NCBI GenBank assembly: GCA_027034975.1
Contig: JALVWQ010000033.1
Location: forward strand, 2,724 to 39,806
Reading direction: 5' to 3'
DNA length: 37,083 nucleotides
Source of the DNA: Campylobacteraceae bacterium
Lineage (GTDB): Bacteria; Campylobacterota; Campylobacteria; Campylobacterales; Sulfurovaceae
The notes under the pieces were generated by a model, which did no database searches, had not been told where the DNA came from, and saw only the letters and a list, made by a program, of their open reading frames with translations. Shown here in pieces: positions 1-37,083 of this stretch; positions within the stretch are counted from its first letter, which is position 1, and each line of letters starts with the position of its first letter. The translations under genes were made by a program, and so were the position numbers.

Positions 1-3
1 AAC

Positions 4-1368
4 TCAGTTTTTTCCATTCGTTCCCTTTTCGATTAGTAAAACTTTTAAGATATCAAGTGCACTCTTTAATTGGGCATCTTTGTAGAGATCTTTTTTCGTA
101 ATTACTCTTTTGTTCTTTTTGGTAGCTTTTGTTGTATTGCTATCTTTTGTTGCGTTTCTATCGTTTACAGTGGTGTTTTCATCTAATTTCTCGAGCTCAC
201 TCTTGAGGTGTTGTTTGAGTTCATTCTCTTTAATTACAAATTCACTCTCTTTTTTCTTATTTACTGGTCCAGGATAGACAATGATGTCAGGTGTTACCCC
301 TTTATTTTGGATTGTTCTACCGCTAGGGAGGTAGTAGCGAGCCACTGTAAGTTTTACACCTTCATCTTTTCCAATAGGAACTACTATCTGAACGCTTCCT
401 TTTCCAAATGTCTGCTCACCTACAATAACACCTCTGTGTGTATCTTGTAGGGCACCACTTACAATCTCACTTGCACTTGCACTTCCACTATTTACTAAAA
501 CTGTAATAGGTATTTTTGTATTTGTATTTGCACTGTGTGCCTTATAGACTGTATTCTCCTCTTTATCTCGCCCTTTTTGGCTTACAAGAATACCTTTATC
601 GATAAACATATCTAAAAGTCCGGTTGCCTGGCTAAGTAACCCACCAGGGTTGTTACGAAGGTCAAAAATAATACCTTTTGCATTTGGATTCTCTTTAAGA
701 ATTTTTTGAACACTATTAACAACTTTCGAGTCAAAAGATGAGATATGGATATAGAGTACCTTCTTTTGCTTCTTTTTATCAAGATAGATAAATTTATGTT
801 TTACAGATTGAATTTTAATAATATCTCTTACAATCTCAAAGACAAGTGGTTTGCTTTCGCCCTTTCTTACAACGGTAAGTTTAATCTTTGTTTTTGGCTT
901 TCCACGCATTAAGTTTACAGTTTCATCAATTGTCATGCCTAGTGTTGACTTATTATCGATTTTAAGGATTATATCTCCTGCTTTAATCCCTGCTCTTTGT
1001 GCAGGGGTATCATCTATTGGTGCAATAACGGTTAATACCCCTTTTTTCATACCAACAACTATTCCTAAACCTCCAAACTCTCCTTTGGTTTGGATATTGA
1101 GATCTTTAAAAGATTTGGCATCCATATAGGCAGAGTGTGCATCGAGGTTTGCTAATAAGCCCTTAAGAGCTTTATTGATAAGTGCCGTGGTATTTATTTC
1201 GTCTACATATTGATCTTCTATAAGGTTAAGTACGCGTGTAAATTTAAGGTATGCTTCGAGTTTTGACTCATCTTTTGTACTCTTTGCTTCGATTGGGTTT
1301 GCAATAAAAAGTGCAGAAGATATTGCGAGAAAAGTAGATAGGATTACTTTTTTGTCTTTTTTAAACAT
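4..1368 (-). CDS. ctpA: S41 family C-terminal processing peptidase (CtpA/Prc type)
   Basis: Secreted serine protease that trims or degrades periplasmic proteins from their C-termini. It is 454 aa and complete. The first ~28 residues form a signal peptide with a Lys-rich start, a hydrophobic core and a cut near IEA-KS. A PDZ domain follows (about 88-170, with GGLGIVVG and the carboxylate-binding loop region), then the S41 catalytic domain (about 195-370). Ser lies in GSASASEIVSG and Lys in TFGKGSVQ roughly 30 residues later, the usual Ser-Lys dyad. The last ~75 residues are charged and low-complexity (repeated NATKDSNTTKATKK-like stretches), typical of the variable tail of this family. It is divergent from clpB. 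Family assignment is firm; the substrate cannot be told from sequence. Confidence 0.95.
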   Translation of the reverse strand: MFKKDKKVILSTFLAISSALFIANPIEAKSTKDESKLEAYLKFTRVLNLIEDQYVDEINTTALINKALKGLLANLDAHSAYMDAKSFKDLNIQTKGEFGGLGIVVGMKKGVLTVIAPIDDTPAQRAGIKAGDIILKIDNKSTLGMTIDETVNLMRGKPKTKIKLTVVRKGESKPLVFEIVRDIIKIQSVKHKFIYLDKKKQKKVLYIHISSFDSKVVNSVQKILKENPNAKGIIFDLRNNPGGLLSQATGLLDMFIDKGILVSQKGRDKEENTVYKAHSANTNTKIPITVLVNSGSASASEIVSGALQDTHRGVIVGEQTFGKGSVQIVVPIGKDEGVKLTVARYYLPSGRTIQNKGVTPDIIVYPGPVNKKKESEFVIKENELKQHLKSELEKLDENTTVNDRNATKDSNTTKATKKNKRVITKKDLYKDAQLKSALDILKVLLIEKGTNGKN

Positions 1369-1494
1369 AGGTCTTATTGCCTTTTAAGTAATTTTAACGG
1401 CTATTTTATTTAATAATCACTTAAAGTCGGATTAGCTTTCGTTTTTACTTTCGCTTTTGCAACTTAGATAGCAAATAGAGTTCTTTTTTTATGA

Positions 1495-1500
1495 TAGAAT
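1495..1500 (+). promoter_or_regulatory. Probable -10 box of clpB
   Basis: TAGAAT preceded by T-rich sequence and followed about 20 bases later by the clpB ribosome binding site (AGGAGAAG) and ATG. The T-rich upstream run fits the Campylobacterota sigma-70 promoter style. No CIRCE or clear HspR inverted repeat was seen in the 160-base divergent gap. Confidence 0.4.
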
Positions 1501-1528
1501 AGCACAAATTAAATTTAGGAGAAGAGAA

Positions 1529-4105
1529 ATGAGTAATATTTTAGAGAAATTAACACACCAAATGACACAAACTATAGAATCTGGTTTATCATTAGCACTG
1601 CATAATAAAAACCCAGAGGTTGAGCCAATTCATCTTATATGGGCACAACTAACTAATAGTGGTTCTATTTTAAATCAAGTATTTAATAAAATGGGAGTAG
1701 ATAAAGCTGCAATTGAGCTAGATGTTTCATCGATGGCAAAAAAACTTCCAACCAGTTCAAGTGTAACAAAAGAGTCTATTAGACTTTCGCAAAATACAGT
1801 AAGAAGTCTGCAAAGTGCCGAGGGACAAATGGCAGCAAATGGCGATAAGTATCTCTCAGTAGATACATGGATAATTGCTAATATTAATGAGAGCTTTATT
1901 AAAGATACAATTGGGAAGTATGTAGATTTAATGGAGCTAAAGAAAAACTTAGAGGCTCTAAGAGGTGGTAAAACAATCGAGAGCCAAACAGACGATGAGA
2001 AGCTAGAGGCGTTAGAGAAGTATGGTATTAACCTAACACAAAAGGCGATTAATGGCGAGTTAGACCCTGTAATTGGACGAGACGAAGAGATCCAACGTGT
2101 CATGCAGATCTTGATTAGAAAGACAAAAAACAACCCAATCTTACTTGGTGAACCAGGTGTTGGTAAAACAGCAATTGTAGAGGGTTTGGCTCAGAGAATT
2201 GTAGATAAGCTTGTACCTGTATCGCTGCAAAATAAAAAGGTTATCGAGCTAGATATGGCTGCACTTATTGCAGGGGCTAAGTATCGTGGGGAGTTCGAAG
2301 ATAGATTAAAAGCAGTTATCGAAGAGGTTAAAAAAGATGGTAATATTATCCTCTTTATCGACGAAATCCACACAATTGTAGGTGCAGGAGCTAGCGAGGG
2401 AAGTATGGATGCAGCAAATATGCTCAAACCGATGCTAGCAAGAGGAGAGCTACACACAATTGGTGCTACAACGCTCAAAGAGTATAGAAAATATATCGAA
2501 AAAGATGCAGCACTCCAAAGAAGATTCCAGCCTGTAAAGGTTGATGAGCCAAGTATCGATGAGGCACTACAAATTATGCGTGGAATTAAAGAGCGACTCG
2601 AGGCTCACCACAATGTACAAATTTTAGATAGTGCTTTAATTGCAGCGGTGAAGCTATCGAACAGATATATTACCGATAGATTCTTGCCAGATAAGGCTAT
2701 CGACTTAATTGATGAAGGTGCAGCAGAGCTGAAGATGCAAATCGAGAGTGAGCCATTTGAACTCTCTAAAATAAAAAGAGAGATTCAAAAGATCCAAGTA
2801 GAGATCGAAGCGTTAAAGATGGAGCTTACTCCTAAAAATGAAGAGAAGATCAAAGAGCTTGAGAAAGAGTTAGCAAACCTCGAAGAGCAAAAAAGAGCGT
2901 TAGAGTCTCAGTTCCAGAGTGAAAAAGAGATATTTAACAAGATTGCACAAATCAAGCAAGCAATCGAAGAGAAAAAACGAGAAGCAGAGCTTGCTAAACG
3001 CGAAGCAAACTTTAACAAAGCTGCAGAGATCGAGTATGGGGAGATTCCTAAATTGCAACAAGAGCTCGAGGAGCTTAATGCTCAGTGGGATAGAATGCAA
3101 AAAGCAGGAACCTTGCTTAAAAATGCAGTTGACGAAGAGATGATAGCAGGTATTGTTAGCCGCTGGACTGGTATTCCAGTAACGAAGATGCTCCAAAGCG
3201 AGAGAGAAAAGCTCTTACAAATCGAAGAGCATCTAAAACAAGAGGTTGTCGGACAAGATGCAGCAATTAGAGCGGTATCTCGTGCAATTAAGCGTAATAA
3301 AGCGGGACTTTCTGACCAAAATAGACCAATAGGAAGTTTCTTATTCCTAGGACCAACAGGTGTTGGTAAGACACAAACTGCTAAAGCGTTAGCGAAGTTC
3401 TTGTTCGATACAGAAAAAGCGTTAATTCGCTTTGATATGACCGAATATATGGAGAAACACTCTGTAAGCCGATTAGTTGGTGCAGCACCAGGCTATGTTG
3501 GTTACGAAGAGGGTGGACAACTAACCGAAGCGGTTAGAAGAAAGCCATATAGTGTAATCTTATTCGATGAGGTAGAAAAGGCACACCCAGATGTATTTAA
3601 CATCTTGTTGCAAGTTCTAGATGATGGTCGCTTAACAGATAATAAAGGTGTTACAGTTGATTTTAAAAACACAATTATTATCTTAACAAGTAACATCGCT
3701 AGTGATAAAATTATGGAGTTAAAAGACCCACAAGATAGAGAAGTAGCAGTAAGAGCAGAGCTTAAAAACTACTTTAAGCCAGAATTTATAAACAGATTAG
3801 ATGACTTAATAATCTTCAACCCATTAGGCAAAGAAGAGATTAAGAAAATTGTAGATATCTTGCTAGTAGGAGTGAAGTCTAAATTGAAAGAGAGAGACAT
3901 AGAAATTGAAGTAACCGAAGCAGCAAAAGAGCTAATTGCCGATGCAGGCTTCGACCCAGTATATGGTGCAAGACCACTCAAAAGAGCAGTACAAGAGCTT
4001 ATCGAAGACACCTTGGCAGAGAAGATCCTAGAAGGCTCTGTAAAAGATGGCGACAAAGTAATCTTCGACGCAGAAGGTGGCGAAATTAAAGTTCGTGTAG
4101 AGTAA
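1529..4105 (+). CDS. clpB: ATP-dependent disaggregase ClpB
   Basis: Hexameric AAA+ chaperone that works with DnaK to pull apart aggregated cytosolic proteins after heat stress. At 858 aa it has full family length. The N-terminal Clp-N domain spans about 1-145. NBD1 has Walker A GEPGVGKT near 207 and Walker B ILFIDEIH near 275. The long coiled-coil middle domain spans roughly 400-525 and is rich in E, K and Q; it separates ClpB from ClpA and ClpC. NBD2 has Walker A GPTGVGKT near 607 and Walker [12 protein letters not shown]. No ClpP-binding IGF/L loop is evident, as expected for ClpB. The start has a strong ribosome binding site (AGGAGAAG). It is a single gene, divergent from the S41 protease. 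Confidence 0.98.
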
Positions 4106-4113
4106 ACCTCTGC

Positions 4114-4132
4114 ACGATAGCTTATTTATCGT
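4114..4132 (+). terminator. Weak hairpin after clpB
   Basis: ACGATA and TATCGT form a six-base-pair stem with an eight-base loop just after the clpB stop. There is no strong T-run behind it, so it is at best a weak terminator or an RNA 3' end. Confidence 0.3.
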
Positions 4133-4161
4133 TCAAGAATTTGTTATATTTAAATTTAAGC

Positions 4162-4590
4162 TTATCTTTTTTCAATAGGTTTATGTTTTTTTGCATAATT
4201 TAATAAAAATGATAATTCTTTTTCATTAAAATCTTTTATAAGATAATTATGATTATTATCAACTTTATAGACTAGCTCTTTTCCGGAAAAACTAAAAAAT
4301 ATAAATTTTTCTCCTTTGATTTCAAAAATAGGAATAATAGATTCGATAGGAGTAATTATAGGTTTATACCAACCAGTTTGATTATTGTTGATAAGGGCAA
4401 CTATTTTTTGAAATGTAATTTCATTTTGTTTTATTTCATAAATAGAAAAAGAGTGAGATTTTGATTGACTATTTATAGGTTCATCTCGTACTGTTAATAT
4501 GATTTTTTTACAGTTTATTGATATTTTATGATTTATTTGTTCTGAGCATCCTAATAGTATGATAATTACCAAAAAAATAATTTTTTTCAT
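4162..4590 (-). CDS. Putative lipoprotein, function unknown
   Basis: A 142-residue protein starting MKKIIFLVIIILLGCSEQ, a lipoprotein signal peptide with lipobox LLGC, so probably membrane-anchored. I do not recognise the mature domain. It is rich in Ile, Lys and Asn, with short beta-like stretches (KIILTVRDEP, KFIFFSFSGKELVYKV). The start at 4590 is chosen because it gives a clean lipoprotein signal and is preceded by a G7 tract plus GAG that acts as the ribosome binding site. The frame stays open upstream to a GTG at 4680, but those 30 residues do not look like a signal peptide. It is lower in GC than its neighbours and convergent with clpB, so it may have been acquired by transfer. Confidence 0.65.
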   Translation of the reverse strand: MKKIIFLVIIILLGCSEQINHKISINCKKIILTVRDEPINSQSKSHSFSIYEIKQNEITFQKIVALINNNQTGWYKPIITPIESIIPIFEIKGEKFIFFSFSGKELVYKVDNNHNYLIKDFNEKELSFLLNYAKKHKPIEKR

Positions 4591-4595
4591 ATTCT

Positions 4596-4602
4596 CCCCC
4601 CC
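4596..4602 (-). repeat. G7 homopolymer in the ribosome binding site of the lipoprotein gene
   Basis: Seven consecutive G on the minus strand, directly followed by AGAAT and the ATG of the lipoprotein. The tract forms the Shine-Dalgarno core. Slippage would change the strength or spacing of the ribosome binding site. Confidence 0.6.
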
Positions 4603-4713
4603 GTTTTTTGTAAGTAAAGTGGAATAAAGTAATTGGCTAAGAACACGTTCAGTATGCAGCCATTCCTTTATACGATTCACTTTGTGGAGTGAGCAACTAT
4701 TTACACAAGGAAT

Positions 4714-4719
4714 ATTATA
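4714..4719 (-). promoter_or_regulatory. Probable -10 box of the lipoprotein gene
   Basis: A perfect TATAAT on the minus strand about 125 bases before the lipoprotein ATG, implying a leader of over 100 nt that contains the G7 tract. Confidence 0.45.
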
Positions 4720-5034
4720 GCTAAGCTAGACTGATATTTGCAAATTGAAGGGATACTTTAAATGAACTGTTATTTGTAAGAAAAGTAGTAAAATGATAAA
4801 TTTAATTATGATGACTTAATATAAAATCATATTTGATTTAGAAATTGAAAATAGTTTTGCGTTAGGTGAAGAATAAATTACTCTTCTTTCTTTATAGTTT
4901 TTAACCTTTTTTTATAAAAAGAGTAATGTATTATTTGTTGCTGTTTTGTCAAATAGTTTATTGATTTCAAAAAAACTTAGCAATTTTATCTGATAGTGAA
5001 TATAATAATAAAAATGATTATAAGGAATAAATTT

Positions 5035-5940
5035 TTGCAAACAGTTTTAAAAGTGATAGAAGAGAATGCTAAAAATTTAGATAGTGAGTTTAGACGCCTT
5101 TTTCATGGGCGGGGGAAGTGTTTTAGTGGGTTTGAAGATATTATAATAGACTCTATAGATACTACTTTGTTGGTGCAAAGTTATAAAGAGATTGGGTATA
5201 AAGAGGAGCTTTTAGGGGCTTTGCTAGAGTTTATGCAAAATTCACGCCATAAAAATTTAATTTATAAGAGTCGCTACGATAATAAGCTAGAGGTGATAAG
5301 TGGCGAGCTAGAAGAGAGCCTTTTTGCAATAGAAGATGGTATAAAGTATAGTTTAGATTTAAGCAACCAAAATATTGGCTACTTTGGCGATATGAGAAAT
5401 GGGAGAGCTTATGTAAAGAGTATTGCTAAAGATAAAAGGGTTTTAAACCTCTTTGCTTACACTTGTGGCTTTAGTTTAGCGGCTAAAAGTGGTGGCGCTA
5501 AAGAGGTTATAAATGTCGATATGAGCAAAGGGGTATTAGCAGTTGGTAATAGAAATCACGCGATAAATGGGCTCAATAGCTCGGTAAAGTTTTGGAAGTT
5601 AAATATTTTAAAGTCGTTTCCAAAGATTGAAAGAGCTGCAGCATTTGATATAGTTGTAATTGACCCGCCTACATTTCAGCGTGGGAGCTTTAGCGTAGAG
5701 GAGGATTATGCAAAAATTGTAAAGAGGTTGCCAAAGATAGTTGCAAAAGGTGGGATTGTAGTAAGTGCTTTAAATGCTCCCTATTTAGACTACAATTTTT
5801 TAAATAGCATCTATAGCGACTTTACCAATTTTACTAAAATTAAAGAGTTAGAGCAAGTTAAAGAGTATTGCAATAAAAATCCAAAAGAGGGGTTAAAGAT
5901 TGCAATTTATAGGAATGGTGAAGAATTAAACCTAAATTAA
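5035..5940 (+). CDS. Class I SAM-dependent methyltransferase, RlmI/RlmK-like
   Basis: A 301-residue SAM-dependent methyltransferase of the group that modifies 23S rRNA bases (RlmI and the RlmK half of RlmL). Visible motifs are the SAM-binding region VLNLFAYTCGFSLAAKSGGA, an acidic motif II (VINVDMSKG) and a catalytic-like DIVVIDPPTFQRG. It has no N-terminal PUA or THUMP domain, so the exact rRNA target is not predictable. The start chosen is TTG at 5035 because AAGGA lies eight bases before it. An in-frame ATG (5014) and GTG (4996) lie upstream but lack a good ribosome binding site. A weak terminator follows before nadK. Confidence 0.8.
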   Translation: MQTVLKVIEENAKNLDSEFRRLFHGRGKCFSGFEDIIIDSIDTTLLVQSYKEIGYKEELLGALLEFMQNSRHKNLIYKSRYDNKLEVISGELEESLFAIEDGIKYSLDLSNQNIGYFGDMRNGRAYVKSIAKDKRVLNLFAYTCGFSLAAKSGGAKEVINVDMSKGVLAVGNRNHAINGLNSSVKFWKLNILKSFPKIERAAAFDIVVIDPPTFQRGSFSVEEDYAKIVKRLPKIVAKGGIVVSALNAPYLDYNFLNSIYSDFTNFTKIKELEQVKEYCNKNPKEGLKIAIYRNGEELNLN

Positions 5941-5941
5941 A

Positions 5942-5965
5942 GTACCAATATGGTACCCTATTTTT
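5942..5965 (+). terminator. Short hairpin with T-run after the methyltransferase gene
   Basis: GTACCA and TGGTAC form a six-base-pair stem with an ATA loop, followed within five bases by TTTTT. It lies directly after the stop codon and before the nadK ribosome binding site. Confidence 0.45.
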
Positions 5966-5987
5966 AACTGTAAATTAAGGGCTAAAA

Positions 5988-6857
5988 TTGGAAAAGAGTA
6001 TTAAAGAGTATTCGTGTGCTGGATTTACCCTAAAGCCTGATGCACCAGAGCTTAAAGAGACCTTTTTAGATATTAAAGCGAAGTTTGAAAAATATGGTAT
6101 TAGTGTGTATATTGGCAAGAAGTCGGCAAAGATGATAGGCTTAGCGGAAGAGGGTATCGATTTTGCTACTATGTGCAAAAAGTGCGACTTTTTAGTTTCA
6201 CTTGGAGGTGATGGAACGCTGCTATCGCTTGTAAGACGCGGATATAAGTATGGGAAACCAGTAGCTGGTATTAATGCTGGAAATTTAGGTTTTTTGGCTG
6301 ATGTGAGAATCTCTGAAGTGGAGAGTTTTTTAAAGCAGTTAAAGCGTGGCGAGTGCCGAATTGACGAGCGGATGATGATTAGTGGTAAGATAGAGGGGAT
6401 TAATAAAGAGATACAGTTTTTTGGGTTTAATGATGTAGTTGTAACAAGACCAACAGTCTCTAAGATGGCAACAATCGAAACCTATGTTGAGGATGATATG
6501 ATCAATAGATATAGAGGTGATGGGCTCATTATCTCTACTCCTACAGGATCGACTGCTTATAATTTAGCGGCTGATGGGCCTGTGATGTATCCGCTTACGA
6601 AGGCATTTATTTTAACGCCTATTTGCCCACACTCTTTAACACAGCGACCACTTGTGATGCCAGCAGATTTTACTATTAAGATTAAGACCCCTAATAAGAA
6701 GCTGCTTGTTGTAATAGATGGGCAAGATAGTTATGAGCTTGATAGAGAGGATATCTTAGAGATTCGTGGAGCTTGTAAGAGTGCAAAGCTCTTGCATAGA
6801 AAAGAGCGAAACTACTTTAGAGTGCTAAGAGATAAGCTATCGTGGGGTGAAGATTGA
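5988..6857 (+). CDS. nadK: NAD kinase
   Basis: Phosphorylates NAD to NADP in the cytosol, supplying the cofactor for reductive biosynthesis. It is 289 aa, the normal length. Family motifs are all present: SLGGDGTLLS (the GGDGT signature), INAGNLGFLAD, and STPTGSTAYNLAADGP, the NAD-binding loop. The start is a TTG with TAAGGG about eight bases upstream. The stop overlaps the recN start by one base (TGATG), so the two are likely translationally coupled. In C. jejuni, as I recall, ppnK and recN are also neighbours. Confidence 0.95.
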   Translation: MEKSIKEYSCAGFTLKPDAPELKETFLDIKAKFEKYGISVYIGKKSAKMIGLAEEGIDFATMCKKCDFLVSLGGDGTLLSLVRRGYKYGKPVAGINAGNLGFLADVRISEVESFLKQLKRGECRIDERMMISGKIEGINKEIQFFGFNDVVVTRPTVSKMATIETYVEDDMINRYRGDGLIISTPTGSTAYNLAADGPVMYPLTKAFILTPICPHSLTQRPLVMPADFTIKIKTPNKKLLVVIDGQDSYELDREDILEIRGACKSAKLLHRKERNYFRVLRDKLSWGED

Positions 6858-8389
6858 TGCTAAGAAGAGTCTATATAAAAGAGCTTTTGGGCTTTAAAGA
6901 GTTAGATATAGAGTTTGATAAAGGCTTAAATATTATCACAGGCCCTAGTGGTGCTGGAAAGTCTGTTTTTATGGGGGCTATTTTAGCAAACTTTGGGCTT
7001 AGCAACCAAGAGGCGAATCTTTGCGAAGTGGAGCTTTTGAAGCCAAAAGATTTAGAAAGCGAAGCGTATGAGCTTGATGATGAGATAACTATTAAGGCTA
7101 TAAAGAGAGATAGAGTACGCTTCTTTTTAGATGGGCAGAAGATCTCAAAAAAGGCTCTAAAAGAGATGTTTGGGGATTATCTATCGTATATTAGTGTACG
7201 GCAGATGAAGGGCTTTGAGAATGAGGCTCTTTTAGATGTTGTGGATAATTACTGTGGGAGTGCAGATAGTGCATTTGTAGAGAGCCTGAGTGAGTATAAA
7301 AGTCTCTATAGCGAATATAAGCAGAAAGAGGCAGAGTTAGAGAGCCTTAGAGAGAAGATAAAGAAGTCAAACGAGCGGGTAGAGTTTTTAAAGTACGAGA
7401 TAGAAAAGATTACTTCGCTGAACCCAAAAAAGGGGGAGTATGAGGAGCTTTTAACGATAAAGAAGCAACTCTCGAAAATCGATAAAATTAGCGAAATTGC
7501 AAGTAGGGTAGATGCGATATTTGAGTACGAAGATGATGTGCATGAGCTCTTTGGTATGCTTAATAAAGATAGTAGCTACTTCAGTGATGCAATGAACCAA
7601 CTTCGAAGTGATTTAGAAGATATAGAGAGTTTAAGCGAAGAGTTGGCAGAGGTAAATATTGAAGAGGTTTTAAATAGATTAGAGGAGTTAAATGCTCTAA
7701 TTAAACGCTTTGGAACGATTAGTGATGCATTAGAGTATTTAGAAGAGAAAAGAGTTGAGCTGAGTAGCTTCGAGACAATAAATGAGGATGTAAGTCACTT
7801 AGAGGAGTTTATAGATAAACGCAAAAGTGAGTTAGAGAAGTTGGCGACTAGAATTTCTAAAGCTCGAAAAGAGGGTGCAAAGGTAATTGAAGAGCGGCTT
7901 TTTGAGTATTTAAAAGAGTTAAAGCTACCTAGAGCAGAGTTTATATTTAGTAAAAGTGAGTTGTATGAGTTAGGAAGCGATGAACTCACAATAGAGTTAG
8001 ATGGTAGCAAAGTAGAGCACTTAAGTGGCGGAGAGTTTAACAGAGTGCGTTTAGCCTTACTTACTGTCAATGCAGATAGCAGGGTAGATGAGGGTGTAAT
8101 AATCTTAGATGAGATCGATGCTAATGTAAGTGGAGATGAGTCGATTGCCATTGCGAATATGATTAGTAAACTCTCTAAAAGTTACCAAATTTTTGCAATA
8201 TCACACCAACCGCATCTTAGCTCTAAAGCCAATAGGCATATCTTTATTAATAAAGATAGTAGCGGCAGCTACGCAAAAGTGCTTAGTGAGCAAGAGAGAG
8301 TAGAAGAGATTGCAAGAATTATTGGCGGCGAGAATTTTGATAAAGAGTCGCTTGAGTTTGCGAAGAAGATATTGAAGCCTAGAGCTTAG
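6857..8389 (+). CDS. recN: DNA repair protein RecN
   Basis: SMC-like ATPase of double-strand-break repair. It is 510 aa, a little shorter than the ~550 of E. coli RecN. Walker A GPSGAGKS lies near residue 32. A long coiled-coil centre (about 150-340) is dominated by E, K and L. The ABC signature HLSGGEFNRVRLAL and Walker B GVIILDEIDANVSG follow near the end. The start chosen is ATG at 6857, overlapping the nadK stop; a TTG one codon earlier is also possible. The final codons (K-P-R-A-stop) lie inside a heptamer-built inverted repeat, so the C-terminus may have been reshaped by that element. Confidence 0.95.
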   Translation: MLRRVYIKELLGFKELDIEFDKGLNIITGPSGAGKSVFMGAILANFGLSNQEANLCEVELLKPKDLESEAYELDDEITIKAIKRDRVRFFLDGQKISKKALKEMFGDYLSYISVRQMKGFENEALLDVVDNYCGSADSAFVESLSEYKSLYSEYKQKEAELESLREKIKKSNERVEFLKYEIEKITSLNPKKGEYEELLTIKKQLSKIDKISEIASRVDAIFEYEDDVHELFGMLNKDSSYFSDAMNQLRSDLEDIESLSEELAEVNIEEVLNRLEELNALIKRFGTISDALEYLEEKRVELSSFETINEDVSHLEEFIDKRKSELEKLATRISKARKEGAKVIEERLFEYLKELKLPRAEFIFSKSELYELGSDELTIELDGSKVEHLSGGEFNRVRLALLTVNADSRVDEGVIILDEIDANVSGDESIAIANMISKLSKSYQIFAISHQPHLSSKANRHIFINKDSSGSYAKVLSEQERVEEIARIIGGENFDKESLEFAKKILKPRA

Positions 8390-8451
8390 GGCCAAGAGCT
8401 GAGAGCTTAACAATTAATAGCTCTATGCTCTTCGCTCTAGGCTCTAAGCTT
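8375..8451. repeat. Inverted repeat made of AGAGC heptamers
   Basis: Left arm: CTAGAGC, TTAGGGC, CAAGAGC, TGAGAGC in tandem (8379-8406). Right arm: the reverse complement pattern GCTCTAT, GCTCTTC, GCTCTAG, GCTCTAA (8420-8447). The two arms match at about 27 of 33 positions around an 11-base loop centred at 8413. It lies between recN and tatD, includes the recN stop codon, and could fold as a long hairpin in RNA. It resembles dispersed short palindromic repeats seen in many bacterial genomes. Confidence 0.75.
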
Positions 8452-8468
8452 AAATATGTGAGGTAAAA

Positions 8469-9254
8469 ATGATTATAGATACACATTGCCATTTAGATGA
8501 TGTTAGATTTCAAGAGGATTTTGATGAAGTGTTAGCTCGTGCGAAAGAGGCTGGGGTAGGGAAGTTTATAATTCCAGGGGCAGACCCTTCTACAATGCCT
8601 AGAGCAATTGAGTTGGCAGAAAGTTATGAAGAGATATTTTTTGCTGTTGGGGTGCATCCGTATGATAAAGAGAAGTTTGATATAGAGTATTTAAAAGATA
8701 ATATTAAACATCCTAAGTGTGTGGCTGTTGGGGAGTGTGGGTTAGATTACTATAGGTTGCCAGAGACTGATGAGGAAAAAAAGTTAGAGAAGCAGCTACA
8801 AAAAGAGATCTTTATTAAACAGATAGAACTTGCTAATGAATACAATAAACCGCTGATTGTACATATTAGAGAGGCGAGTTTGGATTCTAAAAATATCTTA
8901 AAAGAGTATGCAAAAGTTGGTGGTGTATTGCACTGCTATAATGCAAACGAGGGGCTTTTGGAGTTGGCTGAGAGAGGCTTTTATTTTGGAATTGGAGGGG
9001 TTTTAACTTTTAAGAATGCTAAAAAGTTGGCAAATGTTTACCCTAAGATACCAAAAGATAAGCTCCTTATAGAGACAGATGGCCCATACTTGACACCACA
9101 TCCATACAGAGGTAAACGAAATGAGCCTGCATATTGTAGATTAGTCTTAGAAAAAATGGCTGATTTAAGTGCTATTGATGAAAAAGAGTTAGAAAATATT
9201 ATTTTTGAAAATGCACAAAGGCTCTTTAAAGGCTTAATTAGGAATAATAATTAA
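8469..9254 (+). CDS. tatD: TatD family metal-dependent hydrolase (DNase)
   Basis: Metal-dependent deoxyribonuclease-type hydrolase with a TIM-barrel fold; 261 aa, normal length. Metal and active-site motifs in order: DTHCHLDD at the N-terminus, VGECGLDYYR near residue 90, LIVHIREAS near 135, VLHCYNANE near 160 and IETDGPYLTPHPYRGKRNEP near 205. The ribosome binding site is GAGG a few bases before the ATG. It sits downstream of the heptamer inverted repeat and upstream of rlpA, the Campylobacter order except that no mltD lies between. The biological role of TatD is still loosely defined (DNA repair or quality control). Confidence 0.93.
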   Translation: MIIDTHCHLDDVRFQEDFDEVLARAKEAGVGKFIIPGADPSTMPRAIELAESYEEIFFAVGVHPYDKEKFDIEYLKDNIKHPKCVAVGECGLDYYRLPETDEEKKLEKQLQKEIFIKQIELANEYNKPLIVHIREASLDSKNILKEYAKVGGVLHCYNANEGLLELAERGFYFGIGGVLTFKNAKKLANVYPKIPKDKLLIETDGPYLTPHPYRGKRNEPAYCRLVLEKMADLSAIDEKELENIIFENAQRLFKGLIRNNN

Positions 9255-9284
9255 AATTTTTTAATATTAAAATTGGAGCCTTAT

Positions 9285-10127
9285 GTGAAAACTGGAATTG
9301 TTTTATTGGTATTACTATTTTTTATTAGTGGGTGTAGTCTCTTTAGTAAATCTACCCCATACTATATTGAAGGTGAAGAGATTACAACCAATAGCGGTGG
9401 TATTGAAAGTGATGATACAACTACCGTAAGGAGTGGAAATCCTGCTCTACATATAAAAGGTGGCTATACAAGTGAAGCACGCCATCGAGCGACAATGAGA
9501 ACATATGTAGTCAATGGTAGGGTTTACCATCCAACATATGTTGGAGTAGGTGATACCATGACAGGTATTGCAAGTTGGTATGGACCAAATTTCCATGGGA
9601 AGCAGACAAGTAATGGTGAAACCTATAATATGTATGATCAGACTATTGCACACAAAACTTGGCCAATGGATACAATGGTAAAGATTACAAATTTAGATAA
9701 TGGTAAAAGTACAATTGCTCGTGTAAACGATAGAGGACCATTTGTTGCTGGAAGGGTAGCAGATTGCTCTTATAAAGTAGGTAAAGAGATAGGTATTGAC
9801 AAAAAGGGTATTTGTCATGTAAAATTAGAGGTTGTCGGTTTTGCGGGTAAAGTATATCAGCCAAAAGTTGGTGTAGCGAAGCCAAAAGTGAAGCTTACAA
9901 ACTTTGGTGTGCAAGTGGGTGCATTTGCTATCAAAGCGAATGCATTGCGAACACAAAAGAGATACCAAGAGCTTGCTGCTGACAAAGAGGTTATTGTTAA
10001 GAGTGGGCTCTCAGAGAAGACAGCAGTTATCTATAGAGTTCATGTAATGGGCTTTGGCTCAGAAGAGGAAGCACGAGACTTTATCAAAGATCATAATGTT
10101 GCTGGTGGCTTTATTATAAGGAAGTAA
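9285..10127 (+). CDS. rlpA: Septal ring lytic transglycosylase RlpA-like lipoprotein with SPOR domain
   Basis: Outer-membrane-anchored lytic transglycosylase acting on denuded glycan strands at the division site. The start chosen is GTG at 9285 with GGAG six bases before it; it begins MKTGIVLLVLLFFISGCSLF, a lipoprotein signal with lipobox ISGC. The double-psi beta-barrel spans about 94-186 (IASWYGPNFHGKQTSNGETY, then AHKTWPMDTMVKITN, then ARVNDRGPF); the Glu, His and Asp expected at the RlpA active site are present. A C-terminal SPOR domain (about 207-279, FGVQVGAFAIKANA to GGFII) should bind denuded peptidoglycan. hisB follows two bases later. Confidence 0.93.
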   Translation: MKTGIVLLVLLFFISGCSLFSKSTPYYIEGEEITTNSGGIESDDTTTVRSGNPALHIKGGYTSEARHRATMRTYVVNGRVYHPTYVGVGDTMTGIASWYGPNFHGKQTSNGETYNMYDQTIAHKTWPMDTMVKITNLDNGKSTIARVNDRGPFVAGRVADCSYKVGKEIGIDKKGICHVKLEVVGFAGKVYQPKVGVAKPKVKLTNFGVQVGAFAIKANALRTQKRYQELAADKEVIVKSGLSEKTAVIYRVHVMGFGSEEEARDFIKDHNVAGGFIIRK

Positions 10128-10128
10128 G

Positions 10129-10704
10129 ATGATACAACGAAGTAGAAAGACAAAAGAGACAGATATAAAAGTAGAGTTAAATCTTTATGGAGCTGGAAAG
10201 GCAGATATTACAACAGGCATTGGCTTTTTTGACCATATGCTCGATGCCTTTGCAAGGCACTCTCTTATTGATTTAAAAGTAGAATGCAAGGGTGATTTGC
10301 ATATAGATGCACACCATAGTGTAGAAGATGTAGGTATTGTTTTGGGTAAGGCTCTCGGTGAGGCTATCTATCCAGCAAAAGGAATAGAGCGGTATGGAAA
10401 TGCAACAGTTGTTATGGATGAAGCGAGTGTAAGTTGTGATATTGATCTCTCTAATCGTGCATATTTAGTTTGTGAGTTACCGCTTAATGAGGGGTCTATA
10501 AATGGATTTGACTTAGAGTTGGTAGAGGAGTTTTTTAAATCTGTAGCATTTAATATGCCTCTAAATCTCCATTTAGTCTATAACAGAGGAACAAATAGAC
10601 ACCATATTGCAGAGGCTTCGTTTAAGGCATTTGCAGTTGCACTAAGAAGGGCTGTGGTAAAAAATGATCGAATAGGTGTACCAAGTACTAAAGGTGTTCT
10701 ATGA
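10129..10704 (+). CDS. hisB: Imidazoleglycerol-phosphate dehydratase
   Basis: Removes water from imidazoleglycerol phosphate to give imidazole acetol phosphate in histidine synthesis. It is 191 aa, the monofunctional form without the phosphatase domain of enteric HisB. Both metal-binding repeats are visible: DAHHSVEDVG near residue 64 and RHHIAEASFKAFA near 160. The ribosome binding site is AAGGA at the end of rlpA. It overlaps the start of kdsC by four bases (ATGA). It is the only his gene in this cell-envelope cluster; the placement is probably historical rather than functional. Confidence 0.97.
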   Translation: MIQRSRKTKETDIKVELNLYGAGKADITTGIGFFDHMLDAFARHSLIDLKVECKGDLHIDAHHSVEDVGIVLGKALGEAIYPAKGIERYGNATVVMDEASVSCDIDLSNRAYLVCELPLNEGSINGFDLELVEEFFKSVAFNMPLNLHLVYNRGTNRHHIAEASFKAFAVALRRAVVKNDRIGVPSTKGVL

Positions 10705-11204
10705 GTATAAAACTTTTGCTGCTAGATGTTGATGGTACTATGACAGATGGGAAGATTACATACACAAATAGTGGTGAAGAGATAAAGAGTTTTTGTGTAA
10801 AAGATGGTTTAGCGATAGTAAGTTGGATGCGACTAGGTGGCTATGTGGCAATAGTGACTGGAAGAGAGTCTCAGATAGTTACAAAGCGAGCCAAAGAGTT
10901 ACAAATTAACTATCTCTACCAAGGGGTCAAAGATAAAAGAGCAGTTGTTGAAGAGATTTTAAAAGAGCTCGATATTGGTTGGGAGAGTGTAGCCGCAATT
11001 GGGGATGATTTGAATGATCTACCAATGCTGCTACGAGCTCGAAAATCGTATGTGCCAGCAAACGCAAATGAGTATGTTAAACAAAAAGTAGATACAATAC
11101 TAAAAGCATCTGGCGGAAATGGTGCAGTAAGAGAGATGATCGAAGATCTCTTGCAAATGAGTGGAAGGATTGAAGAGTTTAGATCTGTATGGGAAGTAGG
11201 GTAG
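10701..11204 (+). CDS. kdsC: 3-deoxy-manno-octulosonate-8-phosphatase
   Basis: HAD-family phosphatase that turns KDO-8-phosphate into KDO for lipid A/LPS core. It is 167 aa, the short cap-less KdsC length. Motif I is LLLDVDGTMTDG at residues 4-15, motif II the VTGRES segment, and motif IV IGDDLNDLPML. It overlaps hisB by four bases and lptC by 16. Adjacent lptC and lptA fit LPS synthesis and export being encoded together. Confidence 0.95.
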   Translation: MSIKLLLLDVDGTMTDGKITYTNSGEEIKSFCVKDGLAIVSWMRLGGYVAIVTGRESQIVTKRAKELQINYLYQGVKDKRAVVEEILKELDIGWESVAAIGDDLNDLPMLLRARKSYVPANANEYVKQKVDTILKASGGNGAVREMIEDLLQMSGRIEEFRSVWEVG

Positions 11205-11707
11205 AAAAAGTACTTTTTATCTCTATCATTATTGTTGCTATACTTGTGTACTTTCTTGTTAACCAAAAGTTTACGAATACAAAGATAGCTAAAAATGAGA
11301 AGAGCATAGAGATAAGCAACTTTATTGAGTATGATATTAATAGAACACATTTAATGTCGACACTCTTGGCAAAGCAAGCGTATCAGATAGATGGTATATG
11401 GTTCTTGGCAAAGCCATTTGTATCTACTGATGAGATAGAGTATTTGAAGTCGCAAAGAGCATTGGCAAAGAGTGGTATTATAGAGTTTCTTGATGATGTT
11501 CGAGTGCTTCAAAGAGATGGAAAACGATATGAGTCTAATAAGAGCTTTTATAATATTCGATCAAAAAAGATTATTACACCAGGTGAATTTGTTATCTCTA
11601 ACTTGAGTCATATTATGCAAGGGGTCTCTATGGAGTATGATGTAGCAACAGAGACAACGAAAGCAAAAAATGTAAAAGGGGTATTTACAATAAAAAAAGC
11701 GAAATAA
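11189..11707 (+). CDS. lptC: LPS export periplasmic protein LptC
   Basis: Bitopic inner-membrane protein that passes LPS from LptBFG to LptA. It is 172 aa with one N-terminal membrane segment (about 8-24, VLFISIIIVAILVYFLV) and a periplasmic beta-rich domain; sequence is divergent from E. coli LptC, as is normal in this phylum. Features supporting it are the position between kdsC and lptA and the beta-jellyroll-like repeats (IIEFLDDVRVLQRDGKRYES, KNVKGVFTIKKA). The ATG start overlaps kdsC by 16 bases and has only a poor ribosome binding site. Confidence 0.85.
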   Translation: MGSRVEKVLFISIIIVAILVYFLVNQKFTNTKIAKNEKSIEISNFIEYDINRTHLMSTLLAKQAYQIDGIWFLAKPFVSTDEIEYLKSQRALAKSGIIEFLDDVRVLQRDGKRYESNKSFYNIRSKKIITPGEFVISNLSHIMQGVSMEYDVATETTKAKNVKGVFTIKKAK

Positions 11708-11733
11708 AAGTTAAAGCTCATATGTTATTTTGC

Positions 11734-11739
11734 TATAAT
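11734..11739 (+). promoter_or_regulatory. -10 box upstream of lptA
   Basis: TATAAT preceded by T-rich sequence, 20 bases before the lptA ATG, with AAAAAAGGAG as ribosome binding site in between. It suggests lptA and following genes can be transcribed separately from lptC. Confidence 0.5.
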
Positions 11740-11758
11740 TACTAAAAAAGGAGCGTTT

Positions 11759-12220
11759 ATGCGTTTGTTAATATCTATATTGGTTTTATCATCATTAGCA
11801 ATAGCAGGTGGTTTAGAGGTTACATCTAAGGATTTTTTCTACAAAGAGGGTGATAGCAAGGCTGAGTTTAGTGGTAATGTGGTTGCAAAAGAGGGTGATA
11901 GTATAATTAATAGTAATAAATTGATAGTCTTTTTAGATAAAAAAAATGAGGCAAAGAAGTATAAAGCAATTGGTAATGTCAGATTTACTATTAAAAATAC
12001 GAAAAAAGGGAGAGATATTAGTGGAAGTAGCCACTCTTTAACCTACCTTCCCAATGAAGATAAGTTTATTTTAATTGGAAATGTGGTTTTACATGATAAT
12101 GAGAAAAATAGAGATGTTTATGGTGATCAAGTTATAGTTGATAACAAAAAAGGGACATCTGTGGCTAAGAGTAACTCTAAGAAGCCTGTGAAGTTTATCT
12201 TTAATACAAGTAAAAAGTAG
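11759..12220 (+). CDS. lptA: LPS transport periplasmic protein LptA
   Basis: Periplasmic bridge protein that carries LPS to the outer membrane. It is 153 aa. A signal peptide covers about residues 1-16 (MRLLISILVLSSLAIAGG). An OstA/LptA domain follows, with the typical repeating beta pattern (KAEFSGNVVAKEGDSIINSNKLIVFLD, KKYKAIGNVRFTIK, KFILIGNVVLHD, VYGDQVIVDNKKG). It has a strong ribosome binding site and its own -10 box. It is followed closely by engB. Confidence 0.93.
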   Translation: MRLLISILVLSSLAIAGGLEVTSKDFFYKEGDSKAEFSGNVVAKEGDSIINSNKLIVFLDKKNEAKKYKAIGNVRFTIKNTKKGRDISGSSHSLTYLPNEDKFILIGNVVLHDNEKNRDVYGDQVIVDNKKGTSVAKSNSKKPVKFIFNTSKK

Positions 12221-12224
12221 AAAA

Positions 12225-12839
12225 GTGCAAAAATCGCCTACGGTAGTAAAAGCAGATTTTATTAAATCTGCTCAGAGTATACGAGATAGTGTTGATGAGA
12301 GCCGAAGTGAAGTAGTTTTTATGGGGCGTTCAAATGTTGGAAAGAGCTCAACTATTAATCATTTAACAAACCGAAAAAATTTAGCAAAGAGCTCTGCAAC
12401 ACCAGGAAAGACACAACTTATTAACTTTTTTGATATTGAGTATAGTTATAAAGGTGAGCGGTATCCTCTCTATTTTGTGGATCTACCAGGCTTTGGGTAT
12501 GCTAAAGTTTCAAAGAGTACAAAAGAGTTATGGCAGAAGAATCTTTTGGAGTATATACAAAATCGTGTAGCGATACGACTCTTTATTCATTTGCGAGATG
12601 CAAGGCATCCTAATACAGAGATAGATAATAGAGTGGCTAAGTTTTTAGAAGAGCATATACGAGATGATCAGAAGCTTCTAACGATTTTTACTAAAGTTGA
12701 TAAGCTTAATCAAAAAGAGATGTCGAAGCTTAAAAGAGAGTTTCCAGGCTCTATTGTGATATCGAATCTTAAAAGAAGAGGTCAAGAGAGAGTGCACCAA
12801 GAGATTCTTAGCTATATCTTTGGAGTTGAGTTTGATTGA
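12225..12839 (+). CDS. engB: Ribosome biogenesis GTPase EngB (YsxC/YihA)
   Basis: Small GTPase needed for late assembly of the large ribosomal subunit. It is 204 aa with all G motifs: G1 GRSNVGKSS near residue 33, the TPGKTQ loop, G3 DLPGFGYAKV, and G4 TKVDKLN. The start is a GTG five bases after the lptA stop with a weak A-rich ribosome binding site, suggesting coupling to lptA translation. The end overlaps the acetyltransferase start. Confidence 0.96.
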   Translation: MQKSPTVVKADFIKSAQSIRDSVDESRSEVVFMGRSNVGKSSTINHLTNRKNLAKSSATPGKTQLINFFDIEYSYKGERYPLYFVDLPGFGYAKVSKSTKELWQKNLLEYIQNRVAIRLFIHLRDARHPNTEIDNRVAKFLEEHIRDDQKLLTIFTKVDKLNQKEMSKLKREFPGSIVISNLKRRGQERVHQEILSYIFGVEFD

Positions 12840-13290
12840 GTTACGAAAAGCGACTCTCTACGATATTCCTGCAATGCAGGCATTGGTAGAGGATGAGGTA
12901 AAAAGTGGTGTAATATTGCGAAGAAGCGATGATGAAGTTGCGACAAATATTCGAAGTTATACGCTTGTTCTTAAGGAGCAGGAGTTGATAGGGTATGCTG
13001 CACTTCATATTCATTCACCAAAATTGGCTGAGATTCGTAGTTTAATAGTAGATGAGAGTGCAAGAGGTTTAGGTGCTGGAAAGAGACTCGTAGAGTTTTG
13101 CAAAATGGAAGCAAAAGATTTAGGGGTAAAAGAGATTTTAGTATTAACCTATATTGCTGACTTTTTTAAAAAGTTGGGGTTTAAAGAGATAGCAAAAGAT
13201 AAAATTCCAGACCATAAAATTTGGGCAGACTGCATAAAGTGTATACACTTTCCAGTCTGTAATGAGATATCTTTACTCTATAGAGTGTAA
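12832..13290 (+). CDS. GNAT acetyltransferase, short ArgA-like (N-acetylglutamate synthase)
   Basis: A 152-residue single GNAT-domain protein. The acetyl-CoA site reads LAEIRSLIVDESARGLGAGKRLVEF, where RGLGAG is the pyrophosphate loop. The C-terminus carries WADCIKCIHFPVCNEISL, a Cys-containing tail I associate with the short, kinase-less N-acetylglutamate synthases that start arginine synthesis. The start chosen is TTG at 12832 with GGAG six bases upstream; it overlaps the engB stop. The ArgA role is inferred from family resemblance, and no other arg gene is near. Confidence 0.75.
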   Translation: MIELRKATLYDIPAMQALVEDEVKSGVILRRSDDEVATNIRSYTLVLKEQELIGYAALHIHSPKLAEIRSLIVDESARGLGAGKRLVEFCKMEAKDLGVKEILVLTYIADFFKKLGFKEIAKDKIPDHKIWADCIKCIHFPVCNEISLLYRV

Positions 13291-13292
13291 CT

Positions 13293-13739
13293 ATGTTAAG
13301 TGGTTCAGTAAAAGTATTTAAGATTATTTTTTGGCTAATTATTGTTTTACTCTACCCTATGTTAATCTCTATCTATGTGACACTGCCACTCTTTATTGGT
13401 TTTGCTGGTTTGATGTTTATTATTGGTATTGAGAGAGATAAGCTTGTCTATACACTTTTTGCAACTCTTTATATGTTGAATTTAGAGATAAATCTCTCCT
13501 TGCCACTCTTTTTGCTTCTTATCTCAACAACAATTTTTTATATATTTTTAAACAATAAACTACACTTTTTAAAACTTTGTCGTGGCTGTGTTTATGTTTT
13601 AACTGTAGTCTCGATTAATTTAATCTACTTTTTTGTTTTAACGCTTTATGATATTGTGACGCACCAGCATAGTATTAATTATGATGGATTGATTGCTATC
13701 TCTATAATCTACGATATTATTGTGGCGGTTTTACTATGA
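13293..13739 (+). CDS. Small integral membrane protein in the MreD position
   Basis: A 148-residue protein that is almost entirely hydrophobic, with four to five predicted membrane segments (IIFWLIIVLLYPMLISIYVTL, FIGFAGLMFIIG, LSLPLFLLLISTTIFYIF, GCVYVLTVVSINLIYFFVLTL, LIAISIIYDIIVAVLL). Its stop overlaps the start of the PBP2 gene (ATGA). In many bacteria the gene just before mrdA is mreD, which has this size and topology, so an MreD-like elongasome role is plausible. Sequence similarity is too weak for me to claim the symbol. The start has a poor ribosome binding site. Confidence 0.6.
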   Translation: MLSGSVKVFKIIFWLIIVLLYPMLISIYVTLPLFIGFAGLMFIIGIERDKLVYTLFATLYMLNLEINLSLPLFLLLISTTIFYIFLNNKLHFLKLCRGCVYVLTVVSINLIYFFVLTLYDIVTHQHSINYDGLIAISIIYDIIVAVLL

Positions 13740-15559
13740 ACTATAAAATTATTGTTCTTTTAATGGTTGTAGTATGGGCTCTCTTGATTAATCGGCTCTA
13801 TGAGGTGAGTGTAAAATCGAACTTCTATTATGAACGATTGGCAAAAGAGAATATAGAGCAAAAAACAAAGCTAAAGCCAATTCGTGGAGAGATACTTGAT
13901 AGACATGGGAAGCTTTTGGCAAGTAACTTAATCGGTTTCTCTTTAGGTTTAAAGCCACACTTAAAGATAGGTTCTTTAGAGTTTAATCAAACACTGCAAA
14001 AGCTGAAAAACTCATTTAGTGATCTTAATACTACACTCTTAACAAAGGTTTATAAGAAGAAAAACTCTCCCTATAACCATAGGTTTATCCAGGTAATTGA
14101 TTTTATTGCCTATAACGATATGATGAGGGTCTATCCAGAGTTGAGTTTAGACAAGAGTATTAAGATTGAACCTACAACAAAACGCTTCTATCCATATGGT
14201 AAATATACAGCACATATTGTGGGCTATATTGGAAAAGCAAATAAAAAAGCTGTAGCAAACGATGAAGTGGTAAAAGTCGTTGGAAAGGTAGGGAAGAGTG
14301 GCTTAGAGAGGTACTATAATAAAACGCTCCAAGGTGAGCTTGGGTATCGTATTGCTAAAGTAAATGCGTACAATAAAGAGTTAGAGCAGTTAGATTATAA
14401 AGCTCCAGTTGGGAATAGAAATTTACAACTAAGTGTTGATGTAGATCTACAGAGATTTATTTATGACACGCTAGTAGATGAGAATCGTTCAGCAGTAGTA
14501 ATTGTGATGAAGACAACTGGAGAGATACTTTCAGCAGTAAGTACACCTAGTTATGATCCAAATCTTTTTGTTGATGGTATTAGTGTAAAAGAGTGGAACA
14601 AGATTCGCAATAACTTAGAGCATCCATTTACAAATAAACTTGTACATGCTATATACCCCCCTGGATCTACTATAAAAATGGGTGTGGCACTCGCAACAGC
14701 AAAAGAGGGTAGAAATTTAGCTCTTGAGCATGAGTTCTGTAAAGGGTATATGCAAATTGGGAAGAGTAAGCATAAATTTAGATGCTGGGCACACTGGGGG
14801 CATGGAAATGTTGATCTTAGAAAGTCAATTCGTGAGAGTTGCGATGTTTTCTACTATAAAAAGGCTCTTAAAATTGGTATAGATAAGCTTTCTAAAAATC
14901 TGAATGAGTTAGGATTGGGTGTTAAAACTGGGGTTGATTTACCAAGAGAGTATAAGGGGGTTATTCCTTCAAAGAAATGGAAACGAGAGCGATACCATCA
15001 GCCTTGGTATAAAGGAGAGACTGTTATTGCTGCAATTGGGCAGGGGTATACGAGTATAACTGTGATGCAGCTTGCTCGATATACGGCACTCTTAGCTACA
15101 GGCTACTTAGTAACACCACACTTTGCAACACTTATAGATAATAAACCTTATGAAGAGAAGGTGAAGAAGATTCAAGTGGATAAAAATATTCTAAATATCG
15201 TTCGAAATGGTATGTATGATGTCTGTAATGTTCGCCATGGTACTGCATTTAAAGCAATGAGTAAACTACCAATTAAGGTAGCAGGAAAGACGGGTACGGC
15301 ACAAGTTACTTCAATAGGACAAGATGTTAAGAAGCGAGCTAAAGAAGAAGATCTTGAGTATTTTAGACGCTCCCATGCTTGGTTAACAACCTATGCACCA
15401 TTTGAGAATCCACAATATATTGTCTCTGTTTTAGTTGAACATGGAGGGCATGGAGGAAGTACTGCAGGCCCTATAGCTGCAAAAATTTACCGATGGATGT
15501 ATCAAAAGGGTTATTTTGGTAAACAGCCGATACCATATTTATTGAAAGATCTATACTAA
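13736..15559 (+). CDS. mrdA: Penicillin-binding protein 2 (peptidoglycan transpeptidase)
   Basis: Class B PBP that cross-links peptidoglycan during side-wall elongation. It is 607 aa. One N-terminal membrane anchor spans about residues 5-20. The dimerisation domain includes KLKPIRGEILDRHGKLLA. The transpeptidase domain has SxxK at PPGSTIKMG (Ser near 310), SxN-type SCD near 368, and KTGTAQ near 518. The overlap with the upstream MreD-position gene and the nearby rlpA support a cell-shape cluster. It ends tail to tail with the asparaginase-like gene, overlapping by four bases. Confidence 0.95.
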   Translation: MNYKIIVLLMVVVWALLINRLYEVSVKSNFYYERLAKENIEQKTKLKPIRGEILDRHGKLLASNLIGFSLGLKPHLKIGSLEFNQTLQKLKNSFSDLNTTLLTKVYKKKNSPYNHRFIQVIDFIAYNDMMRVYPELSLDKSIKIEPTTKRFYPYGKYTAHIVGYIGKANKKAVANDEVVKVVGKVGKSGLERYYNKTLQGELGYRIAKVNAYNKELEQLDYKAPVGNRNLQLSVDVDLQRFIYDTLVDENRSAVVIVMKTTGEILSAVSTPSYDPNLFVDGISVKEWNKIRNNLEHPFTNKLVHAIYPPGSTIKMGVALATAKEGRNLALEHEFCKGYMQIGKSKHKFRCWAHWGHGNVDLRKSIRESCDVFYYKKALKIGIDKLSKNLNELGLGVKTGVDLPREYKGVIPSKKWKRERYHQPWYKGETVIAAIGQGYTSITVMQLARYTALLATGYLVTPHFATLIDNKPYEEKVKKIQVDKNILNIVRNGMYDVCNVRHGTAFKAMSKLPIKVAGKTGTAQVTSIGQDVKKRAKEEDLEYFRRSHAWLTTYAPFENPQYIVSVLVEHGGHGGSTAGPIAAKIYRWMYQKGYFGKQPIPYLLKDLY

Positions 15560-16071
15560 TTGGATTTGGTGTTTTCTTTTGTAACATATTCAAAGTACCC
15601 CTCTGTTCTATTTTTTTCTATCTTCGAATATTCCGCAACTCTGCCATTAAGAGCAATATAAACAGCACTATTATTAGTTGCATGGAGAAATCCAATAGCT
15701 GAGGCTACATTGGCAGTTGCTTCGATTGGATCTATTGAGAAAGGTACCATTGCACCGGTGAAAATAATAGTTTTATCGTTAAGTGCTTTAGCAACGACTT
15801 TAGCACTTAGATGCATGGTGTCGGTACCGTGGATGACAACAATCTTTGAGTAGGGAGAGTTTAGAATATAATGCTTGAGTTGCTCTCTATCTTCAGGTGT
15901 AAAGTCGAGTGAATCTTTGTGAATAATTGTATCAATAGGGTAGTTACTAAGCCATTTTTCTTGAATTTTATGAAGAGCATATGCACTTTTATCTATTTCA
16001 AGTGTGCCATTTATTCTGTTGTAAACTTTGTTAAAAGTACCACCAGTCGAGAGCAAAAGGATATCATCCAC
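15556..16071 (-). CDS. Short asparaginase-domain protein
   Basis: A 171-residue protein equal to the N-terminal half of L-asparaginases (normally ~330 aa). The catalytic motifs of that half are present: LLSTGGTFNK (first catalytic Thr at 12) and VVIHGTDTMHLSAKV (Thr-Asp at 83-84, Lys 91). The C-terminal domain that completes the classic homotetramer is absent. The stop follows KENTKSN cleanly, so this looks like a stable short family rather than a recent truncation. The start is GTG with AAGGAG six bases upstream. Amidohydrolase activity is plausible but unproven. Confidence 0.8.
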   Translation of the reverse strand: MDDILLLSTGGTFNKVYNRINGTLEIDKSAYALHKIQEKWLSNYPIDTIIHKDSLDFTPEDREQLKHYILNSPYSKIVVIHGTDTMHLSAKVVAKALNDKTIIFTGAMVPFSIDPIEATANVASAIGFLHATNNSAVYIALNGRVAEYSKIEKNRTEGYFEYVTKENTKSN

Positions 16072-16107
16072 TCTATCTCCTTTTTATCTTTTGTAATATA
16101 TTGCTCA

Positions 16108-16113
16108 TATAAT
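16108..16113 (+). promoter_or_regulatory. -10 box in the asparaginase/fabI divergent gap
   Basis: TATAAT with T-rich sequence upstream, about 45 bases before the fabI start. A second AT-rich candidate (GATAAAAT near 16125) lies closer to fabI. Confidence 0.45.
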
Positions 16114-16159
16114 AGCAAGATTGTGATAAAATTATTAAAAAAGAATTTAAGGTTGTAAA

Positions 16160-16981
16160 ATGGTAATGAAGGGTAAAAAAGGTATAGTTTTAGGTATTGC
16201 AAATAAAAAATCGATTGCGTATGGTATTGCTAAAGCGTGTCAAGAGCAGGGTGCTGAGCTCGCAATTACCTACTTAAACGAGAGGTTTCAGAAAAAATTA
16301 GAACCAATTGCAGAGGAGCTAGGGTGCAAAGAGAGACTCTACCCATGCGATGTTACAAAGCCTGAAGAGATCGAGGCACTTAAAGAGAGTTTAGAAAAAG
16401 AGTTCGGAAAGATAGATTTCGTTGTCCACTCTATCGCTTTTGCTCCTAAAGAGGGATTAAGTGGTCGTTTTAGCGATATTACTAAAGATGCATTTAATAT
16501 AGCGATGGAGATATCTGTCTACTCATTTATCGAGATTGCACAAAAGCTCCGTCCAATTCTTTCTGAGAAGGCATCGCTTTTAACCCTCTCATATTACGGA
16601 GGTGTAAAATATATTCCAAACTACAATTTAATGGGTGTTGCAAAAGCTGCATTAGAGATGACAACAAAATACTTAGCAGAAGATTTAGGAAGAGATGGTG
16701 TAAGAGTAAATGCGATAAGTGCAGGTCCTATTAAGACTTTGGCTGCAGCAGGTATTGGTGACTTTAGTTTTATGCTTAAATGGAATGCGGCTCACTCGCC
16801 ACTTCGAAAGAATGTAACTATTCAAGAGGTTGGTAATAGTGGTATGTATCTCTTAAGTGACCTAAGTAGTGCTGTAACTGGTGAGATACACTATGTAGAT
16901 GGTGGCTTTAATATTATGGGTATGCCAGCAGTAGATTTTGATGAGAATGGGAAGCCAAAGATAGCTTGGAATGGTGAGTAA
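16160..16981 (+). CDS. fabI: Enoyl-[acyl-carrier-protein] reductase (NADH)
   Basis: Reduces trans-2-enoyl-ACP in the last step of each fatty-acid elongation cycle. It is 273 aa, of short-chain dehydrogenase fold. An N-terminal nucleotide-binding segment GIANKKSIAYGIAKA and the SIAFAPKEGLSG loop precede the FabI active site Y-x6-K (YNLMGVAK, within NYNLMGVAKAALE), followed by NAISAGPIKTLAA, the substrate-loop signature. The ribosome binding site AAGG lies seven bases before the ATG. This is the triclosan-type FabI rather than FabL/V. Confidence 0.96.
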   Translation: MVMKGKKGIVLGIANKKSIAYGIAKACQEQGAELAITYLNERFQKKLEPIAEELGCKERLYPCDVTKPEEIEALKESLEKEFGKIDFVVHSIAFAPKEGLSGRFSDITKDAFNIAMEISVYSFIEIAQKLRPILSEKASLLTLSYYGGVKYIPNYNLMGVAKAALEMTTKYLAEDLGRDGVRVNAISAGPIKTLAAAGIGDFSFMLKWNAAHSPLRKNVTIQEVGNSGMYLLSDLSSAVTGEIHYVDGGFNIMGMPAVDFDENGKPKIAWNGE

Positions 16982-17055
16982 GCTTTAATTAATTATTAAT
17001 TAGATAATATTTCAAACATTTTTTTAGTGCATAAAAAGTAGAAGGATAGAGTAAA

Positions 17056-17190
17056 ATGAAAAGAACATACCAACCACACAACACACCGCGTAAAAGAACG
17101 CACGGATTCAGAGTAAGAATGAAGACTAAAAACGGTAGAAAAGTGATTAATGCTCGAAGAGCTAAAGGTAGAAAAAGATTAGCTGCTTAA
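17056..17190 (+). CDS. rpmH: Large ribosomal subunit protein bL34
   Basis: A 44-residue, highly basic protein: [18 protein letters not shown] at the start and [12 protein letters not shown] at the end, an essentially textbook bL34. The ribosome binding site GAAGGA is eight bases upstream. It is the first gene of the rpmH-rnpA pair; the rnpA reading frame begins inside its last codons. Confidence 0.98.
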
Positions 17191-17519
17191 AAGGTTTTGA
17201 GACACTAAACTCTCAAAGAGAGTTTTCGAGAGTCTATTCAAAACCCACTCACTGTTGGCATACAGAGTGGTTTGTACTCTTTTATAAAGAGTCACCCCAG
17301 AAGAAGAGTGCCTTTGTCGCAAGTAAAAAAGTTGGCAAGGCAGTTGCTCGAAACAGGGCAAAACGCCTCTTAAGAGCACACTTTATCGATTACGCAACTG
17401 AGCTTAAAAGTGGTCACTATATCTTTGTAGCAAAGGCACCACTACTCCAAAGTGAATACAAAACTGTTTCCAAAAGACTCAACTCCATTTTTAAACGATT
17501 AAAACTCTACATTTCATAA
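17178..17519 (+). CDS. rnpA: Ribonuclease P protein component, non-canonical start
   Basis: Protein subunit of RNase P, which matures tRNA 5' ends. The reading frame ending at 17519 encodes [19 protein letters not shown], then [20 protein letters not shown] (the RNR-type RnpA signature) and a Lys/Arg-rich end, 113 codons from 17178. The frame is closed by TAG at 17169, and no ATG, GTG or TTG occurs in it anywhere. The best start is ATT at 17178, inside rpmH, with AAAGG (17164-17168) nine bases upstream; it gives a start of [10 protein letters not shown]. An AUU start is known from infC. A sequencing error cannot be excluded. Identity is certain, the start is not. Confidence 0.9.
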
Positions 17520-17560
17520 ATTCTAACCCATATTAAGTTACATCTTTAGCCTACTTTAGA

Positions 17561-17566
17561 TATAAT
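17561..17566 (+). promoter_or_regulatory. -10 box before the yidC leader
   Basis: TATAAT preceded by periodic T-rich sequence, 42 bases after the rnpA stop. It would start a leader of roughly 165 nt before yidC. Confidence 0.55.
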
Positions 17567-17591
17567 TTTGAGGTTAAAACCTAATATTGCA

Positions 17592-17693
17592 TTAAGGGTA
17601 GAGCCACTTTTATATACTCTACGCATCAATACTGCTCATAGGATATTGAATATATTTATGTGTTTCCCTAAAGAGTAGTGGAGGCTTCCTTAA
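17592..17693 (+). ncRNA. Putative structured leader of yidC
   Basis: A closing stem TTAAGG (17592-17597) / CCTTAA (17688-17693) encloses CCACT (604-608)/AGTGG (677-681) and ACTCT (616-620)/AGAGT (672-676), plus an inner CAATA (627-631)/TATTG (644-648) hairpin (last three digits, 17xxx). An alternative hairpin GTAGAG (598-603)/CTCTAC (617-622) uses the same CTCT segment, so two folds are mutually exclusive. It does not match a riboswitch class I know. No ORF of useful length or YidD signature is present in 17520-17741. Confidence 0.4.
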
Positions 17694-17741
17694 AAAGAGA
17701 TAGAAAATATTAGGAAAAAAAATAGATATAAAGGTTTTACA

Positions 17742-19349
17742 TTGGAACAGATGGATATGAATAAACGGTTGCTAATAGCGTTAGTGCTCTCTTTTGTAGT
17801 ATTATCGATATATGGTTATATGATGCCAAAACAGAATTTAGAGAGTAATCAAACAAATGTTGCTAGTCAAAAAGTTGAGAATAATGCAAAAAGTGCACCA
17901 ACTGTTGCACAAAGTAGTGTAGCAACTCCAAAACCTACTGAGAATAGAGCTCCAGTTGCTACAAAGGGTAGTATTTTAGCTCAAGTTGAGACAGCTAAAT
18001 ATAGTTTAAAAATTGATAATTTAGGAAGAATTAGTAGCACAGTTTTAAAAGAGTCAAAGTATAAACAAGATGATGGTAAACCAATAGATGTAATTGCTCA
18101 AAATAGTATAAAACCACTTGAGTTACGATTTAATGATGCAAAGCTGAATTCGCTTGCATTCAGTACAGATTACAAAGCGAGTTCTGCACAACTTGATGCA
18201 ACGAAAGAGGCAAAAAGTTTAGAGCTTACACAAACTTTAGATGGAAAAGAAATCAAGAAAACAATCAAGTTTTACCCTGATGGGCACTATACTCTTAAAG
18301 TAGAAGTACCAAAAGGGATAGAGTACTTTATTACACCTGGCTTACGACCAATGGTAGATAAGAGTAGATATTTGGTAGTAAGAGGTGTTATTATTCGAGA
18401 TGCAGATGGTATAGTAAAGACATATGAGAGTGGCGATGTCAAAGAGGGTGTTACACATAAAAGTGCCTCTGTCGTAGCGGCTGTTGATAGATACTACACA
18501 ACACTCCTTTATAAAAAGAGTGGTACATTCCCTGTAGTTGTAACGCCTGCTGGAGTTACAGGTTTAGAAGAGGAGCCATTAGCCTTTATTCAAGGAAGTG
18601 AAAGCAGCGAATTTGAAGGCTATGTTGGACCAAAAGAGTGGAAACTCTTTAGCTCTCTCGATAAAAAACTAGAAAGCGTTATTGAGTTTGGTTGGTTTAC
18701 ATTCCTCTCAAAACCATTCTTTAAAGTTATGTTGGCTATTTATAATTTTGTAGGTAACTGGGGGTGGGCTATAGTACTATTTACTATTTTGGTAAAAATT
18801 ATTCTCTTCCCACTCTCTTACAAAGGGCTTATGTCTATGCAGAAGTTAAAAGATTTAGCACCAAAGATGAAAGAGCTAAAAGAGAAGTATGGGAGTGACC
18901 CTGCGAAGATGAATCAGCAGATGATGCAGCTTTATAAAAAGCATGGTGCTAACCCAATGGGTGGTTGTTTACCGATGCTTCTGCAAATTCCTATCTTCTT
19001 TGCACTCTATCGAGTACTTCTGAATGCAGACGAACTGCAAGGTGCACCGTGGATTGGATGGATTACAGATCTCTCAAGACAGGATCCATACTTTATTTTA
19101 CCAATTTTGATGGGTGTTACAATGTACATACAGCAAAAAATTACACCAAATACAATGACAGATCCAACACAGCAAAAGATCTTCCAATGGTTGCCGGTAA
19201 TTATGACATTTTTCTTCTTGACATTCCCAGCAGGGTTAGTACTCTACTGGTTAGTAAACAATATATTGACAATCGCACAGCAGTACTATATTAACCATGC
19301 ATACGAGCGGTATAAACAAAATATAAAAGAAAAAGCATCTAAAAGTTAG
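17742..19349 (+). CDS. yidC: Membrane protein insertase YidC
   Basis: Inserts proteins into the inner membrane, alone or with SecYEG. It is 535 aa, the Gram-negative form: N-terminal membrane segment (about 7-26), a low-complexity linker (to ~80), a large periplasmic beta-sandwich (about 80-320), then the conserved insertase core with five membrane segments from WGWAIVLFTILVKIILFPLSYK to the end. The conserved core positive residue is in the ILVKIILFPL region. The start chosen is TTG at 17742 with AAAGG seven bases upstream; ATG at 17751 or 17757 is also possible. jag follows directly, as usual. Confidence 0.95.
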   Translation: MEQMDMNKRLLIALVLSFVVLSIYGYMMPKQNLESNQTNVASQKVENNAKSAPTVAQSSVATPKPTENRAPVATKGSILAQVETAKYSLKIDNLGRISSTVLKESKYKQDDGKPIDVIAQNSIKPLELRFNDAKLNSLAFSTDYKASSAQLDATKEAKSLELTQTLDGKEIKKTIKFYPDGHYTLKVEVPKGIEYFITPGLRPMVDKSRYLVVRGVIIRDADGIVKTYESGDVKEGVTHKSASVVAAVDRYYTTLLYKKSGTFPVVVTPAGVTGLEEEPLAFIQGSESSEFEGYVGPKEWKLFSSLDKKLESVIEFGWFTFLSKPFFKVMLAIYNFVGNWGWAIVLFTILVKIILFPLSYKGLMSMQKLKDLAPKMKELKEKYGSDPAKMNQQMMQLYKKHGANPMGGCLPMLLQIPIFFALYRVLLNADELQGAPWIGWITDLSRQDPYFILPILMGVTMYIQQKITPNTMTDPTQQKIFQWLPVIMTFFFLTFPAGLVLYWLVNNILTIAQQYYINHAYERYKQNIKEKASKS

Positions 19350-19358
19350 GTGGCAAAA

Positions 19359-20129
19359 ATGAAAAGATTTGAAGCAAAAACACTCGAAGAGGCTTGTCAG
19401 AAAGCAGCACAAGAGTTTAACTGTTTAGTGACCGAATTAGTTTACGATATTGTGCAGTATCCAAAAAAAGGATTTTTAGGTCTTTTTAAAAAAAATGCAA
19501 TTATTGTAGCAACACTAAAGAGTACGCCAGAGGTACCAAAAACGCAAGAGCAAGAGCAAGTAGCAGAGAGTAGCAAAGATGATGAGAGTCAAGAGCTTGC
19601 GACGCAGCTGCAAGAGAAGAGTGAAGTTGTAGATAACTTCTTTAATGAATCGAAAGAGGAAGAGAGCAGACTTACTATTACAGCACCAGAGCTAGAAGAG
19701 AAGATTAAAAAGCTTATGAGTCATAGTTGCTTTGATATCGATACAGTAGAGGTCGATATTGAAGATGGTACGGCATATGTATTTATAGATGGTGATGATG
19801 CTGCACTCTTGATTGGAAAAGAGGGGTATCGCTATAATGCCCTCTCTTATATACTCTTTAACTGGATTAATGTAGAGTATGGGCTCTATTTAAAGTTAGA
19901 GATAGCTCAGTTTTTAGCATCGCAACAAGAGATGATTAAAAACCAACTCCAGCCAGTGGTTGAGCATGTTGAGCGTGAGGGCTGGGGAAGAACGCGAGAA
20001 CTCAACGGTATTTTAGTGCAGATCGCTTTAGAGTATCTGCGAGAGAGGTTTCCAAATAAGTATGTAGCAATCAAACGCTCTAAAAATGGAGAGCGGTATA
20101 TTGTTATTAATGAATTTAATAAAAAATAA
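19359..20129 (+). CDS. jag: Jag/KhpB RNA-binding protein
   Basis: RNA-binding partner encoded next to yidC in most bacteria (Jag/KhpB). It is 256 aa. The Jag-N domain is clear at 1-50 (FEAKTLEEACQKAAQEF, YPKKGFLGLFKKNA). An acidic, Q-rich linker follows to ~105, then a KH domain whose GxxG-like loop is LIGKEGYRYNAL. The C-terminal R3H region is weak: I see LRERFPNKYVAIKRSKNGER but no proper R-x3-H. ATG at 19359 is preferred over GTG at 19350 because AGGTGG lies a few bases before it. Its stop overlaps mnmE (TAATG). Confidence 0.9.
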   Translation: MKRFEAKTLEEACQKAAQEFNCLVTELVYDIVQYPKKGFLGLFKKNAIIVATLKSTPEVPKTQEQEQVAESSKDDESQELATQLQEKSEVVDNFFNESKEEESRLTITAPELEEKIKKLMSHSCFDIDTVEVDIEDGTAYVFIDGDDAALLIGKEGYRYNALSYILFNWINVEYGLYLKLEIAQFLASQQEMIKNQLQPVVEHVEREGWGRTRELNGILVQIALEYLRERFPNKYVAIKRSKNGERYIVINEFNKK

Positions 20130-21472
20130 TGGCTCAAACTACTATAGCTGCAATTGCCACTGCTAGCGGCGTTGGCTCTATTGCAATTGTTCGCTTAAGC
20201 GGTGCCAATGCAGTAGAGTTAGCAAAAAAAGTAGCTCCAAAGATAAAACTCTCTAATCGTCAGGCAAAACTTGCTTCTCTTTACAATAAAGATAATGATC
20301 TCATAGACCGTGCTATTGTTCTCTATTTTCAGGCTCCTGCGAGTTTTACTGGTGAGGATATTGTAGAGTTTCAGTGCCATGGGGGTGTGGTGATTGCCCA
20401 AGAGGTGCTCGATACACTCATCTACCATGGGGCAACATTGGCTAAACCAGGAGAGTTTACCCAGCGAGCATTTTTAAATGGCAAGATAGATTTGAGCGAA
20501 GCAGAAGCAATTGCCAAGATGATTGAGACAAAAAGTGTTGATGGTGCAAAGATTCTCGCTCGTCAATTAAAGGGGGAGCTTGGCACTTTTATTCAAGAGA
20601 TGCGGCAAGAGCTTATTGCTCTTTTAGCACACTCTGAGGTGATGATTGATTATGCTGAAGAGGATATTCCTTCTACACTCTTAGAGGATTTACAAAAAAA
20701 GCTCGAAGGGGTAGAGGAGAGACTTGAAAACATTGTTTTATCGAGTAAGCAGCGAAAAGGTCTTATCGAGGGGTTTTGGTTAGGAATTGTTGGGAAGCCT
20801 AATGTTGGAAAGAGTTCCATATTAAATAAGATGCTTAATTTTGATAGAGCAATTGTAAGTGATATTGCAGGAACGACGCGAGATACAATTGAGGAGCAGC
20901 TAAGAATAGGCACCCACTTAGTTCGTGTAGCAGATACTGCTGGAATTCGAGAAGCGAGTGACACTATTGAACAACTAGGTGTCGAACGCTCCCTTAAATG
21001 GATCAAAGAGGCAGATATTATTGTTGCAGTCTTTGATGTCTCGCAAGCTTTAGATAGTGAAGATTATAAAGTGTTAGAGCTCTTAGAGAGTGCAGAGAAA
21101 ACAAAGGTTATTATTGTTTTCAATAAGATAGATAAAGCAAAAGTAGTTGATCAATCACTTTTTGAAGCGTACGAAATAGTGGAAATTAGTGCAAAAGAGA
21201 GTGTAGCTCCACTCTTAGATACAATTGAAGCGAAATTAAATAGCATAGGGAGTGCAGATGAGTTGATGCTTGTCTCATCTCGCCAAATTGAGTCTGTAAC
21301 GAAGACTCTTGAGGAGATCTATATGGCAAAAGAGCCTCTTGCAAATAGTGAGCTAGAGTTCTTTAGTTATCATGTAAATAGTGCAGTAGAGGCATTAGGT
21401 GAGATTACAAGGCCATACCGGCACGAAGAGATACTTGATAAGATGTTTAGTGATTTCTGCCTAGGAAAATAG
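20129..21472 (+). CDS. mnmE: tRNA uridine-5-carboxymethylaminomethyl modification GTPase MnmE
   Basis: GTPase that with MnmG modifies wobble uridine 34 of tRNAs. It is 447 aa. The N-terminal tetrahydrofolate-binding domain spans about 1-118 (IAAIATASGVGSIAIVRLSG, CHGGVVIAQEVLD). A helical domain contains the inserted G domain (about 215-370) with GKPNVGKSS, IAGTTRDT, DTAGIRE and FNKIDK. It ends in FCLGK, carrying the conserved Cys of the family's C-x-G-K tail. The start overlaps the jag stop by one base. Confidence 0.97.
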   Translation: MAQTTIAAIATASGVGSIAIVRLSGANAVELAKKVAPKIKLSNRQAKLASLYNKDNDLIDRAIVLYFQAPASFTGEDIVEFQCHGGVVIAQEVLDTLIYHGATLAKPGEFTQRAFLNGKIDLSEAEAIAKMIETKSVDGAKILARQLKGELGTFIQEMRQELIALLAHSEVMIDYAEEDIPSTLLEDLQKKLEGVEERLENIVLSSKQRKGLIEGFWLGIVGKPNVGKSSILNKMLNFDRAIVSDIAGTTRDTIEEQLRIGTHLVRVADTAGIREASDTIEQLGVERSLKWIKEADIIVAVFDVSQALDSEDYKVLELLESAEKTKVIIVFNKIDKAKVVDQSLFEAYEIVEISAKESVAPLLDTIEAKLNSIGSADELMLVSSRQIESVTKTLEEIYMAKEPLANSELEFFSYHVNSAVEALGEITRPYRHEEILDKMFSDFCLGK

Positions 21473-21502
21473 TTTTTGTTTCAGTTTCTATTTATGCTTT
21501 GG

Positions 21503-21523
21503 TGAATATCAGTTAAATATTCA
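21503..21523. promoter_or_regulatory. Palindromic operator candidate TGAATAT-N7-ATATTCA
   Basis: A perfect 7-base inverted repeat with a 7-base spacer, ending 11 bases before the TATAAT box of the following lipoprotein gene. This is where a repressor or activator dimer would sit. No T-run follows, so a terminator is less likely. Confidence 0.35.
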
Positions 21524-21534
21524 TAACAATTTTG

Positions 21535-21540
21535 TATAAT
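21535..21540 (+). promoter_or_regulatory. -10 box of the Q-rich lipoprotein gene
   Basis: TATAAT 35 bases before the ATG, with ribosome binding site TTAGGAG in between. Confidence 0.5.
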
Positions 21541-21575
21541 TAAAAATAATCGAATAATTTTAGGAGATAGTAAGA

Positions 21576-22247
21576 ATGAAAAGAGTTTTAAAATTTTCAG
21601 CAGTTGCATTTGTCGCTCTTAGTATGACAGGATGTAATATCTATAGACAAGTTGTGTTACCTACACCATACTACCCTCAAGGCCAACAATCTTCAATAGG
21701 TACACCTGTTACTTCACAGACAGCAGAGCAGATTCAAGAGCAGCAAAATCAAGGAGGAACGAATGGATTTACTCCAACACCACAGCAGAGCACAACTACT
21801 GCAAATGTAACTAGTGCAATAGTACAAAGAATTCCTTTTCCAGAAGCAGAGTATTCAAGTTTAGCTCGTACTGGTACTGGAAGAGTAGTAGGTTCAATCT
21901 ACCTTACAACTCCATCTGGTCATAAGATTTATGGAAAGCAGACAAGACTCTATTTGAATCCTGTTACAAGCTACTCTACCCAGTGGTTTGAGAAGAGTTA
22001 TCTAGGTGGTGCCAAGATGTCTAAAGTTGATTCAAGACTCTTTAATTACCTCAAATTTACAACCTCAGATAACAATGGAAAATTTGAATTCTTAAATGTT
22101 CCTAGTGGAAGCTACTATCTTATTGGTGTAGTAAAATGTGGTACAGAGTGCGGTTACGATAGAGTGAAAAATATTAGAATTGCAAAAAAGATCTCTGTAT
22201 TTGGGAATAGTATAAAGAGTGTGGATTTAACGAAAGAAGTTAAGTAG
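21576..22247 (+). CDS. Putative lipoprotein with carboxypeptidase-regulatory-like domain
   Basis: A 223-residue protein with a lipoprotein signal (MKRVLKFSAVAFVALSMTGCNIY, lipobox MTGC). A Q/T-rich flexible linker spans about 30-75. A beta-sandwich-like domain follows, ending in SDNNGKFEFLNVPSGSYYLIGVVKCG, the pattern of carboxypeptidase-regulatory/transthyretin-like domains. Two close Cys (KCGTECGYD) may form a disulphide. Expected location is the periplasmic side of a membrane. It stands alone with its own promoter and a palindrome that may be an operator. I do not recognise a more specific function. Confidence 0.75.
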   Translation: MKRVLKFSAVAFVALSMTGCNIYRQVVLPTPYYPQGQQSSIGTPVTSQTAEQIQEQQNQGGTNGFTPTPQQSTTTANVTSAIVQRIPFPEAEYSSLARTGTGRVVGSIYLTTPSGHKIYGKQTRLYLNPVTSYSTQWFEKSYLGGAKMSKVDSRLFNYLKFTTSDNNGKFEFLNVPSGSYYLIGVVKCGTECGYDRVKNIRIAKKISVFGNSIKSVDLTKEVK

Positions 22248-22257
22248 TAACTTAAGT

Positions 22258-22286
22258 CAATAGCAAACTGTTACTGTTTGCTATTG
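22258..22286. terminator. Convergent stem-loop between lipoprotein and superoxide reductase genes
   Basis: CAATAGCAAAC (22258-22268) and GTTTGCTATTG (22276-22286) are perfect 11-base inverted arms around a 7-base loop in the 50-base convergent gap. Neither strand has a good T-run, but the position and stem suit a bidirectional 3' end. Confidence 0.65.
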
Positions 22287-22297
22287 GGTAAAAGGGA

Positions 22298-22684
22298 TTA
22301 ATCTTCTACAGAAACCTCTACTGTTGGCCCTTCCCAAACACCATGTTTAGTACAGTATGCCATAGCAGTTAATTTTAATTTGCTCTTCATTGGTCTAATG
22401 TAGAAAGTTACTTGAGCGTGAGACTTTTCGTTACCAAATGTTCCAGGTACAAAGCTAGTTTGAGCCAATTTTGTCTCACCATCAAAAAGAGTAATAGACT
22501 CGATGTAGTGATCAAAATCATCTGGGTGAGTATACTCTTTTCCCATCTGTACTGTTACTGCGAAAAGTTCACCTTTTTTAGCAGTTGCTTCACAGCTTAC
22601 AAATGGTGAGTGTCTGTCGATGTAATCTTTTTTTGCTTCTCTGTCGATTTCTGAAATGTCTTGATATCTATTGATAGTTGGCAT
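22298..22684 (-). CDS. Superoxide reductase (class II, desulfoferrodoxin-like domain)
   Basis: Reduces superoxide to hydrogen peroxide at a mononuclear Fe(His)4Cys site, without making oxygen. It is 128 aa, a single SORL domain without the N-terminal desulforedoxin domain. All five expected iron ligands are visible: His25 (DRHSPFV), His53 and His59 (THPDDFDHYIES), Cys111 and His114 (AYCTKHGVWEGP). The residue two before His25 is Asp rather than the Glu/Lys of many members. It has its own promoter and AGGAT ribosome binding site. It fits a microaerophile or anaerobe coping with oxygen. Confidence 0.9.
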   Translation of the reverse strand: MPTINRYQDISEIDREAKKDYIDRHSPFVSCEATAKKGELFAVTVQMGKEYTHPDDFDHYIESITLFDGETKLAQTSFVPGTFGNEKSHAQVTFYIRPMKSKLKLTAMAYCTKHGVWEGPTVEVSVED

Positions 22685-22716
22685 TTACAATCCTTTTATT
22701 TAATTTTTGTATTTCA

Positions 22717-22722
22717 ATTATA
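22717..22722 (-). promoter_or_regulatory. -10 box of the superoxide reductase gene
   Basis: TATAAT on the minus strand, about 33 bases before the ATG, lying just after the T-run of the upstream terminator. Confidence 0.55.
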
Positions 22723-22725
22723 GCA

Positions 22726-22762
22726 TAAAAAAAGATAAATAGGATAAATTTACTCCTATTTA
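22726..22762 (-). terminator. Rho-independent terminator of the haem-binding gene
   Basis: On the minus strand TAAATAGGA pairs with TCCTATTTA (arms 22754-22762 and 22736-22744), followed by a run of T (plus-strand A7 from 22727). The stop codon of the haem-binding gene lies inside the stem. Confidence 0.75.
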
Positions 22763-23203
22763 ATCCTCTTTTATAAATTTGCTTGCCCAATCTTGTAACA
22801 GTTGCAGCTCTTTTTTATTGAGTCTTGCATCTTTATGGAAAAGCAGATACTCTGGTGGTGGCATTTTACGAATATTAAGAGCATCTACAATACCCTTATA
22901 GATCTTCTGTTTCTTCTTCTCGTCATACTTGTTAAAGATTGAGAAGTTCAGCCACTTTCTTCCATTTTTAATATTAGAATGCACTCCAATAGAGAGTGGA
23001 GATATATTTCCATACCAAGGCATTCTTGTATGGTTCGAGTGGCAATCGTAACAGCTTCTTTTGAGGATACTCATAACCTCTTTGGGTGCTTTTATTTCAT
23101 CAGCAGGCGTCGCTTCTGGCGGTTTTGGGATCTCAATTTGTATCAATTGTAAAAGCAGTAAAACCCCAACACTCCACCCTAGTATATTAAGCAGAACTTT
23201 CAA
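22760..23203 (-). CDS. Haem-binding domain protein (mono-haem, CxxCH)
   Basis: A 147-residue protein of the haem-binding domain family. An N-terminal membrane anchor or signal (about 5-22, LNILGWSVGVLLLLQLIQI) is followed by a c-type haem site CYDCHSNHTRMPWYG (51-55) and a helical tail with KMPPPEYLLFHKDARL, both typical of the family. It should face the periplasm and hold one covalent haem; the distal ligand is not certain. The start is TTG with AAGG upstream and abuts the stop of the DUF2892 gene (TAGTTG), so they form an operon. Electron transfer or redox sensing is an inference. Confidence 0.85.
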   Translation of the reverse strand: MKVLLNILGWSVGVLLLLQLIQIEIPKPPEATPADEIKAPKEVMSILKRSCYDCHSNHTRMPWYGNISPLSIGVHSNIKNGRKWLNFSIFNKYDEKKKQKIYKGIVDALNIRKMPPPEYLLFHKDARLNKKELQLLQDWASKFIKED

Positions 23204-23404
23204 CTACTTATCCTTGCCAGTAATAGTGCATTGCCCTGTAATAGCACACGCTGGGCAGAAACCTACTAAACCTGCAATAAGAGGTATTATACCTAAATAG
23301 AACCATGCATTTCCAGAGTAGTATCCATACGCTATTAATGATGCTCCTAAAACTATTCTAAATGGTCTACAAAATTTTGCTAATTTTTTTGCATTTATTG
23401 CCAT
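23204..23404 (-). CDS. DUF2892-type small membrane protein
   Basis: A 66-residue protein with two membrane segments and the pattern FRIVLGASLIAYGYYSG ... WFYLGIIPLIAGLVGFCPACAITG, which is the DUF2892 inner-membrane family (also found fused to rhodanese domains in YgaP). The C-terminal CPACAITGQC Cys group is characteristic. The start at 23404 (MAINAKK) is chosen because GGAG lies seven bases upstream; an upstream in-frame ATG at 23446 lies in the flanking palindrome and has no ribosome binding site. It is the first gene of an operon with the haem-binding protein. Confidence 0.85.
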   Translation of the reverse strand: MAINAKKLAKFCRPFRIVLGASLIAYGYYSGNAWFYLGIIPLIAGLVGFCPACAITGQCTITGKDK

Positions 23405-23419
23405 ATTTGACTCCTTAAA

Positions 23420-23580
23420 CCCAAATTTTGCATTAGAGATTAACAATCTTTAGCAATCATTTAGTCTAGGGCATTTACTAAAATCCATCACTTAACCTAT
23501 GGGTTAAGCTCAAGATTTTTGCAAACACTCTAAACAAAAGCATTTGCCAAATCTTTGCTAATTCCAATGCAAAAATTGGG
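23420..23580. repeat. ~160 bp degenerate palindrome
   Basis: The halves 23420-23498 and 23501-23580 are reverse complements at about two thirds of positions. The outer ends match best (CCCAA-N-TTTTGCATT, 14 of 15). The exact centre is CTTAACC-TATG-GGTTAAG (23491-23508). Many mismatches are transitions. It lies immediately upstream of the ribosome binding site of the DUF2892-haem operon. It could be a MITE-like remnant or a large regulatory hairpin. The rest of the gap to 23704 shows no gene. Confidence 0.6.
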
Positions 23581-23677
23581 TTGAATTTTTTGTTGCAAGA
23601 GTATAGTACAATGATATATATTAAAATTTCATTATCTAAATAATAAGTATTAATAGCAAAGATAAATATAAGTTAAT

Positions 23678-23714
23678 AAAAAAGCAAGAAGGATTCTCTC
23701 CCTCTTATCTTCTT
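23678..23714 (-). terminator. Terminator after the spermidine-dehydrogenase gene and small ORF
   Basis: On the minus strand AAGAAGAT pairs with ATCCTTCTT (one bulged base, 12-base loop), followed by GC and TTTTTT. It overlaps the stop of the 25-codon ORF. Confidence 0.6.
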
Positions 23715-23782
23715 TTAAACTTTCTATAGAACATAAGAATTATTGGGCCATATTTAATTATAAATGAGATTACTTTTTTCAT
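23705..23782 (-). CDS. 25-residue small protein, translationally coupled
   Basis: The ORF encodes MKKVISFIIKYGPIILMFYR and five more basic residues. It begins at an ATG overlapping the stop of the dehydrogenase gene (ATGA), with AAGGA eight bases before it, inside that gene's last codons. A hydrophobic stretch flanked by Lys/Arg suggests a membrane-associated or amphipathic peptide. A terminator follows directly. It was too short for routine gene calling. Whether it is expressed is not known; the ribosome binding site and position argue for it. Confidence 0.5.
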   Translation of the reverse strand: MKKVISFIIKYGPIILMFYRKFKRR

Positions 23783-24996
23783 TCGTCAATCCTTAACTCT
23801 TCTGGGCTACTGAGCTCTTTTATTTTCCATGGTAAACCTTGCTTATTGAGCTCCTCCATAAATGGATCTGGATCAAACTCTTCAACATTATAAACTCCTG
23901 CTTTCCACCAGATCTTCTCTAGCATCAATTTTGCACCAATCATTGCTGGTACCCCTGTTGTATAGCTAACTGCTTGGCTTAAAACCTCCTTATAGCACTC
24001 TTGGTGGTCACTGACTTGGTAGATATAGATTGTCCTCTTCTTCCCATCTTTATAGCCTGTAGCAACAATACCAATATTGGTTTTCCCTTGTGTTCGTGGC
24101 CCTAAGCTTGCAGGATCTGGTAGGAGTGTCTTTAAAAACTCAAGTGGAATAATTTTTTCTCCATTGTGTTCTACTGGTTCAATCCCAAGCATACCAACAT
24201 TCTCTAAACATCGCATATGGGTTAAGTAGCTCTCTCCAAAGGTCATAAAGAAACGAATTCTCTTTAAACCTTTAATATGTTTTACAAGGCTCTCCATCTC
24301 TTCGTGATAGAGGAGGTAGCTATCTTTTGGTCCAATCTCTGGATAGTTCCAGACTTGCTTTATCTCCATTGGTTCAGTCTCTTTCCACTCACCATTCTCC
24401 CAATATCTTCCTTTGGCACTAACTTCTCGTAAGTTAATCTCTGGGTTAAAATTTGTAGCAAATGGGTAACCATGATCCCCTGCATTACAATCTAATATAT
24501 CGATTGTCTCTATCTCATCAAAGTAGTGCTTTTGAGCATAGGCACAAAAGAGGTTGGTAACACCTGGGTCGAAGCCACTCCCAAGAAGTGCCATCGCATT
24601 TGCTTCTTTAAAATCTTTATCTCTAGCCCACTGCTCTTTGTACTCAAATTTTGCAGTCTCTGGGTGCTCGTAGTTTGCAGTATCGAGGTAATCTACACCA
24701 CATTGGCTGCAGGCATCCATAATTGTTAAATCTTGGTAGGGGAGAGCAACATTTATAACAATATCTGCGTCTGTCTGTTTAATTAACTCTACCAACTCCT
24801 CTACACTATCTGCATCTACTTCTGCGGTGGCAATATCTACACCAACTTTCTCTTTAATATTTTTTGCAATTGTATCGCACTTCGATTTTGTTCTGCTAGC
24901 AAGTGTAATATTGCCAAAACTCTCTTTATTCATTGCACACTTAAAGGCAACAACATTGCCTACTCCGCCAGCTCCTATTATTAGAGTGTTTCTCAT
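23779..24996 (-). CDS. Carboxynorspermidine/carboxyspermidine dehydrogenase (saccharopine dehydrogenase family)
   Basis: NADPH-dependent enzyme that condenses aspartate semialdehyde with a diamine to give carboxy(nor)spermidine, the first step of the alternative spermidine pathway used by Campylobacter and Vibrio. It is 405 aa. The Rossmann motif is IIGAGGVGNVVAFKCA (5-20); ALPYQDLTIMDACSQCGVDYLDTANYE and LGSGFDPGVTNLF are family hallmarks. The partner decarboxylase is not in the window. The ATG overlaps the stop of the upstream channel gene by four bases, so it is co-transcribed with it. Spermidine rather than norspermidine as product is inferred from the phylum. Confidence 0.88.
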   Translation of the reverse strand: MRNTLIIGAGGVGNVVAFKCAMNKESFGNITLASRTKSKCDTIAKNIKEKVGVDIATAEVDADSVEELVELIKQTDADIVINVALPYQDLTIMDACSQCGVDYLDTANYEHPETAKFEYKEQWARDKDFKEANAMALLGSGFDPGVTNLFCAYAQKHYFDEIETIDILDCNAGDHGYPFATNFNPEINLREVSAKGRYWENGEWKETEPMEIKQVWNYPEIGPKDSYLLYHEEMESLVKHIKGLKRIRFFMTFGESYLTHMRCLENVGMLGIEPVEHNGEKIIPLEFLKTLLPDPASLGPRTQGKTNIGIVATGYKDGKKRTIYIYQVSDHQECYKEVLSQAVSYTTGVPAMIGAKLMLEKIWWKAGVYNVEEFDPDPFMEELNKQGLPWKIKELSSPEELRIDE

Positions 24997-26693
24997 ATCT
25001 CCTCCTCATCTTTGAATATATTTTTTAGGATACCAAACTTTAATTCGTGCCCTGTAATGATATATTCAAACTCATTGACATTATTAATAAGCAGTTCAAA
25101 ATCCTCTCTTGCCTCTGGTGAGGCTGCAATAAGGAATCTATCACTAACTTTTACCTCATAGTTGTCATCTGGCAGGAGAGTAACCTCCTCTTTTCTATTT
25201 TTGACCATTAAAAAGTGTATTTTAGCTCTCTTCTCTCGATTAGAGAGGTCTCTTGCAATTTGCCCTAATCGTATTCTGTTGCCATCTTTTAAGTAGTTTG
25301 TGAGTGCATATGCTTCTGATTTAACGATTCTTACTTCAAAAATCTCTGGATGGTAGCAGGTTTTTCGTTTTAACTCTTCGACGACCTCTTCTCCCCACTC
25401 ATCGGTATGTTGATGGATTATTTGTAAGAATTGATGTGCCATTGGTTGCGAGATAACGCGATGCACATACTCTGAGACAATTTTTTCTAAAATATAGACT
25501 CTATCGATCTTTGCTGCTTGGAAGATGGTAACATCGTCGAGTGTATTCTCTCTAGCAATTGTGTATATATCTGGATTGATCTTTCTTGCTGTGAGAAGAA
25601 TAGTTAGGTTAATAAGATCATCTTTGGTAGCGGCAATTATTGCTACTGCATTTTCTATTCCAGCTTCGAGAAGTGCTTGGTAGTCTTGGGCATCGCCAAA
25701 GATAGCACTCTTCTTTTCGGCTTTATGTTTTGCGGATTTTAGGTCGATAAAACTGCAATCTGTATGTGCTTTTTGTAGGGAGTTTCTTAGAGCTTTCCCC
25801 ATTCGTCCATAGCCACAGATTATATATTTTCCTTTTGGGAGTTGCTCATTGTCATGGATATAGAGGTCGTGTCCAAAGAGCATTTGCTCAAGAATCCAGA
25901 GGTGTGGGGCAGATATTGCCAGGTAGAAACGATTCGCAATTAGGTTAAAGGGATCAACAATATTTTTAATACCAAGGTTCTTTAAGTGCTGTGTCTGTTC
26001 TGTTGTAGAGGATTTAACGATAATATTGATCTTATTATTAATCAGCTTTGCTAAAAGTGCAATTTTGGTGTTTTTGAAGTCGTTATCAAAGAGCGAGACA
26101 ACAGCTTTACAGTTTCTCTTCTTTATACCTGCAAGTCGTAAAATATCTGGTGATTCTACATTGGCTTTAAGGGCATAAACCTCTGGTACAAAGTGCTCTA
26201 GCTCAAGTTCGTCTATCTTCTCTTGACTCTTATCGAGAACTACAACGCGTTTTCCATCGACTGTTAACTGTTTGATTAGCTCTCTTGTTGAGTGATTGTA
26301 GCCAAGGATAATAACAAAATGTTCTTTAAGGTTTTTAATCTTTTTATTGAACTTTGCAACATTAAGCTCTAAGATAAGGTTTTTATCTTGAATAAGTGTT
26401 ACAAGGGCTCCAATAGCGTAAAACCACCCAATTACACTAATATAGATTGAAAAGAGCACCCATAGTCGCTGAGCATAGGTAAATTCGTAGGGTACCTCGC
26501 CAAAACCAATGGTAGATGCCATAAAGCTTACAAAGTAGACAGCATCTAAAAAGCTCATATGGTAAGGTTGACCGTTGCTATCGACACCTGGGATTAATAC
26601 TAATCCAAGGATTGTTATTGAAAAAGTTACAATAATAACAAGTAGTGGCGTCCGCATTCGGCGGATGATGATCCAGAAAATATTATTATGCAT
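24993..26693 (-). CDS. Two-TM potassium-channel-like protein with tandem RCK (TrkA-N) domains
   Basis: A 566-residue inner-membrane protein. TM1 spans about 14-35, the pore helix and filter MASTIGFGEVP lies at 58-68, and TM2 at 75-101. A first RCK domain starts at HFVIILGYNHST (126-136; its GxGxxG is degraded). A second RCK starts at KYIICGYGRMGKA (289-301) with an intact dinucleotide motif. A TrkA-C-like domain spans about 455-545. Gating by a nucleotide or ion through the RCK ring is the family expectation. The filter TIGFGE differs from the classic TVGYGD, so ion selectivity is uncertain. It is flanked by the DUF6394-type gene (three bases apart) and the polyamine enzyme (overlapping). Confidence 0.85.
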   Translation of the reverse strand: MHNNIFWIIIRRMRTPLLVIIVTFSITILGLVLIPGVDSNGQPYHMSFLDAVYFVSFMASTIGFGEVPYEFTYAQRLWVLFSIYISVIGWFYAIGALVTLIQDKNLILELNVAKFNKKIKNLKEHFVIILGYNHSTRELIKQLTVDGKRVVVLDKSQEKIDELELEHFVPEVYALKANVESPDILRLAGIKKRNCKAVVSLFDNDFKNTKIALLAKLINNKINIIVKSSTTEQTQHLKNLGIKNIVDPFNLIANRFYLAISAPHLWILEQMLFGHDLYIHDNEQLPKGKYIICGYGRMGKALRNSLQKAHTDCSFIDLKSAKHKAEKKSAIFGDAQDYQALLEAGIENAVAIIAATKDDLINLTILLTARKINPDIYTIARENTLDDVTIFQAAKIDRVYILEKIVSEYVHRVISQPMAHQFLQIIHQHTDEWGEEVVEELKRKTCYHPEIFEVRIVKSEAYALTNYLKDGNRIRLGQIARDLSNREKRAKIHFLMVKNRKEEVTLLPDDNYEVKVSDRFLIAASPEAREDFELLINNVNEFEYIITGHELKFGILKNIFKDEEEI

Positions 26694-26696
26694 TGC

Positions 26697-27077
26697 TTAA
26701 CGCTTTGATTTTAGTGTATCACCCATAAATATTATTACTGAGACAATATTAGCCATTAAAGCCCCACCTGAGAGTGAGACAACAAGTTGTGCATAGTTTT
26801 TAACATCACCATGAAATACATAAATAGAAACACCCCAAACAATAGCTGCTGCTAAGAGTTGCAAATCTGCAACAAGGCTCGTTGCTAAAAGAACAGAACC
26901 AACCTGTGTTTTATCACCAAGTTTAAGTATGGTTGCAATAAGGTTAACTACAATTGCAAAGAAGAGCTCATAGGGGCTATGGTGCGTAAAGGTATCTATA
27001 TCTCCATAGAAGAAGCCAAAGTTGAGTGTCATTGCTAGGATAATAAAGAAACCAGAGATCACTTTTTGAGTATTCAT
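26697..27077 (-). CDS. Membrane protein, DUF6394-like
   Basis: A 126-residue protein with about four membrane segments: VISGFFIILAMTLNFGFFYG, PYELFFAIVVNLIATILKLG, LLATSLVADLQLLAAAIVWGVSIYV and GGALMANIVSVIIFMG. I recall this family as DUF6394 and as a neighbour of K+-channel genes in Campylobacterota; the number is from memory. The start at ATG 27077 has GAGG upstream. It is the first gene of the channel/polyamine operon and has a TATAAT box 30 bases upstream. Function unknown; a channel accessory role is possible from context only. Confidence 0.7.
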   Translation of the reverse strand: MNTQKVISGFFIILAMTLNFGFFYGDIDTFTHHSPYELFFAIVVNLIATILKLGDKTQVGSVLLATSLVADLQLLAAAIVWGVSIYVFHGDVKNYAQLVVSLSGGALMANIVSVIIFMGDTLKSKR

Positions 27078-27106
27078 TCTCAATCCTCTTTAAAAATTTT
27101 ATTAAT

Positions 27107-27112
27107 ATTATA
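27107..27112 (-). promoter_or_regulatory. -10 box of the DUF6394-channel-dehydrogenase operon
   Basis: TATAAT on the minus strand 30 bases before the ATG at 27077, in the divergent gap with the NifU-like gene. Confidence 0.5.
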
Positions 27113-27193
27113 TCTTAAATAGGGTGAAAATAGAATATTTCTATCCAAAGGAGAGATTTTTTCTAAAAATATCTTAATTTGCAAGAACTTTAG

Positions 27194-27199
27194 TATAAT
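27194..27199 (+). promoter_or_regulatory. -10 box of the NifU-like operon
   Basis: TATAAT 30 bases upstream of the TTG start at 27229. Confidence 0.5.
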
Positions 27200-27228
27200 T
27201 ATAAAAGTTTTTGATTGGGAGTATAATT

Positions 27229-27693
27229 TTGGAGATTGATAACGAAATTCTTGAACATATGCGTAATCCATATAATTATGGACGAATTGATGAAGCAAGT
27301 AGTATTGGGATTGGAGAAAATCCACAAAATGGTGAGAAAGTAATTATTTATATTAATGTTGATGAGAGTGATAGTGAAGCTACAATATCGCAAATAGCAT
27401 TTGAGGCAATTGCATGTATGACAACTGTTGTTGCAGGATCAGTTATTACAAAAGAGGCTGATGGTTTAACTTTTTCTAAAGTTGAAGAGTTAATTGCAGT
27501 AACTTTAGGAATGCTAGAGCATGTAGATCCAGAGCAAGCAGCTTGTTCGGAGATGGTTGCAGTTGCATTAAAAGCAGCGATTGATGGTTACCTTTTAAGT
27601 AAAGAGAAGGGTGAGAAGCAGACACTCATCTATAAGATAGAGCAGAGTTGTAGTCCGCAGATGGAGTATTCAAAGCAGGAGGAGAGAGAATGA
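27229..27693 (+). CDS. NifU/IscU-like iron-sulfur scaffold, degenerate
   Basis: A 154-residue protein of the NifU N-terminal (IscU) fold. The start is TTG at 27229 with GGGAG seven bases before it. Two of the three scaffold cysteines are in place: Cys63 (AIACMTTVVAGS) and Cys106 (QAACSEMVAVALKAAI). The first, normally in a CGD motif, is replaced by Asn34 in NPQNGEKV, and the Asp is Glu. The C-terminal extension has one more Cys (QSCSPQME). It overlaps the next gene by four bases. It may hold a cluster differently from IscU or serve as a delivery or regulatory variant; classical scaffold function is doubtful. Confidence 0.75.
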   Translation: MEIDNEILEHMRNPYNYGRIDEASSIGIGENPQNGEKVIIYINVDESDSEATISQIAFEAIACMTTVVAGSVITKEADGLTFSKVEELIAVTLGMLEHVDPEQAACSEMVAVALKAAIDGYLLSKEKGEKQTLIYKIEQSCSPQMEYSKQEERE

Positions 27694-28526
27694 AACAGCT
27701 TTTTATAAAAACACATGAGGTGTGGCTTGTAACACTCATGGCATCTTTTATGAGTAAAAATAGTGAAACAAAACAGAGTCTCAACGATTTTAGCGATATC
27801 CTCTTTCGTCACTTTACATGGCTTGAGAGAGAGTTAATTAAGAGTGGTGTAGAGTATGACTATAATAGAGATAGTGTGCCTATTAAGGTAGATTCGCTTC
27901 GTGTAATTTTAGATAATATCGTAGAGCGACTCAATACAATGGAGTTGATGCTACCAAATGTAACAGATGATGCGTTGCGTTTTCGTATACAAACCGATTG
28001 GGAGTATATGAAGTACCAGATAGGCAACTTAGCAGATGAAGAGGTGACAGCCTTTAGTGCTAAAAGAGAGTATAAAGATTTTAACCTCTCAAATGAGGCA
28101 ACAGATGCATTGACTCTCTTTCTCTTTGAAGAGAGCTATAAAGAGTATGAGTTGATTATGATCTATAACTATCTTAAAGCCAACTCTAACGATGACTATT
28201 TGAATAAAATTTTCCAAATTTTGATAGATGAGAGCTTCTTCCATCTCAAGAGTTTTGGGCAGATGATGGCAGAGATGGGTATCTTGGCAGTACCTAGAGT
28301 GATTCATGAGTCGATCTATAAAGTTGAGAGTTTGGAGGAGTTCTTAAAAGATGGAATCGATGAAGAGCTAGCTGCAAAAGAGCAGTGTAAGGAGCTCTCA
28401 GATGCTGTTGTAAAAGAGGCTAAGGAGTTGGCTAAGTTTTTTGACTTTATTAACTATCAAGAGAATTACCATATTGCTTTAATGCAAGATGCCTTAAGGC
28501 ACTTTGAGGAAAAGGGAGCAGAATGA
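27690..28526 (+). CDS. Helical protein, possibly ferritin-like, function unknown
   Basis: A 278-residue soluble, almost all-helical protein. I do not recognise a named family. The second half reads like a ferritin/rubrerythrin-type bundle: FEESYKEYELIMIYNYL (Glu147/148), ILIDESFFHLKSFGQMM (Glu181, His185) and YQENYHIALMQDALRHFEE (Glu258, His261, an E-x-x-H). The first E/H pair is spaced E-x3-H, not the canonical E-x2-H, so the diiron idea is tentative. It overlaps both neighbours by four bases (ATGA), between the NifU-like gene and psd. Confidence 0.6.
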   Translation: MKQLFIKTHEVWLVTLMASFMSKNSETKQSLNDFSDILFRHFTWLERELIKSGVEYDYNRDSVPIKVDSLRVILDNIVERLNTMELMLPNVTDDALRFRIQTDWEYMKYQIGNLADEEVTAFSAKREYKDFNLSNEATDALTLFLFEESYKEYELIMIYNYLKANSNDDYLNKIFQILIDESFFHLKSFGQMMAEMGILAVPRVIHESIYKVESLEEFLKDGIDEELAAKEQCKELSDAVVKEAKELAKFFDFINYQENYHIALMQDALRHFEEKGAE

Positions 28527-29347
28527 AAAAGCACTTTAGCTCGGTAGTTTCAGATCTCTTTGGGAAATTTGCTGCTAAAGAGTTTAGTAAGCCAATACAA
28601 AAAGTTATCAATAGCGGCTATGTAAAGATGATGGGGCTCGATATGAGTAATTTTGCCCCAAGTGATTCGTATAGTTCGCTTACGAAGCTCTTTACTCGTG
28701 CAATGAAAAAAGAGCCAATTATCGATGCACGAAAAGACTCTGTTATCTCCCCTTGCGATGCCAAAATTATCGATTTTGGAACTATCAAAAACCATACAGC
28801 ATACCAGATAAAGGGAATGGAGTACAATACAAATGAGTTAATTGGTGCCCATAATAGCGAGAGTTTTTCGCTTCTTGAGGGTGGAGAGTATATAAACTTT
28901 TATCTCTCACCAAAAGATTACCATAGGTACCATATGCCTTTTGATGTGAAGGTACACTCTATTATGCATATCCCAGGAAAGCTTTATCCTGTCAATATGC
29001 CGCTACTAAAGAGAAAAAAGAACCTCTATATAGAGAATGAGAGAGTTGTCATAAAGGTAGAAGATAGATTTGGGCATATACACTTTATTGTACTTGTTGG
29101 GGCATTAAATGTTGGAAAAATGGTAGTAACATTTGATGAGAGAATTAAAACAAATAGTACCATCAGAAAGCGAATTTATCATGAGTATAGTGAGCCAATA
29201 GAGCTTAAAAAGGGGGAACTCTTTGGATGGTTTGAGATGGGTTCTACAATTGTGATTTTGAGTCAAAAATCTTCAATAAAGTGGAGTGTAACACTCAATC
29301 AAAAGGTTGCTTTTGGGGATGTTTTAGGAGACCTAATTGAAGAATAA
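28523..29347 (+). CDS. psd: Phosphatidylserine decarboxylase proenzyme
   Basis: Pyruvoyl enzyme that makes phosphatidylethanolamine from phosphatidylserine at the inner membrane. It is 274 aa. DYHRYHMPFD near residue 133 holds the conserved His. GWFEMGSTIVIL near the C-terminus holds the GST self-cleavage site whose Ser becomes the pyruvoyl group, here with Met-Gly-Ser-Thr in place of the common LGST. The ATG overlaps the preceding stop. No pssA is in the window. Confidence 0.95.
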   Translation: MKKHFSSVVSDLFGKFAAKEFSKPIQKVINSGYVKMMGLDMSNFAPSDSYSSLTKLFTRAMKKEPIIDARKDSVISPCDAKIIDFGTIKNHTAYQIKGMEYNTNELIGAHNSESFSLLEGGEYINFYLSPKDYHRYHMPFDVKVHSIMHIPGKLYPVNMPLLKRKKNLYIENERVVIKVEDRFGHIHFIVLVGALNVGKMVVTFDERIKTNSTIRKRIYHEYSEPIELKKGELFGWFEMGSTIVILSQKSSIKWSVTLNQKVAFGDVLGDLIEE

Positions 29348-29365
29348 AAAAAGCGGAGGTTTGGT

Positions 29366-30277
29366 ATGAAGATAAGAGAGATTGATGAGTTTTCTCAGAT
29401 ACGGGTAAAAGCGAGAGCCTACTTTTGTTATCTCATGAGCCGTGCAATACCTAATAGAGTACCCAATATTTCGCTAAAAGATATAAAGATTGGACTCAAG
29501 AGTCTCTCAAAGACTTTAAAAAATGTCGATGCGATGTATATACTAGATGCCGATGGTGTACAGGTAATTAATACTATAAGTATGGATGCACAGTATGCTA
29601 GAAAAGGGCAGGGTGTTAATAGAAGTACACGAGCTTATTACTATAAGGTTATGAAAGAGAAGCGGTGCATTATTACCGAGCCTTACCCATCTGTAAAGAG
29701 TAATAACTTAGTAGTTACTGTTGCGCATCCAATTTTTGATGAGAAAGGGGTATTAAAGTATATTGCTTGTGTCGATATTGCTTTGGATAATCTACTAAAA
29801 ATGGTGAACCCTTCATCTGTAGATGCAGTGAGTGGGAAGGCAATAAAGTATATCTATGCTGCTTTTACATTCGCACTTGCTTTTGTTGCACTCCTACTCT
29901 TTGTAAAGGGGATAGTGAGCTTTTTTGGTATGGGAGTACACATTGAAGCGATCGATATTAAAAATGTTTTTGAATCAACCATTCTCTTAACCCTCTCTTT
30001 AGCAATCTTTGACCTTGTAAAAGCGATCTTTGAAGAGGAGGTTTTGGGGAACCATAAGAAGCAGGCAGAGACCGATATCCATAAGACAATGGTTCGCTTC
30101 TTGGGGTCGATTATTATTGCTCTCTCTATAGAGGCGTTGATGTTGGTCTTTAAGTTTGCATTGATCGATTCGAGTAAGTTACTCTATGCTGTCTACTTGA
30201 TTTTGGCAATTACCGCACTACTCATTGGACTCTCTATCTATATTAAGTCGCTCAAAGAGGAGTCGAGTAAAAAATGA
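29366..30277 (+). CDS. PDC/Cache sensor-domain membrane protein
   Basis: A 303-residue protein. Residues about 15-148 form a PDC/Cache ligand-binding domain (DAMYILDADGVQVINT; RAYYYKVMKEKRCIITEPYP; LVVTVAHPIFDEKGVLKYIACVDI). Four membrane segments follow: 160-187, 201-220, 244-265 and 272-294. There is no membrane segment before the Cache domain and no HAMP, kinase, methyl-accepting or GGDEF output, so how it signals is open. The ribosome binding site GGAGG is strong. The stop overlaps the phosphatase gene (ATGA). Confidence 0.8.
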   Translation: MKIREIDEFSQIRVKARAYFCYLMSRAIPNRVPNISLKDIKIGLKSLSKTLKNVDAMYILDADGVQVINTISMDAQYARKGQGVNRSTRAYYYKVMKEKRCIITEPYPSVKSNNLVVTVAHPIFDEKGVLKYIACVDIALDNLLKMVNPSSVDAVSGKAIKYIYAAFTFALAFVALLLFVKGIVSFFGMGVHIEAIDIKNVFESTILLTLSLAIFDLVKAIFEEEVLGNHKKQAETDIHKTMVRFLGSIIIALSIEALMLVFKFALIDSSKLLYAVYLILAITALLIGLSIYIKSLKEESSKK

Positions 30278-30900
30278 CTCTTCTTATTTTCGATTTAGAT
30301 GGCACTTTAGTTGATAGCTCAGCAACACTCATTAATGGCATAAATTATGTACGATCTAAAGTGGGCTTGCCGCCAATGGATGGAGAAGAGATAATGCATG
30401 GCATTATGACGCCAGGGATTCATATGTCAGAGTACTTTTATGGTGTTGATGGGATAGACTCTAGCTATGAGCAGCTCTTTAAAGAGTACTATAGTGCCAA
30501 TCATGACAAAGAGTTAAGACTCTATGATGGAGTAGAGGAGATGCTAGAGACTTTTGAAAAAAAAAGGTATACTCTCGCATTGGCAACAAATGGATATAGA
30601 GACTCAACACTTGAGGCACTAAAGCATCTGAAGATAGAGCGATTTTTTGACTCTATTGTCTGCTATGATGATGTAGAAAATGGCAAGCCAGCACCAGATA
30701 TGCTACTACTACTTTTACAAAAGTATGGTCTAAACGCATTGGATACACTCTTTATTGGAGATAGTCAAAGAGATAAACTTGCAGCAAAAGCTGCAAATAT
30801 AGAGTTTTTGCAAGTAGATTTTGGGCAAAATAATAAAAATGTTTTTACAGAGCCACAAGAGCTAGTAAAGGAAATTGAAAAGAGGAGCAATAATGTTTGA
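30274..30900 (+). CDS. gph: HAD-family phosphatase, phosphoglycolate-phosphatase-like
   Basis: A 208-residue HAD hydrolase with an alpha-helical cap. Motif I is [11 protein letters not shown] (6-16), motif [14 protein letters not shown], the motif III Lys lies in [10 protein letters not shown], and motif IV is [14 protein letters not shown]. The layout matches Gph/PGP phosphatases that clear 2-phosphoglycolate. Substrate is not provable from sequence; related enzymes act on other sugar phosphates. It overlaps the sensor gene at its start and runs a few bases past the hemL start at its end. Confidence 0.82.
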
Positions 30901-32179
30901 CAAAAGTGAATTAGCGTTTAAAGAGGCGTACAGATATATTCCTGGAGGAGTAGACTCTCCTGTACGTGCATTTAATAGTGTTGGGGGAGTGCCACCCTTT
31001 ATAGAGTATGGAAAGGGGGCGTACCTCTATGATATTGATGGGAATAGATATATCGATTATGTACAGAGTTGGGGTCCACTAATTTTTGGGCACTGCAATA
31101 GCGAGATAGAAGAGGCGGTTATTGAGACAGCTAAAAAGGGTTTGAGTTTTGGTGCTCCAACACTTCTAGAGACAGAGTTGGCAAAAGAGATTGTAAATCT
31201 CTTTGATTCAATTGACAAAGTTCGATTTGTAAATTCAGGAACAGAGGCGGTAATGAGTGCTTTGCGACTAGCTCGTGGCTTTACAGGAAAAAATGATATT
31301 GTCAAGTTTGCGGGGTGCTACCATGGGCATAGTGACTCTTTGTTAGTACAAGCTGGAAGTGGTGCTGTAACTTTTGGAGCACCAAGTAGCCCAGGAGTTC
31401 CAGAGGATTTAACAAAGCATACACTCTTGGCTACCTACAACGATTTAGAGAGTGTAAAAAAGTGTTTTGCACAAAGTGATGATATTGCTTGTATTATTAT
31501 AGAGCCAATTGCTGGGAATATGGGCTTAGTACCAGCTACTGAGCAGTTTCTACAGGGCTTAAGAGAGCTTTGTGATGAGCACAATGCACTTTTAATTTTT
31601 GATGAGGTGATGAGTGGCTTTAGAGCAACACTAACAGGTGCCCAGGGGATTACAGAGGTTACACCAGATTTAGTAACACTTGGTAAAGTTATTGGTGGTG
31701 GTATGCCAGTAGGTGCCTTTGGTGGAAGAGCAGAGATTATGGCTCACTTGTCACCAGAAGGTCCAGTCTATCAAGCAGGTACTTTAAGCGGAAATCCAGT
31801 AGCGATGGCGGCTGGTTTAGCGAGTCTTAAAAAGCTTAAGGCAAATCCTACTATCTATGTCGATTTAGGGGCGAAAGCAAAACGGCTTATGGAGGGCTTT
31901 AAAGCTGCAGCAAGTGCCGAAGATATTCCACTTGTTACTGCTGTTCGTGGCTCTATGTTTGGTTTCTTCTTTAGTGACAGAGAGGTAAGAAATTTTGATG
32001 ATGCACAAGCAAGCGATACAGAGACTTTTGCAAAGTTCCATCAAGGAATGCTCAAAAGAGGTATCTATCTTGCATGCTCAGCTTACGAGACTGGCTTTAT
32101 TAATACAGAGATCACTGATGCAATGATTGAAGAGACAATTATTGCAGCTTACGAGGTAATGCGTGAGATTCGAGGATAA
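30893..32179 (+). CDS. hemL: Glutamate-1-semialdehyde 2,1-aminomutase
   Basis: PLP enzyme making 5-aminolevulinate for haem and other tetrapyrroles by the C5 pathway. It is 428 aa, full length. Hallmarks are [21 protein letters not shown] at the N-terminus, [46 protein letters not shown], and the PLP lysine in [16 protein letters not shown]. The start is ATG at 30893, six bases after AGGAG; it overlaps the phosphatase stop. The following small membrane protein is one base away. Confidence 0.97.
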
Positions 32180-32180
32180 G

Positions 32181-32471
32181 ATGGCGAATCAAGAGGAAGC
32201 AAAGTTTAAAAAAGTAGTTGTAGCTGCTGATGGCTTGAGCCTTGGGATTTCGATTGTTGTTGCAGTCTTAATAGGAGTAGCTCTTGGCTATGGAATGCGA
32301 AAGCTTTTTGGCTATGAGTGGCTCTTTTGGCTTGGACTCTTTTGGGGTATTGGTGGAGCGGTACTCAATGTCTATAAAGCCTATAAACGGCAGAAAAAAG
32401 AGCTTGATGAGTTAGCAAACGACCCTCGCTATAAACGACGCATCTATGATGATAGCGATGAGGATGATTAG
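32181..32471 (+). CDS. AtpZ/AtpI family protein
   Basis: A 96-residue protein with two membrane segments (LSLGISIVVAVLIGVALGYGM and WLFWLGLFWGIGGAVLNVY) and a charged C-terminal tail (ELDELANDPRYKRR then an Asp-rich end). This is the AtpZ/AtpI pattern, whose members sit before ATP synthase operons and help c-ring assembly or Mg2+ uptake. Here there are no atp genes nearby. The ATG has GAGG five bases upstream, within the end of hemL. Its stop overlaps the GTG of the next gene. Confidence 0.8.
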   Translation: MANQEEAKFKKVVVAADGLSLGISIVVAVLIGVALGYGMRKLFGYEWLFWLGLFWGIGGAVLNVYKAYKRQKKELDELANDPRYKRRIYDDSDEDD

Positions 32472-33016
32472 TGCTCTTTTTTAGGCTCTTTATGCTACTT
32501 ATTGCGGTAGTATTGGTTGCTACTGGGCTACTGATGATCAAAGCCACGCATGAGGAGATGGTGAGCTTCCTAGTAGCTTTTATCTCTTCTGCAATCGTGC
32601 TTTTAGCCTCGTTTCGTAATTATAACAGTATGGTTAAAAGAGGGGTAGAAGCAAAAAGTTTTGTGGTGGATAATCGTGATACAGTTGAGAGGATAGATGA
32701 TCCATTTGATCTCTATAGTGAAGAGGAAAGAGAGTATGAGAGTGAAGCATCACTTAAAGAGATAATTAAAGCAGAGAAGAAAGCTCTAAAGAAAGGGAAG
32801 GGGTCTCTTAAAAAGAGGGCAAAAGATAGCCTCTACGCATTTCGCCCTTTACGAATGCTTAGTTACCTGATTCTTGTGCTTGGGTTTTTCTATCTCTTAA
32901 AGCATAAGAGTTTAGTGTTAAGTTACTACTTAAGTGCACTTATTATACCTATTGTTATTGTTATTTTTTACCTATTTATTGTTGGTGCACAAATAGAAGT
33001 TGAGGAAGAGAATTGA
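32471..33016 (+). CDS. Membrane protein of unknown function
   Basis: A 181-residue protein starting at GTG that overlaps the previous stop by one base. Two N-terminal membrane segments (about 3-22 and 32-47) are followed by a highly charged central loop (about 60-118, with runs of E and K such as KKALKKGKGSLKKRAK) and two C-terminal segments (about 128-145 and 150-174). I do not recognise the family. The charged loop suggests a cytoplasmic binding surface. Position between the AtpZ-like gene and another orphan membrane gene is all the context available. Confidence 0.7.
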   Translation: MLFFRLFMLLIAVVLVATGLLMIKATHEEMVSFLVAFISSAIVLLASFRNYNSMVKRGVEAKSFVVDNRDTVERIDDPFDLYSEEEREYESEASLKEIIKAEKKALKKGKGSLKKRAKDSLYAFRPLRMLSYLILVLGFFYLLKHKSLVLSYYLSALIIPIVIVIFYLFIVGAQIEVEEEN

Positions 33017-33450
33017 AGTTAGGATATAAAATAATTATAGCTCTATTGATAGTGGCAGCTATTTTCTATATAAGATCTATACAAAATCAAAAGTTGGAAC
33101 GATTTGAAGCAAAAGCCCAAAAGTTAATTACCGATATTCGCCATCGTGACTACTTTAGCTTTCAAGAAGAGTTGGCACCAGAGTTAACACAGAGCGTAAG
33201 TATAGAGGGTATTCAAAAATTTATGGCTCCGCTCAAAATAGAGAGAGGTGCGAATGTTGCAGTTGCAAAAATAGAGGAGCAAAATAGTACACACCGAATC
33301 GAAGGAACCCTCCATTTAAAAAAGGCAGAAATCCCATTTGAGATGCTCTTTCATGAAGATAATAGTAGTCGGTTACTCCTCTTAAGTGCCAAAGTTGGAA
33401 ATAGCACTCTTGAGTCAGAGGGGAGCGTTTTCCCTTTTACGAAAAAATAA
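33013..33450 (+). CDS. Membrane-anchored protein of unknown function
   Basis: A 145-residue protein with one N-terminal anchor (IIIALLIVAAIFYIRS) and a periplasmic, mixed alpha/beta remainder (FEAKAQKLITDIRHRDY; VAVAKIEEQNSTHRIEGTLHL). The shape resembles small NTF2-like or DUF4878-type periplasmic domains, but I cannot name it. It starts at TTG, overlapping the previous stop (TTGA), with GAGGAA upstream. It ends two bases before the convergent uracil-DNA glycosylase gene, with no room for a separate terminator. Confidence 0.65.
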   Translation: MKLGYKIIIALLIVAAIFYIRSIQNQKLERFEAKAQKLITDIRHRDYFSFQEELAPELTQSVSIEGIQKFMAPLKIERGANVAVAKIEEQNSTHRIEGTLHLKKAEIPFEMLFHEDNSSRLLLLSAKVGNSTLESEGSVFPFTKK

Positions 33451-33452
33451 AA

Positions 33453-34118
33453 CTACACACTCTCTAAATACTTTTTAATTTTAAGCATATCGTTATACGC
33501 CTCTCTCTTTGCAGAGGGGTTTCTAAGTAGATAACTTGGATGGTATGTTGGGAGCACCTTCGAGCCATTATAAGCAAAAAAATGACCTCGAGCTTTCGAA
33601 ATTGGTGTATTATCGTTGGTTAAGTAGCGAAATGCTGTAGCTCCTAATGCAACAATCAATTTTGGTTGTAGAATCTCTAACTCTTTTAAGATATATGGGC
33701 GGCAACTGAGTGCCTCTTTGGGTGTAGGGGTTCTATTGTTCGGAGGGCGACACTTAACAATATTACTGATATAGACACTGCTTCTTGGACGCTCTAATAC
33801 TCGCTCTATCATCTTGGTTAAGAGCTCTCCTGCTCGACCTACAAAAGGCTCTCCTAGAGAGTCTTCTGTAGCACCTGGGGCTTCACCAATAAAAACGATA
33901 TTGCTATTTGGATTCCCTTTTCCAAAAACTACTCTCTGTCTGCTCTTGCTCAGTTCGCATAGGTGGCAATTGGTGCAGATCTGTTTGAGTGTATCTAGGC
34001 TATTTGGAAGGTCTATACTCTTCTCTTGCAGAGGTGTAATTGCCTCTATGTAGCTATCGCCTAGAGCCTTTTGAATGAGGAGTTTTTTAAGCTGGAGTGC
34101 TGTAAAGAGTCTATGCAT
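33453..34118 (-). CDS. Type-4 uracil-DNA glycosylase (4Fe-4S)
   Basis: Removes uracil from DNA to start base-excision repair. It is 221 aa. The N-terminal region holds Cys51 and Cys54 (TNCHLCELSKSR) and further Cys in NIVKCRPPNNRTP and ALSCRPYI, the four 4Fe-4S ligands of this class. Active-site motifs are GEAPGATEDSLGEPFVGRAG and, later, PTYHPSYLLRN. The ATG lies within the end of the upstream RND gene (8-base overlap), so the two share a transcript. Confidence 0.93.
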   Translation of the reverse strand: MHRLFTALQLKKLLIQKALGDSYIEAITPLQEKSIDLPNSLDTLKQICTNCHLCELSKSRQRVVFGKGNPNSNIVFIGEAPGATEDSLGEPFVGRAGELLTKMIERVLERPRSSVYISNIVKCRPPNNRTPTPKEALSCRPYILKELEILQPKLIVALGATAFRYLTNDNTPISKARGHFFAYNGSKVLPTYHPSYLLRNPSAKREAYNDMLKIKKYLESV

Positions 34119-37083
34119 CTTCTTTTACCCTATAGATAATTGAGTATATGAGTGGAATATAGATTAGGTTAAGTATAGTTGCCCATGCAACACCAAAGCC
34201 AAGTGTAATTGCCATAGGTTGTATAATTAAGGCTTGTCCACTTGCAAAGAAGATAAGTGTTGAGAGCCCTAATACTGTTGTAATAGATGTAAGCATAATA
34301 GGTCTAAGTCTTGTTGCTGCCCGATCTGCTAACTCTTTGTAGGTTTTAGAGCCTTTGATGAACTCTAGCATAATAATAGCATCATTAACAACAACACCAG
34401 CAAGACCAACAATACCCATAGCTCCAGGCATAGTAAGGTTAAGCCCCATGATTTTTGTACCCGCTATTGCCCCTAGAATAGAGAGTGGAATTACACTTAC
34501 AGTCAATAGTGGCAGTACTAATGAGTTAAACATAAGTACAAGAGAGATAAAGATTAAAAAGAGTGCAAGAATGGCTGCTTGTTGCATTTCGCTTTGTACC
34601 TGTTTATTTGCCTCCTCTTCCCCTTTGATAATAAACTCATACCCTTTCGAGCGGAGTTCATTAAGGATTGGTTCTATTCTCTTCATTACCTCAGAAACAG
34701 TGATTTTCCCCTTTATTGTTTGGGCTGTGACACTCCAGACTCGTTTCCCGTTATCTTTATAAAAAACAAGTGGGCTTTGGATATGGATAAAGTCGACAAT
34801 ATCTTTTAGCTCTACTTTCGATCTACCATCTGGTGTGGCTATCTGTACTCTTTTGATATTAAAGTTATTATCTTTTTGGCTATCAAGGAGCTTTACGCGA
34901 ATAATTCCAATATCTCCTAGCATTTTGCCATACTCAGCCTCTAAAAAGAGTCCTCTAAGATGTTGCGTAATATAGGATTCGCTAAAGCCTAGTTGCTCTC
35001 CATACTCATTTACTTTGAATTTAATCTCAGGAGGCCCTAGCTTTTTATTGGTAGTAACAGAGGTTACACCTTTAATCTCTTTAAGCTTTTTTTCTATTTT
35101 AGTAATGGCAGTATCGACATCTAAGTTGGCTTTTTCGACTATATTTATCTCAATATCATTCCCAACTACTCCAGTTTGTGGTACATAGATCTGTAGATCT
35201 TTATAGCGAGGTTTGCCATCTTTATCTTTGAGTTTTTTTAACCCTTGTAATGCTTTTTTTGTCTTCTCGAGTATATCAAATGCACTCTCCTCTCTCACCA
35301 TATTACTATCATCATACTCTAGAGAGAAGAGAGGGTTGATATACTTATCAAAGAGGTTTTGAGGGGCTCTCTCTTTAAGGTTAATAAAGATATGGAAGAG
35401 GTGCTCTCCACTCTCAAATGTATTATCTGGGTTGAACTTGATACCGACAATAGAGGTAATAGAGTCGATATCCTTCCCCTTGATCTTGTTTAATAGCTCT
35501 CTCTCTAGGGGTTGGAGTAGTTTTTGCGTCTCTTTAAGTTTGTTGTTAACATCTACGCGTCCACTAATGTAGATCTGTTCAGCATCAAATTTAGGGAAGA
35601 GTTCGAATTTGCTTGACTTAAAGATAGTGACAGTTCCTATTAATATTCCTACGATTAAAAGAGCAGTAAAGATATATTTATGCTTGAGTAGGGAGAGTAG
35701 AAATCTCTTATAGATACCATGGATGCGTTCCCAATGTGGTGCAACTTCATGCTTCTGTGTTGCACTTTTCCCAATACTAAAGAGCTCTTTTGCGTGGAGT
35801 GGTAAAAAGTAGAATGCCTCAAAGAGGGAGCTTAGCAGTAATACGCTAATCATAACAGGAAGAATCTTGATAAAGATACCAATTTTTCCACTCATAATCA
35901 AGAGCGGCAAGAAGGCAAAGATGGTAGTTGCTGTTGCTGTTAAGACTGCTGGGAACATTTCGCTAGCTCCATCTATCGCTGCCTCTCGAGGTGTTTTCCC
36001 CATCTCTAAGTGTCTATAGATATTCTCAGCTACGACAATAGCTTCATCCACCAGCATCCCTAAGGCGAGGAGGGCTCCTAACATTGATAGCATATTGAGA
36101 CTATAGCCAAGCTCTTTGGCAACAATTAACCCTATAAAGAAGCTTGTAGGGATACCAAGAGCAACCACTATAGAGATCTTCCAGTTTACACTCAAGAAGA
36201 TCGAAATAAATACCAAAATAAGACCAAAAAAGATATTGGATGTTACAAGATTAATACGGTTTTTAATCCATATAGTTGTATCGGTATAGACATCGAAACG
36301 GATATCTTTATACTCTTTTGTAAACTCCTTAAGGAGTCTTTTAATCTTTTTGCTTAGCTCAATAGCGTTTCCTGATTTGAGTTTTGTAACATTCAGCGAG
36401 ATATTCTCTTTTCCATTAAAGGTAGAGATTTCATTTGAGCTATCGAGCCCATAGCTTACTTTAGCAATATCTTTAAGGCGAACGCGTTGCCCACCAACGG
36501 TAATAAGTGTGTTTTCGAGTTTATCTACGCTCTTCTCTCCATTTATAGTTGAGAGATATATCTTTTGGCCATCATTTTTAATTGTACCAACAGGGAAAAT
36601 TGAACTGAGTGAAGCAATTGCACTATAGAGTTGCGGCTTATTGAGATGGAGTGCATCTATCTTAGCACTATTGAGGGCAATTTTAATGACATAATCAGCA
36701 TCGCCGCGAATGTCGATGGTGCCTAAATCTTTAAAGTTACTTAGCTTACCTTTGAGTCTTTTTGCCGCTTCTAGAAGTTTCTCTTTAGGGGCATCGCCAG
36801 AGACAGCAATAAGAAGCAGTGGAAACTGCTGCACAACTGTTTTTGCAATCGGTTCATCCATATCTGCTGGAAGATCCTTCTTACTACTTGAGATAACATC
36901 TTTTACATCATTAAGTACAAGTTGAGGGTCGGCACCCTCTTTGAGATCGAGGGTAATTGTAAAGCGACCATTTCGGATTACAGAGCTCATATCGCTAATA
37001 TTATCGACACTCTTAAGATCCTCTTCGATAGGTTTGACAGCCATCTTATCTAGAATATCTCCACTTGCACCAGGGTAGCTCCC
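34111..37083 (-). CDS. RND efflux permease (AcrB/HAE-1 type), 5' end cut by the window
   Basis: Inner-membrane pump of the tripartite RND drug-efflux systems. The window holds 990 codons; the frame remains open to 37083 (upstream codons read G-S-Y-P-G-A-S-G-D-I-L-D-K before MAVKPIEEDL), so a few tens of N-terminal residues are missing, and the Met at 37044 is internal. Features include a porter domain with VQQFPLLLIAVSGD, membrane helices with LGALLALGMLVDEAIVVAENI (RND motif with Asp) and LAGVVVNDAIIMLEFIKG in the second half, and the two-fold repeat of large periplasmic loops. Adaptor and outer-membrane partner are outside the window. Substrate unknown. Confidence 0.92.
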   Translation of the reverse strand, partial: GSYPGASGDILDKMAVKPIEEDLKSVDNISDMSSVIRNGRFTITLDLKEGADPQLVLNDVKDVISSSKKDLPADMDEPIAKTVVQQFPLLLIAVSGDAPKEKLLEAAKRLKGKLSNFKDLGTIDIRGDADYVIKIALNSAKIDALHLNKPQLYSAIASLSSIFPVGTIKNDGQKIYLSTINGEKSVDKLENTLITVGGQRVRLKDIAKVSYGLDSSNEISTFNGKENISLNVTKLKSGNAIELSKKIKRLLKEFTKEYKDIRFDVYTDTTIWIKNRINLVTSNIFFGLILVFISIFLSVNWKISIVVALGIPTSFFIGLIVAKELGYSLNMLSMLGALLALGMLVDEAIVVAENIYRHLEMGKTPREAAIDGASEMFPAVLTATATTIFAFLPLLIMSGKIGIFIKILPVMISVLLLSSLFEAFYFLPLHAKELFSIGKSATQKHEVAPHWERIHGIYKRFLLSLLKHKYIFTALLIVGILIGTVTIFKSSKFELFPKFDAEQIYISGRVDVNNKLKETQKLLQPLERELLNKIKGKDIDSITSIVGIKFNPDNTFESGEHLFHIFINLKERAPQNLFDKYINPLFSLEYDDSNMVREESAFDILEKTKKALQGLKKLKDKDGKPRYKDLQIYVPQTGVVGNDIEINIVEKANLDVDTAITKIEKKLKEIKGVTSVTTNKKLGPPEIKFKVNEYGEQLGFSESYITQHLRGLFLEAEYGKMLGDIGIIRVKLLDSQKDNNFNIKRVQIATPDGRSKVELKDIVDFIHIQSPLVFYKDNGKRVWSVTAQTIKGKITVSEVMKRIEPILNELRSKGYEFIIKGEEEANKQVQSEMQQAAILALFLIFISLVLMFNSLVLPLLTVSVIPLSILGAIAGTKIMGLNLTMPGAMGIVGLAGVVVNDAIIMLEFIKGSKTYKELADRAATRLRPIMLTSITTVLGLSTLIFFASGQALIIQPMAITLGFGVAWATILNLIYIPLIYSIIYRVKEDA

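Follow-up and report, generated by a model that had tools for sequence, protein, structure and literature searches.

The window, that is, the whole stretch of 37,083 nucleotides analysed here, contains a 161-bp palindrome directly upstream of two minus-strand genes, the DUF2892-haem operon. The features of the locus are as follows.

22760..23203, minus strand: gene for a haem-binding domain protein (PF14376)
23204..23404, minus strand: DUF2892-type gene (Pfam PF11127, YgaP-like_TM; 66 aa)
23411..23414, minus strand: GGAG, the Shine-Dalgarno-like site of the DUF2892 gene, adjoining the target site and undamaged
23415..23419: 5-bp target-site duplication on the DUF2892 side, TTAAA (TTTAA on the minus strand)
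23420..23580: copy of a MITE, with the minus strand as its "sense" strand, which forms a stable, G-U-rich hairpin (from folding, dispersal, flanks and strand bias)
23420..23437, plus strand: terminal inverted repeat, CCCAAATTTTGCATTAGA (from end comparison)
23491..23508: central 7-bp stem with a 4-base loop, the hairpin tip; the stem covaries in relatives
23563..23580, minus strand: terminal inverted repeat of the other end, with 2 mismatches in 18
23581..23585: 5-bp target-site duplication on the far side, TTGAA, differing at one base
23631..23659, minus strand: weak promoter-like site upstream of the element, not significant
23685..23707, minus strand: terminator-like stem after the upstream saccharopine-dehydrogenase-like gene

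The palindrome runs CCC...GGG and is flanked by TTAAA and TTGAA. When its halves are aligned on the minus strand, they form 58 Watson-Crick pairs and nine G-U pairs, with two A-C and ten other mismatches, which confirms over the whole length the preliminary description of two reverse-complementary halves. That description also placed the best matches at the far ends, where the terminal 18 bp are identical at 16 positions, and a perfect CTTAACC-TATG-GGTTAAG at the centre, which lies exactly at 23491-23508. Its limits of 23420-23580, five bases before the GGAG, are likewise exact, and the five bases are one copy of the target-site duplication. The predicted RNA fold of 23400-23600 reached -72.2 kcal/mol on the minus strand (z = -7.9) and -44.7 kcal/mol on the plus strand (z = -3.3). 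None of 200 dinucleotide shuffles was as good as the fold of either strand, and the minus strand surpassed them by far more; the inverted signal is therefore well above that of shuffled sequence, and the palindrome stands. The window element contains no long open reading frame, and Rfam gave no match to it at gathering score, only two weak ones at chance level.

Our analysis revealed that the palindrome is a copy of a dispersed non-autonomous mobile element (MITE). A 181-bp query matched 71 pieces in the genome of the window's organism and also matched in 18 of 60 relatives. In the organism's own genome, both ends were present in at least 36 copies, which are 67-188 bp long; this count started from 49 two-ended candidates, of which overlapping ones were merged and three with excess end mismatches dropped. 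Their sizes were 158-163 bp (23 copies), 185-188 bp (four), 93 bp (four), 79 bp (two) and 67-68 bp (three). The 18-bp end sequence had 95 matches in this genome with up to three mismatches, compared with two for the reversed pattern. A decayed MITE had been among the options first proposed for the palindrome; it is a MITE, but "decayed" does not quite apply, as many copies are intact and one other is 99% identical to the window copy.

The best-supported length of the target-site duplication was 5 bp. Identical 5-bp flanks bordered 24 of the 36 copies in the own genome, whereas re-paired flanks gave 6.7 on expectation and 16 at most in 5000 trials; across genera, the corresponding numbers were 40 of 62 copies, 9.7 expected and a maximum of 20. 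The matched targets include unusual sequences, such as TTCAA, ATTAT, ATAAT and TAATA, and their presence on both sides makes the evidence for duplication convincing. The window copy has the duplication at both ends, with one base different. An empty site was found at one locus only, in the congener G006 (L209), in which the sequence upstream of the DUF2892 gene reads TTTTTAAGGAG without the element. Upstream sequence was compared at five of seven DUF2892 loci, since the window's own locus (L208) and L213 gave none. In G003, G005 and G011, neither the element nor another insert precedes the DUF2892 gene in the bases shown. Taken together, the dispersed copies, the inverted ends, the 5-bp duplications and the empty site bear out the suggestion of a MITE or non-autonomous element, and the element fits a MITE on every feature tested.

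In G004 (L210), the DUF2892 start at 1501 is immediately preceded by a different palindromic insert, GGGCACCTCTAAAAATAGGTGATACCCAC ... GTGGGTATTACCTATTATTAGAGGTGCCC, which lies before the Shine-Dalgarno sequence and represents a second element family at the same site.

The element is distributed throughout the order. A covariance model built from 14 sequences, with matches counted at E-values, themselves rough, of up to 1e-6, found it in 49 of 398 genomes of Campylobacterales, including that of the window's organism, which belong to 18 of 87 genera and to nine families. Among the matches listed, nearly all were full length, with spans of about 157-168 nt. A search of named genomes with a 21-base end pattern yielded 48 stretches, 39 from Campylobacterota and nine from other phyla, and part of the nine may be due to chance. 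Separately, L110, L115 and L130 (Calditrichota), L123 (Omnitrophota) and L122 (Chlorobiota) have the same or similar ends and unrelated interiors, and IS1380 genes also occur in three of these genomes.

An IS1380-type transposase acting in trans appears to be the likeliest mover, because the MITE matches an intact IS1380 element of a relative in its AT-rich 5-bp duplications and, in part, in its ends. G228, a complete genome from the same family as the window's organism, carries IS1380-family insertion sequences of 1661-1662 bp with the ends CCCAAATCCGTAAATAG, lying between the duplications TTAAA, ATGAT, TTTAT and ATTAT. The MITE ends agree with these ends at 11 of 17 bases, among them the first seven, and the kind of target and the duplication length (5 bp, AT-rich) are alike. 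In G032 (L172), CCCAAATTTTGCAATCAA, which matches the MITE end at 15 of 18 bases, lies beside a decayed IS1380 gene, and in a Verrucomicrobium assembly (L207) an IS1380 fragment is preceded, at a distance of about 210 bp, by an exact 18-base match to the MITE end. The ends of two other multi-copy insertion sequences are quite unlike those of the MITE. We can only infer the transposase, since the own genome lacks an IS1380 gene, few genomes carry both, and no long element with the same ends was seen. Specifically, the draft genome of the window's organism (96.9% complete) gave no IS1380 match, and strong IS1380 matches were found in 11 genomes, of which only four (G032, G109, G228 and G362) also carry the element. 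The complete genomes G074 and G177, with several copies each, gave no match to DDE_Tnp_1. End matches in the own genome, including single ends and wide pairs, disclosed no intact element of 1-3 kb with MITE ends, and no long element with such ends was seen in six complete genomes. The transposase may perhaps be supplied in bursts by incoming insertion sequences. The own genome has one DDE_Tnp_1 match, in a frame of 87 aa, which we take to be IS982-like. A solo end in L170 lies near a transposase gene that is presumably IS5-like, and L170 was rejected as an autonomous partner.

It is also conceivable, but rather unlikely, that the mover of the same element was a transposase from another family, either lost in the meantime or encoded by a gene without matching ends. 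This would account for the lack of IS1380 genes in most carriers, the own genome among them, and for the lack of a long same-ended element in the six complete genomes. In contrast, only IS1380 combines fitting ends with 5-bp AT-rich duplications among the elements seen, and near-identical ends adjoin decayed IS1380 genes. For the same reasons, we favor an IS1380-type mover.

The two strands of the element are not equivalent. This was established by a strand-blind procedure, the alignment of each element to its reverse complement, with the copies oriented by sequence homology. G-U pairs exceeded A-C mismatches in 56 of the 57 copies of cluster 0 and in all 16 of cluster 1, while a cluster of five copies of 241-245 bp had no clear strand bias (3 of 5). 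The bias was present in all 14 representatives with pairwise scores below 82%, which total 136.5 G-U pairs versus 34.5 A-C mismatches. A set of 62 distinct elements was obtained from 138 matches by taking the better strand at each place and leaving out duplicates, a 245-nt match in L137 and a 123-nt match in L229; these copies, from many genera, have 585 G-U pairs versus 110 A-C mismatches, and the sense strand folds better in every one of them (mean -81.0 versus -52.5 kcal/mol). Because the strand had here been chosen by a covariance model, which favours G-U pairs, the choice was repeated with a sequence-only profile, which agreed on the orientation in 62 of 62 copies, including all 51 from loci outside its building set. 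In four palindromes of other phyla that have similar ends, the G-U to A-C ratios are 4.5:3, 7:4, 6:5 and 8:7.5.

The fold also covaries. In an alignment of 46 sense sequences of the 62 copies, a hairpin of 64 pairs is paired in 88.5% of cells, and both sides have changed in 53 of the 64 pairs. The covariation score was 0.452, compared with 0.187 for shuffled alignments, a control that relatedness inflates, and at most 0.126 for slid structures, over which the structure is favoured by having been derived from the same alignment. The consensus folds at -106.9 kcal/mol with 64 pairs on the sense strand and more weakly, at -68.7 kcal/mol with 49 pairs, on the opposite strand. Variants of the tip keep their pairing (TTAACC-GGTTAA, TGCACC-GGTGCA and TTCACC-GGTGAA). 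The earlier option of a large RNA hairpin thus gains support, since the fold of one strand persists across the order through compensatory and G-U changes. The predicted sense hairpin of the cluster 1 consensus has small internal loops every 11 pairs or so, a nearly regular spacing of about one turn of an RNA helix.

The orientation of the element relative to the neighbouring genes is random. Gene starts facing a copy were on the same strand in 36 cases and on the opposite strand in 28 (p 0.38), and facing gene ends in 43 and 34 (p 0.36); when only the own genome was counted, the gene preceding the sense strand was on the same strand in 18 cases and opposite in nine, a difference estimated as not significant. 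Eight of 82 copies overlap an open frame of at least 80 codons. Facing starts lie 9-18 bases from the element in 15 of 64 cases and facing stops 0-2 bases from it in 13 of 77. We attribute this closeness to target choice plus tolerance rather than regulation, because TTTAA is often found next to a Shine-Dalgarno sequence or with a TAA stop inside it. Regulatory selection in cis on the sense strand was rejected on the basis of the random orientation (36/28 and 43/34).

Given the random orientation to genes, any selection on the fold of one strand would have to act through the element itself, and the hairpin seems to serve the element and not DUF2892. We consider it probable that the palindrome is a full-length fold-back MITE, with an IS1380 transposase as its likeliest mover, in which the fold of one strand is kept for the element's own sake. 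According to this model, an element of about 163 bp with 18-bp inverted ends starting CCC would insert at AT-rich WTNAW sites with duplication of 5 bp, and an IS1380-family transposase would act on its ends in trans. The window copy would have entered TTTAA next to the Shine-Dalgarno sequence of DUF2892, sparing the latter. One strand, the minus strand in the window, would stay able to form the long hairpin as the sequence diverges; as a single strand, which is most likely an RNA made from the element, it would matter for how the element persists or spreads.

Among the possible forms of the selected strand, RNA is the most likely and the simplest, as G-U pairs are retained and A-C mismatches are avoided. 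Going further, the element might be a mobile RNA gene, whose hairpin transcript of near-fixed length would aid its spread in trans, for instance through binding to a transposase that is produced elsewhere; we advance this only tentatively. If it were true, selection would keep the RNA fold of one strand despite sequence drift.

Single-stranded DNA, in which G-T pairs are tolerated, is an unlikely candidate for the selected form, for instance as a strand-specific hairpin in replication or transposition. This reading agrees with the random orientation to genes and with the nature of the element as mobile DNA; however, double-strand transposition by DDE transposases needs no such hairpin, and the terminal repeats and 5-bp duplications fit this ordinary mode. 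We regard it as still less likely that the strand asymmetry reflects strand-biased mutation in the spreading lineages, such as C to T on a transcribed or single-stranded strand. A bias of this kind can produce G-U pairs and possibly explains the asymmetry in part, but 53 of the 64 pairs have pairing-preserving changes on both sides, and among these are full swaps, from A-U to U-A or from G-C to C-G, that a mutational bias does not produce by itself.

In the window, the hairpin probably forms the beginning of the DUF2892-haem transcript, as an mRNA leader just before the Shine-Dalgarno sequence, because the upstream gene is followed by a terminator-like stem and a weak promoter-like site is located past the element, although the region has four promoter-like sites against 2.7 in shuffles, which is not significant. 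The predicted fold leaves the GGAG outside the main hairpin. A leader regulator of the operon, whether hairpin operator or riboregulator, is nevertheless very improbable: the strong coding-strand hairpin ends at the Shine-Dalgarno sequence and 15 of 64 facing starts lie within 20 bases of a copy, but copies occur next to many genes and in either orientation (36 starts on the same strand, 28 on the opposite one), and the DUF2892 gene lacks the element in G006, G003, G005 and G011 and has another insert in G004. Operators and a DUF2892 riboregulator were rejected on account of the many different neighbouring genes, the free orientation and the relatives without the element here. The earlier idea of nested operator sites is likewise unsupported, because the sequence moves as a unit and is randomly oriented to genes. 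The association of the element with the DUF2892-haem operon is incidental.

Several known systems resemble the element, and the bacterial MITEs among them were compared by their published descriptions. In the passages of PMC2229807 that describe them, Correia/NEMIS, ERIC, YPAL and CIR are likewise short mobile elements that lie between genes and have inverted repeats; hairpins in the RNA of NEMIS and ERIC are proposed or shown to affect neighbouring mRNAs, and conserved RNA folds are described for CIR (PMC2229807). YPAL, at 168 bp, is similar in length to the present element, but it makes duplications of 3-26 bp, in contrast to the 5-bp WTNAW duplications found here, and most of this group have TA ends instead of CCC (PMC2229807). 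RUP of pneumococcus, a MITE whose transposase was deduced from matching insertion-sequence ends (IS630-Spn1), serves as the model for this line of argument, but it has TA targets and IS630-type ends (PMC2229807). piggyBac, for which a passage of PMC10813416 takes IS1380 as outgroup, has CCC motifs in its ends and TTAA-like targets as well; it is eukaryotic and duplicates 4 bp (TTAA), so that this is a resemblance only.

The IS1380 copies of G228 share with the element the ends starting CCCAAAT. It differs from these intact copies in lacking a transposase gene and in the inner part of its ends, with 11 of 17 bases in common. ISEcp1 is a member of the IS1380 family. A passage of PMC7527135 reports 5-bp direct repeats for ISEcp1, and the AT-rich 5-bp direct repeats of the family (PMC7527135; copies in G228) are like those of the present element. 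A literature search, largely of abstracts and passages, returned no such element from Campylobacterales and no IS1380 MITE. The present element differs from the bacterial MITEs named above in its partly IS1380-like ends and its IS1380-like target, its near-constant length throughout the order and its strand-specific fold.

MITEs are usually regarded as passive debris that borrows a transposase. Our results suggest that selection can act on the RNA (or single-stranded DNA) structure of a MITE itself, on the basis of the near-constant length over 18 genera, the preserved fold and the random orientation to genes. The element is also a candidate link to IS1380-type transposition, and the covariance model can be used for annotating this repeat family in Campylobacterales.

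Variation in size was also observed at the centre of the element. Three 188-bp copies in the own genome (L035, L037 and L038) are enlarged at the tip by 26 bases inserted near GTGACCGAAGGGAACCCACACTTGCAC; this motif, a nested smaller repeat, also occurs next to the copy in L022. Longer versions of about 242, 485 and 554 bp (L099, L111, L113, L139, L073 and similar loci) contain extra repeated inner modules and have matching 5-bp flanks; growth is modular and takes place in the centre.
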